Of a DNA stretch of 64,000 nucleotides, positions 1 through 64,000 are shown in pieces. The first letter of the stretch is position 1. Each line of letters opens with the position of its first letter. Source of the stretch: Haliotis asinina (taxonomy: Eukaryota; Mollusca; Gastropoda; Lepetellida; Haliotidae); assembly GCF_037392515.1 (NCBI RefSeq), contig NC_090291.1:26336001-26400000 (forward strand), read 5' to 3'. The translations under genes and the position numbers were made by a program. Under the pieces are notes generated by a model, which had not been told where the DNA came from, made no database searches, and saw only the letters and a program-made list of their open reading frames with translations.

Positions 1-36
1 AGGGACTTTACACTCACACACTGGTGGTATGAATTC

Positions 37-172
37 ACAAATTTTTCCTTATCCTGACTCATGCCTATTATGCTTGTCTCCTTCTTCTATCCGAACATAG
101 TGGAACTCTTGAATCAATTGAAGTTCCCTTCATTAAAGCAAATGTAAAACCATTACTCACCCACGAGTAGCC
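37..172 (+). repeat. DIRS copy A left inverted terminal repeat
   Basis: Matches the reverse complement of 4535-4693 across its length, for example GAACATAGTGGAACTCTTGA and GAAGTTCCCTTCATTAAAGC. The outer tip is inferred from the internal complementary region. Confidence 0.85.
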
Positions 173-562
173 TTTTCTAATTACGGCCACCAAATTACAG
201 CTGTATTTGATTTTTGATCTGTATATAACATAAGTGTGCACAATTTATTTGCCTCTTGACTTGTATTCATTATTATGTGTTTCATGACATTTGATGAAAA
301 CTTGTTTGCATTGCAAATATCGGTTGTCGGCAGTAGACCCACATTCCTATTGTCCTTCTTGCACTGACGATTGCTCTTTCGTTGTATCCTTTACCAAAAC
401 TGAACTATTCAACAGTTCAGTAGTTATATATTAGTTGTTCTAGGCATGCAAAAGATTATAATAGAAGGCAATAACCTAGTCATGTCGGGTGAAAATATTA
501 ATAGAAGCGCTAGTAATCATTAGTTAACTGATGCTGAAATTCTAGTCTTCAGTCGACCTGTT

Positions 563-1007
563 ATGTCGGCCAGTGCGACAGCAACAGTTTCTACTCTCAC
601 ACAGGACTTCAGTCAACAGCTGTTACAACCACAAGGTTCAACACAGAGCTTCGACCCGGGTCTGTTAAGGCAGCAATTTATGGAGAAGATGCTGTCCATG
701 GGAGAGCAACACTTCACAGAAGAAAAGGCCACCAGAGCTCCACAGTCGTCTACTCCGATGTCAGCAACCCAGTGTAGCAGTACTACAATTACGGTGGCGC
801 ACAGGCATACATGCAGGCATGCACACACAGACTACTACTGTTATGAGGATGAAGGTATTGCCCTTTTTTCCAGACACAGAAGTAATTTCTTGGATTGCTG
901 ATGATTTGGAATTAGAATCACCTTCCAAGAAATGTAATGACGCACATACTTATAAGATGACTGACAACAATTTTGATACGCTCATCATGGTACGTCAAGT
1001 CCGATAA
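563..1007 (+). pseudogene. DIRS copy A gag-like ORF remnant
   Basis: The frame from 563 (MSASATATVSTLTQDFSQQL) continues in another frame after about 815 (FFPDTEVISWIADDLELESP), consistent with a frameshifted gag-like first ORF just inside the left terminal repeat. I assign it by position in the element; no diagnostic gag motif is visible. Confidence 0.45.
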
Positions 1008-2544
1008 TGTATTTCATTGTTGAAAATATATGTTTTTGTCTGTGTATCCGAATTTTAATGAATGTTATTCAAATTTCATAGGATTTTTAGTGGAATCATA
1101 TTGGCGTAGTTTGAAGTTAAAATTCATAGTGACTAAGATGAAATCATGGAGTTTGGCATCTTTGCAACTACACCTTAGCATTTTTGGAACGTTTCCCCTA
1201 TATCACGTCAAGTTTTGGCCCACATTTCATCCCAGCCGTGTTCACGAAGCATGTTACAACATAGATTTTGGCTATGTTGGATCAATGTGTGGCTGACAGA
1301 GTAGGTGCACATGTGAAACTAACGATGTCGGATAAAGTCCGAGGAAACACTTAATTTGGATCCTCATCACACAAATGCTGTTACAAATGGCACATTTGTG
1401 GATGGCAGACAGATTTCACAAAGTAATCCTGCATAAAGAAGATGGTATCAACTTGGCAAGATTGCAGCTAGGTGCATATCCATTTTTCATCTGCATTGTT
1501 CCTGTACACAGTACCAGGCCAGTTCAGCAGTCGTCACCAGCCAGACTAACAGATCAACTAACAGATCAACTCTGCCGTAACCTTTCTGTGCATTATAACA
1601 CATTCGGTTAAAGAGGATTTTATGTCGCTTCAATGAGTCACCCAGTAGCATTGTTTAGGATGCGTGGAAACCTCTTCACATCATCTGTATATGATGGCAA
1701 CCACATTATTTTCAATGAAGAATAAGTGGAAGAACAAACACAACTGCAAAGGAGACAGTCTTATTACATCAATACTATGCAGCAAATGTTTTTTTTCGTG
1801 CGCCTCCATTGAGCCACCTATACACATGTTCACTCCAGGACAGGCCGTACAGTGACTTTACAGACAAGGCAGAGTGTTGGTTAAAAAAACAGTGACCGCA
1901 CAAGATTCCATGATGATCATTTGACTGCAACACCAGTGACGTTACTTTTCTGGAATCTGATTAGTCCACTGTTGACAATGCCCTGCACAATAACTCTGTC
2001 ACAGTTTATAGATCAAGAAGTCATCTACAGAGGTTAACCATTCTTTCAGTATGAGAAAGGTTTCATTTACAGTCTACATAGCAGTGTACAGCGTTGTTCG
2101 ACTGTCTTCACGGGTCAAAGAGGTCTTCTGTCAGCAGATTAAAAGCTATTTACCTGCAACTTGAGCAGCCAGTCTCCAGCATAATAAAGGTCTACTATAA
2201 ATGGACTTCCATCGATAGCATCGCTTCATGGATCGGAGGTGATTTTGAAATCGAAGGCTGATGCACCATCACTGCATGTTGTGATTCTGGTAACAACATC
2301 TTCATTACAGATGAAGCGTGTGCATAGTTGATTCTACCTCAGCCATATATATCTGTTTACACAAGTAACTATTTACATGAGTATTCAGTTGATTGAAGCA
2401 CTTAGGCAGCAACAGAATTACAACTTATTACCGGAAAAGATTGATGAGATACGATGCAAGCCATGATACCACAAGTAATACTCTCTCCGTTGAAACTTCA
2501 CAAGTTTTCAGTGTTTACTCAGTCTACTGACATCAGCCCAAGAC

Positions 2545-3991
2545 ATGACACACAGGGGAGGTTACAATTATGCCCATTATACAGATTTTGTCAACAATTG
2601 CCTGGACAACACTGACCCATTTGTTCTACTTGATTATCTCAAGACATATTTCCTCTGGTGGACGCACAGAGACAATGTCTGCTGGGGAACTTACCTAATT
2701 AGAACCAGAATGCATAGTTCATCTATTCTTAGATGCATCTCTCCAAGGATGGGGTGCTCATCTCGACAACAAAGTAGTCTCGGGGAAGTGGTCAAGACAA
2801 GAGCAGGCTTTACACATCAGTTTCCTAGAGACAAAAGCAGTGATTACAGTAATACAACATTGTCAATACAATATACAAGTCATCTCATTAAAGCCAAACT
2901 CAGAGTTCACACAGACAACTTCATGGTGGCATTCTATATAAACAAACAAGGGTCAACAAGGTCACCAAGTTTGTTACCACTCACATTTCACCTGTGCAAC
3001 ATCATCAACAAGCTGAACATGTTTGTGAAAGAGAGTGTCTTTCTAAACAATTGCAGCCATCTCCTACAGAATGGATGCTACATCCAAAGGCATTCCGGCT
3101 CATAATAACAACATTAGGAGCCCCAATAATAGATTTGTTTGCGACCAAGTTCAACAAACAGATACAGACATTTGTGTCATCAGTACAGGATCTACAAACC
3201 TGGGCAACAGATGCTCTCGGCATACCGTGGGAGGGACTAAACCGCCTCCAGTACTAATACCTCAAGTGTTACCGAAAATCACGCAGACAAGGTGCCTACA
3301 ACTGATTTAGGTCATGCTTTACTCTCCAGCAAGGGTTTGGTTTCCCGACCTCCTACAAGAGTTTGGAAATCCTGCCTGAAAACTATGAGAATGGTTGTTA
3401 ATTCATCCAACCAAGCGCATTGAAACCCGTCAATATTCCAACAACACCTATGGAACATACTAAGATTTGTTTAAAGAAACAAGGATATTCAAGCTGACAA
3501 TTTCATATCCCAGCACTGTCAACAGTCCTCAGTCCAAACGACATGTAAGATTTATCCTTGTGTCCTGTCAGAGCATTGAAAATCTACCTGCAACAGATTA
3601 AAACAAGGAGACAGACATTCAAGTGTCTATTTATCCAAATATCAACTGAAACACCCACAGAAGTTTCAAGAAATATTTTATAGGTGTGGATGAGAAAGCA
3701 GCAGGCTTTGCACCACCACAAGCCTCCAACTCACATGAAGTACGAGAGATAGCCTCAACACTCGCTTTACATGGGAACTGCTCAATAGCAACTATAATGG
3801 AGGGCTGCTTTTGGAAATCTGATACAGTGTTTGCCAACCAGTACCTAGGAGATATCGTAACCAAAGTTGTCGCTGACATTCACCAATTCGGTCCACTAGT
3901 TGTAGCACAACAACTAACCATTCCTAAAATTCCTAAAATCTCACCCTTTTTATTATGTGGTTTGTCAATGCCAATGCACTCCGTGGAGTAA
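2545..3991 (+). pseudogene. DIRS copy A RNase H and tyrosine recombinase remnants
   Basis: Across three frames the typical DIRS order can be read: LDASLQGWGAHLDNKVVSGKW and an LETKAV segment (RNase H, about 2725-2850), INKQGSTRSPSLL (about 2938-2980), TEWMLHPKAF, then GAPIIDLFATKFNKQ (about 3118-3160), DALGIPW (about 3211-3232), VRALKIYLQQIKTRR near 3570-3615, and the recombinase end HEVREIASTLALHG with MEGCFWKSDTVFANQYLGDI (3733-3860), containing the HxxR arginine and candidate catalytic Tyr. Frameshifts and stops separate the blocks, so it is not functional. The reverse transcriptase is not recognisable in this copy. Confidence 0.75.
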
Positions 3992-4327
3992 AATGGTTGA
4001 GAGTCCATGCGCATGTCTCAGAACAGACTATCATGAGTGATTCTATCCCTGTACTTGTATGCTATACTTGTACTTGAAGAAGGGATCGCATCTTCACTTG
4101 ACATATGTGTCAGTCGATGAAGTTGCTGTAAGATAATGAGTAGGACACTATCTAAAAACCACAGAAAGATGTCATAAATAAACTTTTGGATAGGCTTTTG
4201 ACAATTGTGGTACCTCCAAGATACAGAACGAAAGTTTGCAAGCCTACAGTGCCATTTTCAAGCTCCCATGGGGAGTAAATTACATGACAACAAGAGAATC
4301 CAGAGATGTGGAATGACCACATCATAA

Positions 4328-4402
4328 GCATGAGTCAGGATAAGGACAAATATGTAATTTTCTGATTAAAATTGATATTATATACTTATCCTGACTCATG
4401 AG
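4328..4402 (+). repeat. DIRS copy A internal complementary region
   Basis: Two back-to-back segments complementary to the two element tips, forming a palindrome-like ATGAGTCAGGATAAG ... CTTATCCTGACTCAT. In DIRS1 this region is thought to template completion of the circular DNA intermediate. Confidence 0.82.
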
Positions 4403-4534
4403 GTCAACCCTCCTGTCCTCCTCTCTCATGACACTCCCTTTCCCTACAAATCCGGGTGCCAGGCAAGTATTCAGAGAGTGAAAAGCATGGCATGGCATGT
4501 GACTGTTTGGGCGCCAAAATGTACCGACTCAAGG

Positions 4535-4693
4535 GAGTCTACTCATGGGTGAGTAATGATTTTACGTCCGCTTTAATGAAGGGAACTTCAAGGGATTCAA
4601 GAGTTCCACTATGTTCAGATTGAAGATGGAGACAAGTATAATAGGCATGAGTCAGGATAAGTATAAAATATCAATTTTCATCAGAAAATTACA
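4535..4693 (+). repeat. DIRS copy A right inverted terminal repeat
   Basis: Inverted partner of 37-172. The last part (TAAAATATCAATTTTCATCA then GAAAATTA) is shared with the right end of copy C near 59551, which fixes the element's end. Confidence 0.85.
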
Positions 4694-4699
4694 TTTCTA

Positions 4700-4860
4700 T
4701 TTGTTTGTTTGTATTTTAACACCACATTCAGCAATATCCCAGCTATATCTTTGGCAGTCCATAAATAATCATGCTGAGTCCAGTCTATTTAGTGATCAAC
4801 ATAAATCAATGCAACTGGGACATGATGTCATGAAACAACCACATCGGTGTGTCTGACTAC
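4700..4860 (-). mobile_element. SINE (ACTC-tail family) 3' fragment, diverged
   Basis: Complement of the abalone-type SINE 3' half: the + strand reads TTAACACCACATTCAGCAAT, CCCAGCTATAT, and later ATAATCATGCTGAGTCCAGTC. It lies directly next to the DIRS right end. Boundaries are approximate. Confidence 0.55.
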
Positions 4861-5023
4861 GCTGTTTTGATCTGTGAGAGGGAAACAGATTGTGAGCTTA
4901 TTTACTGAACAGAACAACAGAAGTTCTTTCTGTCAAGCTGATTTTGTGGATCTGTTAACCATGTAATAAAATGTATAGACCTTTGTCTGAAAAATATCAT
5001 ACTGAGAAATGTTTCTTACACAG

Positions 5024-5108
5024 GAAACCTCAAACAAGACCTTTCATTGCAAGGGCTGTCCAGATCAGGCTAAGGATGCTCATCCCCTACATGGAACACT
5101 GGCCGCAG
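5024..5108 (+). CDS. COQ9: COQ9 coding exon (first in window)
   Basis: The acceptor is tttcttacacag and the donor CAG|gtaaca. The exon is 85 nt: one base completing a codon from the missing upstream exon, then 28 codons ending RLRMLIPYMEHWPQ in phase 0. This is the strongly conserved COQ9 segment before the lipid-pocket helices. It lies only about 330 bp after the right end of a DIRS element. Confidence 0.93.
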
Positions 5109-8100
5109 GTAACAGTCACTCATTCCTCCAGTAAACAATTATGTCATAGACATTCCCTCTGGATTATGTTTTCAGAATGGAAATGAAAAGTCATAGCTAT
5201 GGTATGCCTAAAGTGGTACACAGTTAACTCTCTGAGCTGTGACATCACAGCCTTGTTGAAAAACCTTCCATAAGTTTTCAGTATGGGCAACATACCTTAC
5301 AGAGTTGGAAGTGAAATTCAGTGTAGTTGGTATATAGTGTCACAGTGATCTTTGTTTGTCAATCAGATTGTTTATTTTGTGATTGTTTATTGTGGTTAAA
5401 TCACCTTATTGGACTTTGAATATTTTCTTGCCAAAATTTGCCATATCTAAAAGCAAGTGTTTTACAATCTCAAGGTTTATGGCAGATTAGGAACCCTACT
5501 CGCTCTCTGCCTCCAGCATTACTGGCCCTCTTTGTTCCCTTCAAAATAAAATCAAAACTTGGATAAATCAGCTGCTACTGCTAGTTACTTTTCTGGCATC
5601 ATTATCAGTTAATCAATTGTTTCATGAATTATGAGGCAGTATGATCATAGATATGCAGAGGCAACTTAATCAGGCAGAGATAATTAGCCAGCTGGATGTC
5701 AGCTGCATGGACTCCTATGACAGCAAGAACCTAGGCCACAAAGTGTTATCTATAGGCTGGTGTGATGCTGTACTTGGTAAAGTCAGGTGTGCCCCTCAGT
5801 CTGAAGGTGGTGGCTGATCCCCACGACAGAAGATGCAGAACGCTCCAAGCAGGAGGGACTGTGCCAACAGCTTCAATACAAGGCAGGATTTTCCCATGGC
5901 TTGAGTCACATGGTCCCTGCCTTCAGTCACTGGCACTGTTAACGGCTAATCCCACAAATAGAAATCCCACTAGGTCACCTACTATTTCTCTCATGGACAG
6001 GTCAGAGGTGGGATAGATAGATAGATAGATATGGAAGTCAAGGACTTGTCAGTGCTGTCCCAATTCGACAATCTGTTTCACATGCATTGTACAGGGAAGC
6101 TGTGGATATTCATCATCTGAGCCTTTTAAAAGTTTATAAAAGTTCACCTACAACTTCAGCAGCTATTCCAAGACCATGGTTCCCAGTGGATCTCTACACT
6201 GTACAGCTGACTACCATGTTCATGAGGCGGGGCAGCTTGGGTAGCACATGAATGTCCCTGTGCCCCAATGGGACCAGGTGACAGAGACGGGGCCCAACCT
6301 CCTATGGTCTCTGCATTTTATCAGCTCATTTGGAGGTGTATTTCTATCATCAGTTAAAGTTTTCATCGCACACTAATAGCATCAACCATTTGGCTGACTA
6401 CTGCTATCTATGTTGACATTGGCAAACTTGGTTGTAACGGCTGCTTAGCTGATTGTGGGAATGAGGAGCCAGCAAAGAGAGGTCGGGTCCAACCGTATGT
6501 GCACCAAAGGGATAGTGGAGATTTATCAAAACATTAACTCCGGAGAAATAAGGATGTATGAAGGTAGGTTCTTTAGAAATCAAGTGTGCCATTAGAAACA
6601 TACTGTAAGAATTCTCTGTGTCATGAGAAAATATAATTATCTTTTTATTTTTGCATGATTTCTGCAATCCCACAGTCATGAACAACATCGCTGGACAATT
6701 TAATCCCAAAATTGCCCAAACTAAAGACATAGCAGTCCTTGTCTAGGGTTTATGTTATCTGTGACAGGATGTTTCCTGCCAGTGATCAGGAAATTGATAG
6801 GGATTCTCACTATCCAAAACTCAAAATGATTCATTGAGAGATCAGGGATATAGACCATGCAGCTAGATCCTACATCGATATCCTTTCCTGGTTTTGTCTT
6901 GGGTGTCAGGCAGCTTTGTCCCCAAGGCTTGTAGGATTATATCTTTTCATGCAAGATAACGGCGTGGCCACATCAACCATAAGGGACGCTTGCACACTCC
7001 AGACTATTTCCGACATCAATCAATCTTATGTGAATGTGTTACATTGTTTTGACAGCTATAGAAACAATCTTGCCACTTGAGGGGAGTTTAAAATGACCAA
7101 GGTATTCTTCCATTGGGCTTGGCTACACCACAGGAAGACTATCATTCTAGCTACAAACAACCAGCAAGGGGGAACCAGGTTCAGATGACCAGACGACCCA
7201 ACACTTGACCTCGACAACAGACACCATGAAGTATCTTGTAAGAACTCACCATATCCCAGGCTGTATATACATTCTCACCATCTCACTCTCCAGACAGAAC
7301 TGAGTAATCTCCACGGAATGAACTCTGCAAAGGGGAGCTTTCAACTTATTCCAGAACCCTCAGTATCGGGGATGGATGCCATGTCCATATCTTGGGACAA
7401 CATGGTTGCATATGCCTTCCCTCTCTTATAGATGACATTTGAAGTATTGACATAGATATTTCCTCCCCACTACATGATGTACCCAGTGGCTCCAGCTTGG
7501 TCGACCAAGTCATGGTTCACCATCCTTCTTCATCTTTTGACAGACAAACCACTGCGTCTTCCACTATGGCACATTCTTCTCAGTCAGCTGATGTCAAGAA
7601 ATTGAAACAGTACTATAGAGGACTACAGATCTATTGCTTCTGTCTGTGATATACATGGATAAGCAGTAGGTTCTAACAGTCACTCCAGAATTCCCCTTAT
7701 GAACCTGTGCATCAAGCTTCACTGAAATGTGTATCCTTCAAGACAGTTTTTATGTTTGAACTAATATGAATTTGGTTCTATTCATTGTGTTCATCCCATA
7801 CAACAGGAGATGTTCTTTATCCACTTCTCCTCAAAAACTGCTGCACAAAACTCATTTATTTTACATATGTTTCTTATAGAGACTCAAAATGTGTGTCTCA
7901 TATTTTGAACTTATTTATTATATTATTATATCATTCTACATTATATAGTTTATTTGTATGTTTAGAGACATTTGAACTTAGATAAACTTTGTTTAATATC
8001 TCTCTAATGATAGTGATATAGGGGATGAAGTCTATCCACTTCTCCACAAAATCTTCTCAACAGAATTGATTAAGCTTATACATGTGTTTCATTATGACTC

Positions 8101-11100
8101 GAAAGGTCTGCATCTCATAGCTGCGTAGGTGTTTAATGAACTTGTTTAGTAGAATTAATCACTGAGTGTAGGGAATGCTTCCTACAGCAGCAGGGTCGTC
8201 CGTGTCCCTGGACACAGTGTTGTCTTGTTCTGCTTGCTGCATTCACTACGGCTTCCAGCCTGTCTCATAGACTTTAAATCAATCACCTTCATAGAACAGT
8301 ATAGACAGATGTCATGTAGAACTTGACCAGAATTTATTGCCATAAATCATGTTTTTGCTAGTGGCCATTTAGGCCAGAGAGTGTACCAGATACCTGCCTT
8401 ACCCTCCTCTGCCTCTAGAGCAGACAGAACTAGACTGCTCTGTCCTATCCTAGATCTGAGATGGTATACTCAACGTACTCTCAATATCAGATATAATTGC
8501 TGCTTGCTATATATTTTGTGCAAGTCAAATATGGGTACAGAGATCTCAAAATATACTGTCTCATCCTGGTTCAGACAGTCTGCCACTTAGTCTTCATCAG
8601 AGCTGTGACCTTGAGGTCATTGTCACTCCGTTCCAGTAGATCAGGTATTGCCATCCTAGCTATCTCCAGGGTATGGATTCCAATAAGTCTCCACTATACC
8701 CTTGATGCATCCATGTGTCAGCCCCGTCATTTTTTACCTCCCTTACCTGGCTTTTTATCCAATCAGATGTCTATGCAGGGAAGTTGAGCGAACCAATCAC
8801 ATCTCACTTTCACTTTTTATCAATTATCTGACCAATTAAACTTGGCAACACACACCATAAAGAGGTCCTCTTAAAGTGGTAGAAGTAGTTCTTGCATATA
8901 TCTTTTTAAAGTTTCAGTCCTATCAATTTGTGTGTATGATTTCCCAAAAATCTGAGTCACACTGCGAACAAACCTTTGCAGCTGTGACTGCTATCTGTGT
9001 TGACACTGGCATGTTCAGTTGTAGTGACAGCTTAGCTGATTGGTTACTATGAGAATGCAGAGCCAGGTAAGGGAGGTAATAAATTATCAGACCAACCTGT
9101 AGATGCATCCAGGGTATAGTGGAGAGTTATCGGAACGTATATCCTGGAGATATCGAAGATCAGGTATTGCAGGATACCAGTGGAAAATGTCCAATACATA
9201 CTCCACCTATTATTTGCAAGATGTCAGTCAATCCTCTGGGACCTCTGGTGGCAGCAGAGCATCTCACCTCCACCTGATTCCCCTTCCCCTTGCAGAGAGA
9301 CGTCTCTGACTTCATCTTGGACTGTGAGGGAGGAAACAGTAAATTGAAGAGTGAAGCTCTTTGAAGAATTTTATCCAGTAATATTTATCACTAGTTAGTG
9401 CATTTGGTATATCCTCTTAGGGTAGGATACAGCTTTTTGAGATAGGGGGCTGCACACTGTTGAGAAAGGGTACACACTTCATTTTCACCCGAGTTTAAAT
9501 GGTCATTTAACAAAATTTAAGGACAAATCAGGGGGTGTGCACCCCAGCAATTATTTAGATAGCCAATGTTATATATTGGTCAGCAAAGTCATCGCTATCC
9601 TAATAGAGACTATGGCGGTATAATTATTGGTATTCCTATATTCATCATGTGAGGACACACTCCTTTATATGGGATTGAGTCAGTCATAACATTTACAACA
9701 TATTTAGGAAAAATTACGTTCATTGTTAGCAATTGTTGCCACATGCAGCTATATTTTGCCACTTCCAATTCAGAAAAACTAACATCTAATGTGTTTTGAG
9801 TGAAGGTGATATAATACTTATCTCATATCTTTCCAAAACAGTTCCTAGTGTGGTGATCTACCTTCAGTTGTTGGCAATCCATAGCCCATTTTTATATTGT
9901 ATTGTCCACTATAGTTAAACTGTTTTAGATTCAATTGCTAGTCTTAAATGGATATCTGTGATACATATTAGTGGTTTTACTGTTCTTTGTCAACAGGGTT
10001 TTAGTTTCTTATATTTGTTCATTCTACAATGTCATTATTACTTGTTTTCGTCACAATATGCTGCAATATTGCCGATTGACGATAACTATTAACTCACTCA
10101 CTCACTCACTCACTCACTCACACACTTTCCAAAACAACATCCTGAATTGTGATATTATTGAGTGTATTTTCTTCTATGAACCTTAAGGTAACTTTTTATG
10201 TCACTTATTCTGATACATTTTCTTCATTTTTATCCCCCCAGCATGTTAGAGGATATAATCGACGCCTCATCCATCCCTCAGAAATAATTTCGTTTCTGCA
10301 GTATAACTCAAAAAACGTTCAGTGATTTTAGACCTATAATTGATAGATACAGTAATATGAAGCTATGGTTGTGCCTTTTCTTATTTACAGATTTTTGGCA
10401 TTTTTATTTTTTTTTGTTCTTCCATTGAACGTTTCGGACATAGTCTCCAAATGGAGGAATGGGCTTCGTTTCCAGAGCACAACAATATTTAATGTCTTTC
10501 AGCAAAACTTGGCAGATATTTGTTGCAGACCAAAAGTGGTGTCTTTGGCTATTTACAAAGTTTTGACATTTTTATTTTTCCCGGTTTCCATGGAAAGAGA
10601 CCCGTGAAGGTCGCGGGTAGAATAGGCCTTCAGCAAACCATGCTTGCCATAAAAGGCGACTGTGCTTGTCGTAAGAGGCGACTAACGGGATCGGGTGGTC
10701 AGGCTCACTGACTTGATTGACACATGTCATCGGTTCCCAGTTGTGCAGATCGATGCTCATGTTGTTGATCACAGGATTGTCTGATCCTGACTCAATTATT
10801 TACAGACCGCCGCCATATAGCCTGTATTTTGCTGAGGGCAGCGTAAAACTAAACTCACTCACTCACTCCATGGAAACAATTCAGACATAGTCTCAAAATG
10901 GAGGGAGGGCTTCGTTTCCAGCGCACAACTCGAAGATTTGATATCTTTCAACAGATCTTGGCAGATATATGAGACAGATCTCTAAGTGGTCCCTTTTGCT
11001 GTTTACAGACATATGGCATTTATATTTTTCATGATTTACATGGAAAAGATTCAAACTTAGTCTAAAAAAATGTCAAGCAACTGTCAGATGATTTGTCCTT

Positions 11101-14100
11101 TCAAATATGTTGGGGCCAGGGGGCTATGTCTTCTTCTGATGACTCTTGTTTCTCAGTTTAGTGCTTCCGTCTCTCTCATTAGCATTTTCCGTGTTTGCTT
11201 TGCATGATACATATGCTGTGTTTAACCAGGGTCAAGCTGGCAAAGCAGCTCTTCATCTTTCATTACATATGTATTCCTGTTTTAGGCTATGGCTATGCAA
11301 GCGCTACCCCAGAACGCAAAGGAGTCATGGTGTAACCTAGCCACTCTCACCGATGACATTTGGTATCATGTTGGAGATCGATCAACAGATGTAAGGACCA
11401 TTGTTTCTTAGTCTTACTCTTTCTTCACCTTTCTTTCACCTTGGTAAAGTCCACCTTCTCTTCACCATATGTCCTTTCTGACACTATAGTTCACCTGACA
11501 CCATATGTCCTTTCTGACACTATAGTTCACCTGACACCATACGTCCCTTCTGACACTATAGTTCACCTGACACCATATGTCCTTTCTGACACTTCCATTC
11601 ACCTGACACCATATGTCCTTTCTGACACTGCAGTTCACCTGACACCAATGTCCTTTCTGACACTGCCGTTCAGCTGACCCCATATGTCCTTTCTGACTCG
11701 ATAGTTCATCTGACACCAATGTCCTGTCTGACACTGTAGTCCACTTGGAACCATTTGTTCTGTCTGACACTGTAGTCAACTTGAAACCATTTGTCCGTTC
11801 TGATGATGTAGTTCACCTGACACCATATGTCCTGTCTGAAACTGTAGTTCACCTGACACCATTTGTACTGTCTATCATTGTAGTTTAACTGGTACACAAA
11901 ACGGGCATCCCTGGCAGCAGTGTACAAGGCCACAGAGATCTTCATGATCCAAGATCGGTCGGAGGATTACACAGACACCTGGGCCTTCCTAGACAGACGC
12001 TTGAATAATGTAGCAGCCTTTGGCAAAACAGTAAAAAATGTGAGTCATCGGTCATTTCTTTTCAGTCATCATAAGGGCATATATAAAAGTATGAAAAGAT
12101 CAGATCGTAGAAACAAAACCAGTATGCTCTATTTAGATGTGGTGCAAATAGTAAGTGCTGTTGTATGTAGGTGTGATGCAGTTAGTGAAAGTGTTGTTGT
12201 GTGTAGGTGTTGTGCAGATAGTGAAAGTGGTGTTGTATGTAGGTGCAGTTCAGATGGTGAAATTGGTGTTGTATGTAGTTGTAGTGCAGATAAGTAAAAG
12301 TGATATATGTAGGTGTAAACAGATAGTACAAGTGGTAATGCAGATAGTGAAAGTGATGTATGAAAGTGTAGTGCAGATAGTGAAATTGGTGTTGTATGTA
12401 GTTGTAGAACAGATACTGAAAGTGTTGTATACAGATGTAGTGCAGATAGTGAAAGTGTTTTATGTAAGTGTAGTGCAGATAGTGAAAGTTGTTGTATGCA
12501 GGTGTTGTGCAGATAGTGAAAATGTTGCGTGGAGAAGTTGTGCAGATAGTGGAAGTATTGTGTGCAGGTGTCAAGAATAGAATCATTTGTGTTGGCCGTT
12601 ACATTTTGATTGTGCATTGAAATTATTCAAAAGCTTATAATTAGACACACACTAACTGCCAAAAGAAACGTTACCCTCCTTCCTTAAAGAATTTCATGAA
12701 ATCTACTCAGTGAACTTTCTGCTACATTTTGATGCATGGACACCCACTTTCAAGGTCTCTCTGTAGCACTGGATAAGTCTTATAACCATGTGGCATCTGA
12801 GGGCATTGTCAACAGAAAACTGACCCCAAAATCCGCTTCCATTCATCTCCTTTATTCATGGTATAAGTCACAGACAGTTACACTGCTGATGGTTGGTAGT
12901 ACAAAAATTGACCAAAATGACCCAACAGAAAATGTCTCTTACAATCAGCTTGCATGTGCAAGTACTGGACAAACCAAAACCAGGTATCAACACTGGTGTG
13001 ACAAACCGTCTGCACAGTCCTAAGAGAAAAATATGTAAAGGTTTCACTGTCACTTGTGGCAGCACAAACAGCATTGTATGGCAACCCCCCCATCTACTAC
13101 ATCCCATTGGCTTTTTCTCTCTCTTCAGCTGTTAATTATGACATATTTCTCGTGCTTGTGCATCAGATCACACTTTCTAGGTGCTCTTTATACCCTGTAG
13201 AATCATTCAACATGATAAATTGAAGTGAATACTGCTTGAATGTTTCTGTTTTGGCAATTGATATTACTATGTGTAAACAGAGTCAGTGAGTTAAGGTTTA
13301 CACCACACTCATCAATATTCCAGCTATATGGCAGCAGTGTGAAAACAGAAAATAGAAAAGTGTTACTTTGCAAGTGAAAAGGTTGCGAAAGATAATTTCA
13401 AGAGTTCCTAAACACTTCTTCACAATATCAAAGACATATTTTTGAAAGACTGAAATCATAGGAATAATTCTCTTTTACAATTTGACAAACTCTACCACAG
13501 TTGCTTCTTGCTTTAATAGTTGGAAAATGGTGACATTAAATAGTTTATCTTTGTCTCAAAGCAGAATTTTATTTTAACCTTCCTTTTGGACATCTAAATC
13601 ACTGCTATTGGTTTATTTTTGCATTTTCAAAAATAGTACATTTTAATCCTCTGAAAAAGGTGCATTTTACCTAAAGACAAATGTGTTTGAGAACATTTTT
13701 CATGATTTGCACAAAGCTGTGTTGTTAAGCTGTCATGTAAACTAATGCCTTATAACATATCTTTGATAATTTTTAAATAATTCATGGTGGGTAAGATATC
13801 TTTTGGCATTTTGTGTATATAACCTTAGTGGTTACAAATGTTAAATCAACTGTTTATTTAAGTGCAATCTTCATAGTTCATTCTGCCTCTAAAGTCTTAA
13901 CTAGGAGGATGACTTTGTGTGCTGATAAACAGATGCCTGACTGAGGGTGTGGGTTCAAATCCCTGATGGGACTCAACCCAACAAAAGTACTGGAATCAGT
14001 ACTTTACAGACAAAGTAATATCCTAGATATTTCATATGTTACATTATCTCCTCTGCTTCAGTATTACCTGCCTGGCCCTTGCATCATACAGCTGCTTTAT

Positions 14101-17100
14101 CTGTTGTTGATACACTCAGAGCCTCTGTTTGCTCAAAATATTTTTTTCTACTTTGTTGGCACATTCAATCAACAAATCTGAATCGGCTTCATCATCTACG
14201 AACTATGATGCCATTTCAGCAGCAGCAAATTGAACATATGAGCAACCATCTGGAGGCAGCATTGGTGGAAATCACAGTCACATGCAATTTGGGGTAATTG
14301 ACCTTGTCGAATTGGGAATCAGAGTTCAAACAATGTCTGCTATGTCAACCTTGGTCAGCTACATCCCTATTTCATGGCGAAGTGTCTAATACTCACTCGC
14401 GGGTATCTGCTCATGCTTATGATGAAATGGCTCTGAAAGCCTTGGAACAAGTGTCAAAGAATTCAGCACTTAAGGTTTCTAGGACAGGAAATTATCAACC
14501 TAGGCATTCCTTCCTGCAACCCCATTCTAGCCAGCTCTTCCAGGGTAGAGGTCATGAGAGAGGGAAACACGCTGGGAACTATGAACCCTGCCGGGACAGG
14601 AGTTCAGGTAGAGAGAAATCCCGGAGAGGTAAACAATGAAGTTTTGGACCGCAGCGAGTGGGAACTCCCACCTGATGTTAGGAGACCAGTTTGTCGTCAA
14701 CATTCTCCATCACGATTATCAACTATCACTGATAGACAATCCTCCATTAACAGTCTCACGCTATGTGGAGGTTTATCCCTCAAACCAACTGCAAATCTTG
14801 TTGCAATATCAACATTATGTTACACAAGAGGGCTATAGAGGTGGTGCAAGGGCCATTGTTGACACCAAGGTTTTGATTTTTCTGCTATTTTTGATTCCCC
14901 TAAAGGACTCCGACAAGTTCAGAATGATGCACAATTTAACGTTACCTGGAACCTCATTTTCAAATGACTACATTGAACATGCCGAGAACCAGAATCAGAC
15001 CCCATGACTGCCTGATCTAGACTTCTGGAATACATATTTGCATGTGCCGATCCACCCCAGAGACAGGCATTTCCGCAGGTTCATTTTCAGTGGTGTCCAT
15101 TACCAATGGGCAGTACCCCTTTTTGGAATGTCTTCAGCCCCTTGGCTTTTCACACGAATAAACAAACCCATAGCACCTTCCTACACTTGAGGAACATCCA
15201 ATTTGATTCTTACATCAACGACTGTCTCCTCAATCAGCAACATCACAGGGGATTTCACCAGGTGCCTACTTCATCAGCTTGGGTGGATTGCTAATGAGCA
15301 GAAGTCTTGCACACTCCAGTCCTTACTGGACTGAATCTGAATCTTGTCTCTTCATCAGATCTTACTGGCTCCATTCATCAGGAAACAGGATCAATTAGTT
15401 TCCATCACGCTACCATCCCACCTCAAGCGGTATCTTCAGTGGTGGAGGATTGAGTGGAATATCTTAGGCGGTGTCTCTGTGACCGAGTAAACATCCACTG
15501 AATGTCTATACTACGCCGCGTCTGTCCACGGTTGGAGAGCCCATCTCGACGGAGAGATGGTTTCTCCGCAGTGGTCCGCCAATCTCAGCCAGTGGCATAT
15601 CAACAGTTTGGAATTGGAGGCAGTGATTCTGGCTGTGTCTCATTGGTCTTCAGCATTTCGTCAGACGTCTCCATGGTGGCCTGGTGTCTTCACAACCAAG
15701 AAACGACCCACTCTCCATCTTTGCTACGCTAGACTTTTCAGTTTTTTCTTCTGGTATAACGCCTGGACCTGAAATTCATCATCCAACTCACTCCTGGTTG
15801 CAGGAACATTCCGCCGGACGATCAATCCAAACCGGACAGGTTGGTGCCCACAGAGTTGATGCTACACACAGAAGCGTTCGCCATTGATTGGCACCATCTC
15901 AGTCATCCCAACATAGATTTGTTTGTCACCAGTCAGAATTGCCAGATCTGAACCTACATATTACCGATTCAGGATCCTCAAGCTAGGTAGTGTACACAGT
16001 CAGCGTTTTTGGGGAAAACCTGAGCGTGTACACTTTTTCTACAGAAGCACTTCTCTCCAGGGTTCTCAACAAAATCAGGGATATTCATCATTGCCTTGCT
16101 CTGATTTTGATCGCACCTTGGTGGCCAACAAGATCTAAGAAAGCTTGTCCCCCATGATCCTCTAGAGCTACCACACTGGCCAAATCTACTGGTGCACCCA
16201 CAAAGCAGGTAACCGCATCCGGCTCCAGGTCAGTTTCATCTGCATGCCTGGTTTATTTGCAAAGGGCATTGAGTGCATAGGGGTATTCCACATAGACCAT
16301 CTACTCGTGGGTTATATGATGACAAATGGAGGTCCTTTTGAAGTTTTTGCAGGGATAAACATCAGGATGCGATGTCTGCATCCCGTCAATTCTTTGCTGA
16401 ATTTCTTCTGTTTTTGCGTTCTTGTAGACACCTCAGGGGCAGTACCATTATGACGTATTTGGTGGTCCTGAATTTGGTCCTAAGGACAGGAAGATGTCCA
16501 AGATTCCAGAATTGCAAGACTTGTTGCAGTCTTTCAGTCTTGAGGGCCAAGTTTAGGTCTTCTGTCTAGGACCAGACTGTGGTGCTTCGTTTATTGCCAC
16601 AGAAACCATTTGAACCTCTTCATGCTACTTTGTTTTACATCCTCACTAAGAAGACATTTTTTCTCCTAGCACTGGCTACGGCAACTAGGGTGAGTGAACT
16701 ACATGCTCTTGATGTCACCTGGGTTCTGTGATATGGTGATGTGTGGTTGGTGAAGGTGCTGCTGAATGGCAATGTGTTGTTGGAGAAGTTGTTGCTTAAT
16801 GGTGTTGGTGAAGGTACTGCTGAATGGCGATGTGTAGTTGGTGAAAGTGCTGCTGAATGGTGATGTTTAGTTGGTGAAGGTGCTGCTGAATGATGATGTT
16901 TAGTGAAGTTGTTGCTTAATGGTGTTGGTGAAGGTACTGCTGAATGGCATGTGTAGCTGGTGAAAGTGCTGCTGAATGGTGATGTTTAGTTGGTGAAGGT
17001 GTTGCTGAATGGCGATGTGTTGTTGGTGAAGTTGTTGCTCTAATGGCGTTTGTGAAGGTGCTGCTGAATAGTGATGTGTAGTTGGTGAAAGTGCTGCGGA

Positions 17101-20100
17101 ATGGCGATGTATTGTTTGTGAAAGTGCTGCTGAATGGCGATGTGTTGTTGGTGAAAGTGCTGGTGAATGGCAATGTGTAGTTGTGAAGGTGCTGCTGAAT
17201 GGTGATGTGTAGTTGGTGAAAGTGCTGCTGAATGGCGATGTGTTGTTGTGAAGGTGCTGCTCAATGGCGATGTGTAGTTGTGAAAGTGCTGCTGAATGGC
17301 GATGTGTTGTTGGTGAAAGTGCTGGTGAATGGCGATGTGTTGTTGGCAAAAGTGCTGGTGAATGGCGATGTGTTGTTGGCAAAAGTGCTGCTGAATGGCG
17401 ATGTGTTGTTGGTGAAAGTGCTGGTGAATGGCGATGTGTAGTTGTGAAAGTGCTGCTGAATGGTGATGTGTTGTTGGTGAAGTTGCTGCTGAATGGTGAT
17501 GGTTAGTTGGTGAAAGTGCTGCTGAATGGCGATGTCTGGTTGGTGAAAGTGCTGCTGAATGGTGGTCTGTTGTTGGTGAAGGTACTGCTGAATGGTGATG
17601 TGAAGTTAGTGAAGGTGCTGGTGAATGGTGATGTTTAGTCAGTGGAGGTGTTGCTGAAAGATGAATCGCTGAATAGTGAATCACATTTCCTCCATGTCCA
17701 CTCATCAGTGTGCAACTATGGGCATACCCTGTTACATTGCAGATGGAACAGTTCACTTCTGTGATGTCTGAAGGCTTGCTGGGGATGTATATTGTGGTAA
17801 GCATCACCCCATTCATTTATTTATATATCACCATGTATATTTTGGTTAGTGTCATTTTTCCATTCTATATTAAATACCTTTCTAGTGATTCCATTAGCTT
17901 ACATCCTGTCACTATTACAGGGAAAGAACATACTGGGCATGTGCTGTATCCTGTGTGTATTACAGGGAAGGAACGTACTGGGCATGTGCTATATCCTGTC
18001 TGTATTACAGGGAAGGAACGTACTGGGCATGTGCTATATTCTGTCTGTATTACAGGGAAGTAATATGCTGGGCATGTGCTATATCCTGTCTGTATTACAG
18101 GGAAGGAACGTACTGGGCATGTGCTATAACCTGTCTGTATTACAGGGAAGTAATATGCTGGGCATGTGCTATATCCTGTCTGTATTACAGGGAAGGAACG
18201 TACTGGGCATGTGCTATATCCTGTCTGTATTACAGGGAAGTAATATGCTGGGCATGTGCTATATCCTGTCTGTATTACAGGGAAGGAACGTACTGGGCAT
18301 GTGCTATAACCTGTCTGTATTACAGGGAAGGGACATACTGGGCATGTGCTATATCCTGTCTGTATTACAGGGAAGTAATATGCTGGGCATGTGCTATATC
18401 CTGTCTGTATTACAGGGAAGGAACGTACTGGGCATGTGCTATATCCTGTCTGTATTACAGAGAAGAAACATACTGGGCATGTGCTATATCCTGTCTGCAT
18501 TACAGGGAAGGGACATACTGGGCATGTGCTATATCCTGTCTGTATTACAGGGAAGGAACGTACTGGGCATGTGCTATATCCTGTCTGTATTACAGGGAAG
18601 GGACATACTGGGCATGTGCTATGTTCTGTCTGAATTACAGGGAAGGAACGTACTGGGCATGTGCTATATCCTGTCTGTATTACAGGGAAGGGACATACTG
18701 GGCATGTGCTATGTTCTGTCTGAATTACAGGGAAGGAACGTACTGGGCATGTGCTATATCCTGTCTGTATTACAGGGAAGGGACATACTGGGCATGTGCT
18801 ATATCCTGTCTGTATTACAGGGAAGGGACATACTGGGCATGTGCTATGTTCTGTCTGTATTACAGGGAAGGAACGTACTGGGCATGTGCTATATCCTGTC
18901 TGTATTACAGGGAAGGGACATACTGGGCATGTGCTATGTTCTGTCTGTATTACAGGGAAGGAACGTACTTGGCATGTGCTATATCTTGTCTGTATTACAG
19001 GGAAGGAACGTACTGGGCATGTGCTATATCCTGTCTGTATTACAGGGAAGGAACGTACTGGGCATGTGCTATATCCTGTCTGTATTACAGGGAAGGGACA
19101 TACTGGGCATGTGCTATATCCTGTCTGTATTACAGGGAAGGAACATACTTGGTATGTGCTATATCCTGTCTGTATTACAGGGAAGGAACGTACTGGGCAT
19201 GTGCTATATCCTGTCTGTATTACAGGGAAGGAACGTACTGGGCATGTGCTATATCATGTCTGTATTACAGGGAAGGGACATACTGGGCATGTGCTATGTT
19301 CTGTCTGTATTACAGGGAAGGAACGTACTTGGCATGTGCTATATCCTGTCTCTATTACAGGGAAGGAACGTACTGGGCATGTGCTTTATCCTGTCTGTAT
19401 TACAGGGAAGGAATATACTGGGCATGTGCTATATCCTGTCTGTATTACAGGGAAGGAACGTACTGGGCATGTGCTATGCCCTGTCTGTATTACAGGGAAG
19501 GAACGTACTGGGCATGTGCTATATCCTGTCTGTATTACAGGGAAGGAACGTACTGGGCATGTGCTATATCCTGTCTGTATTACAGGGAAGGGACATACTG
19601 GGCATGTGCTATGTTCTGTCTGAATTACAGGGAAGGAACGTACTGGGCATGTGCTATATCCTGTCTGTATTACAGGGAAGGGACATACTGGGCATGTGCT
19701 ATGTTCTGTCTGAATTACAGGGAAGGAACGTACTGGGCATGTGCTATATCCTGTCTGTATTACAGGGAAGGGACATACTGGGCATGTGCTATATCCTGTC
19801 TGTATTACAGGGAAGGGACATACTGGGCATGTGCTATGTTCTGTCTGTATTACAGGGAAGGAACGTACTGGGCATGTGCTATATCCTGTCTGTATTACAG
19901 GGAAGGGACATACTGGGCATGTGCTATGTTCTGTCTGTATTACAGGGAAGGAACGTACTTGGCATGTGCTATATCTTGTCTGTATTACAGGGAAGGAACG
20001 TACTGGGCATGTGCTATATCCTGTCTGTATTACAGGGAAGGAACGTACTGGGCATGTGCTATATCCTGTCTGTATTACAGGGAAGGGACATACTGGGCAT

Positions 20101-23100
20101 GTGCTATATCCTGTCTGTATTACAGGGAAGGAACATACTTGGTATGTGCTATATCCTGTCTGTATTACAGGGAAGGAACGTACTGGGCATGTGCTATATC
20201 CTGTCTGTATTACAGGGAAGGAACGTACTGGGCATGTGCTATATCATGTCTGTATTACAGGGAAGGGACATACTGGGCATGTGCTATGTTCTGTCTGTAT
20301 TACAGGGAAGGAACGTACTTGGCATGTGCTATATCCTGTCTCTATTACAGGGAAGGAACGTACTGGGCATGTGCTTTATCCTGTCTGTATTACAGGGAAG
20401 GAATATACTGGGCATGTGCTATATCCTGTCTGTATTACAGGGAAGGAACGTACTGGGCATGTGCTATGCCCTGTCTGTATTACAGGGAAGGAACGTACTG
20501 GGCATGTGCTATATCCTGTCTGTATTACAGGGAAGGAACGTACTGGGCATGTGCTATATTCTGTCTGTATTACAGGGAAGGAATATACTGGGCATGTGCT
20601 ATATCCTGTCTGTATTACAGGGAAGGAACGTACTGGGCATGTGCTATATCCTGTCTGTATTACAGGGAAGGAACGTACTGGGCATGTGCTATATCCTGTC
20701 TGTATTACAGGGAAGGAACGTACTGGGCATGTGCTTTATCCTGTCTGTAGTACAGGGAAGGAATGTACTGGGCATGTGCTATATTCTGTCTGTATTACAG
20801 GGAAGGAACGTACTGGGCATGTGCTATATTCTGTCTGTATTACAGGGAAGGAACGTACTGGGCATGTGCTTTATCCTGTCTGTATTACAGGGAAGGAACG
20901 TACTGGGCATGTGCTATATCCTGTCTGTATTACAGGGAAGGAACGTACTGGGCATGTGCTATATTCTGTCTATATTACAGGGAAGGAACGTACTGGGCAT
21001 GTGCTATATTCTGTCCGTATTACAGGGAAGGAACGTACTGGGCATGTGCTTTATCCTGTCTGTAGTACAGGGAAGGAACGTACTGGGCATGTGATATATC
21101 CTGTCTGTATTACAGGGAAGGGACATACTGGGCATGTGCTATGTTCTGTCTGAATTACAGGGAAGGAACGTACTGGGCATGTGATATATCCTGTCTGTAT
21201 TACAGGGAAGGAACGTACTGGGCATGTGCTATATCCTGTCTGTATTACAGGGAAGGAACATACTGGGCATGTGCTATATCCTGTCTGTAGTACAGGGAAG
21301 GAACGTACTGGGCATGTGCTATATCCTGTCTGTATTACAGGGAAGGAACGTACTGGGCATGTGCTTTATCCTGTCTGTAGTACAGGGAAGGAACGTACTG
21401 GGCATGTGCTATATCCTGTCTGTATTACAGGGAAGGGACATACTGGGCATGTGCTATATCCTGTCTGTAGTACAGGGAAGGAACGTACTCGGCATGTGCT
21501 TTATCCTGTCTGTATTACAGGGAAGGAATGTACTGGGCATGTGCTATATTCTGTCTGTATTACAGGGAAGGAACGTACTGGGCATGTGCTTTATCCTGTC
21601 TGTATTACAGGGAAGGAACGTACTGGGCATGTGCTATATTCTGTCTGTATTACAGGGAAGGAACGTACTGGGCATGTGCTATATTCTGTCTGTATTACAG
21701 GGAAGGAATATACTGGGCATGTGCTATATCCTGTCTGTATTACAGGGAAGGGACATACTGGGCATGTGCTATATTCTGTCTGTATTACAGGGAAGGAACG
21801 TACTGGGCATGTGCTATATCCTGTCTGTATTACAGGGAAGGAATATACTGGGCATGTGATATATCCTGTCTGTATTACAGGGAAGGGACATACTGGGCAT
21901 GTGCTATATCCTGTCTGTATTACAGGGAAGGGACGTACTGGGCATGTGCTATATCCTGTCTGTATTACAGGGAAGGGACATACTGGGCATGTGCTATATT
22001 CTGTCTGTATTACAGGGAAGGAACGTACTGGGCATGTGCTATATTCTGTCTGTATTACAGGGAAGGAACGTACTGGGCATGTGCTTTATCCTGTCTGTAT
22101 TACAGGGAAGGAACGTACTGGGCATGTGCTATATCCTGTCTGTATTACAGGGAAGGAACGTACTGGGCATGTGCTATATTCTGTCTATATTACAGGGAAG
22201 GAACGTACTGGGCATGTGCTATATTCTGTCCGTATTACAGGGAAGGAACGTACTGGGCATGTGCTTTATCCTGTCTGTAGTACAGGGAAGGAACGTACTG
22301 GGCATGTGATATATCCTGTCTGTATTACAGGGAAGGGACATACTGGGCATGTACTATATTCTGTCTGTATTACAGGGAAGGAATATACTGGGCATGTGCT
22401 ATATCCTGTCTGTATTACAGGGAAGGGACATACTGGGCATGTGCTATATCCTGTCTGTATTACAGGGAAGGAACGTACTGGGCATGTGCTATATCCTGTC
22501 TGTATTACAGGGAAGGAACGTACTGGGCATGTGCTATATTCTGTCTGTATTACAGGGAAGGAATATACTGGGCATGTGCTATATCCTGTCTGTATTACAG
22601 GGAAGGGACGTACTGGGCATGTGCTATATCCTGTCTGTATTACAGGGAAGGAATGTACTGGGCATGTGCTATATTCTGTCTGTGTTACAGGGAAGTAATA
22701 TGCTGGGCATGTGCTATATCCTGTCTGTATTACAGGGAAGGAATGTACTGGGCATGTGCTATATTCTGTCTGTATTACAGGGAAGGAACGTACTGGGCAT
22801 GTGCTATATTCTGTCTGTATTACAGGGAAGGAACGTACTGGGCATGTGCTATATTCTGTCTGTATTACAGGGAAGGAACGTACTGGGCATGTGCTATATC
22901 CTGTCTGTATTACAGGGAAGGGACGTACTGGGCATGTGCTATATTCTGTCTGTATTACAGGGAAGGAACGTACTGGGCATGTGCTATATCCTGTCTGTAT
23001 TACAGGGAAGGAACGTACTGGGCATGTGCTATATCCTGTCTGTATTACAGGGAAGGGACATACTGGGCATGTGCTATGTTCTGTCTGTATTACAGGGAAG

Positions 23101-23494
23101 GAACGTACTGGGCATGTGATATATCCTGTCTGTATTACAGGGAAGGAACGTACTGGGCATGTGCTATATTCTGTCTGTATTACAGGGAAGGAACATACTG
23201 GGCATGTGCTATATCCTGTCTGTATTACAGGGAAGGGACGTACTGGGCATGTGCTATATTCTGTCTGTATTACAGGGAAGGAACGTACTGGGCATGTGCT
23301 ATATCCTGTCTGTATTACAGGGAAGGAACGTACTGGGCATGTGCTTTATCCTGTCTGTATTACAGGGAAGGGACATACTGGGCATGTGCTATATCCTGTC
23401 TGTATTACAGGGAAGGAACGTACTGGGCATGTGCTATATTCTGTCTGTATTACAGGGAAGGAACATACTTGGTATGAACTCCAGAAACCGGTGA
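5024..23494 (+). CDS. COQ9: COQ9, ubiquinone biosynthesis lipid-binding protein (3' five coding exons, 5' end outside window)
   Basis: Joining 5024-5108, 11286-11390, 11884-12039, 17743-17796 and 23456-23494 gives one open frame of about 145 codons ending in TGA. It follows the C-terminal half of animal COQ9: RLRMLIPYMEHWPQ, then LTDDIWYHVGDRSTD, then FNWYTKRASLAAVYKATEI, then TDTWAFLDRRLNN, a short helix, and NILGMNSRNR at the stop. COQ9 is a mitochondrial matrix protein with a TetR-like fold that binds lipid and presents ubiquinone precursors to the hydroxylase COQ7; its last helix is amphipathic and touches the membrane. The transit peptide and N-terminal exons must lie before position 1, because a DIRS retrotransposon fills 37-4693. 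Introns are inflated by transposons and tandem arrays. The final splice acceptor is embedded in a 124-copy array, so the true 3' end of the mRNA may vary. I am confident of the family and exon borders; the array's effect is inference. Confidence 0.93.
5109..6397. other. COQ9 intron, no recognised feature except a GATA microsatellite
   Basis: No coding or transposon signal recognised. A short (GATA)n run lies at 6012-6031. Confidence 0.5.
6398..6556 (+). mobile_element. Partial copy of the 9-bp-TSD MITE family
   Basis: Matches the right half of the MITEs at 8652, 48688 and 59983: TGCTATCTATGTTGACATTG, then GCTTAGCTGATTG, GAGCCAGCAAAG, and a degenerate terminal repeat GGATAGTGGAGATTTATC to AAGGATG. 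The left half is absent. Confidence 0.6.
6770..7640 (+). mobile_element. Decayed DIRS-type retrotransposon fragment (copy D)
   Basis: Translations in shifting frames show RNase H/linker motifs of DIRS-like elements: ATNNQQGGTR (about 7153-7182), HHIPGCIYILTISLSRQN (about 7246-7300), EWTLQRGAFN, MDAMSISWDNMVAYAFP (about 7372-7422) and APAWSTKSWFTILLHLL (about 7492-7542). No intact frame and no terminal repeats are visible. It lies in the intron before the COQ9 exon at 11286. Confidence 0.6.
7641..8637. other. COQ9 intron, nothing recognised
   Basis: AT-rich sequence. No exon, RNA gene or repeat relationship recognised by eye. Confidence 0.4.
8652..9161 (+). mobile_element. MITE with long terminal inverted repeats and 9-bp target duplication (copy 1)
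   Basis: The left terminus CATCCTAGCTATCTCCAGGG and right terminus (complement CTTCGATATCTCCAGGATAT) are about 60-bp inverted repeats including CCACTATACCC and GATGCATC. The flanks carry AGGTATTGC on both sides (8643-8651 and 9162-9170). No transposase is encoded. Long terminal repeats plus 9-bp target duplications are typical of Mutator-like elements. Confidence 0.8.
9845..10125 (+). repeat. Dispersed repeat with (ACTC)n tail
   Basis: Shares TGGTGATCTACCTTCAGTTG, TAGCCCA and a late TATTGCCGAyyTGACGAT block followed by TAACTCACTCACTC with 41305-41520. The ACTC tail resembles the SINE tails in this window. It may be another short retroposon; boundaries are approximate. Confidence 0.55.
10210..11150 (+). 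repeat. Element with ~180-bp internal tandem units (copy 1, about 3 units)
   Basis: Units contain GTGCCTTTTGCTATTTACAG, GGTTTCCATGGAAA, TCTCAAAATGGAGGGATGGG, GCTTCGTTTCCAGAGCACAA and AAAACTTGGCAGATAT. The same lead-in (TTTATCCC...AGTCGAAGCC-like) and the same lead-out (GATTTGTCCTTTCAAATATG, TCTTCTGATGACTCTTGT) flank the copy at 60.9-62.5 kb. A SINE has inserted at 10597-10867. The class is unknown. Confidence 0.75.
10597..10867 (+). mobile_element. SINE, ACTC-tail family, near full length
   Basis: Starts GAGACCCGTGAAGGTCGCGG, contains CGACTAACGGGATCGGGTGG, TTGTTGATCACAGGATTGTC, ATTATTTACAGACCGCCGCC and ends GCGTAAAACTAAACTCACTC. It is flanked by the 9-bp direct repeat CCATGGAAA (10588-10596 and 10868-10876), showing target-site duplication inside a unit of the ~180-bp-repeat element. 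Confidence 0.88.
11286..11390 (+). CDS. COQ9: COQ9 coding exon
   Basis: The acceptor is cctgttttag and the donor GAT|gtaagg. It has 105 nt, 35 codons, phase 0 on both sides. The translation ends LTDDIWYHVGDRSTD, matching the conserved DDxWxxxGDxSTD segment of COQ9. It is preceded by an intron of about 6.2 kb (5109-11285) holding MITEs, a DIRS remnant and the ~180-bp-unit element. Confidence 0.95.
11454..11897 (+). repeat. 36-bp tandem array ending at a COQ9 splice acceptor
   Basis: Units read like ATATGTCCTTTCTGACACTA then TAG then TTCACCTGACACC. AG-equivalent positions fall at 11489, 11525, 11561, 11597, 11633, 11668, 11704, 11739, 11775, 11811 and 11847, and the real exon acceptor is next at 11883, exactly in register. 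The repeat part after AG (TTCACCTGACAC) resembles the exon start (TTTAACTGGTACAC). Some units have lost AG (near 11597 and 11668). In the COQ9 frame these units contain TGA, so they would not extend the protein. Confidence 0.88.
11884..12039 (+). CDS. COQ9: COQ9 coding exon
   Basis: The acceptor is ctatcattgtag and the donor AAT|gtgagt. It has 156 nt, 52 codons, phase 0. The start FNWYTKRASLAAVYKATEI and the later TDTWAFLDRRLNN are diagnostic of COQ9. The acceptor is the last of a 36-bp tandem series of acceptor-like sequences. Confidence 0.95.
12130..12575 (+). repeat. 33-bp intronic minisatellite
   Basis: Imperfect tandem units around GTGCAGATAGTGAAAGTG and TTGTATGTAGGTGTA, period about 33 bp with several indels, starting about 90 bp after the donor at 12040. 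Open frames on both strands here come from the repeat and are not genes. Confidence 0.9.
12586..13270. other. COQ9 intron, nothing recognised
   Basis: The short open frames here on both strands overlap one another and match nothing I recognise. Confidence 0.4.
13275..13350 (-). mobile_element. SINE (ACTC-tail family) 3' fragment
   Basis: Complement of the SINE 3' end: GTCAGTGAGTTAAGGTTTAC, CACTCATCAATATTCCAGCT, ATATGGCAGCAG. Confidence 0.6.
13351..13895. other. COQ9 intron, nothing recognised
   Basis: AT-rich, no motif recognised. Confidence 0.4.
13896..14060 (+). mobile_element. tRNA-derived SINE, diverged copy
   Basis: Contains ATGACTTTGTGTGCTG, a B-box-like GGTTCAAATCC and GATGGGACTCAACC, collinear with the better copy at 38571. 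The 5' A-box half is damaged. Confidence 0.65.
14170..16735 (+). mobile_element. Decayed DIRS-type retrotransposon (copy B), broken at the 33-bp array
   Basis: In shifting + frames the DIRS order can be read. A gag-like basic tail (SRGREKSRRGKQ-type) ends at 14637. Reverse transcriptase pieces follow (LDFWNTYLHVPIHPRDRHF and FSGVHYQWAVPLFGMSSAPW, about 15018-15140). RNase H is HGWRAHLDGEMVSPQWSANL with INSLELEAVILAVSHWS (15529-15650). The recombinase core has LLPQKPFEPLHATL and FFLLALATATRVSELHALD (16590-16715) with the conserved arginine region. The recombinase C-terminus is missing: the 33-bp array starts at about 16738. No terminal repeats were found, and stops and frameshifts are frequent. 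Confidence 0.78.
16738..17660 (+). repeat. 33-bp intronic minisatellite
   Basis: About 28 imperfect units of GAATGGCGATGTGTTGTTGG plus TGAAAGTGCTGCT, period 33 bp. It begins where the DIRS copy at 14.2-16.7 kb breaks off and ends about 80 bp before the COQ9 exon at 17743. Open frames on both strands (up to 258 codons on the - strand) are repeat artefacts. Confidence 0.92.
17743..17796 (+). CDS. COQ9: COQ9 coding exon (penultimate)
   Basis: The acceptor is gttacattgcag and the donor GTG|gtaagc. It has 54 nt, 18 codons, phase 0, translating MEQFTSVMSEGLLGMYIV. By position it corresponds to the start of the last amphipathic helix of COQ9. It is short, but phase, order and both splice sites fit the flanking exons. 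Confidence 0.85.
17897..23476 (+). repeat. 124-copy 45-bp array of the COQ9 last-exon splice acceptor
   Basis: Each unit is TGCTATATCCTGTCTGTATT plus ACAG, then GGAAGGAACGTACTGGGCAT plus G. The first 24 bp match the end of the short natural intron (ttacatcctgtcactattacag at 17899-17920) and the next 21 bp match the start of the last exon. Exon-like starts fall at 17921 and, 5,535 bp later, at 23456; 5,535 is exactly 123 x 45, so there is no net indel. The unit has no stop in any + strand frame, which is why long open frames cover it. In the COQ9 frame it reads CYILSVLQGRNVLGM. In-frame TGA, from TGC to TGA, occurs at 21092, 21182, 21857, 22307 and 23117. Variants (GGACATACT, AGTAATATG, GTAGTACAG, ATGTTCTG) recur in blocks, showing higher-order duplication. 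Confidence 0.97.
23456..23494 (+). CDS. COQ9: COQ9 last coding exon (canonical C-terminus)
   Basis: The acceptor is ctgtctgtattacag. Twelve codons GRNILGMNSRNR and TGA follow in the phase left by the penultimate exon, and resemble the LKNLTGLN-type COQ9 end. The first seven codons belong to the last 45-bp array unit; only the following NSRNR and stop are unique. The same acceptor-plus-GRNVLGM motif occurs 123 times upstream, the first at 17921 (GKNILGM). Confidence 0.88.
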   Translation, partial: GRNILGMNSRNR

Positions 23495-23790
23495 TATCCC
23501 TCAGCAGACAAACAGGACATCTGGACCATCACAAGCACACTTGATGTCACAGATGTCCATAAACTTCTGTACGTCTTCAGTAGACAAATAATGTCAACTG
23601 TTCTTTTGATGTTAGTTTTGGTAAACTTTTATGTTGAAGAGCTGCCATGTACATTGTACAAGATTGAATTTTTTTTAATGTTACTGTGTATATAAACAAT
23701 AATAATTGTTAATAAAACAAATATTAAATGTATGTCATATTTGGCTTCATACAAGAATGAGGTATCAATAAAGAAAGTGTGATGCTCCGG
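23495..23790 (+). other. COQ9: COQ9 3' UTR with polyadenylation signals
   Basis: Non-coding sequence after the COQ9 stop. Two AATAAA hexamers are visible at 23711-23716 and 23767-23772, so cleavage is expected around 23,730 or 23,790. The end is inferred from the hexamers only. Confidence 0.6.
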
Positions 23791-25033
23791 AACAGGGACA
23801 CAGCCAATGTCATATATTTGTGTATTTCTGTTGATAGTGGTCTGGGCCTAGATTTTCGAAGCTCTCTTAGTGCTAAGATAGTAGTAAGTTAATGTTGGTG
23901 AATAGCACATACAACTACCATGACGCTAAAAGAGCTTCTAAAATCTGGGCCTAGGGGTTCAAAAGTTGTATTTCATGGAGCAGACACAACCTCAGAAGTT
24001 GGTGAGATGGTGTACAACAGGACCATTGGTTGAAAGCACTGCAGTTGGTGAGATAGTGTACAACTGGATCAGTGGTTGAATGCTCATACTACCGTAGCAG
24101 TTGGTGAGATGGTGTACAACTGGACCAGTGGTTGAGTCAGATAAAAAACCCTGATTGTCTTAGAGAGTGTCCTGTTACAGGATGATAAAGCATTTTGAAA
24201 AAAACTTCTGTGTTCATTCTCTGGTCACAGTACAGATATCTTGCAGTTTCTCTTTACCAATAATAACTTAAACGAGAGTTCAAGAAAGGAAGATACTGAC
24301 AGAAATACAGGAATAGTCCTGGGGCTGTTTCCCATATAGGCCTTAAATCTAGAGTTAGCTGCACCCCTACTCCAACATAGGTTTCTTGGTGTTTTCTTCT
24401 AGTTTGAACAGTAAATTTATCAATTCAGAACATTAACCAAAAATAAATCTGTCTGTTGTGTTAAAAAATGCGTGTTTATTGTTGGTGGTTGTTGTGAAAT
24501 TACCAAATATCAAGAAAACATGCAACATGCTAAAAAATGATGAATTGATTACAAATATTTCCTTAATACCATTTAGTTTATGCCGGATATAACAAACATC
24601 AACAATTATATACTTATAATAATGTTTGCAAGTGCACATGTGAAAAATTAGCACATTTGTGTCTGGAATCTCTCATTTTAACTCTAGCAGTGACATTGTT
24701 TGTTGTATAATGACAACTTTTTTTCTTTTATACCATGATACATGCATATTCATATGTTGTTATATTTAAACTCTATCACACAGAAAAGGCATCATCAAGA
24801 TCCAATAATCCTGAAGAAATTAATTACCATTTCAATATCCCTACCCCTAACACCAGCAGATGTGAGTGAACGGTGGACAAGAACACTGAGTAATGGAATC
24901 TGAGCAAACGCAACTTATGCTACATTTAGACATTTTGCAATGTATTTACAGCAAGTGTGCTAGATAACATTGCAGAACTAAAAAGGATGGAATCTTGATT
25001 ACATTACTGTTTGGTTGTGATTTCAAGATCTAA
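23791..25033. other. Intergenic stretch with a short tandem repeat
   Basis: At 23998-24137 a segment GTTGGTGAGATGGTGTACAA ... CAGTGGTTGA is repeated about 2.5 times (periods about 46 and 56 bp). Otherwise nothing recognised. Confidence 0.5.
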
Positions 25034-27427
25034 ATGATGGAGTCTAAGATAAACGCCGTCGTACAGCAAGTACTGGCAAATCGAGTGAATGTTTATGCCA
25101 TGGTTACTTACGAAATCCGGGAAAATTGGAAAGATTTACACCAACATCGTGGAACACATTCTGAAGTGCTGCAAAACGTCGAAAAGATTCTGTTGACATC
25201 AAGTTGAAGGGGTATATTGATGGCGAAAATGAGTTACCAAACGCTGTGACTGAGTTGGTGAAGCATCACAACTGTTTTGCTATATACACCTTAGGCAAGA
25301 GTATTCAACTCTCTGATCAAAAGCAACAACAGTCACAGACACAAAGTGAAACATCAAAGTGTAGCTGAGGTTTTGTGCCTGATGTGACAGTAACACCATT
25401 GACACGATCCAGTGTTTCTCAATCAGATATATTGAATGGTATCATTTGCCAGAAGGACAAACGTCTACGTGGAGACAGCAAATTGGAAACTGCCAGCCCA
25501 ATGACTTTGTACTCAGCTGTTGAAACATTACGGCAAGCTGCAACAATTAGAAATGAACATAGGGTACTCATGCAGCTGTCAGGAGGTGCAAGAGGAGGAA
25601 CCGATAGTATTGCTGGTGATGTACTTGTGCATAGATCATGTCGTAGTTCTTATACCCACAGTAAATTTAGTCTTACCTTTGTCCAAGAAAACACATCCAC
25701 AGACAATGCTTATGATGAGGCATTCAAACGTCTTTCAAATGAAATTAAAAAGGGAATCGTTGATGGTTGTGAAGTCTGGAAGATGTCAGATGTTAGAGAT
25801 AGATTTATTGAAATTCTTCAAGATGTGGGCATCAATCAGCCAAATTACAGGTCAGAAAAACTGAAGAAACGTATCATTAAGACATTTGGAAAGACAATTT
25901 CTTCCTGGCATCCAAAGTCTCGAAGTGAATCTGAGATGATATTTTCTGATATTGTCCCAGAAGGCATGCATATTGAAGCAGGGGCCTCAATACTCCAAAG
26001 CATGTATTATTGGCTGTTTCAGTGCATCATCTCACAGGTAGCATGGAACTAGTGTCAACATTAAACATCTTTGGACATTGTATTTCAAAATCAACTGGAA
26101 GAGAGAGCTTGAGAAAATTCTGAACCTGTAAATGTAGTACCTTGTGATAGTACATGGATTATTGATGCAATGACCGTCCTACAGGCACTTAAGCTAGATA
26201 CAGTTATGACCTACAGGGAGTTGTCACAGCTAGTCTTGAGCTATATTCTGAGAGGTGTTGGTATCTGTTCAAGAATTGCTTGGGTTGTGAACACATATCC
26301 AGCTATTTCAATCAAGAACGTAGAGAGAGAACACAGAACTGCATCTGCGCAAGGATCGCTGGGGACAACCATTCATTCAAGGAATCAGAAAATCTATGCA
26401 CAGTTCAAGCGTGAACTGACACAGTTTTTGGTTACAGAATGGCAAAACCCCAGCTATGCATATTAACTAAACAAACGGACACTGTTTGTAACTAATGGCG
26501 AAGAGTGTCACCGACTCCGAGTCAATGATGAGAGAAACCAGATAACATCGGAAAGCATACATGAGCTGTATGGCAGCCACGAGGAAGTGGATACTCGCTT
26601 ACCTCTACATGCAGCACATGTAGCCAGCCGTGGTTCTAGCTCAGTAGTACTTAAGTCACCAGACACAGATGCTGCCGTTATTGCCATAGGCATGAGCCAT
26701 TTCATACCTGTACAGATGATATTCGAAACAGGCACAAAACAAAGAACTCGGTACATCAGTATCACATCCATTGGGCCTATCCTTGGGCGAGATGTGTTTG
26801 AAGCTTTGATAGGCTATCATGCATTCAGTGGATGTGGTTCAGCAAGTGCTTTTGTTGGGCGTGGCAAGGCGAAGGGTCTAAAATTGGTAAAGTCTCACCA
26901 AGGTTTCACAGCATGGCACAATTGGGTAAATCACTTGTAACCGATGAAGCTCTGTTGAGAGAGGGTGAATTGGCTGTTTGTGTCCTATGTGGAGGCAAAC
27001 CCGAACTTGGTGTCAACAAACTACGGCTAGCGCTGTTCGGGTCACGCACAACAGATCCAGCAAATTTGCCGCCATGCAGTGATGCATGTGAGAAACACAT
27101 TAAACGTGTCAATTACCAGGCAGCTATTTGGCGGCATTGTTTAGAAACAAAATCAGAAGTGGTTTCTTCCCATTTGAATGGCTGGAGGATTGATGGAGAC
27201 AATATAATACACTGGATGGATACCCGAGCAGCTCCAAAAGCTGCCCTTGAATGTGTTAGCTGAAAATGTCAGAATTGTGCCAGTATTCGTTGCACATGCA
27301 GGGTCAAACAACTAAGATGCACCGGTGCTTGTCACTACAATAGCAACGAATGTCAGAATCAGACAAACACGACTACAGATATGGATGAAGACAACTTATT
27401 ATCTGAAGATGACTTGGATTTTGACTG
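25034..27427 (+). pseudogene. Broken copy of a multi-copy invertebrate gene family of unknown function (HEExDTR / SPDTD family)
   Basis: Pieces in several + frames keep one order: LVKHHNCFAIYTLGKSIQL (about 25257-25310), a CxxC-like IICQKDKRLRG (25441), VLVHRSCRSSYTHSK (25621), a 225-codon open part, ELSQLVLSYI and YPAISIKNVEREHR (26218-26338), HEEVDTRLPLHAAH (26579), SPDTDAAVIAIGM (26657), TGTKQRTRYISITSIG, YHAFSGCGSASAFVGRGKAK (26815-26875), and a cysteine-rich tail CQNCASIRCTCRVKQLRCTG (27267) ending in acidic residues at 27427. I recall similar proteins in many copies in cnidarians and molluscs, with HEEADTR, SPDTD and TGCDS motifs; the acidic residues suggest a PIN-like nuclease fold, which is inference. 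Frameshifts, in-frame stops and GCD changed to GCG mark it as dead. Confidence 0.65.
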
Positions 27428-30085
27428 AGAATCATCGCACTAAACTGTTATGCACATGACTTTTGCTGCCATTAGTCCTCTCAGAAAGACAGCGAACCAA
27501 CTATTCACAGTGTTGCACAAATGGAAATCAGCTGCAGACACCTTCTTATATTACTCAATAGCTCTTGAATATGCGAAAATGTTGATAAGTATATGGTATA
27601 ACTTGCAACCACACACATTTGATCAGGTAAAACAAGAAAAATCATCAGGAGCAAATTGCTGTAACAACACAAGGAATTTGTGAAGAATAAAATTATTTTG
27701 CAAATATTTAACTTTAAACATCTGTGTGAATGTTATCATTATGTTTCCAGGTTAATTTTACAGGTTTCTGCTAATCTCTGAGCAGATGCTTAGCAAATTG
27801 ATTTACATATAACATAGTGTTTTTTCATCAGTTGGTGATTTGTATTGTGCCCTCAGTAATAATAACTGATTTTTTAATAGAACAGACACTTTTATTTTTG
27901 GTTGATGTTTTAAAATCATATATATACACTCCAAATATTATGAAAATGTCAAAAAACCTATGTTGAAACAGGGGTGCAACGAAAGTCATATTTTCTGGAA
28001 CAGCCCTAGGACTAGAAGAGATGGAGATACACCAGGAGTTATAGATTTACTAGGGTCAAATCATTTGAAGCTGTGAAGGTCACACTTTACAAGCTTGATT
28101 ACACTCTACCACTTCCATCATATTTATAACCCAGTCTTAGGGTTTATATTGATAATAAAAAATACTCACCTTCCGAAGTGGATCATGTTGACGTAAAATT
28201 TAGAAATTATGTCGATCATCAGTAAGAATTCCAATGACATTAAACTGTCGCATATCAAGTCAAATGTGTATGAAGACAACAGTATTGTAGTTGAACCTGC
28301 ATATTACTGATAACAGATGTGGTGAGAGAAAATCCAGAGAAGAGATGGGGTGTCTTGGATCTTCAGTTCAAGGAGAGGTGAAATAGAACACCGATGCAGA
28401 GGTCTCTGAGAATTTGTGTCTCGTAAGAGAGTGGGTACAATATGTGAAGCCTATTTCTGGTGAAATGGAAGAACTTGGCCCTTGACAAATAGCAATGTCG
28501 GTGCAGGTATCCTGGCAAAACGAGGAGATCCAGTACCTTGGTTTTGAAATATTATCTTCAAAGAGCTCCCCAAGCCTGTTCAGATTGTAGAAAGATCATA
28601 GACATAAAAACAAAACTAATTTATCAAATGCGCACAAATTATGAAAAACCAAGTTTTTCTTCCTGGTGAGCTTCATGGTTCATATTTGTTTCATATAGCA
28701 AAGCGACGAATTAATTGTCATGTGATTTTTAAGAATAAGATATATACAGATTTAATAATCCGCTTTCGCTAGTAACGTTTGATACAAAATCATTAACTCA
28801 TTTAATAAAAATGATATCGCACGGAAGGTCATTTATTATACTTTATCTGTCTACAAAGAGAGCTAGGCTATAATCACTGCTCCAGTTGTGAATCCAAATA
28901 GTGAATAAACAGCTGTGTAGGTGTCGAAAGAAAATGACGCAGTTATGTGAATAAATTGTTTACTGTGGGTATATACTTGTTTACATGTTTGTAGATGCGA
29001 CATATCTTAATGATGTTCAGTATGTTATGCGCTTGGAGCATGCCCCTTAGTGATGTGGATGAGACGCCATGTAAGTACTCTTATTGTTATTATTTTCGTT
29101 AGTCGTGGATACAATCAGCACAGGACATGGCGAATCAAGAGGTGGCTTGACATGCATCAAAAATTAATTGTTTTTTTTCCTCTAGTCATGTTTTGTATCC
29201 AAGGGGGAAGAGTAAGAGACGTCAATTGTGTCATTACAAAGTAACAGACAGTGACTGTTGTAAAATTTGGTTTACTATGAATCTCAGTGTCCAATTTTGA
29301 TATCATCGCATGGCATTAACATTAGGTCAATATTCTCAATGTCATCTAAAATCAGTTAAAGTTGTGGTCCTACCATACAAATGCTTGAAAATGAAAAATA
29401 CCATGAAAAGGAAATATCGTTCTTCAACAAGACCCCTGCGAAGGAAAATTCATGCTATGAAGTTGTTGCTAGAGAATTTAATACATGTATATTGCGAAGA
29501 CAATGTAGTAACCTTACTCCACGGTTGCATGTATGGTCATAAAACACAACCCTAAGAGAAGTTAGTCAATCATGATGATCTGTATCTACACATGTCCGTT
29601 GATGGGGCATCATCAGTGACTATCAGCAGGTAAAATGATCACCAGTTCAATCAATAATGTAATTGGGACTTTGCAACTGGGGCGCCTCAGCAACAGGCAG
29701 TGGCAGGGCGTTTCCAGACAGGTGACCTCTGCTTTATAAGCCCAAAGACAACAATTCCCAAATTGATAGTGACAGGCCAGTCGATACAAGATCGATACAT
29801 CCTGGTGCCTTTTCCCGAAATCGAACCACAGCAGTCACAAAGCCAGCACAAATCCCTGGACTGAATCTCCAACTAGACAGTTAGAATCGGCTGAGAGAGG
29901 CATCAGTTTTCGGTAGAATACAAGGGGTACTCAGTAATCTCATCCCACATCATTTATACTTGCGTCTGCAGTGATACAAGCAAAGGCGAGATTAACATGC
30001 GTCAGTTGGAAGACTGTTTTGTTCTCTTTTTTCTCCTGCGGCTCGCTGCACAACGTCCACGTGTCTACAAACGTCGAGAACACAA
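27428..30085. other. Intergenic, nothing recognised
   Basis: AT-rich. Scattered short open frames without recognisable domains. Confidence 0.4.
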
Positions 30086-30150
30086 AAATGAAAGAACTTT
30101 ATGGATGACAACTTCTTGTTTGCTGCATACAGTGACGTTTCAAATCTACG
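30086..30150 (+). repeat. Half copy of the foldback repeat
   Basis: Contains CTTTATGGATGACAACTTCT and GACGTTTCAA, the arm sequence of the palindromes at 34302 and 37957. No second arm is nearby. Confidence 0.55.
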
Positions 30151-30189
30151 TCGTTTCATTTTTGACTCTCCAACTTCTAGAATGCCGAG

Positions 30190-30350
30190 CAAACTGTAAC
30201 ATTAGTCGAGGGATACATCGTTCCAAATAACGCGTCATACCGCACAAGAACATGAACGTTAGATTGTACCAGCATCACGACGCCAGACCATATGGTGCGC
30301 GTGTTTTTCAGGAGTTTTTACCACAATCTACATTGGCCACGTAGTGTTTG
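30190..30350 (+). pseudogene. Tc1-type transposase fragment
   Basis: The translation reads LYQHHDARPYGARVFQEFLP (30264-30323), matching the Tc1 motif QxDxARPHxARxxxxFL around the second catalytic Asp. A stop follows where the SPDLNP region would be expected. It is an isolated fragment; terminal repeats were not found. Confidence 0.5.
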
Positions 30351-31150
30351 TCCCAATTAAACATGGGTGAAAGAAAGCAGATGCTTTTCCAATCATATCC
30401 AATGAGCAATATTATACTTACCTTACATATATTGTTACCCGCCTAGTTATGGGGTAGCAAGTTTAAATCTGAAAAGAAAACGCAGAATTCCTTAAGTCTT
30501 GCAGTGATCAGTCAAGGAGATGTTTCAACATTTATTGTGAGGTCAAATGTATTATACACAAAATACATATACATAAAAGATAATGGGGAAATAGCATTTC
30601 AAACAGTAGAGCTTGGACGTATAGCAGTCACATTGTGCCTGCCTTCATGCTCACATCGAATAATAATTATAATGGGGAATCATTCATACAAATCATACAA
30701 CACATATCTCAGTTATGCGTCATCTACCCCTCAGTCCTCATGAGTCACCCCAGAGCCGTTTCCTATGGGGGTGTCAGTCAGACGAGTCACCAACGTGGTG
30801 TTGTCCAAGACCATTGGCCCCCTGTGAAAATGAGGTCACGCATGTGTTCGATGACGTCAGAAACATAATGGTGGTTCAAAACCCATACAACGCTTAGTCA
30901 AGACAAGACAAGTGTGTCTCTGGTAACAACAACGAAAGATTAAAACGAACAATTAGGAACATCTCTCTTGAATATTAACCCAATATTTCAGTTCGCTATC
31001 AATTTACCAAGTAAGGTAAAAACGACCTGTCGATTATAGGGTGAGTGTCCAGACTGCCCTCTGGGAAAAGGCATGAAGTAAACATTCTTTTGTAGATTAA
31101 TTACCTAGTATTCATCTATTCACATCCATCTTGACTCTGTCCTACAAATA
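30351..31150. other. Intergenic, nothing recognised
   Basis: No repeat relation or coding signal seen. Confidence 0.4.
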
Positions 31151-31151
31151 A

Positions 31152-31262
31152 CCCATGATGTTGATCACTGGACTGTCTGGTCCAGACTCGATTATTTACA
31201 TACCGCAGCAAAATAGCAAGAATATTGTTGAATGTGGCGTAAAGCTTAACACATTCAATCAT
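31152..31262 (+). mobile_element. SINE (ACTC-tail family) 3' fragment
   Basis: Matches the SINE 3' half: ATGTTGATCACTGGACTGTC, GGTCCAGACTCGATTATTTA, ATATTGTTGAATGTGGCGTA. The ACTC tail is eroded to CATTCAATCATTC. Confidence 0.7.
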
Positions 31263-31859
31263 TCCTACAAATAACGTGTACAAAGTTTCATTCTTATCAG
31301 TGAATGATTCTTGAGTCGTTTAACTTGTAAAGTTTTCTACTATCTGACAATAACAGTGGAGATTCGCTTAACCCTTGATATAACAGATAAACTAGATGTA
31401 CTAGATAATATGATATCATATCTCTGTACTCGAGGCTCGAGATTCGTGTTTCAAAACAAGCTTCTTGCACAGGCTTAGTGGCCCTGACACTTGAACACGT
31501 GTGATTGTATTTAGTAATATAGTGGACAGGAGTTTAAACCAGAAATGGACTTCACACCATGGAATCCAACCAGGATTTTCTGTGTGATGAGTCAACGCTG
31601 TAATCCAAAACATTTAACATAACACATACATCTTGAATATTAACGTTGATAATGATCCCAAAATTGAATCAACTTTAATAAGTACAAAAAACCGTTTAAA
31701 GTATAAAAAAATGCTTAGAGCAAAGATACAACAAGCACAGCATTTCATTTTTGAATGTCTAATAATTGTAAGAATAGTGGAAGCCTGTGGTATATACTAA
31801 ATGGTTCGCCCCCTACCACTTCAGGAAAGAAGTTTATAAAATACTACTTACTACACATT

Positions 31860-32590
31860 GCTGATCAAAAGGATTTTGCATGAACTTAACGATTTCTTCC
31901 TCGGAAGCGAGGTTTAGTCGAAGTGACAATATTATCGTAAGTAATATTATATCGATCCCCGCCTCGCTTCCAAGAGTGAAATTGTTATGTTATAAGCAAT
32001 GTCATGTAAAATCCTAATGTCCATCAATAAAATACATATTTTACTACCAGTGAAAAGTAATTTTGATTTTGTAAGTCGGCGAAAACAATCTTAAATGGCA
32101 TTTACCCTCAGACAGGGCGCAGCCATTTTTGAAAATCGTGAAGTCACGGACTAAAGTCACATAGAATTGTTGAGATTATTTTTTTTTCATCAAGTTAGAA
32201 CATCAAAACTACTTTTTACTAGTAGTCATATGTGTATTTGAATCATAACCAAAAGGATTTTGCATAACACAACTTGCAACACAACGACTTCTTTCACGGA
32301 AGCAAGGTGGAGGTCGAAGTGACATTAATATTGCAAGTACGTAATATTATATTGACCTCCACCTCGCATTCCAAAAGTGAAATTGGTATGTTATAACCAA
32401 TGTCATGCAAACTCCTATTGTCCATCAATAAAATACATGTTTTACTACCAGTAGAAGGTAATTAATTTTGCTTTTGTACGTCAGTGAAAACAGTCCATTT
32501 GAATTAATGAGATTATGGTTTGTTTTCATCAAGTTAGAAAAGCAAAACTACTTTTTACTAGTAGTTAAATATGTATTTGAATCGTGACCA
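31860..32590 (+). repeat. Tandem pair of hairpin-containing repeats (~340-390 bp each)
   Basis: Each unit opens with AAAGGATTTTGCAT and contains an inverted pair (GGAAGCGAGG ... CCTCGCTTCC in unit 1; GGTGGAGGTCGAAGT ... GACCTCCACC in unit 2) around AATATTA, then GTGAAATTG, TAATGTCCATCAATAAAATA-like and TTTTACTACCAGT. A third start follows at about 32590. It is probably a foldback element copied in tandem. Confidence 0.7.
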
Positions 32591-32610
32591 AAAGGATTTT
32601 GCATGACACA

Positions 32611-32740
32611 AGATACTAATGACGTTGTCAAGCACGTTTCCACATAGATACTAATGTCGTTGTCAAGCACGTTTCCACATAGATACTAATGTCGTTGTCA
32701 AGCACGTTTCCACATAGATACTAATGTCGTTGTCAAGCAA
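32611..32740 (+). repeat. 35-bp tandem repeat, about 3.7 copies
   Basis: Unit AGATACTAATGTCGTTGTCA plus AGCACGTTTCCACAT, with starts at 32611, 32646, 32681 and 32716. Nearly identical copies, so recent. Confidence 0.93.
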
Positions 32741-32844
32741 AGTTGTATATCCATAAATCATAGCCCTCACTCTTCATCTGCTCAACTTCTAGAATACCTA
32801 TCAAAGAAGTAGACATTTTGTAGTTTGCCTATATGAATCATAAT

Positions 32845-33860
32845 TCGTACGCACGCCCTAGTGTGTGTCATCTGTATCATTACACTTCACGACGAAAACA
32901 ATGATTCTGGTGAAAGCTACGGCAACTTAATAAAAACAAAATGCAAACATTAAAATTAAAGCAAAGTTTAGGAAAGTTAAAGTTATAGGTGCAATGTCAG
33001 GCTATTACCTTGTTCGAGGAATATATCCAGCAATATCCACAAAAACGAGTGATACATAATTCATCTGCAGATTTCCCAAGTGTTTTCCTAATATACGAAA
33101 ACGTGATGTATCGTTTCAGGTTTTTCACATTGCTGTATAGTCTCATTGGTCACCCAAGATAGCACACTTGGCAACTAATTGCATAATGTGTGTCATGCTT
33201 TTAAAAAAGTAATTTAGTTAGCCAATAATGAGCAACCAATCAATGTATTGGCGGCTAATGCTTTGAAAGAAGGGTGTCGTTTTTACATAGACACAGACAC
33301 GACAGTGTATTCAGTATAGATTAGTAAATGTACATACATAAACACTACCTTTTGACAAATCCCCATTTAAATCCGCATAAAAGTAATTAATAAATCAGCG
33401 TGTTATCGGTGTTATCCTTTGATTGATCCAGACACACAAAATGCCAAATGGGGGCCTTTGTCATTAATCTAAGTGGCATTACCACTAATTATACCTGTAA
33501 TAAATTCCTTAACTGAGCATCAAGTGAATGGTGACAAATAACGTGTAGGTTTATACCACCTAACACAGATTACAACCTAGCAACACCAAGTGATTTTGAC
33601 AGAATCGTAAATGAAAACAAGGGTTGTAACTCGGAAACTAGGCAAAGCAGGAGACAAAACTAAATGATAGTAGATTGTGAGACCATAAAGCTTTCATTTT
33701 TCACAACAGCTGTCGCGATTTCAGGTTTGTACAACCTGTAAACGAAATAGTTTACCCCTTGACATATAGATGAATACTGCACAGACCCTCATAGCTATAC
33801 CTACTATTACGTCACCGAGACGCGCCGTTCTGATTTGTTGGAATTTCGTTTGCGGCTAAA
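32845..33860 (-). mobile_element. Inverted partial copy of the TTAA element at 38408-40531
   Basis: The complement of this region runs collinearly with 38.45-40.08 kb: CTAGTGTGTGT near 32860, AAAACAAAATGCAAA near 32936, ATAGCACACTTGGCAACTAATTG near 33161, TAATGAGCAACCAATCAATG near 33224, TTTTGACAAATCC near 33349, CAAATGGG, GGTGACAAATAACGTGTAG near 33529. Neither AGGGGCACTGATGCG terminus is present, so it is truncated or degraded. Confidence 0.7.
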
Positions 33861-34065
33861 AATTGTGCACTGTTGTCAAAAAGGTCGATTTTAGATAATT
33901 AAAGGTCGAAATGAGCAGTTTTGATGACGGGGTTTCATTTATAACGATGTCAATGAATGATTTATGCATTTGCACCCTCTAGAGTATATGTGATCTTTAA
34001 GAGGTCTGATTCACACCTTCATCCTGTTATGTGGGACAACGTTCAGGATCATCCCTCAACCTTCA

Positions 34066-36860
34066 ATCAATCAATCAGTCAATCAGTTTATTGCATGAAG
34101 GCCAAGCCCATATACAAAATATATATGTATAGTATGTACAACACATACAACATATGACACACGTTACAGTGAATCTCTTCTCAGTATGAGCGCGTGGTGA
34201 ATAAATAGAGCTGCCTCATGTTGTAATAGGGATGCTTTACTTGAAAGTATTGAATAAAGTTTCTAGCAAGTCTTTGAAGGGCATTTAGAAGTGAAATGCA
34301 TAAGAATGAAGATTTTATGGATATCAACTTCTTTATATGAGAACACAACGTTTCGGAGTTAATGCTTACTCCTACTCCTGATGAAGCAGTAAGCATTAAC
34401 TCCGAAACGTTGTGTTCTCATATAAAGAAGTTGATATCCATAAAATCTTCATTCTTAAAGTTTCTAGCATTCTTGTATGATCGTAACCATCGCGGGAAAT
34501 ATATCTGCCTTAAATCATTATATACAGGACAAATAAATAAAGAGTGAAATTCATTCTCAACAGTTTTACAGAATGGACAGAGCCTTTGTGATTTTATAAT
34601 AGATGAACTCATTTAGACCAGGCGTATGAAAGCTTTACGAAGGTTTGCATTACGTAGGTTGTATATATAGATACGACTCAGGTTCAAGTGGAGATTTAAA
34701 CTCCCGATAACATTTCTTGAACTTTCAGATAGAGATGTGTTTGAAGATATCGATAGCCCTGGTACGAAAATGTCTGACAAATGTATTAACATCGCCCAGG
34801 GTTTGGGATAACCAGACAAATCCAAAGCCGCATCTAACCAAAGGACTACGAATAGGGGTCGCCCAAGTGTTTTTACCAATATTATCAAGATGAACAGTCA
34901 TATTGTAGGTTTTTTAGGCAGACGACGTTCTGGCATATTTATTACTTTACACCAGTACTTTATACAGCATGAGTAAGAAATTATGTACAAAGGGAATCTC
35001 CCACATTCACCATACTGTCGTAGACATACCAACATTTAAAAACTTTTTACATGCGAGAAGGTGAACCTTTTCAATGACATAAAATTCCCTGAAGCCCCAG
35101 ATTTCATGTCCATAGAGGAGAATAGGCTGCTCTTGGGAATCAAACAACTTTAAAAATATGCTGGGACCAACAACCACCAACTTCGGTATAACAGAGAGCA
35201 ATTGTAGTAAAGCTTTCCCCCCTCTACTTGCCAAATTAATAATATATTTATTCAGGTTTAGTGTATGTGTAAACAAAATCCTTAGATATTCATATTCGTT
35301 AACAACGGTCATACCTTCACCTTTAAAGTATCATTTCTCTATAGCTGCCGTTGGGCCACCCTTACGAAAAACAACAATTTTGGTCTTTTCAAGATTAACA
35401 TCAAGTCGCCAGTTATCTGAATAATGTGATAGTCTATTAATTTGCCCCTGAAGGCCCATAACAGCGCTTGACTTTAGGACACATCGTCGGCAAAAATTAA
35501 AATAAAGAGTTCAACAAGATCAGGGGATAATTGGATGCCAGAGTTTATAATGTCAAAATATAGTTCGTTGATAAAGAATGAAAAGCGTATGGGGCTTAGA
35601 ACACAGCTTTGTCGTACACCAACAGGGCAGTCAAAACAGTCACTGAAAACATTATCACATCGAACGTAAGACTTTACATTTGAATACATTGATCTGATAA
35701 TATCAAACATTTTGCCTTTAAGACCCTTATTTCTAAGACATTTCCACAGTTTATTTCTATCTACAGAATCAAACGCCTTTCTAAAATCAACAAAAGCTAC
35801 ATACAATTTTCTTTACCTAAATGTTTAACATCGCTCAACTACTGAGTATAGAGTAAAAATATGATCAAAGGTTGAGTATTCTTTTCTAAACCCAGCTTGT
35901 GAATCTGGAATCAAGCGTTTCATATTTGACCACTGTGTTAGCCTATTATTGATAACAGATACAAACGTTTTACCAACGACACTTGTCAGAGAGGTGCCCC
36001 GATAATTGTCAGGGGCATTTGTGTTTCCATTTTTAAATACTGGAACAATTATTGATTTAGCCCATTCAGACGGGAAACATCTAGAGTCAAATACCAGGTT
36101 AAAGCTTTTAACAAGGAGCGTCGTTATCTCAGGCAAGGCAATTTTGATCATCTCTGGAATAACACTGTCCGCACCAGCAGACTTCCCAGCTTTAAGACGA
36201 GATAGAGCGTTAACTATTTCTAATTCTGCAATAGGAAATTCATGTAGAGACTTATCAACATCACTAAACTCGTCACATCCATTATCTGTATCTACTGAGT
36301 CATCATGTGCATCATAGATAATATCTTCCTTAGAAAACAAGTCCCTGAAGTGGCAACACCATTCTGCCTCTGATATACCCGATAAGGGTGGGGAGCCTCT
36401 TTGGAGGGTGCGAATATTTTGCCAAAATAGTCTTGGACTGTGGAGGTACTATTCAGTCGAGATAGCCTCGTGTTTTGCACTTCACGCTTGAAAACTCTAC
36501 AATCACTCTTACACTTATTTCTGATTTTACAATACCTTCTACGATTCTGCACAGAGCGATAACGTCTAAACTGCCTAAGGGCCTTCCGAGATTCCGATCT
36601 AGCTACAATACACTCCTCGTTGAATTTCGGTTTACGGTTTAGATCACTTATATAAACTGTCTCCTCATACAAGCTGCCGAATCTGAAATACACTTTCTAA
36701 AATTGTCTATGCCCTCTTCAAGAGCAGTCTCTGATTTACTAAATCTTAACTCTTTATTTTCATCTAGACTTCCTTTGAGAAACATTATATAATCATCCTG
36801 CTCAAGGAAGGTGGATGTTACCTGATGACATGTCATTATGCACTGTTTCTCCATGCTACA
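34066..36860 (-). mobile_element. Non-LTR (LINE) retrotransposon, 5'-truncated, reverse transcriptase decayed
   Basis: Read on the - strand from 36854: a linker region, then RT blocks KAGKSAGADSVIPEMIK, NYRGTSLTSVVGK and PDSQAGFRKEYST (36340-35825), AFVDFRKAFDSVDRNKLW, CPVGVRQSCVLSPIRFSFFI and the catalytic IFADD (35806-35474). Then comes a C-terminal region with EYLRILF and QPILLYGHEIWG (35312-35007) and a zinc-knuckle-like CPFCKTVENEFHSLFICPVY (about 34580-34521). The endonuclease domain is absent. The 3' end is AATAAACTGATTGACTGATT with a TGAT-type tail near 34066. The layout suggests the CR1/L2 group. Frameshifts split it, and a palindrome has inserted at about 34302. Confidence 0.82.
34302..34456. 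repeat. Perfect 69-bp-arm palindrome (foldback insertion) inside the LINE
   Basis: 34302-34370 and 34388-34456 are exact reverse complements over 69 bp, around a 17-bp spacer CCTACTCCTGATGAAGC. The arms contain TTTATGGATATCAACTTCTT and ACAACGTTTCGGAG. AAAGTTTCTAGCA occurs at 34256-34268 and again at 34457-34469, a candidate 13-bp target duplication enclosing 34269-34456. Confidence 0.95.
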
Positions 36861-37956
36861 GAATATAGCTGGCCGGCGGTACTAACAGTGTCAATATGGG
36901 ATTTCTACTGAAGTCACGGCCTGTGACAACTATCAATAGAACTCTCGCGGAAACTTGAGACTGTTTACAGGTATTGATTGGTCTCGTGATGGGATCTAAT
37001 ATGTTTTTATCGCATTACTTTTGCGTTTCATTACTGTAAATGATACCTGGTCCTTCCTGTTTTTGGAGATTACAGGATAGTGATCATGTCGACATTGTAG
37101 GCGTTTAGACCGACAGCTCCACGTAACAGGCATCAGCCTAAAGTCTGGGCTGTTTCTGTTAGTCTTCTTTGAGTGACCATATCAGTAACAGTCCCAGTCT
37201 CAACATCTGAGATTGGAACAACTTTAAAACCTTCCTCAAAACAATCGCTAAAGAAAACTAGCAGATGCAGATAGCCGAGTCTCCGAGGCAAGTCATCAGG
37301 AAAACAGAGATCAAGGCCCTTGTTTCCTGTCAATCTACAAAGTACTCACGGACCACCATCTTCCAGTCATCTCGCCTCTGTAATTTGTGTTCTCTATCCA
37401 TCATGCCATAAAAATATATTACGTTCAATAAATTGCAGATTTATTATATGTATTAGCATGATGATAACGAAAGGTGTTATCAATAATCGTATATATAAAC
37501 ATCGAAACATTCGGAATGCTATACATCACAAGGGACAAATATTACAAAACATTCAAGGACATTTTTTATAATATTAATTATATAATCATTGGTTTTTTCT
37601 GTAAAGAGATAGCTTTCTTAAAGGCCACATGCAACCAAAAAATCAAGCATAATTAAAACACATTTTTCACTTATTCATGACATATAATATACATTGCTGC
37701 TTTTAAAAAAACAAATAAACAAAATTATAAGCGTACAATCGCGATTCAAATGTGCAATATTTTGTACTTGGGCTTACTTCCCCCGAAACGAAGCCCTCGG
37801 GAGACCGAACCCAGTCATAGCGGGTGGATATGCACTCAAGTGTAACGACGGCTTCCGATTGGCTGTTCCATTTGCTGATATGCAGAGGGTTCATTGTGTG
37901 TACAGAAAGATGATCTGTTTGATGGGCATGTTAGAAGTATAGCCAGTCACCAGAAA
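36861..37956. other. Intergenic, nothing recognised
   Basis: AT-rich; short open frames only. Confidence 0.4.
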
Positions 37957-38075
37957 GTAAGATTCTTTATGGATAACAACTTCTTTTTGTGTACTTGATG
38001 CGTCGTTTCAGTATGGATACATACACTGTTGTCAAACAAAATCATATACACTAAAAGAAGTCGTTATCCATGAAG
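37957..38075. repeat. Diverged foldback repeat, same family as 34302
   Basis: The left arm GATTCTTTATGGATAACAAC plus TTCTTTTTGTGT and right arm (complement CATTCTTCATGGATAACGAC plus TTCTTTTAGTGT) pair imperfectly around a CGTTTCAGTATGG centre. Confidence 0.75.
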
Positions 38076-38407
38076 AATGTATATAGAGATGTTGGGTTTG
38101 GAAAATACATGTTCTCTGAATTTTCGTTCGATCCAATCAAAAATTATCTCAGCAGAGATGGTGAACTGGAAACTGTCGTTCGTCCAAGTACAAAGCAGGA
38201 CTTGAAGCTGACAAGAGTTTGCACCAGTTTCCGTCAGATCCAGTCATCCGAAAAAAATGAATGTAGTTTCTTTGCAACCCACAGACATAAAAACATGTCA
38301 TGTGTATCACACGTGCCTAGTTACATAATGTGGCTGACACGGGACTCGGGTGCACGAGTCATAAATCATCTTATTTTCTTTATGTCGTATAGTCTGATAG
38401 GTGTTAA

Positions 38408-40531
38408 AGGGGCACTGATGCGGAACGAATAATGTTTCTCGCCAACGGTCTAATTACGAAACCAAACCGCAAATTGGTCAGCGCCCGCTCCTTCGACCGT
38501 GACGGACAAAGGAACTGGGCTCCTGTCCATATTAGCACAATTTCTTCGCCTAAACAGTCAGTCAGCCCGAAGTCGCGGTGGCTGAGCGGGCTAGGCGGTT
38601 GACTTTGTGTGCTGGCGATTAGGTGCCTGACTCTGAGGGTGCGGGTTCGAATCCCGGATGGGACTCAACCGAAAAAAGTCCTAGAATTTGTACTTTACTA
38701 AGAAAGTGAAATCCCAAATATGACATATGTTGCATCCATGGTATTCCTTGTCTGATCGTAACCAAATATCCCAGCAGTGTAGTTCTTTTCGGATGCTTGG
38801 ATGGTATAGTTACTGATCCAATTTCATCCTATTTCTGTGTTTTTAACCTCGATATTTAATCATGTTACATGAAAATATGATGTCTACAGGCACGTAGCAA
38901 GCCATTTGTTTCAGTATGGAAGATTGCAAAGCTTTACATATAGGTAGTTTTGAGTGTTGGTTCAGCTGTGATAGCAAATATCATACGTCAATTTTGGTAG
39001 CTATGGTAGCTACAATGGTTTATTATTTATGATAATAAAAACACACGGTTGATTTATTTGAATTCGTAAACAAAAAACGATGACTTTGCCTTTGGTAGAG
39101 AAATCTGAAAATTTTCTTACGTAAAAACCCCTTATTTCACCTATTTACCCAAGTACACAGCAAATGCCTGTGTGTATTCCTTATGTAACGAAATTCCGTC
39201 GGTATCTGCAAAACAGTTTCGGCCCATAAGTGTTTTCAGGCTGCATGCGACACAGAGATTACATCTTCCTTGCTGTAACTCGCGTTTGAATCTACACGTG
39301 TTATTTGTCATCCTTCTCTTGATGGTCAATTAACGAATTTATAACAGGTATAATTAGTAGTAACACCACTTCGGTTACTCAACAAAGGTTCCCATTTGGC
39401 ATTTCTCCTGTCTGGAGTAAATACTCAACATTATAAATTAAGGTCTGTAATTGCAAATGTATTGTATGTTATGTAATATGTGCATGTAAGTGATGCAAGA
39501 GTGTTTATCAGCTGAGTTGCAAAAACAAACATCGATCAAAGGATTAACCGATAACACACTGATTGATTAATTACTTTTATCTCCTAGCGGATTTGTCAAA
39601 AGGCAGTGTGTGTAGATGACTACACCCTGTCGTAAAGAGTGAGTGCAAAAACAACATCCTCCCTTCAAAGAATTAACCACCCTTGCGCTCATTGATTGAT
39701 TGTTCATTATTGGTTAACTAAATTACTTAGAATAGTGGACATCATACAATTAGTTGCCAGGTGTGCTATCTTGGGAGACCAATGAGAGGTTTATCTGGTT
39801 TTCACTAACGAAAGACGTGAAACGATGTGTTACTTTTTCGCAAACTAGACAGTTGTAAGACGCGACACAGAGCATGATTATTTACCAGCTGCAGATGAAT
39901 GGAATACGATTTCTTTTACGTGGATATTGATGGATGCATTCCTTAACAAGGTAGTAGCCTGACATTGTTGCTATAAAATTAGTCTGTTTTACATTCATTA
40001 TTTGCATTTTGTTTTAATTTATTTGTTGTAGCATTCAGCAGAATCTGTATGACAGAAAACACACACTAGATCGCGCATGTGTGTGAAATAGGATCCACAT
40101 TGACAATGTATAAATGTTGCTGTTATGTTAGAAATTTACTATGAGTATAAGCAAATCGTGTGTTCTTTTATTAATTTTCAGAATCATACAAATATGACAA
40201 TAAACTAATCAGGGTTATGAGACAAAATATAGAGACGTACATTGGCTTCGTTATTTTTCTGTCCTAATAGTTTTTTACCATTTCTACCACTGGCAGATGA
40301 TTAACCTTCAAAGTGTTTCATTTGTTTTCATAATACATTTGTAATGAAGTACAAATGACTTCACCTCAGTTGATCTGTCTATAATTAAACTATCAATTGC
40401 GCTTACGGACTGCGCAGCAGAGGTCACGAACCAGTCACGAATTCTGGGATATCATCCGGGTACTCACGGGGAAAAAAACAATAACAAAAGTTTACACCAG
40501 TCCACGGAAATTGCCTCGCATCAGTGCCCCT
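38408..40531 (+). mobile_element. TTAA-flanked non-autonomous DNA transposon
   Basis: The termini are perfect 15-bp inverted repeats, AGGGGCACTGATGCG, flanked by TTAA on both sides (38404-38407 and 40532-40535). TTAA targets are used by piggyBac and Kolobok families; which one is open. No transposase frame is recognisable in the 2.1 kb. A tRNA-derived SINE lies inside at 38571. Confidence 0.75.
38571..38800 (+). mobile_element. tRNA-derived SINE
   Basis: The head looks like a tRNA: AGTCGCGGTGGCTGAGCGGG (A box, leucine/serine-type) and GGTGCGGGTTCGAATCCCGG (B box), ending TGGGACT that partly pairs with AGTC at the start. The body continues GTACTTTACTAAGAAAGTGA to ACATATGTTGCATCC and is shared with 13896-14060, so this is a repeat and not a tRNA gene. 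The 3' end is uncertain. Confidence 0.72.
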
Positions 40532-40535
40532 TTAA

Positions 40536-41300
40536 GTTCAAATTGCACGTGGTCAATGATTGAAGCTGTGTATTGCATGTTGTCTTAGCAGACGGGCAGG
40601 CAGACATATAGGCGTGAATAATCCAGACACTGGGCTTTCTCTGTGACAGAGACTGCTTACCACAATCAACAATTTTTTTTACATAACGAGTACATTATTT
40701 ACTTGTTTGTGTACACAACCAACATTAGACTACTGCTCACAACCTCAGACGCTGGGCATGCATACTGTTTCAAGCTCCACGAACCTATTCACTGCGCATG
40801 CGTAATGGACGCAGCGCAGCAAAGCTATTGAAACCAGTTTTCCCCCAGCGCTGGGGGGAATTTAGTGAAAAGTTTGAACTCCGATTTCGCGGGCTTTTTT
40901 TTCATCGCGATTTTTTCAACTTTATAGGTTGAATTGGCATTTTTGATGATTTGTTTCGGTAAGTGCATACCGAAAGGTACCAGAATCTGCAAAGTTGTGT
41001 TTTACGTTGCATGTTACATTTAACTGAATTTTGATATATGTTTTGTAAATAGATGCAGGTTTATAATTGCTAGTTCGGGTTATCAGCTTGGATTGTTAGA
41101 GGCTGTATCCTCAAAGGGGGGTAAGGAACAGTAAAGTTATTGTCCTCCTGCGAGGGTACTTAAGTCCCAAAACTTTCAAAGTTAAATTTAAACTTACCAG
41201 ATTTGCAAGCGAAGTATTTTTGTTCTTCTAACATTGGACTTAACTGTTCCTAATATCCCCAGCGGCTTTAGTGATGATGTAAATCAAACTATAAAAATTA
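40536..41300. other. Intergenic, nothing recognised
   Basis: No motif or repeat relation seen. Confidence 0.4.
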
Positions 41301-41304
41301 GTAT

Positions 41305-41520
41305 GGTGATCTACCTTTAGTTGCTGGTGATCTGTAGCCCAGTTTTATGTTGTACTGTTCTCTATAATAATGTCGTTTCATAAATGCATGCTTGTTTTAC
41401 CTTCTCTGTGATGCTCTAGTATTTGTATTGTTTGTTATTTTATTTAATTTTATGCATTTTTATGCTGAAATACATATATTGCCGACATGACGATATTAAC
41501 TCACCCACCCACTCGCTCGG
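41305..41520 (+). repeat. Dispersed repeat, second copy of 9845-10125 family
   Basis: TATGGTGATCTACCTTTAGT, TGTAGCCCAGTTTTAT, then TATTGCCGACATGACGATAT and a degenerate tail TAACTCACCCACCCACTCGC. Confidence 0.55.
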
Positions 41521-42420
41521 ACTGCTATACACATTCATTGTCAGCTCGGAAAGGCGATTCTTGCAATAAATAAGGAATCCCTGAACACGCGTGAGGGATT
41601 TTATGCCGCGTCTTTCAGTATTCGGGTAAATTAGCAACGCCTTGTCGTTACCAACCAGCAAGAAATGTCGCTGAACAGCGTGGAGATAAAGATGAAAGCA
41701 CCATTGTCTTCATGATCGAATGCAATCGTTTTAGAAGATAGTATGCCAGTACCTGTCCAGGTTTCAGAAAACAAAACAGTGTGTATTGTTATTGTCTCTT
41801 TAATCTAGAAATTCTGTATTACAACTGCAATCATTGTTTTGAAGCAAGCTTGCCTATCATGCTCAAGTGTATATATAATGGAGTTTATGTGAGCAGGATC
41901 CTCCATTGTACATTATCAAGCGGCCTCAGTGTATATACAAGTATACAACTTACACGTAACAGTGAAATGTGCAGCTGAATAACCCGATTACCAATTTCCT
42001 TGAAAAGGCAGCAGTTTCCTCTATTTCTGTGTCGCCTGTTTATGCTGAGTTACACACGGACATGTAGTTGAAAAGAAAAAAGAGGTCACATGTACCTATT
42101 GTCTCAATACGCATGAACGGGATGAAACAGACATATTCGGATCACATAGATTGGTTATCACCACACTTGAGATATTGTATCTGGTCAGCAATAATGACAG
42201 ATGTAGCCAAACATGAATCTGAGGACATTACTATTAATCAACATATTTATGCAACAATGTCAGAAACTGGGGAAAGAGAATACAATACCTAGAAAGTGTT
42301 GAGGTAGGAACCTTTTGCAATTTGTCTTTTAATGAATAGTGATAACCGATTTGTGTATTCTTTGTAGTTTCCAGAAACCACGTGACTAAATATCCCATGG
42401 ACTACATACATCCTGCAACA
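41521..42420. other. Intergenic, nothing recognised
   Basis: Short frames without domains. Confidence 0.4.
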
Positions 42421-42424
42421 TGTC

Positions 42425-43560
42425 CATCCATATTATAATATCACATGAAAGTACCATATGAAAAACAACTGAACAAGAACATTTTCGTTATTACTTTGTA
42501 ACAAAGATATATAAGCATATTCGGGCTGCTTTGCAAGAAAATGGTCCGGTATGAATTTCTGTCTTAATTCATGATAACAAGGACATATTAACGTAAAATG
42601 GATTTCATTCTCTAACCTTATGTTACATAAGGGACAGTATCGACTTTCTTTCTCGACAGAGGTTTTTCTACCCTCATTAATCATTAAAGATAATAAACCT
42701 AAACGGTATTTTACGAACATTGTTCGTAAACTATACGTTGTAATTATTGATAAATATTTTTCTGGTTGGAGTAACGTTTTGAACATCCTGTAATATTCAT
42801 ATCAAGAGCTTGAATCTAAGGTGGATTTCCATTCTTGATTATACATATCTATTAATCTAACGCGAAATTCATTTATGAACCCATTCATATCGCCAACTGT
42901 CTGGCACAACCATATGAAACCGAAACCGTGAGAAAATAATAAATTTCTGATATCAGTTACCCAAGTATGTTTTCCCACACTGTCCAGATTTAAGAGCATA
43001 TTATAAGCTAATTTAGGCAGACGTTGTTCGTGCATATTTAGAATCATAAACCAATATTTTAAACATCTTACTTGTGAATTAATATATAAAGGAAATCTAC
43101 CACATTCACCATATACCATGCAATTGGGTGTCTTTAGGCTTACATTGAGGTACTTTTTACAGGCTAAAAGATGAACTCTCTCAATACAACCGAACTGCCA
43201 AAAACCCCTTATTTCAGATCCATATAGCAGAATGGGTTGGATCTGAGTATTAAATATCTTAAAATACACATTGGGTGACATGGTCCCAACTTGATGTAAA
43301 ACCGATAAAACGTGTATTAAAGCTTTTTTTCCACGTAAAGCTAAGTTCTGAGTGCATTTAAACAAACTCATTCTATTTGAAAACAAAAATCCTAGGAAAG
43401 TATACTGATCGGATATATTAATCATTTCACCATCATAAAACCATCGTATAATGCAAAATATAACATCCAAACGCGACTTTGTTTCATGCAGAAAGTGATA
43501 CAAATCCACGCCAAGCTTAATATGTTTGGAGTGTTTGTTAAGAAATTGTGAACAGTTGCC
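42425..43560 (-). mobile_element. Second LINE copy of the same family, heavily 5'-truncated
   Basis: Only the part after the RT catalytic core remains. On the - strand it reads RWFYDGEMINISDQYTFLGF, IQPILLYGSEIRGFWQFGCI, ERVHLLACKKYLNV, MVYGECGRFPLYI, then after a frameshift CPLCNIRLENEIHFTLICPC and YHELRQKFIP. These are collinear with the copy at 34066-36860 but more open (269 and 117 codons), so this copy may be younger. Confidence 0.8.
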
Positions 43561-43564
43561 GCGT

Positions 43565-44975
43565 GGGCAGTGGAAACTGCAGTCAGGGTATATTGTTGAT
43601 CGGGAGGGCATGTGAGACAGTCTCCCTGGTAGAAATCATCACTGAAATGTCAAGACTGACACCCGAGTAACGCTAGCTGATCCTGGGTAAGATACAGCTA
43701 GAGGTCATGGCTACCACATTGTGGCAACGCGTGGTTGCTCCTGGGCAGACATCACATAGGCTAAGAACGGGTAGACCCAGGGTTGCTATGCCCAACGAAG
43801 GCAGGTACTTGCGTACTTTGCATCTCCGGAATCGTTTCTGTGACGTCTTCATGATATCTTTGACGATATGATTAATCGACAAAAAGTCGTGCTTCCCTCC
43901 GATAGCGAGCGTCCGACGGTATGGTGAAGGGGGTATTATGACGTGAGCGGGATTTGGGTGGAGACATATAACCATAGAACTCCGAGATGCCAAGGATCGC
44001 CTGAGGATCCCAGCACATCAGCTTTCCAAGAACAGGGCCACGTATCCTCGTATGAGACAACCGATTTTCGCGTCGTTCAACAGTAGCTGCCGCCATACAC
44101 ACTTTTGATGTGACGTGTCTTCGAACTTGAACATGCACTGGTCCAGTTTCCATTACGTTGAACCCCTCTCCCCGTTTGGCTCCCCTACCTCAATTCTGAC
44201 AACTGTTGTGCCCATATCGGTAGCTGTATGACAGTCCTTTAAAATATTTATTTTCTTGCGGTCTTGATTTTTCCATTTCATTTTACGTCAAGCATCTGTC
44301 ATTAATATTTAGTGGTTTATAAACTAGATTCATATAATCCATATTAATTATTAACTTGTAGCTAGTGATATGGCTGTATAATATATAATTACCACTGATA
44401 ACTGGTAAATAACACCGAAGGTGATGTAGTGTTTATGTTTTACATTGCTCCAATATAAAAAAAACATTCTAGTGAATAAAAAATCAGTGCACGCATACTC
44501 TTTAAACAAATCCCAATTTCAAACAAAATGATGATCCTTTACATTCGTTTTAGACGTTCCTATTTTGGTGGCAAACGAACCATGCCAGAGATCAGTTTAA
44601 ATGTCTTGATTTGGAAATCAAAAGCAGCGATTTGACGCACCCTTCCAAGCGTTTAGGTCGACAATGATACTTCTCTGATATCCAAAACGGAATTGTTCTA
44701 CCACATTTCGATGACAATCGTCTGAACACAACTGAGTCTTCACTGGCCACGTCGTGCAGATCAGATTCGTGATTATGTGAGCAGGTGGTAGCAACTCTAT
44801 CCTGGACCCACTGGAGTCCAGATCTAAATCCCATGTTTGACACATTGTAGATTTCGGAAAGATCACCCAAGAGATCCAACAGTACAGAATCTTCATCTTT
44901 AGGAAAAAGTACCCCATCAAGAATGGAACGCAATCGCCCAGCATCAAAGCAACGTACGATGCCGTCAGTGGGGAG
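43565..44975. other. Intergenic with unassigned open frames
   Basis: Overlapping - strand frames of 93-137 codons at 43673-44153 and 44592-45005 contain no domain I recognise. They may be decayed transposon sequence. Confidence 0.35.
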
Positions 44976-45062
44976 GGTTTGTTTTCTTGTTTGTTTGTTG
45001 TCCAACGCCGCAATCAGTAATATGACTATTCATAATGAATTAAGTGATAAACACCTGATCAC
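44976..45062 (-). mobile_element. Possible SINE 3' remnant
   Basis: GTTTGTTTGTTGTCCAACGC then CGCAATCAGTAATATG resembles the complement of the ACTC-family SINE end, as at 4700. Weak. Confidence 0.35.
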
Positions 45063-48000
45063 CGAGTCACATTAGTCGTTTCTTATGACAAGCATGGGTT
45101 GCTCAAGGTCAATTCTAACCTGGATCTTCAAGGGTAGGAAGACTAAATGTTATTGTATTCTGCAGAGGTTACTACAAATATTAACATTGAACTAGGTTAC
45201 TGATACTTGTTGGGGATAATATGCCAGGATCCCAAAGATGACTGCACTTGGTAACCTCACACAACCATAGTTACCACTACACAGGAAGTCATAAACCAGA
45301 TTTTCGTGTGTTTTTTTCCTAGCGTTTAAATTTGCTATGAATTATTCCATATATCCAGATTGTAAGTGAAATTGAAGTTTGGATAATTTTCCTTGCTAAT
45401 GTTGTTAGTGATATATGGATACTATGAAAAGTAACGATACATTGTTCCATATTTTAAGTGTGTGTCTGTCTGTCTGTCTGTCTGTCTGTCTGCATTTACA
45501 ACAATGCTGCAGGCACCAAAGGGGACTTGGTAATCTGAGATGATAATGGCAGACAAAATGTGCTAACACTCTGCCTTCGAGTATGTCCAACCTATCAAGC
45601 AACAGCTCAACCTTCCTTTCTTTGCCCCATCTGACAGGTGGGGCGTTGGGTTGAACTGAAGGGGGCAGCCAGATGCTCAAAGCATGATGACGTGCCAGTT
45701 ACATTGCATGATGATGACTTCGGTTTTCTGGGTTCTCAAAGGAAGCACATTGACAGCAAACTTCCTGAAAGGTCAGACTGGGGATTTCCTCAGTGAAAAT
45801 ACAAAATGCGCACACATATTTTGTCAACATGACATGATATGGTGCATCTAAATGCATCACAGTTAGGCTCCGAACTTTTCATAAACCTCTGTACAACATA
45901 TCACACTATTTCGCAACTGATGACTTCTGGTACTTGAGCTATTTGGTAAGGTATTATGAGATCATATTTGATGATTTGAGAGTGATGACATCATCATGTA
46001 ATTGCTAGTGAACCTTTTGTGCCTGACTGTTACTTTGTGCCTGTAATGATACATGTTCAGACAGTTTGATGTATTGTACAGTTTACTGCCATGTTCATTT
46101 AACATATATGGATTTGATTATTAATTCATAAATACAGACAGAAAAACATAATGATGCTATTGGCATGTTTGGTTATATCACCATATTACAATCATTCATT
46201 CTGTCTTATGAACATTTTCAGTGCAGGCTATATACATCTCTCATCTCGGAGAACATGCTTTGCTTTATGCTTAGCACATTGCATTCCTTTCCTAGTAACA
46301 GATGAGAAGACCTTTTCACTTCAATGTGTAGATGTGGTCCCAGTCTCACACTTTTCAGAATCAAAGACTCACCTCAATACATTATCTTTTCTCGCAATTA
46401 TCACAGTAGGATCTGCAGAGTCCAGTCAGTGGACCTAATGTACCCCTAATGTAATAAGTAACAACAAAGATATCATACTGGTACTTCAGGGGGCTTCAAG
46501 CAGTGTGTAACTGGGCTTCTTACAGTTATCATCAAATTGTCATTACTTATGGTTCATGGGTGGTCATATCTCATAACTACAAAATTATGTATGTGATACT
46601 AATGAAAACATCTTACTTGTCCTTACAGAGGATACATTTTACCAGCTTTATGACCAAATCCCCACCTATAATGCAACATTCAACTGTCACAGATCTGGGG
46701 CAAGTGACTCTAAAGATTTGACTTGCAGCGTAAGTGCTTAATGTCAAGAATTTCCCCATGTCCAGATTTAGATGATACACTTTACAGTACCACATGATTG
46801 AGATGCCAACCACTGAACAGTTTTAAATACAGAGAGTAACAGTGACTATCTGACAAAACCCCATGATGTATTTAGTATTCCAGAAATGTACCCTTGATTG
46901 GAGAAGTGACAAAACACCTTGTTGACTTCACTGATTCTGGGTCTTTGAATCCCTGATGCAAGCATTGACATCCCTGATGTCAGACCACCAGCATGATATA
47001 GCTAGTATGATAAATGACATTAAAGAGAGCTGGTTTATGAAACAACTAATCATTCCATTTATACCTTGGCACATGCTAAATATAGTCAACTGGAGTAGAA
47101 TACAGATGCTGCAAATGGGCAAAACAAACAAATATTCAGTTACAAAGTCCTAGATATAACGATGTGATGAGATGGATGGTTCTTAACAGTAAAATTACAC
47201 ACACAAACAAACAAAACAAAATACTCTTTTGAGGAAATATACCATGTTCATGTTGATATAACCATACTTACTAAACATTACAAGTTAATTAAAATATTGA
47301 CTTTTTAAACAGAGCTTTTGATGGGAGGAAGTGAGTAACTGCAGATGAATGAGATCTCCAACGTTCATTTGAGTCAAAGATAGTGGATGGAAGCGAGATG
47401 ACATTACTTAAGTGTTTTCACGTATGGACCCTTTTTAGCCCCGGCAGTCTGTACTGGCCCTTATTGGACTAGGGCAGGCTGTATTGGCCTTGCACAGGCT
47501 ATACTGGTCCTTGGTAGGTTGCATCTGCCGTTAATGTATGCAGGAGAGCTGTAGTGGAAGGTGTTAGACCGTGGCAGGCTCAGTAGACAGTGAAAACACT
47601 GTACTGGTCCAGAGTCCCTTCAACACTTGGGATGTAACGATACACAGATGGATCTTGAATTTTCATGTGATGAAACAATGCATACCATATTTTTACTTAA
47701 TCGATACAAAATGATACAAGTTCTAAAATTTTACTTGTTTAATGACCCGCAATCAAAAACATTCACTTCAATCTAGTATCACAAATAGAATCATATTTAG
47801 CATTTCAAATTCACTTCTGAAAATGGCTGTATTGTTTCATCCCCAGCCAATATCACCATAGATATGTATCAGGTAAACATGAAACCATCCATATATCATA
47901 CCTGTACCAATAACAGATACCTCGATCCAATATATAAACACAGATTCAGCAATATGTAATCACATATGTTAAAAGTACTTTTACACAAACATACTCACAA

Positions 48001-48678
48001 GAAACCAATTTGCATTTAACAATGGTATGTATTAAAGACATTTCCTATTATGATCATAAAGATGCTTTGAATTTGATAGGCAACACCTTAAAAATGCAAA
48101 AAACATGTTGTTAATCATTATAACTGATGATTGCTCAGTTCTAACAAGAAAGGTTTAAAACTGATACAGTGATTCACAAGTCACCAAGTGTAGTTCTGAT
48201 TTGCTGAAAACTATGAGGAAATGATAGTGAGGTATGGTTGTACTGTATTTGAAATGAAACATGAAGTGGAGTCATTTTTGCAGCTTGTCCTGAAGCTAGC
48301 CTGGTCAATTGTTTTAAAAATTGTAATGGTCACCACTGAAATCATACATTTCTTAATAGATCCAACATCTATCCCTCATTCCATAATCTGCATCAATACA
48401 TGTAATATTGTTTATTACTAGTGCCATAAAATATATTTTCATTTCTTGCAATTGTTTTTGTTTCAATGGATAAATGAACTTTTGATGCCTTTCATTTCGA
48501 ACACAAAGTTCACATGGCATAATGTAGGCAAACATCCACATTTACTTTTGAATATTCTTCTTATCACTTGTATCTGAGAAAACTTTTCAGAAACAAGAAA
48601 AATAGTTCCATTAGACACATGCAAAAAGCAATCTTACTCATCAATAATAACAATGACAACACGTTCTCCTCAATGCCC
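45063..48678. other. Intergenic, microsatellite and weak repeats only
   Basis: A (TGTC)n run lies at about 45463-45492. Around 47430-47560, short AGGCTGTACTGG-type segments recur imperfectly. No gene recognised. Confidence 0.45.
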
Positions 48679-48687
48679 TTATACTTG

Positions 48688-49140
48688 CATCCTCAATAGC
48701 TCCATGTTATATGTTTCAAGACAGTTTACTATATCCTTGATGCACCATGATTGACTATTTCATTACCTCCCTTGGCTGCATTTTATCCAATCAGGTGTCT
48801 ATCACAACCCACTTTCGCTTCTTAAAGTAACTATTCCTGATGATTAAACTTGGCAACACCTATGATACAGATGTACTCTGAAAGAGGTAGGAGATCTTGC
48901 ATATATTTCTTAAGTTTCACACCTGTCGCTTTGTATGATTTACCCCAAACCTTTGCAGCTGCAACTTCTATCTTTATTGGCACTGTCATGCTTTGCTGTA
49001 ACCGTGGCTTAGTTGATTGGCTTCTATGACAATGCTGAGCCAGCAAAGGGAGGTAATAAAATCATGGGTCATGAGTTGTAGATGCATCCAGGGTATAGTG
49101 GCGATTTATCATACAAACATCCTGGAGATCATCGAAGATG
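48688..49140 (+). mobile_element. MITE with 9-bp target duplication (copy 2)
   Basis: The left terminus CATCCTCAATAGCTCCATGT and right terminus (complement CATCTTCGATGATCTCCAGG) are inverted. TTATACTTG is duplicated exactly at 48679-48687 and 49141-49149. The interior shares CATTACCTCCCTTGGCTG, ATCCAATCAGGTGTCTAT and GATGCATCCAGGGTATAGTG with the copies at 8652 and 59983. Confidence 0.88.
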
Positions 49141-49149
49141 TTATACTTG

Positions 49150-50502
49150 ACACATATACCAATTATAATTTACTTGAAGATAAATCAATAACCAGTCAAT
49201 AACCATGGTGGTTTCTGGTTTTATACTTACAAATTTCCACAAAAAACTATAACTAGGTTATTCATCAGTTTCACATTATGTTTTTCATTTAATTGCATGG
49301 TTTGAAGTGATGAGGTGTATTTATACTGGTTCGGACAAAAATGGACAAAAAATGTGCAGTAGCAGAAAGATCCATGCACTTTGGACCAGAACCATCTGAT
49401 AAAATGTTGCTGTACCAGTACACAGCATGCCTTCACTTACACCCCAGGGACTCCCCTGTAAGGTGACTTACAACTTATAGATCAACATCTAGAGGGTGCA
49501 AGGATGCATGTCCTTCAGCAGCCATACTACAGTACCAACAAAGAAAAAGGTGTATGTTATTGTGTGTTTGATTCTGATAAATTAATGTGGCAGAGACTGG
49601 AACTGTTAGAAAAAGCTTGCATCTGACTGGCACAAGAACCCATGTATTGTGCACTGAATCAGGCAACCAAAGATGACTCCAGATTAACCCATTTGACCCT
49701 CTGACTCCAAGGAGGTCTTCAAAGATCCTCATGAAATGTTTTACCTGTATGCATGACATACAGGAGTAATTTATTCTAATTAAATTACACAGAGAGAACC
49801 TTAATAATATCTGGATGGTTAGCAGTAATTTATATTGAGATTTCAAGATCGAACATGTGCTTTTTGTGAAAGCATCTTCTTTGCTTAATGATTAGATTCT
49901 ATCATTGATGCTATGTTCATACTCACTTGTGTTGCATTAAAAGCTGTTTTGATGACCTTCAATAGTACCATGATCTTATGACATGGAGAGCAAACTTGTT
50001 TTGCCACCTTGTTTCGTAAATGCAATATGTATGAAGATATTGCACATTCTTATTCAAATGCAAGTCAACAGAAATTCTAAATGATGTTTCTATCCTGTAA
50101 ACAATCAGCAGTTGTCAGTGAAACACACAACAATAACAAATATTACCAAAACTTACAGAAATTTTATGTTGTAAAAACTGGAGCATACATACATATCACG
50201 GTGCTATCTGCACTTGCATATCAGGACAGTATTGTTCAAACGGAACACTAGGGAAAAGCCAAACAAAGCTGTTGAAGTATCAGATCCAAGATATGATGAT
50301 AAAAGAAACTCACTCCATTCTAGGAAGTTTTCACAAACTAAGGTATAGTAGCATGAAGGGAAATGAAAATGTTTTTTTCAATGCTGTTGTATACTTCAAT
50401 TTAAATCAGGATATCAACTGAAAGATATGAAAATGATTAACTAATGAGACTGTAGTTGTGGTTTTGTGCAGATCCATACAAACATTGGCATTTTCTCATG
50501 AG
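49150..50502. other. Downstream flank of SOCS6, probably including its 3' UTR
   Basis: No coding signal. The SOCS6 3' UTR should begin at 50502 and run leftwards; I could not choose a polyadenylation site with confidence. Confidence 0.4.
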
Positions 50503-51747
50503 TCAATATTGGTTTTCTTCTATCCAGCCTTTCAAGCTGGTTGGCAGGGGTAACTGTTGAATATGATCATATCGTGTATACTGTCTAATGACAAACCGGC
50601 ACAAGTACTGTAATGACCGAACTTGTGTAAATCTGGACACAGGTTTAGTCAGTCTAACAGGGAATGAAGGGGCCCCTGGCGAACGTGATCTTGAATAGCA
50701 AAAGATACCAGTCTGTGAATCATTCATAGAATGTTCTATCAAATCCACTATGGAGGGGTAGCCTTCCGTGTCAGGCTGTGCATAGAAACTAAACATGCCA
50801 TTACAGTGCTCTATCCTTGTATGAAGAGTCCTGCCATATGATCGAAAGCTTAAACTCAACAAGTAACGTTCATCAGAACTATCTCTCACAAGAAAAGCAC
50901 CATCTGGCTGGTTAGCCAGTTTTTCTTCTGCTTCATTCCGTGTAATAGGTCCCCAATACCAGCCAAATTTCGATAAGCGAAATAGTTCCTGTGTTAGACT
51001 CCACACTTTTGGCTGTTCAAAGAAATCTTGACACGATATTCCATATTTCTGAGACAATTCATAAGGTTCACATGCTTCGTAAGTTGGTATCTCATGACAC
51101 AATACATGAGATCCACGGATATTCCGTCTGCAGTGCAAATCTGCATCATCATAATCATCACTATGATAGTCTTCTGATTTGTTGTGACCATCCGGGTGGA
51201 ATTTAGAAATATCTTTCGTTCTACAACTTGCCTTCTCTTTCCGTACATCCTGATCATGACTGTCCGTGTTGGAATGCATTTCACTGATCTTAGGAGACGT
51301 GTATGTTTGCCCATTTGAGTTCAGACTGTCACAACTTTGAGATGCTGTTGAATTTGACCTCACTGACTTGTCACATAACATAAACAAACGTTTACCTTTC
51401 TGTTTGGATTTCTTTGTCTCACATTTCACTGACATACTTTGGCACTCTTCTATATGATTCCCTTCCGTACCTTCAGTTTTTCGATGAACACTTGGTGTAA
51501 ACTTTCGCCTAAGATTCCAAAAAAGACCAATCTTATCCCTCTTTCTGTGATTCACATCGGATTCGGTCGTTGTCTGATCGTCTGCATAGCTTTGTTGTGA
51601 TAACACTTGTGAGTCATTCTGCAACACGGCATTGGGACTATCCGAGTCCCCTTGCTTCTCCCGACCGAGTTCGTTTTTTGGCGATGTACCACGCGGGCGT
51701 CTCTGTCCCGAGAGCTTTATACCTTTGAAACTTATTTTCTTCATCAT
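50503..51747 (-). CDS. SOCS6: Suppressor of cytokine signalling 6 (SOCS6/7 type)
   Basis: An intact single-exon frame of 414 codons. Residues 1-250 are low-complexity and polar, with basic stretches. An SH2 domain lies at about 254-341, with GWYWGPITRNEAEEKL, the phosphotyrosine pocket FLVRDSSDE (Arg 288) and DLIEHS. A SOCS box at 376-414 carries the Elongin C motif SLQYLCRFVIRQYT and the cullin-side LPLP. The protein should bind phosphotyrosine targets and bring an Elongin B/C-Cullin 5 ubiquitin ligase to them, damping receptor tyrosine kinase or cytokine signalling. The SOCS box wording fits SOCS6/SOCS7 and not the SOCS1-3 or CIS group. It is shorter than vertebrate SOCS6, mainly in the N-terminal half. 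Vertebrate SOCS6 coding sequence is also intronless. Two ATG codons start the frame; the first is used here. Upstream untranslated exons are possible. Confidence 0.93.
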   Translation of the reverse strand: MMKKISFKGIKLSGQRRPRGTSPKNELGREKQGDSDSPNAVLQNDSQVLSQQSYADDQTTTESDVNHRKRDKIGLFWNLRRKFTPSVHRKTEGTEGNHIEECQSMSVKCETKKSKQKGKRLFMLCDKSVRSNSTASQSCDSLNSNGQTYTSPKISEMHSNTDSHDQDVRKEKASCRTKDISKFHPDGHNKSEDYHSDDYDDADLHCRRNIRGSHVLCHEIPTYEACEPYELSQKYGISCQDFFEQPKVWSLTQELFRLSKFGWYWGPITRNEAEEKLANQPDGAFLVRDSSDERYLLSLSFRSYGRTLHTRIEHCNGMFSFYAQPDTEGYPSIVDLIEHSMNDSQTGIFCYSRSRSPGAPSFPVRLTKPVSRFTQVRSLQYLCRFVIRQYTRYDHIQQLPLPTSLKGWIEENQY

Positions 51748-52100
51748 CTTCCAGGTTTATATACCACAAAAGATTGCATTGCAGCGCATATATTAAAGCA
51801 ATATACAGCACAAAACAAGTATCACCTTGTTCCTTCTAAGGGTGAAGCCACTAGGTCTATCTTTGAGCATGCGCATTCACCACCTTCCGTATTTTGGCTT
51901 CTGCAGAACACGCATTGTTTTATTTATAATTCGATGAAATTATACGAAGAAATTATCGTAAATATCGCCAGTTGCGGCATATATTTGAATTAGATAAACA
52001 ATCGGTTTCTTATTCATATACAATATGTTGCATTTTTCTCCAATTCAAGTAATTACACCAATGGTTTAATCGAATGCCTTAACTGCTGAACAGTTTGAAA
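51748..52100. promoter_or_regulatory. Candidate bidirectional promoter between SOCS6 and a + strand exon
   Basis: A 353-bp gap separates the two divergent ATG codons. A GAGCATGCGCAT core at 51865-51876 matches the NRF1-type GCATGCGC motif, common in housekeeping bidirectional promoters. TATATAAA, 12-19 bp before the SOCS6 ATG on the - strand, is too close to serve as its TATA box. Function is inferred. Confidence 0.4.
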
Positions 52101-52176
52101 ATGGATGCGCCCATGGATTCGGACGAAGAAGATTCGTTTGTCACTCTTGGGACGCCCCTTGAAATTTACGACGATG
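52101..52176 (+). CDS. Possible first coding exon, GPATCH1-like N-terminus
   Basis: From ATG at 52101 the frame reads MDAPMDSDEEDSFVTLGTPL then EIYDD, and reaches a donor-like G|GTAACA at 52176/52177; without splicing it stops at 52190. An acidic DSDEED followed by (Y/F)GTPLE near the start is typical of GPATCH1, a spliceosome-associated G-patch protein, as I recall it. I found no following exon (FHGAFxGGFSAGYFNT) in the rest of the window, so the call rests on 25 residues. It could be chance, or exon 2 may lie beyond 64 kb. Confidence 0.35.
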
Positions 52177-52507
52177 GTAACAATTCATGAATATTTAACG
52201 ACTGGATATGTGACGCATTAACCAGTCTTTGCACTGCATTTCACCTGCCTCGCTGATTGTTTCGAGTTATGTTTAACCATCGAGATGACCTAACTCGGAG
52301 TGTACACAATGAACTTTTATGGCGCTTCAATTCATACGTTCATATTTTCCCATATTTGGGTGTAAAGAACAATACTTACTTTTCAGAAACTTGAATCAAT
52401 ATAATCCAATACACGAAGAAAAGAGAAAAAGACAAACATCTTTTTTATATCACAAACGATTATGGTCTTGTCATTTATTACTTCTATACCAATCAATGAA
52501 TCAATTT

Positions 52508-52730
52508 GACCCATGAAAAGCGACTATGCTCGTCGTAAGAGGCGACTAACGGGATCGGGTGGTCAGACTCGCTGACTTGGTTGACACATGTCAACGGTTC
52601 CCGATCGTGCAGATTGATACTCATGTTGTTGATCACTGGATTGTCTGGTCCAGACTCGATTATTTACAGACCGCCGCCATATAGCTGGAATATTGCTGAG
52701 TGCGGCGTAAAACTAAACTCACTCACTCAG
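52508..52730 (+). mobile_element. SINE, ACTC-tail family, slightly 5'-truncated
   Basis: Runs from CATGAAAAGCGACTATGCTC through CGACTAACGGGATCGGGTGG, GACCGCCGCCATATAGCTGG and GCGGCGTAAAACTAAACTCA to ACTCACTCAG. It is flanked by the 11-bp duplication TGAATCAATTT at 52497-52507 and 52731-52741, which shows insertion of a 5'-truncated copy. Confidence 0.9.
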
Positions 52731-52741
52731 TGAATCAATTT

Positions 52742-55355
52742 ACTCAATCTATTACTTGATTTGAATGTTTTTAGAATATTCAAGACCTCACCTAGAATCC
52801 AGAAAATCTTGTGCAGCAGAATCAGTACTGTCAAGAACAGTGACAAAATTAGTTTGCTAGGACTGGGGAAGAGGTTCCACCGCACTTAAATGATATGCGA
52901 TAAATATTGTTTTGTAGAAGAAGACCTCGGACCTTGTTGTATTGTGGCATTCATGCTATCGCGGCAAATTTATTCCATTTTTACTCGCACGCTTCTTAGA
53001 AGTGATTTTATATGTAAGTCAACATCCTAACGTCAGTGGTAAATGTTAATCTTCTCTGTTCATCTAATGGCTTTTGCTGAAACTCTATCAAAGTTGAAAT
53101 AATAATTTCTGCACAGATGTGTTGATTAAATGTCATGTTAATCGTATTTTACAATAAAATAGGCCTCATAGGTTCAGACTTTCATTTCTGATTACGGATA
53201 TGTCAAGTACAGCGATATGAGGTCACAGGCTACGTGCTCATAAATCAGTTTAATCTTAATGGAGAATACTAGAAAATAGCAATAACTGACTCGCTTAAAG
53301 ATAAATTCTCAGAAATATGTGGTCCACTTTTTTAATGCAAAAGCATTATTCTTCACATATTAATCGCAAGAATAGTTCCTGCTGTTATAGTTTCTGCCAT
53401 TATGCATAGTCTGCTATCAAGCCTTTGACCTTTTCATGATGCATATTCTGCTAGCAGACATAATTTGACTTCAGTCTGTCATAATGAGTAAATACCAAAC
53501 ACTGCAGTAATGTAAACCACATTTTTTCTGTCGTTATTGTAATTTCATTTATCTTGACATCCATTTGTTCCTTACAAATACTTTCTGAAGTCTGGACTTG
53601 TTATTATACACAGACACATGAAAAATGGCTGCCATCATGTTGCAAATACTGGGAGAAGAAAGAAAGAAGAAAACTCAATTATTTGAGTGTCTAGCTATAC
53701 TGTTCATTTTCGTTTGAGATTCATAAGATGATCGCCTGGCTATCTAGGGCCTATTAGACGCCGAGGACAACTACAGTAATAACTACAATATTTTGAAAGC
53801 ATTTATAAGTGCAAGATAAGACATTTGTAATGTGGCTTATTAGACACTAATGGCAAATACAATAATGCAATATGTTAAAAGCACCATAAATGCCAAGACA
53901 TAACATTTAAAATATCATGTTGAAGTATCAGTGGGGAAATGAAGTGTTGAACAGTCTACATTTGATCTTAGTTATAAGTAGTGCAGTGACGGTATTCAAT
54001 AACTCTTTGCACAGCATAATAAACATACTTTATCTGAACAAGATAGGTGGCTAAAATTTCAGTTTATAACTGAGGCTTGACTATAAAGTGTTACTCTTAG
54101 ATCAGAATATAATGTATAGTCAATAAGGAAGTGTGTCTCATCATCTTCAACATTAGATGAATTTACGCTTACATACATGCCTATCTATGGGAGTTTTTGG
54201 TTTCTTAGAACCAACCAAGTCCTACTTCTAAAGGTATTGTGCCACATCTAAATTTGGCTAGATAACTTGTATGACCTCTATCATTTAAAGCAGAAACATA
54301 ATAAGAAGTACTTAAAGACATGTTATAAAGACGGTAATTCCTTAACTTGTTTCCATTTACATTCCCTCGGTCATCCCACACAGGGTTCCCCCTGGGCAGT
54401 TTTAGTTTGGATCTTTCTTACAAAGATAATCGATTTCAGCTAAAAAATTCTTTTTTTTTCAGGTACAAGAGTCAAAGTCTGTGAATTCTAAAACAAGTTT
54501 TACTTTCAACAGTTTGTTAAGTGAGAGTGGTCAAATCAAGCAATATGAACAAGTTAACTTATTTTTAAATAAAGATCACACAAAAGCTAAGATTTCACTT
54601 ATATATTTATTCAACTATTAATTTCAATACAAAGTAGTCACTGATCACGGAAACTGTTCAAACTGTCAACCATGTGAATGTTACAGAAGCTCAATGGGAA
54701 CTTCATAAACTTGATCTAATGCATAGGTAAGGTTAGAGGCAACTTACAGGTATCTGGGCCACTTATCTTCAAGTAATTAGGGTTCAATTATCTACATGCT
54801 ACTTTCGTTTTCGCTTTATTTGAAAATGCTGTGTTGCATCTAGGAACCTGGGATTAATGGGGAAATCACCCTTAGCTGTTCCAAAAGACAAGGGACCAGA
54901 TGAATTTTTTCCTGGCCTTTGACCCTAATAGTCTCTAGACAAGATTGTCTATCATTTCAGCTTTATGGATGATACACTTCTTTCTTTTAACAAAATTTGC
55001 ATTAAGTTGTGTCATCTCTATACTAGCAACTTGTAGAATGCCACCCAAACAAATCATTTCAGTTGTTTTTGCTTAGCATTTTGTTATATGCAGGAATTAA
55101 GATTACTGTGTTTATTTTACTTGTCTTCAGAGCTGGAAATAGCAAGCATAACAAGGTTATGTGACAGCGGTTCAGTATATATTGTTCTCGCTGTTACCCT
55201 GAACTTGGTGTGACAGGCAGATTTAGTTTGACACTAGATCGTGTTGTTTTCAACCTGTCATCAAGCTAAATTAATTATGAACGTTGCCAAACTGCTTAAT
55301 ATGCAGCACTTGCTTGGCGGATGTAAATCTATAGACTATACCATACATTGAAAAA
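52742..55355. other. Intergenic or intronic, nothing recognised
   Basis: AT-rich. If the + strand exon at 52101 is real this would be intron. No coding signal seen. Confidence 0.4.
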
Positions 55356-56909
55356 CAGTCAGGCCGCGTTAATCTGGACACTTCTGTTTTTCATCAAAAA
55401 TGTTCGGATAGTGAAATGTAAGGACTACTAAAACGAACCTTTATGAACACAACTATAGTAGAGGTACTTCCCTTTGACATGGCAATACAGAAACATACGA
55501 ACGTATACAAGTTTCAAAAGACTTTATTACAGTTTGTAGACATAGCAGCTTGAATATTCATATAACAACCAATCAATGCATACAATCATATCTGGATAGA
55601 TTATACGAGGGTATGTCAATAAGTTTTGAGCCTTGAGCATTTTTCATACCCAGGTGTCACAGCCTATGGTACGACATTGAACCTTGGGGTGTAGCTGATG
55701 TGATATATAAGTTTTGGTATCCTACTCTCAGAAGTTATTGAACAGCTCACATTGACAGAAAGAGACCCCCCTCACTGCAGTGAAAATGGGCACGAAATCT
55801 TGCCGCATCCCCCCTACTCTCCAGACCTGGCACCAAGTGATTACCATCTGTTCCCAAATCTCAAGAAACACTTGCTTTGTCGTAGATTTCAGAATGATAA
55901 TGAGCTTATTGCTGCTACTGAGGCACCTTCTACAGAGATGGCATCAGCGCCTGGCAGAAAAGATGGAACAAGTGTCTTGACTCACAAGGGGACTATGTTG
56001 AAAAATAAATGTGGTTCATACCAATATTTTGTGTTTTTCTATGCAAGGCTCAAAACTTATTGAAACCCCCTCGTACATACACGTAACAAAACTCTTGTGA
56101 AAGAAATCTACGTGACGGGATATTTCCTGAAGTGGGCCTTAAAAGTTCTTATGATGCCAGCATCTATTGGCTGAATGTGAGATGTGGTGTTTTGGGGGCA
56201 AGAAATGAACTTCCACATTGGTCAGTTTGACATTTGCACACTTGTGACTGGCAGCATTGTCACAAAGTAAGATCATGTTTCAACCACGTGATCGCATCTG
56301 TCTGTCAAATGATCGTAGCCAATCACAAACATATCCGATGTCCGAAATTGTGCTCTTGCCGATAGAATGTCCGAATTCTTGACGAAAATGTTTACACATA
56401 AGTTCGAAACTGGCTTTAGGGTTTTCTCTTTGTATCTACAAATTACCCTTTTTTTTTCTGCGGCAGTAATTTCACATCTTTTACGCTTAGGGGCAGGATT
56501 TGCTATCGTAACTGACAAGCGTCAGCTGATCTCATTTTGACACAATCAGTGTTTTATACAGCAAGTAAGCATGACAGGCATTACTGAAACTAACCAAAAG
56601 TGAGACCTACTAATTGATCAAAATCACAAACTAACGACATGTTCAACTCGGATGTGCCACTTAACAACTACCACTGAATGGGGGTCACAGTGTGAAGGGA
56701 TTGTCTGAATCTTTTTGATGTACTGCAGGAGTAATAAAGCAAAACTATGTGTAATTAGCTGATCTGTTACCGCTAAGTAACGTCCGGATACGGAAACTGA
56801 ATCACTGGATTATTGAATCAACAGGTAATGAGTTTGCATAGTAAACAAGATTAGTTACAGCTAGTTATTGTTCGGGTATCACAGGAATCTGGACTAACGC
56901 CGCTCATAG
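55356..56909 (-). mobile_element. Tigger/pogo-type DNA transposon, internally deleted, carrying a nested mariner
   Basis: The terminal repeats are degenerate: CAGTCAGGCCGCGTTAATCT plus GGACACTT on the left, and the complement of AATCTGGACTAACGCCGC on the right near 56887-56904. On the - strand the transposase starts at 56518 with KRKRCEITAAEKKRVICRY (CENP-B/pogo-type helix-turn-helix). In the next frame ELMCKHFRQEFGHSIGKSTI and SDI follow. Then, after an internal loss, come WLRSFDRQMR, ILLCDNAASHKCANVKL, FLPP and, in another frame, IQPIDAGIIRTFKAHFRKY. The last blocks are the DDE end of pogo-like transposases. A mariner copy lies at 55606-56073 between the transposase end and the left terminus. 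Confidence 0.75.
55606..56073 (+). mobile_element. Internally deleted mariner element with intact terminal repeats
   Basis: The terminal repeats are CGAGGGTATGTCAATAAGTT plus TTGAGCCTTG on the left and the complement of CAAGGCTCAAAACTTATTGA plus AACCCCCTCG on the right, flanked by TA target duplications (55604-55605 and 56074-56075). The 468 bp keep only the 3' end of a transposase frame: HPPYSPDLAPSDYHLFPNLK (third catalytic Asp region) and KKHLLCRRF. The first two catalytic Asp are deleted, so it is non-autonomous. The intact ends suggest it is younger than its host element. Confidence 0.9.
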
Positions 56910-57199
56910 CCCAACAAGTACAGTTGGAGGCACAATGGGTCCTGATACACTGGCTAATTTATCTTTACATTTCGGTCCAATTATTCAAATTTTTGTCGTA
57001 TTTGGCTTTTGGTTTGTATTAACTATTGTCATAATGTGAAATTATTGTTGACATTTTTGTAACTTTGATGTAGTTGAACACGGTTTTCATCAAATGAGAC
57101 TCTGTCCTTAGTTGATGAAATCATACTCCCAGTGCAAGATACAGCAGTTAGTGGTTGAACACACATATTATGTCCTTCATGCACTATTGTTTGTTCTTC

Positions 57200-59551
57200 C
57201 ACTGTGCGCTGTGAACTTTGTAAGAATTTATCTGATACAGAATTTGGTTTGTATTTATATACTTTTCAAAGACATATTAAGAACAAACAAGGTAGATTCT
57301 CTCAGGTCATGTCAGGTTATTCAGTTGATACTGGTGAAAAAATGACGGCCACTCCAGGGATGCATACAGACATGACAATCACTTCGAATTTCGGTGCAGG
57401 AATGATGTTCACGAAACCCATTCAGACCACTTGTGAATGCTTTCGTGGAAGGACAGATATGACTTCTCAGACAGGGATACACGTAGCTAGCCTGCATCAG
57501 AAGAGGAAAAAGAAATTGTCCTCTCCGACTCAGAGATTAGATCTTGGATTACGAATGGGCTTCATCTCGCTTCACCTCGAAGGAGTCCAACAACGACACC
57601 CTCAGGTACAAGATCTTCAACTGTGACATTGACACCTTAACATTTCTTCCTATTGTGCTGATAGCTATGGTACCGGACAACTTATCCATTCTGTGACCAA
57701 TTATCAGCAGCAACACATCCCGTCCTTCATCGCTTGACGATTCCCACTACATCATATAAGCCCTTTTTGACAGCACCTGATGTAGATGAGGACTACAAAC
57801 TAATCAGTTAGGCTCACAACCATTCCTACAAACTGGAGGACAAGCGGTTGGCTCAACTAGTTACAACAACCCAATGCAGTTTCTTCCGACTCACCTGCTT
57901 CAGGGCCATCTTATTCTGTCTCATATGAAGGTTCAGCAACCCAGAGACAGAATAAGATAGCATGACCAGCAATTCATCTGAGAGCATCTAGCCTCTAAAT
58001 CTGCGGAGTTGAATCTACTGTTGACAAGGCCTGCTGTCAGCGTCATCCAGGACTGACAGCGTCACTAAACCATTGCTCCCAGGTCTGCGCCTAGCAGAAT
58101 CGATGATGTCGCTAAATCCATCACCCAAGACTCTAGAGTATTGATCGTGATAAAGTCCATCAATATTCTGGTCACCGCCATCAAGCAGTTTTCATCCTGG
58201 GTACAGGGAGTAAGAGACAAGAAGTACAATGCTTGCAGCAAGAGCTCCTTTCGTCGCACATCCAGAGGAAACAAGAGCTCCCATGGAAAAGGATGACCCT
58301 CCAGGGGTGCTAATGAGGGTTGCAATGAAGATCAGGTTCGGAAAGACTGGAGTTTTACACCAACAGCTGGAAGAATTGGGTACTTCACAATGACGACATC
58401 ATCGTTAGACAGGTACAAGATCCCTTTACAGGCATCACCACCTCGAGCTCTCACAAGAGATCCAGTGCTCTTCGTGTATGCCAGAGATCAACTCGTCTAA
58501 CACCCATATTCTACCTCCCAAATTTTCTTGTACCCAAGAAAAACTCCAAAGAATAGTTTGAAAGAGTTCAACAAAGATTACCTGGTGAAACCTGAGAGGT
58601 TTGCTTACATCATGGAGGGCAGTGTTTGGAAATCAAAAACATTGTTTGCTAACCGCTACCTAAGAGACATAGCCCCGGAGAACATATCAGGCATGCACCA
58701 GTTTGGGCCACTTGTAGCACTACAACTAATGGTTCCGCAAGAGCACTGAGTTTCTCTCACCCTTTCATCATGTGACTTGTAGAGACCAAGATGCTGTATG
58801 GAGTATAATGATTGAGAGTCCATGTGCACATCTTGAACATGCTAACATGAGTGATTATGGCCCTGCACTCATTAAGATACTTGAACATATGAAGGGTCTA
58901 AACTTGTCTCGATAAGAAATCTAGACACCAGCAGGACGCTACCTGTTCTATATATCCACATGATCAAGTCAGCAGTCACTTCACAAGAAGAGAAGACTGA
59001 CTGGGTGTGGTCCCTCTGTTTCATGGATGAATATTGGAAGAACAGGACTGAACATCCGCTGTGATAGTTCCCAAAGGCAGGACGTACTAGCTGTACAGGA
59101 CTGAACATCTGCTGTGGTAGTTCCCAAAGGGAGGACGTACTAGCTGTACAGGACTGAACATCTGCTGTGGTAGTTCCCAAAGGGAGGAAGTACTAGCTGT
59201 ACAGGACTGAACATCTGCTGTGATAGTTCCCAAAGTAAGGAAGTACTAGCTGTACCTATATGGCAGCCAATACTTTATACTTATGACTTCAAGCCTTCCC
59301 AACCGCCCCATGCAGCCAAGTTGGATTCACTGCAGTTCTTGTGTCAGGCTTATGATACCGTGGAGAGAGTGACAAGCATGGCTGGTCATGTGACCAATTT
59401 GGCGGGAAACAAGGAGGCTTCCGATGGGTATGTGTGAAATAGAAGGGAACTTCAAAGGGATTTCACGAGTCCTACTATCTAGAGGGAGCAGATAGGCATA
59501 ATAAGCACGAGTTAGGACAAGTATGAAATATCAGTTTTATTCAGAAAATTA
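57200..59551 (+). mobile_element. Decayed DIRS-type retrotransposon (copy C)
   Basis: Pieces include a gag-like CELCKNLSDTEFGLYLYTFQ (57208), a basic FRRTSRGNKSSHGKG (about 58246-58292), a WKNWVLHNDDI segment like the DIRS RT start (58366), and then the recombinase end MEGSVWKSKTLFANRYLRDI (58612-58671) with HQFGPLVALQ. The last part and the following GATTGAGAGTCCATG (58810) match copy A at 3800-4000. The right end at about 59551 (TATCAGTTTTATTCAGAAAA) matches copy A's right terminus. RT and most of RNase H are missing. The left end was not located. Confidence 0.7.
59044..59255 (+). repeat. 53-bp tandem repeat, 4 copies, inside DIRS copy C
   Basis: Unit AGGACTGAACATCTGCTGTG plus ATAGTTCCCAAAGG..., with starts at 59044, 59097, 59150 and 59203, exactly 53 bp apart. 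It occupies the stretch where copy A has its internal complementary region. Confidence 0.93.
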
Positions 59552-59692
59552 TTAATTGGTCTAGAAACCACTTTGGGTATTTGTCATGAGGAGAGAGAAT
59601 GATGAAACTGTTTTGGTTTAACAAATGGAAGAGTTTGTCACCACGATTCAGAGTCTTGTTCATAGATTTACCAAAGATGCTTTTAATTTGTG

Positions 59693-59693
59693 A

Positions 59694-59730
<37 letters not shown>

Positions 59731-59731
59731 T
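59693..59731 (+). repeat. (GTCT)n microsatellite
   Basis: An uninterrupted GTCTGTCTGTCT run of about nine units. Confidence 0.95.
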
Positions 59732-59982
59732 ATGATAAGGGTCTTGGGTCCAAGTGAGGGTTCCAGTGAAATCCCTTCTCTACCTCATGTACTGGTCTGC
59801 TTTGGATATATTAACTCAGCAAAGAGACCGAAGTCACAAGAAGCTAATTACAATTTTATTAACAAGAAATAGAATAACAATGGTGGCCACAGAGAGTCGG
59901 TTCTACCCTCTTATTTATCTTAACTAGAAACAACAAAAAGATTATTGCTAGTTAAAAGATACAAAATGGGTGTGCCCTATAA

Positions 59983-60496
59983 CATCCTCGATATCTCCAG
60001 GGTATACGTTCCGATACGTCTCCACTATACCCTGGATGCATCTACGGGTCGGCACGATAATTTTATTACCTCCCTTTGCGGGCTTCACATTCTCACAATA
60101 GCCAATCAGCTAGGCCGTCGTTATAACTGAGCTTGCCAGTGTCAAGAAAGGTAGCAGTCGCGAAAGTTTGCTGGCAGTGCGACTCAGATTTGGGGGAAAT
60201 CACACTGACATATTTTTATTTCCGAAACTTTAAAAAAAAATACATGTGTATGTGCAAAAACTCCTTCTACCTCTTTCAGAGAACCTCTGCATGGTTTTCT
60301 TTGCCAGCTTTAAATGCTTAGATAATTTGAAAAGCGAAAGCGAGTTGTGATTGGTTCGTTCAACTTCCCAGCGTAGACACCTGATTGAATAAAAAGCCAG
60401 CCAAGGGAGATAATAAATCTATCAGGCTGAGCGGTGGATGCATCCAGGGTATAGTAGAGACTTGTTGGAACGTATACCTTGGAGATATCGAGGATG
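59983..60496 (+). mobile_element. MITE with 9-bp target duplication (copy 3, best preserved)
   Basis: Termini CATCCTCGATATCTCCAGGG and complement CATCCTCGATATCTCCAAGG are long inverted repeats continuing through CGTTCC, TCTCCACTATACCCTGGATG and CATC. GCCCTATAA flanks both sides (59974-59982 and 60497-60505). 514 bp, no coding capacity. Confidence 0.9.
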
Positions 60497-60505
60497 GCCC
60501 TATAA

Positions 60506-60904
60506 TTGCCAATGAAACACTGAATATACAGAGTGCGGTGTGACCTACTGGAATATCCAGGCAGAGGGGAGTGCTCTTAATCTTATTAATCCTTTCTTAA
60601 GTGGCATTAATCCCGCTGGCGCACTGACAGTATGCTTGGGCTAGATCAAGCATGTTTTGATATGTCAGTTATAATTGCTTGGATTACAATAGATGCACTT
60701 CACTGGGCCATGGCTTAATGACCCTAATTTAAAATGTTTGCAGTGTTGTACTGATGATATGTTTTCTTCAAAGAAGCTCATTAAACTGGCTAGACTCAGC
60801 TTTTGTCTTTATGAATGGTTTGTCTAACAGTGGCATTTTGAATTCCTCAGACTAAGATTTATGTACAAACATCTTTAAACAATGCAGTTGTAATTTAAAC
60901 CCTT
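60506..60904. other. Nothing recognised
   Basis: AT-rich sequence between two repeats. Confidence 0.4.
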
Positions 60905-62545
60905 CCCACCGACTTCTTTCTTTTTATCCCACCCGGCAGGTAATGCGGGGGGAAATAGTCGAAGCCTTTGTTTCCGGACCATAGCTCAGAATCCGTTCAA
61001 TATTTTTAGACCAAACTTGATAGATATAATAATCTCAACCTATAGTTGTGCCTTTTGCTATTTACAGAGTTTTGGCATTTTTATTTTTTTGTTTTTCCAT
61101 GGAACATTTTGGTGTTAGTCTAATAGTGGGGTGGGCTTCGTTTCTGGAGCAGAACTAAAAAAAAACGGTCAAGATTTTTCTGCAAAACTTGGTAGATATT
61201 TATCAATCAGAACCTGAAGTGGTGCCTTTTGCTATTTACAGGCTTTTGTGATTTATTATTTTCTCGGTTTCAGTGGAAACGATTCGGACTTAGTATCAAA
61301 ATGGAGGGATGAGCTTCGTTTCCAGAGCAGGACTCAAAAAACTTTCAATATTTCTCTGCAAAACTTGGTAGATATGTGTGTTTCGTTTCCAGAGCACATT
61401 GCAAAAACTTTGTAATATCTGTCAGCAAAAGTTGGTAAAACTGTTCAATATTTTTCTGCAGAACTTGTTTCATACATCAGTCAGAACCTAAAGTGGTGCC
61501 TTTTGGTACTTCCAGGATCTTGTGATATATTATTTTCTCGGTTTCTATGGAAGTGTTGTGGACTTATTCTCAAAATAGAGGGATGGGCTTCGTTTCTGGA
61601 ACAGAACTCAAAATCTGTTCTTTATTTTTCTGCAAATCTTGGTAGATATGCCAGTCACAAGCTAAAATAGTGCCATATGCTATTTACAGGTTTTTGTGAT
61701 TTCTTTGTTTCTCTGTTTCCATGTGAGCAATTCGGACTTTGTCACAAAAGTGAGAGGTGTGTTTCATCTCTGGAGCACATCTTGAAAAGTGCTTATATCT
61801 GTCAGCAAAACTTGGTAGATATATGTGTATATATGTGGCAGATCCCAACGTGGTGCCTTTTGCTATTTACAGGGTTTTTTTATTTATAATTTTCTGGGTT
61901 TCCTTCACAACGTTTCGGACTTAGTCTCAAAATGGAGGGATGGGATTCGTTTCCGGAGCAGAACGCAAACACCGTTCAATATCTTTCTGCGAAACTTGGC
62001 AGATAGGTAGGTGAGACCCTGAAGTGGTGCCTTTTGCTATTTACACATTTTTGTGATTTATCATTTTCCCAGTTTCCGTGGAAACGATTCTGACTTAGTC
62101 TCAAAATGGAGGGATGGGCCCTCGTTTCCGGAGTACAACTTGAAAACTATTCAATATCTTACAGCAAAACTTGGCAGATATTTGAGGCAGACCACAAAGT
62201 GGTGCCTTTTGCTACTTACAATGTTTTGGCATTTTTTTATTTTTCCTGGTTTCCATGGAAACAATTCTGACTTAGTCTCAAAATGGAGGGATAGGCTTCG
62301 TTTCCAGAGCACAACTAGAAAACCATTTCATATCTTTCAACAGATCTTGGCAGATATATGAGACAGATCTTGAAGTGGTGCCTTTTGCTGTTTACAGATA
62401 TATGGCATTTATGTTTTTCATGACTTCCATGGACATGATTCAAACTTAATCTAAGAAAACATCAAGTAACTGTCGGATGATTTGTCCTTTCAAATATGTG
62501 GGGGCCGGGGGGATATGTCATCTTCTGATGACTCTTGTCTTGTAA
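60905..62545 (+). repeat. Element with ~180-bp internal tandem units (copy 2, about 8 units)
   Basis: The marker GTGCCTTTTGCTATTTACAG or its variants recurs near 61047, 61224, 61495, 61670, 61852, 62026, 62200 and 62380, mostly 174-182 bp apart (one gap of about 270). The ends match the copy at 10210-11150, including GATTTGTCCTTTCAAATATG and CTTCTGATGACTCTTGT. Short open frames here are not genes. Confidence 0.85.
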
Positions 62546-62639
62546 TTCCAGCATAATAAGTACATTCACATGAGTATGACGAGTCATCCTCAGCATGTTG
62601 TACTTGCTTTTCTTTACAAACTTGAAGGAGACAGACTAT

Positions 62640-62995
62640 GAATGCATAGGGAAGTAAGTCTACGGCTCTACCAAAATTTTTTGAAAAATAATGTTTAAGG
62701 TCCACCGATTAAATTTACTAATAATAACATCTAGTGCCCCACTGGCTGACTTAGCAATATCTTTGGGTGTGTATTTTATATCTAAACGTTCCAGCAACCA
62801 AATACCCAAATATTCACAGGCATGAGTTACTTTGATAATTAAAACATAATGGCAGAGAGGGAATGACACAGTAATGGACGATCTTTGTATTTTACTGTTG
62901 ATTTAGAGGCATTTTTTATACTGACACAATCAAGCATACGCTGAAGAGATGCTTCTTGGGATCTCTTGGAGAAATGTCATCTACGTATAGTTTAT
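62640..62995 (-). mobile_element. LINE reverse transcriptase fragment, different family
   Basis: The - strand reads LYVDDISP (YxDD catalytic motif, about 62990) in one frame and VTHACEYLGIWLLERLDIKY then IAKSASGALDVIISKF (62842-62708) in another, the order seen after the RT active site in many molluscan LINEs. Short and frameshifted. Confidence 0.6.
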
Positions 62996-64000
62996 ATTAA
63001 CGATGACATGACTTTATGATAATACAAAATCTCTACTCTTAACCTTTTTCCTATTACTTTGTCATGATATTCATCACAGCCCAGAAACACTGATAAATAG
63101 TGCAAGTTTAGTTGAAAATAAGCCTTTTTTTCTTCCACTTTTTGTATCATAACAAATGTTTGTCAAGTAGCTTTAATAGTAATAGTTTTAATGACATCAT
63201 CAGTGCCAAAGTGATAAATGAATGACGTTGTTGGACCTTATGGGACCCATTTCATGTGGTACAGATTAGGTGTGGTTCTTGTGTCTCGATGAGCAGGCTA
63301 CTGTTTTAATCCACCTGTTTCCTGGCTGTCAGCTGTCTATGTGGTCAGTTCCACACTGTTACACTGTATAAAATTGGGTGTCTTTCCAGCCAATGGTTTC
63401 ACCTGAACTCAAATGATGGGCTTGAATGTGAAGGCATTCTGTGTTTGGTACATTCCTGCATAGATCTCACAATATATGTCCCTCCTTTTCAACATTCACT
63501 TTGATGTTGAAACCATGTCCAAATACATCCCAGAGTTCATGCAATCCCACAATTCATAGTTTTTAATATTCTGTTTGAAATTCTTTTCCTATGATGTCAT
63601 CCACTTATTGCAAAGCAAATTTAGTGAAAATTGCATGGCTCGTAAATCTAGCCAGTCTTGACACAAAGTCACCATTCATTGCCTCTTTCGTAATTTATAG
63701 TGTATCTTAATTTAAATGTTGAATTTCACTGGGAGAATCAAATTAAAAAAGTAAAAAAGAACAAAATAAAACATGTTATTGTGACATATATACCGATAGT
63801 ATATATTTTGTTTGGTCGAATCACCAATCACCAAACATCGTTAAAGAACCAAGAATGTTCGACTTTAACTTTCAGCCAGTCTGTTTATAAAATCATGTTG
63901 CACATACTTTGGTTATGTTTGCCCATTACTCACAACTTTAATTCAAAACCATCTTCCTTACATGAATCCTTGTATTCCTCATACAATTCAAAATAACATG
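62996..64000. other. Nothing recognised
   Basis: AT-rich. The frame at 63700-63996 is low complexity and has no domain. Confidence 0.4.

Follow-up and report, generated by a model that had tools for sequence, protein, structure and literature searches.

The window analysed here is a 64,000-nt stretch of the Haliotis asinina genome (contig 12, positions 26336001-26400000 of the 1.14-Gb assembly), and it carries the gene COQ9, three exons of which lie upstream of the window itself. Exon joining on the assembly gave a COQ9 coding frame of eight exons with AG/GT borders and a single ORF of 265 aa, in which the start of the first exon is uncertain. Over the query, this frame is 100% identical to a 280-residue database protein, the predicted H. 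asinina COQ9 isoform X2, and, over residues 37-263, it matches chains of human COQ9 whose structure is known, with an E-value of 1.5e-63. A profile search with PF08511 returned one match across the whole assembly, the exon at 11884; thus, the search revealed no further COQ9 copy able to stand in for the array-bearing gene. The features of the locus are as follows.

L009 6099?-6193, 6991-7103 and 8527-8677: three COQ9 exons upstream of the window
5024..5108, forward strand: COQ9 exon KPQTRPF...EHWPQ
11286..11390, forward strand: COQ9 exon AMAMQ...RSTD
11463..11895, forward strand: second acceptor-boundary array, 12 units of 35-36 bp (24+12 nt), the last unit being the true acceptor and the first 12 nt of exon 11884-12039
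11884..12039, forward strand: COQ9 exon FNWYTKR...KTVKN
16733..17658, forward strand: minisatellite of 33 bp x 29 in the intron before exon 17743, stopping 84 bp short of the exon, so that the boundary is not spanned
17743..17796, forward strand: penultimate COQ9 exon MEQFTSVMSEGLLGMYIV, with donor GTAAGC
17797..17896, forward strand: first part of the last COQ9 intron, of unique sequence
17897..23476, forward strand: array of 124 units x 45 bp, each with 24 bp of intron end and 21 bp of exon start
18527..19561, forward strand: units 15-37, identical in sequence to units 37-59 (19517-20551)
21092..23119, forward strand: five in-array TGA stops in the exon frame (units 71, 73, 88, 98 and 116; the first at 21092, the last at 23117)
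23456..23494, forward strand: last COQ9 coding exon GRNILGMNSRNR and stop, its first 21 nt being the exon part of unit 124
23711..23716, forward strand: poly(A)-signal-like hexamer (AATAAA or ATTAAA) 3' of the last exon

The acceptors of the array lie at 17921+45n (n = 0..123), the first and the last being separated by 23456-17921 = 5535 = 123 x 45 bp. The consensus 45-bp unit reads TGCTATATCCTGTCTGTATTACAG up to the acceptor and GGAAGGAACGTACTGGGCATG after it, and the exon-like start is preceded by ACAG in every one of the 124 units. The first acceptor follows exon 17743-17796 at a distance of 124 nt (17797-17920), and unit 124 continues into AACTCCAGAAACCGGTGA, which encodes NSRNR and the stop. 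An earlier note on this DNA had placed 124 copies of a 24+21-bp boundary unit at 17897-23476, at the last exon of COQ9, with the first unit adjoining a 124-nt intron and the last reading into NSRNR and a stop. Our analysis agrees on each of these points, and on an abalone as the source, given the strict 45-bp register, the two ends found where the note had put them, and the identity of the eight-exon frame to the named Haliotis asinina protein.

Tandem Repeats Finder reported the array at 17903-23476 with a score of 9671, far above chance. When a 401-bp piece was used to search the 1.14-Gb assembly, in a DNA search that skips very common words, all 35 matches listed fell on the COQ9 array of contig 12. 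The 124 units comprise 40 distinct sequences with a mean pairwise identity of 93.7%. The 23-unit run shared by units 15-37 and 37-59 points to a recent duplication of 22 units (990 bp). In a comparison of homogenisation inside the cluster with that at the cluster boundary, unit 1 differed from the consensus at 8 of 45 positions, more than any other unit, and unit 124 at 4, fewer than some inner units. The identical run and the aberrant unit 1 fit tandem-repeat turnover.

All 124 acceptors share one frame, because 45 is a multiple of three. By computation, a transcript spliced at any of acceptors 117-123 would keep the normal COQ9 C-terminus, with 15-105 extra residues in frame before it. From acceptors 1-116, the frame ends at the TGA of unit 71, 73, 88, 98 or 116; from the first acceptor, at 17921, it stays open across 70 units and would add 1057 residues. 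None of the three forward frames of the consensus unit contains a stop, however, so the open frame of the array is no evidence for coding. We considered selection on the open frame and rejected it, in view of this general openness and of the five inner units with TGA in the exon frame. Selection on the acceptor was likewise considered: ACAG is invariant, yet so many unit positions are invariant (21 of 45) that nothing special is shown.

A second boundary array, beyond the feature described in the earlier note, precedes the exon at 11884. Tandem Repeats Finder reported it as a 36-bp minisatellite at 11463-11885, with the true acceptor of exon 11884-12039 at its end. Its 12 units, aligned on the acceptor from 11490 to 11884, repeat the same boundary, with the AG kept in 10 of them. 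This array is more diverged than the 124-unit array. The exon part of the 11 upstream units matches at 7.6 of 12 positions on average, a level reached by 0.13% of the 12-mers of the window and by none of 367 12-mers from COQ9 exons. All 11 upstream copies run into an early stop, which comes at codon 3 in ten of them and after 11 codons in the other; COQ9 therefore needs the exon-adjacent copy. Further upstream, a small array of 33 bp x 3.7 (L009 8342-8467), with an acceptor-like TTCACAG in its unit, lies 59 bp before the acceptor of exon L009 8527-8677 and is possibly an old boundary array.

Tandemly repeated intron-exon boundaries, termed mirages, have been described in globin, Adh, TnC and PGBD5 genes of amphioxus, namely BflGb6, BflGb9, Adh3, TnC and PGBD5 (PMC3087553, PMC3902484). 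The BflGb6 mirage is described as a 3' intron end plus a 5' exon part in 3 and 6 units of 150-160 bp; many mirage units retain splice signals, there is turnover within the cluster, and the mirages reportedly leave regular splicing undisturbed and yield no aberrant mRNAs (PMC3087553, PMC3902484). On the donor side, the VNTR in intron 18 of human ABCA7 is described as a 25-bp unit in 12 to about 427 copies, each including the exon 18 donor; it is polymorphic in people, its length alters the skipping of exon 19, and a single unit is sometimes retained (PMC5954066).

As these mirages are described, they share with the COQ9 arrays a minisatellite-like repeat that straddles the intron-exon boundary, with splice signals kept in many units. 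The units of both COQ9 arrays span that boundary (24+21 nt and 24+12 nt), their lengths of 45 bp and 35-36 bp are minisatellite-like by the published range of 10-160 bp, and many carry their splice signal (ACAG in 124/124; AG in 10/12). The differences are of size, position and evidence: 124 x 45 bp at a terminal exon and 12 x ~36 bp, in a mollusc, compared with the 6 and 3 units of BflGb6; and the amphioxus mirages are, by these accounts, known with RT-PCR, whereas the COQ9 arrays are known from genomic sequence and a predicted protein. Turri et al. in 1995 reportedly described a minisatellite that supplies donor sites in human IFI6/G1P3 (6-16), two downstream repeat units being used. Like IFI6, COQ9 has a minisatellite carrying multiple splice sites for its own transcript, and like the ABCA7 VNTR, as described, its array is large, adjoins an exon and has a splice site in each unit. 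Those two repeats carry the 5' splice site, however, whereas the COQ9 unit carries the acceptor.

The view of the earlier note that the array is undescribed in kind therefore has to be given up: BflGb6 has the same arrangement, and ABCA7 has 12-427 donor copies (PMC3087553, PMC3902484, PMC5954066). The COQ9 array is an extreme within an already known kind, that of stuttered splice sites, and is unusually large on the acceptor side. With it, mirages are known from a mollusc as well as from lancelets, and the array is ~20 times longer than the published acceptor-side example of 6 units, as that example is described. Neither an acceptor-side array near 124 units nor a molluscan mirage turned up in searches of an open-licence literature library, a scope outside which most subscription papers fall.

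The array is probably a mirage-type minisatellite that is intronic and spliced out, the exon-adjacent acceptor at 23456 being the one used; this reading draws on genomic sequence and on predicted proteins. The predicted H. asinina COQ9 reads ...GLLGMYIV followed by GRNILGMNSRNR, a reading that links exon 17743-17796 to the last acceptor. This protein, isoform X2, is a gene prediction and the one sequence examined from a cluster of 3; a COQ9 form with a short tail in steps of 15 aa could be among the remaining sequences of that cluster. Among the 60 of 120 protein ends inspected, that of Physella acuta, GRNILGMNSRNR, has the same last 12 residues. The COQ9 of H. rufescens ends GRNILGLNSRHR, with 10 of the last 12 residues as in H. 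asinina.

A short stretch across the boundary between the last COQ9 intron and its exon would have been duplicated in tandem and would have grown to 124 units through slippage or unequal exchange. The units lie upstream of the single copy that is still joined to the remaining exon. Most likely, the spliceosome joins 17796 to 23456, and the other 123 copies leave as a 5.66-kb intron. Terminal exons are defined by the terminal acceptor together with 3'-end formation, and we infer that terminal-exon definition is the selector. The exon-adjacent copy would be used because no other copy has, within 300 bp, both unique exon sequence and a poly(A)-like hexamer (the one at 23711); further such hexamers are found at 23723, 23767 and 24442. 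Should splicing indeed use the last acceptor of 124 that are nearly identical, the core acceptor sequence cannot decide, and the context must, be it exon definition, the poly(A) site or distance. The COQ9 array would then make acceptor scanning and exon definition testable against each other in a natural single-copy gene, with 45 nt per ladder step. The earlier note had spoken of more than a hundred competing copies of the acceptor. The number stands, at 124, but competition is probably too strong a word, since the predicted protein uses the last acceptor and the second array works only via its last.

RNA structure was also considered as a selector of the last copy. The hairpin CCUGU...ACAGG forms in most units, at -5.2 kcal/mol in the commonest 68 and -2.4 in the last; folding of 180 nt of the array gave a z of -2.6. 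The seven array units tested all had a mostly paired AG, as did exon 17743, and structure was rejected as the selector. The short hairpin CCTGT...ACAGG can form around each acceptor (17905-17921 and every later unit) and may bear on slippage, not on splicing.

If instead many of the acceptors were used, COQ9 mRNA would form a ladder in 45-nt steps. The shared frame would allow this, as would the ACAG of all 124 units and the pyrimidine tracts, which are alike in the seven units inspected, and IFI6 is said to use repeat units as donors. The next copy is also described as being used occasionally in ABCA7, with a single unit retained (PMC5954066). Against such a ladder, a repeat-bearing COQ9 form was not found in three protein database searches, the amphioxus mirages are reportedly without aberrant mRNAs (PMC3087553, PMC3902484), and the unit leaves each of the three frames open. 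One of these searches, with a 493-aa query (COQ9 and 16 units), had 102 proteins reaching E <= 1e-60, among which the sole H. asinina row covers 53% of the query, the COQ9 part; in this search and in that with the 265-aa COQ9, scoring was limited to the 8000 candidates sharing most words. On balance, we consider a ladder unlikely.

The length of the array rests on one assembly, and an assembly artefact, or an array that is much shorter in reality, might be suspected. Such an artefact is hard to reconcile with 40 distinct units in a single strict 45-bp register with a duplicated block inside, with a single 58-Mb contig that is free of N over the 293 kb joined around the array, or with a second, independent boundary array in COQ9 and others elsewhere in the genome. 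The assembly does contain the 124-unit array, and we regard the artefact explanation as quite improbable.

Simple scanning for AG would favour the first acceptor, as the best branch-point-like motif (CTTAC, yUnAy-like, with its A at -20) lies just inside unit 1 and none is present in the last unit; at -45..-15, yUnAy occurs in 12 of the 124 units, the last not among them. Use of the acceptor at 17921 would give a 124-nt intron and a frame open over 70 units, but it would replace the normal end of COQ9 with a repetitive tail of 1057 residues and is very improbable indeed, as the predicted protein has the canonical C-terminus, the last-exon residues are conserved across gastropods, the second COQ9 array requires its own last acceptor, and a protein search with the 1057-aa repeat ORF gave 185 candidates, none at E <= 0.001.

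An acceptor-side de novo filter over the 293 kb around COQ9 yielded three candidates, the exon at 11884 and two that were unconfirmed. On the donor side, the same 293 kb gave seven rows, none convincing, and no boundary overlap was accepted among the neighbouring minisatellites, 11 of 30 arrays having been checked by flank. Elsewhere in the genome, we sampled mitochondrial-carrier genes, the 79 listed matches being reduced to 26 exon loci and 29 exon stretches that were picked by hand, with intronless-looking genes left out. Exon-edge arrays were found in two cases, one at a splice boundary (L041) and one at an apparent CDS end (L034 and L053), and the remaining stretches of the 29 had none. 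The first, on contig 2 (L041 805-941), is a small donor-side array of 56 bp x 2.5, in which the first two copies repeat GCTGGAGAGACTCAAAAT followed by GTAAGG, or 18 nt of exon end plus the donor; we infer the position of this putative donor from the frame and from later carrier matches on the same contig. The second, on contig 16 (L034 727-1101, continued in L053), is an array of 62 bp x 14.7 that begins 25 nt before the in-frame stop and extends downstream.

Tentatively, and with somewhat less than even confidence, minisatellites may arise in H. asinina by a recurrent process in which the edges of exons, be they acceptors, donors or coding ends, are amplified. Introns and 3' regions would thereby grow outward from exon borders, and COQ9, with its 12 and 124 acceptor copies, would be an extreme product. 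If this is true, COQ9 offers a natural test of whether an acceptor is picked beside a definable exon or by scanning from the branch point.

Three minor observations were made along the way. A weak duplication across a carrier-exon end and its donor (L043 249-298, minus strand; 22 bp x 2.3, 76%) failed the exon-edge array test. An array of 44 bp x 63 on contig 12 (L018 2363-5150, or 26462363-26465150), with no adjoining exon identified, has a 22-bp half-unit with a donor-like CTGTAAGTAT. In a COQ9 intron, at window positions 14948-15168, a weak RVT_1 match (E 0.008, below the cut-off) looks like a decayed retroelement.
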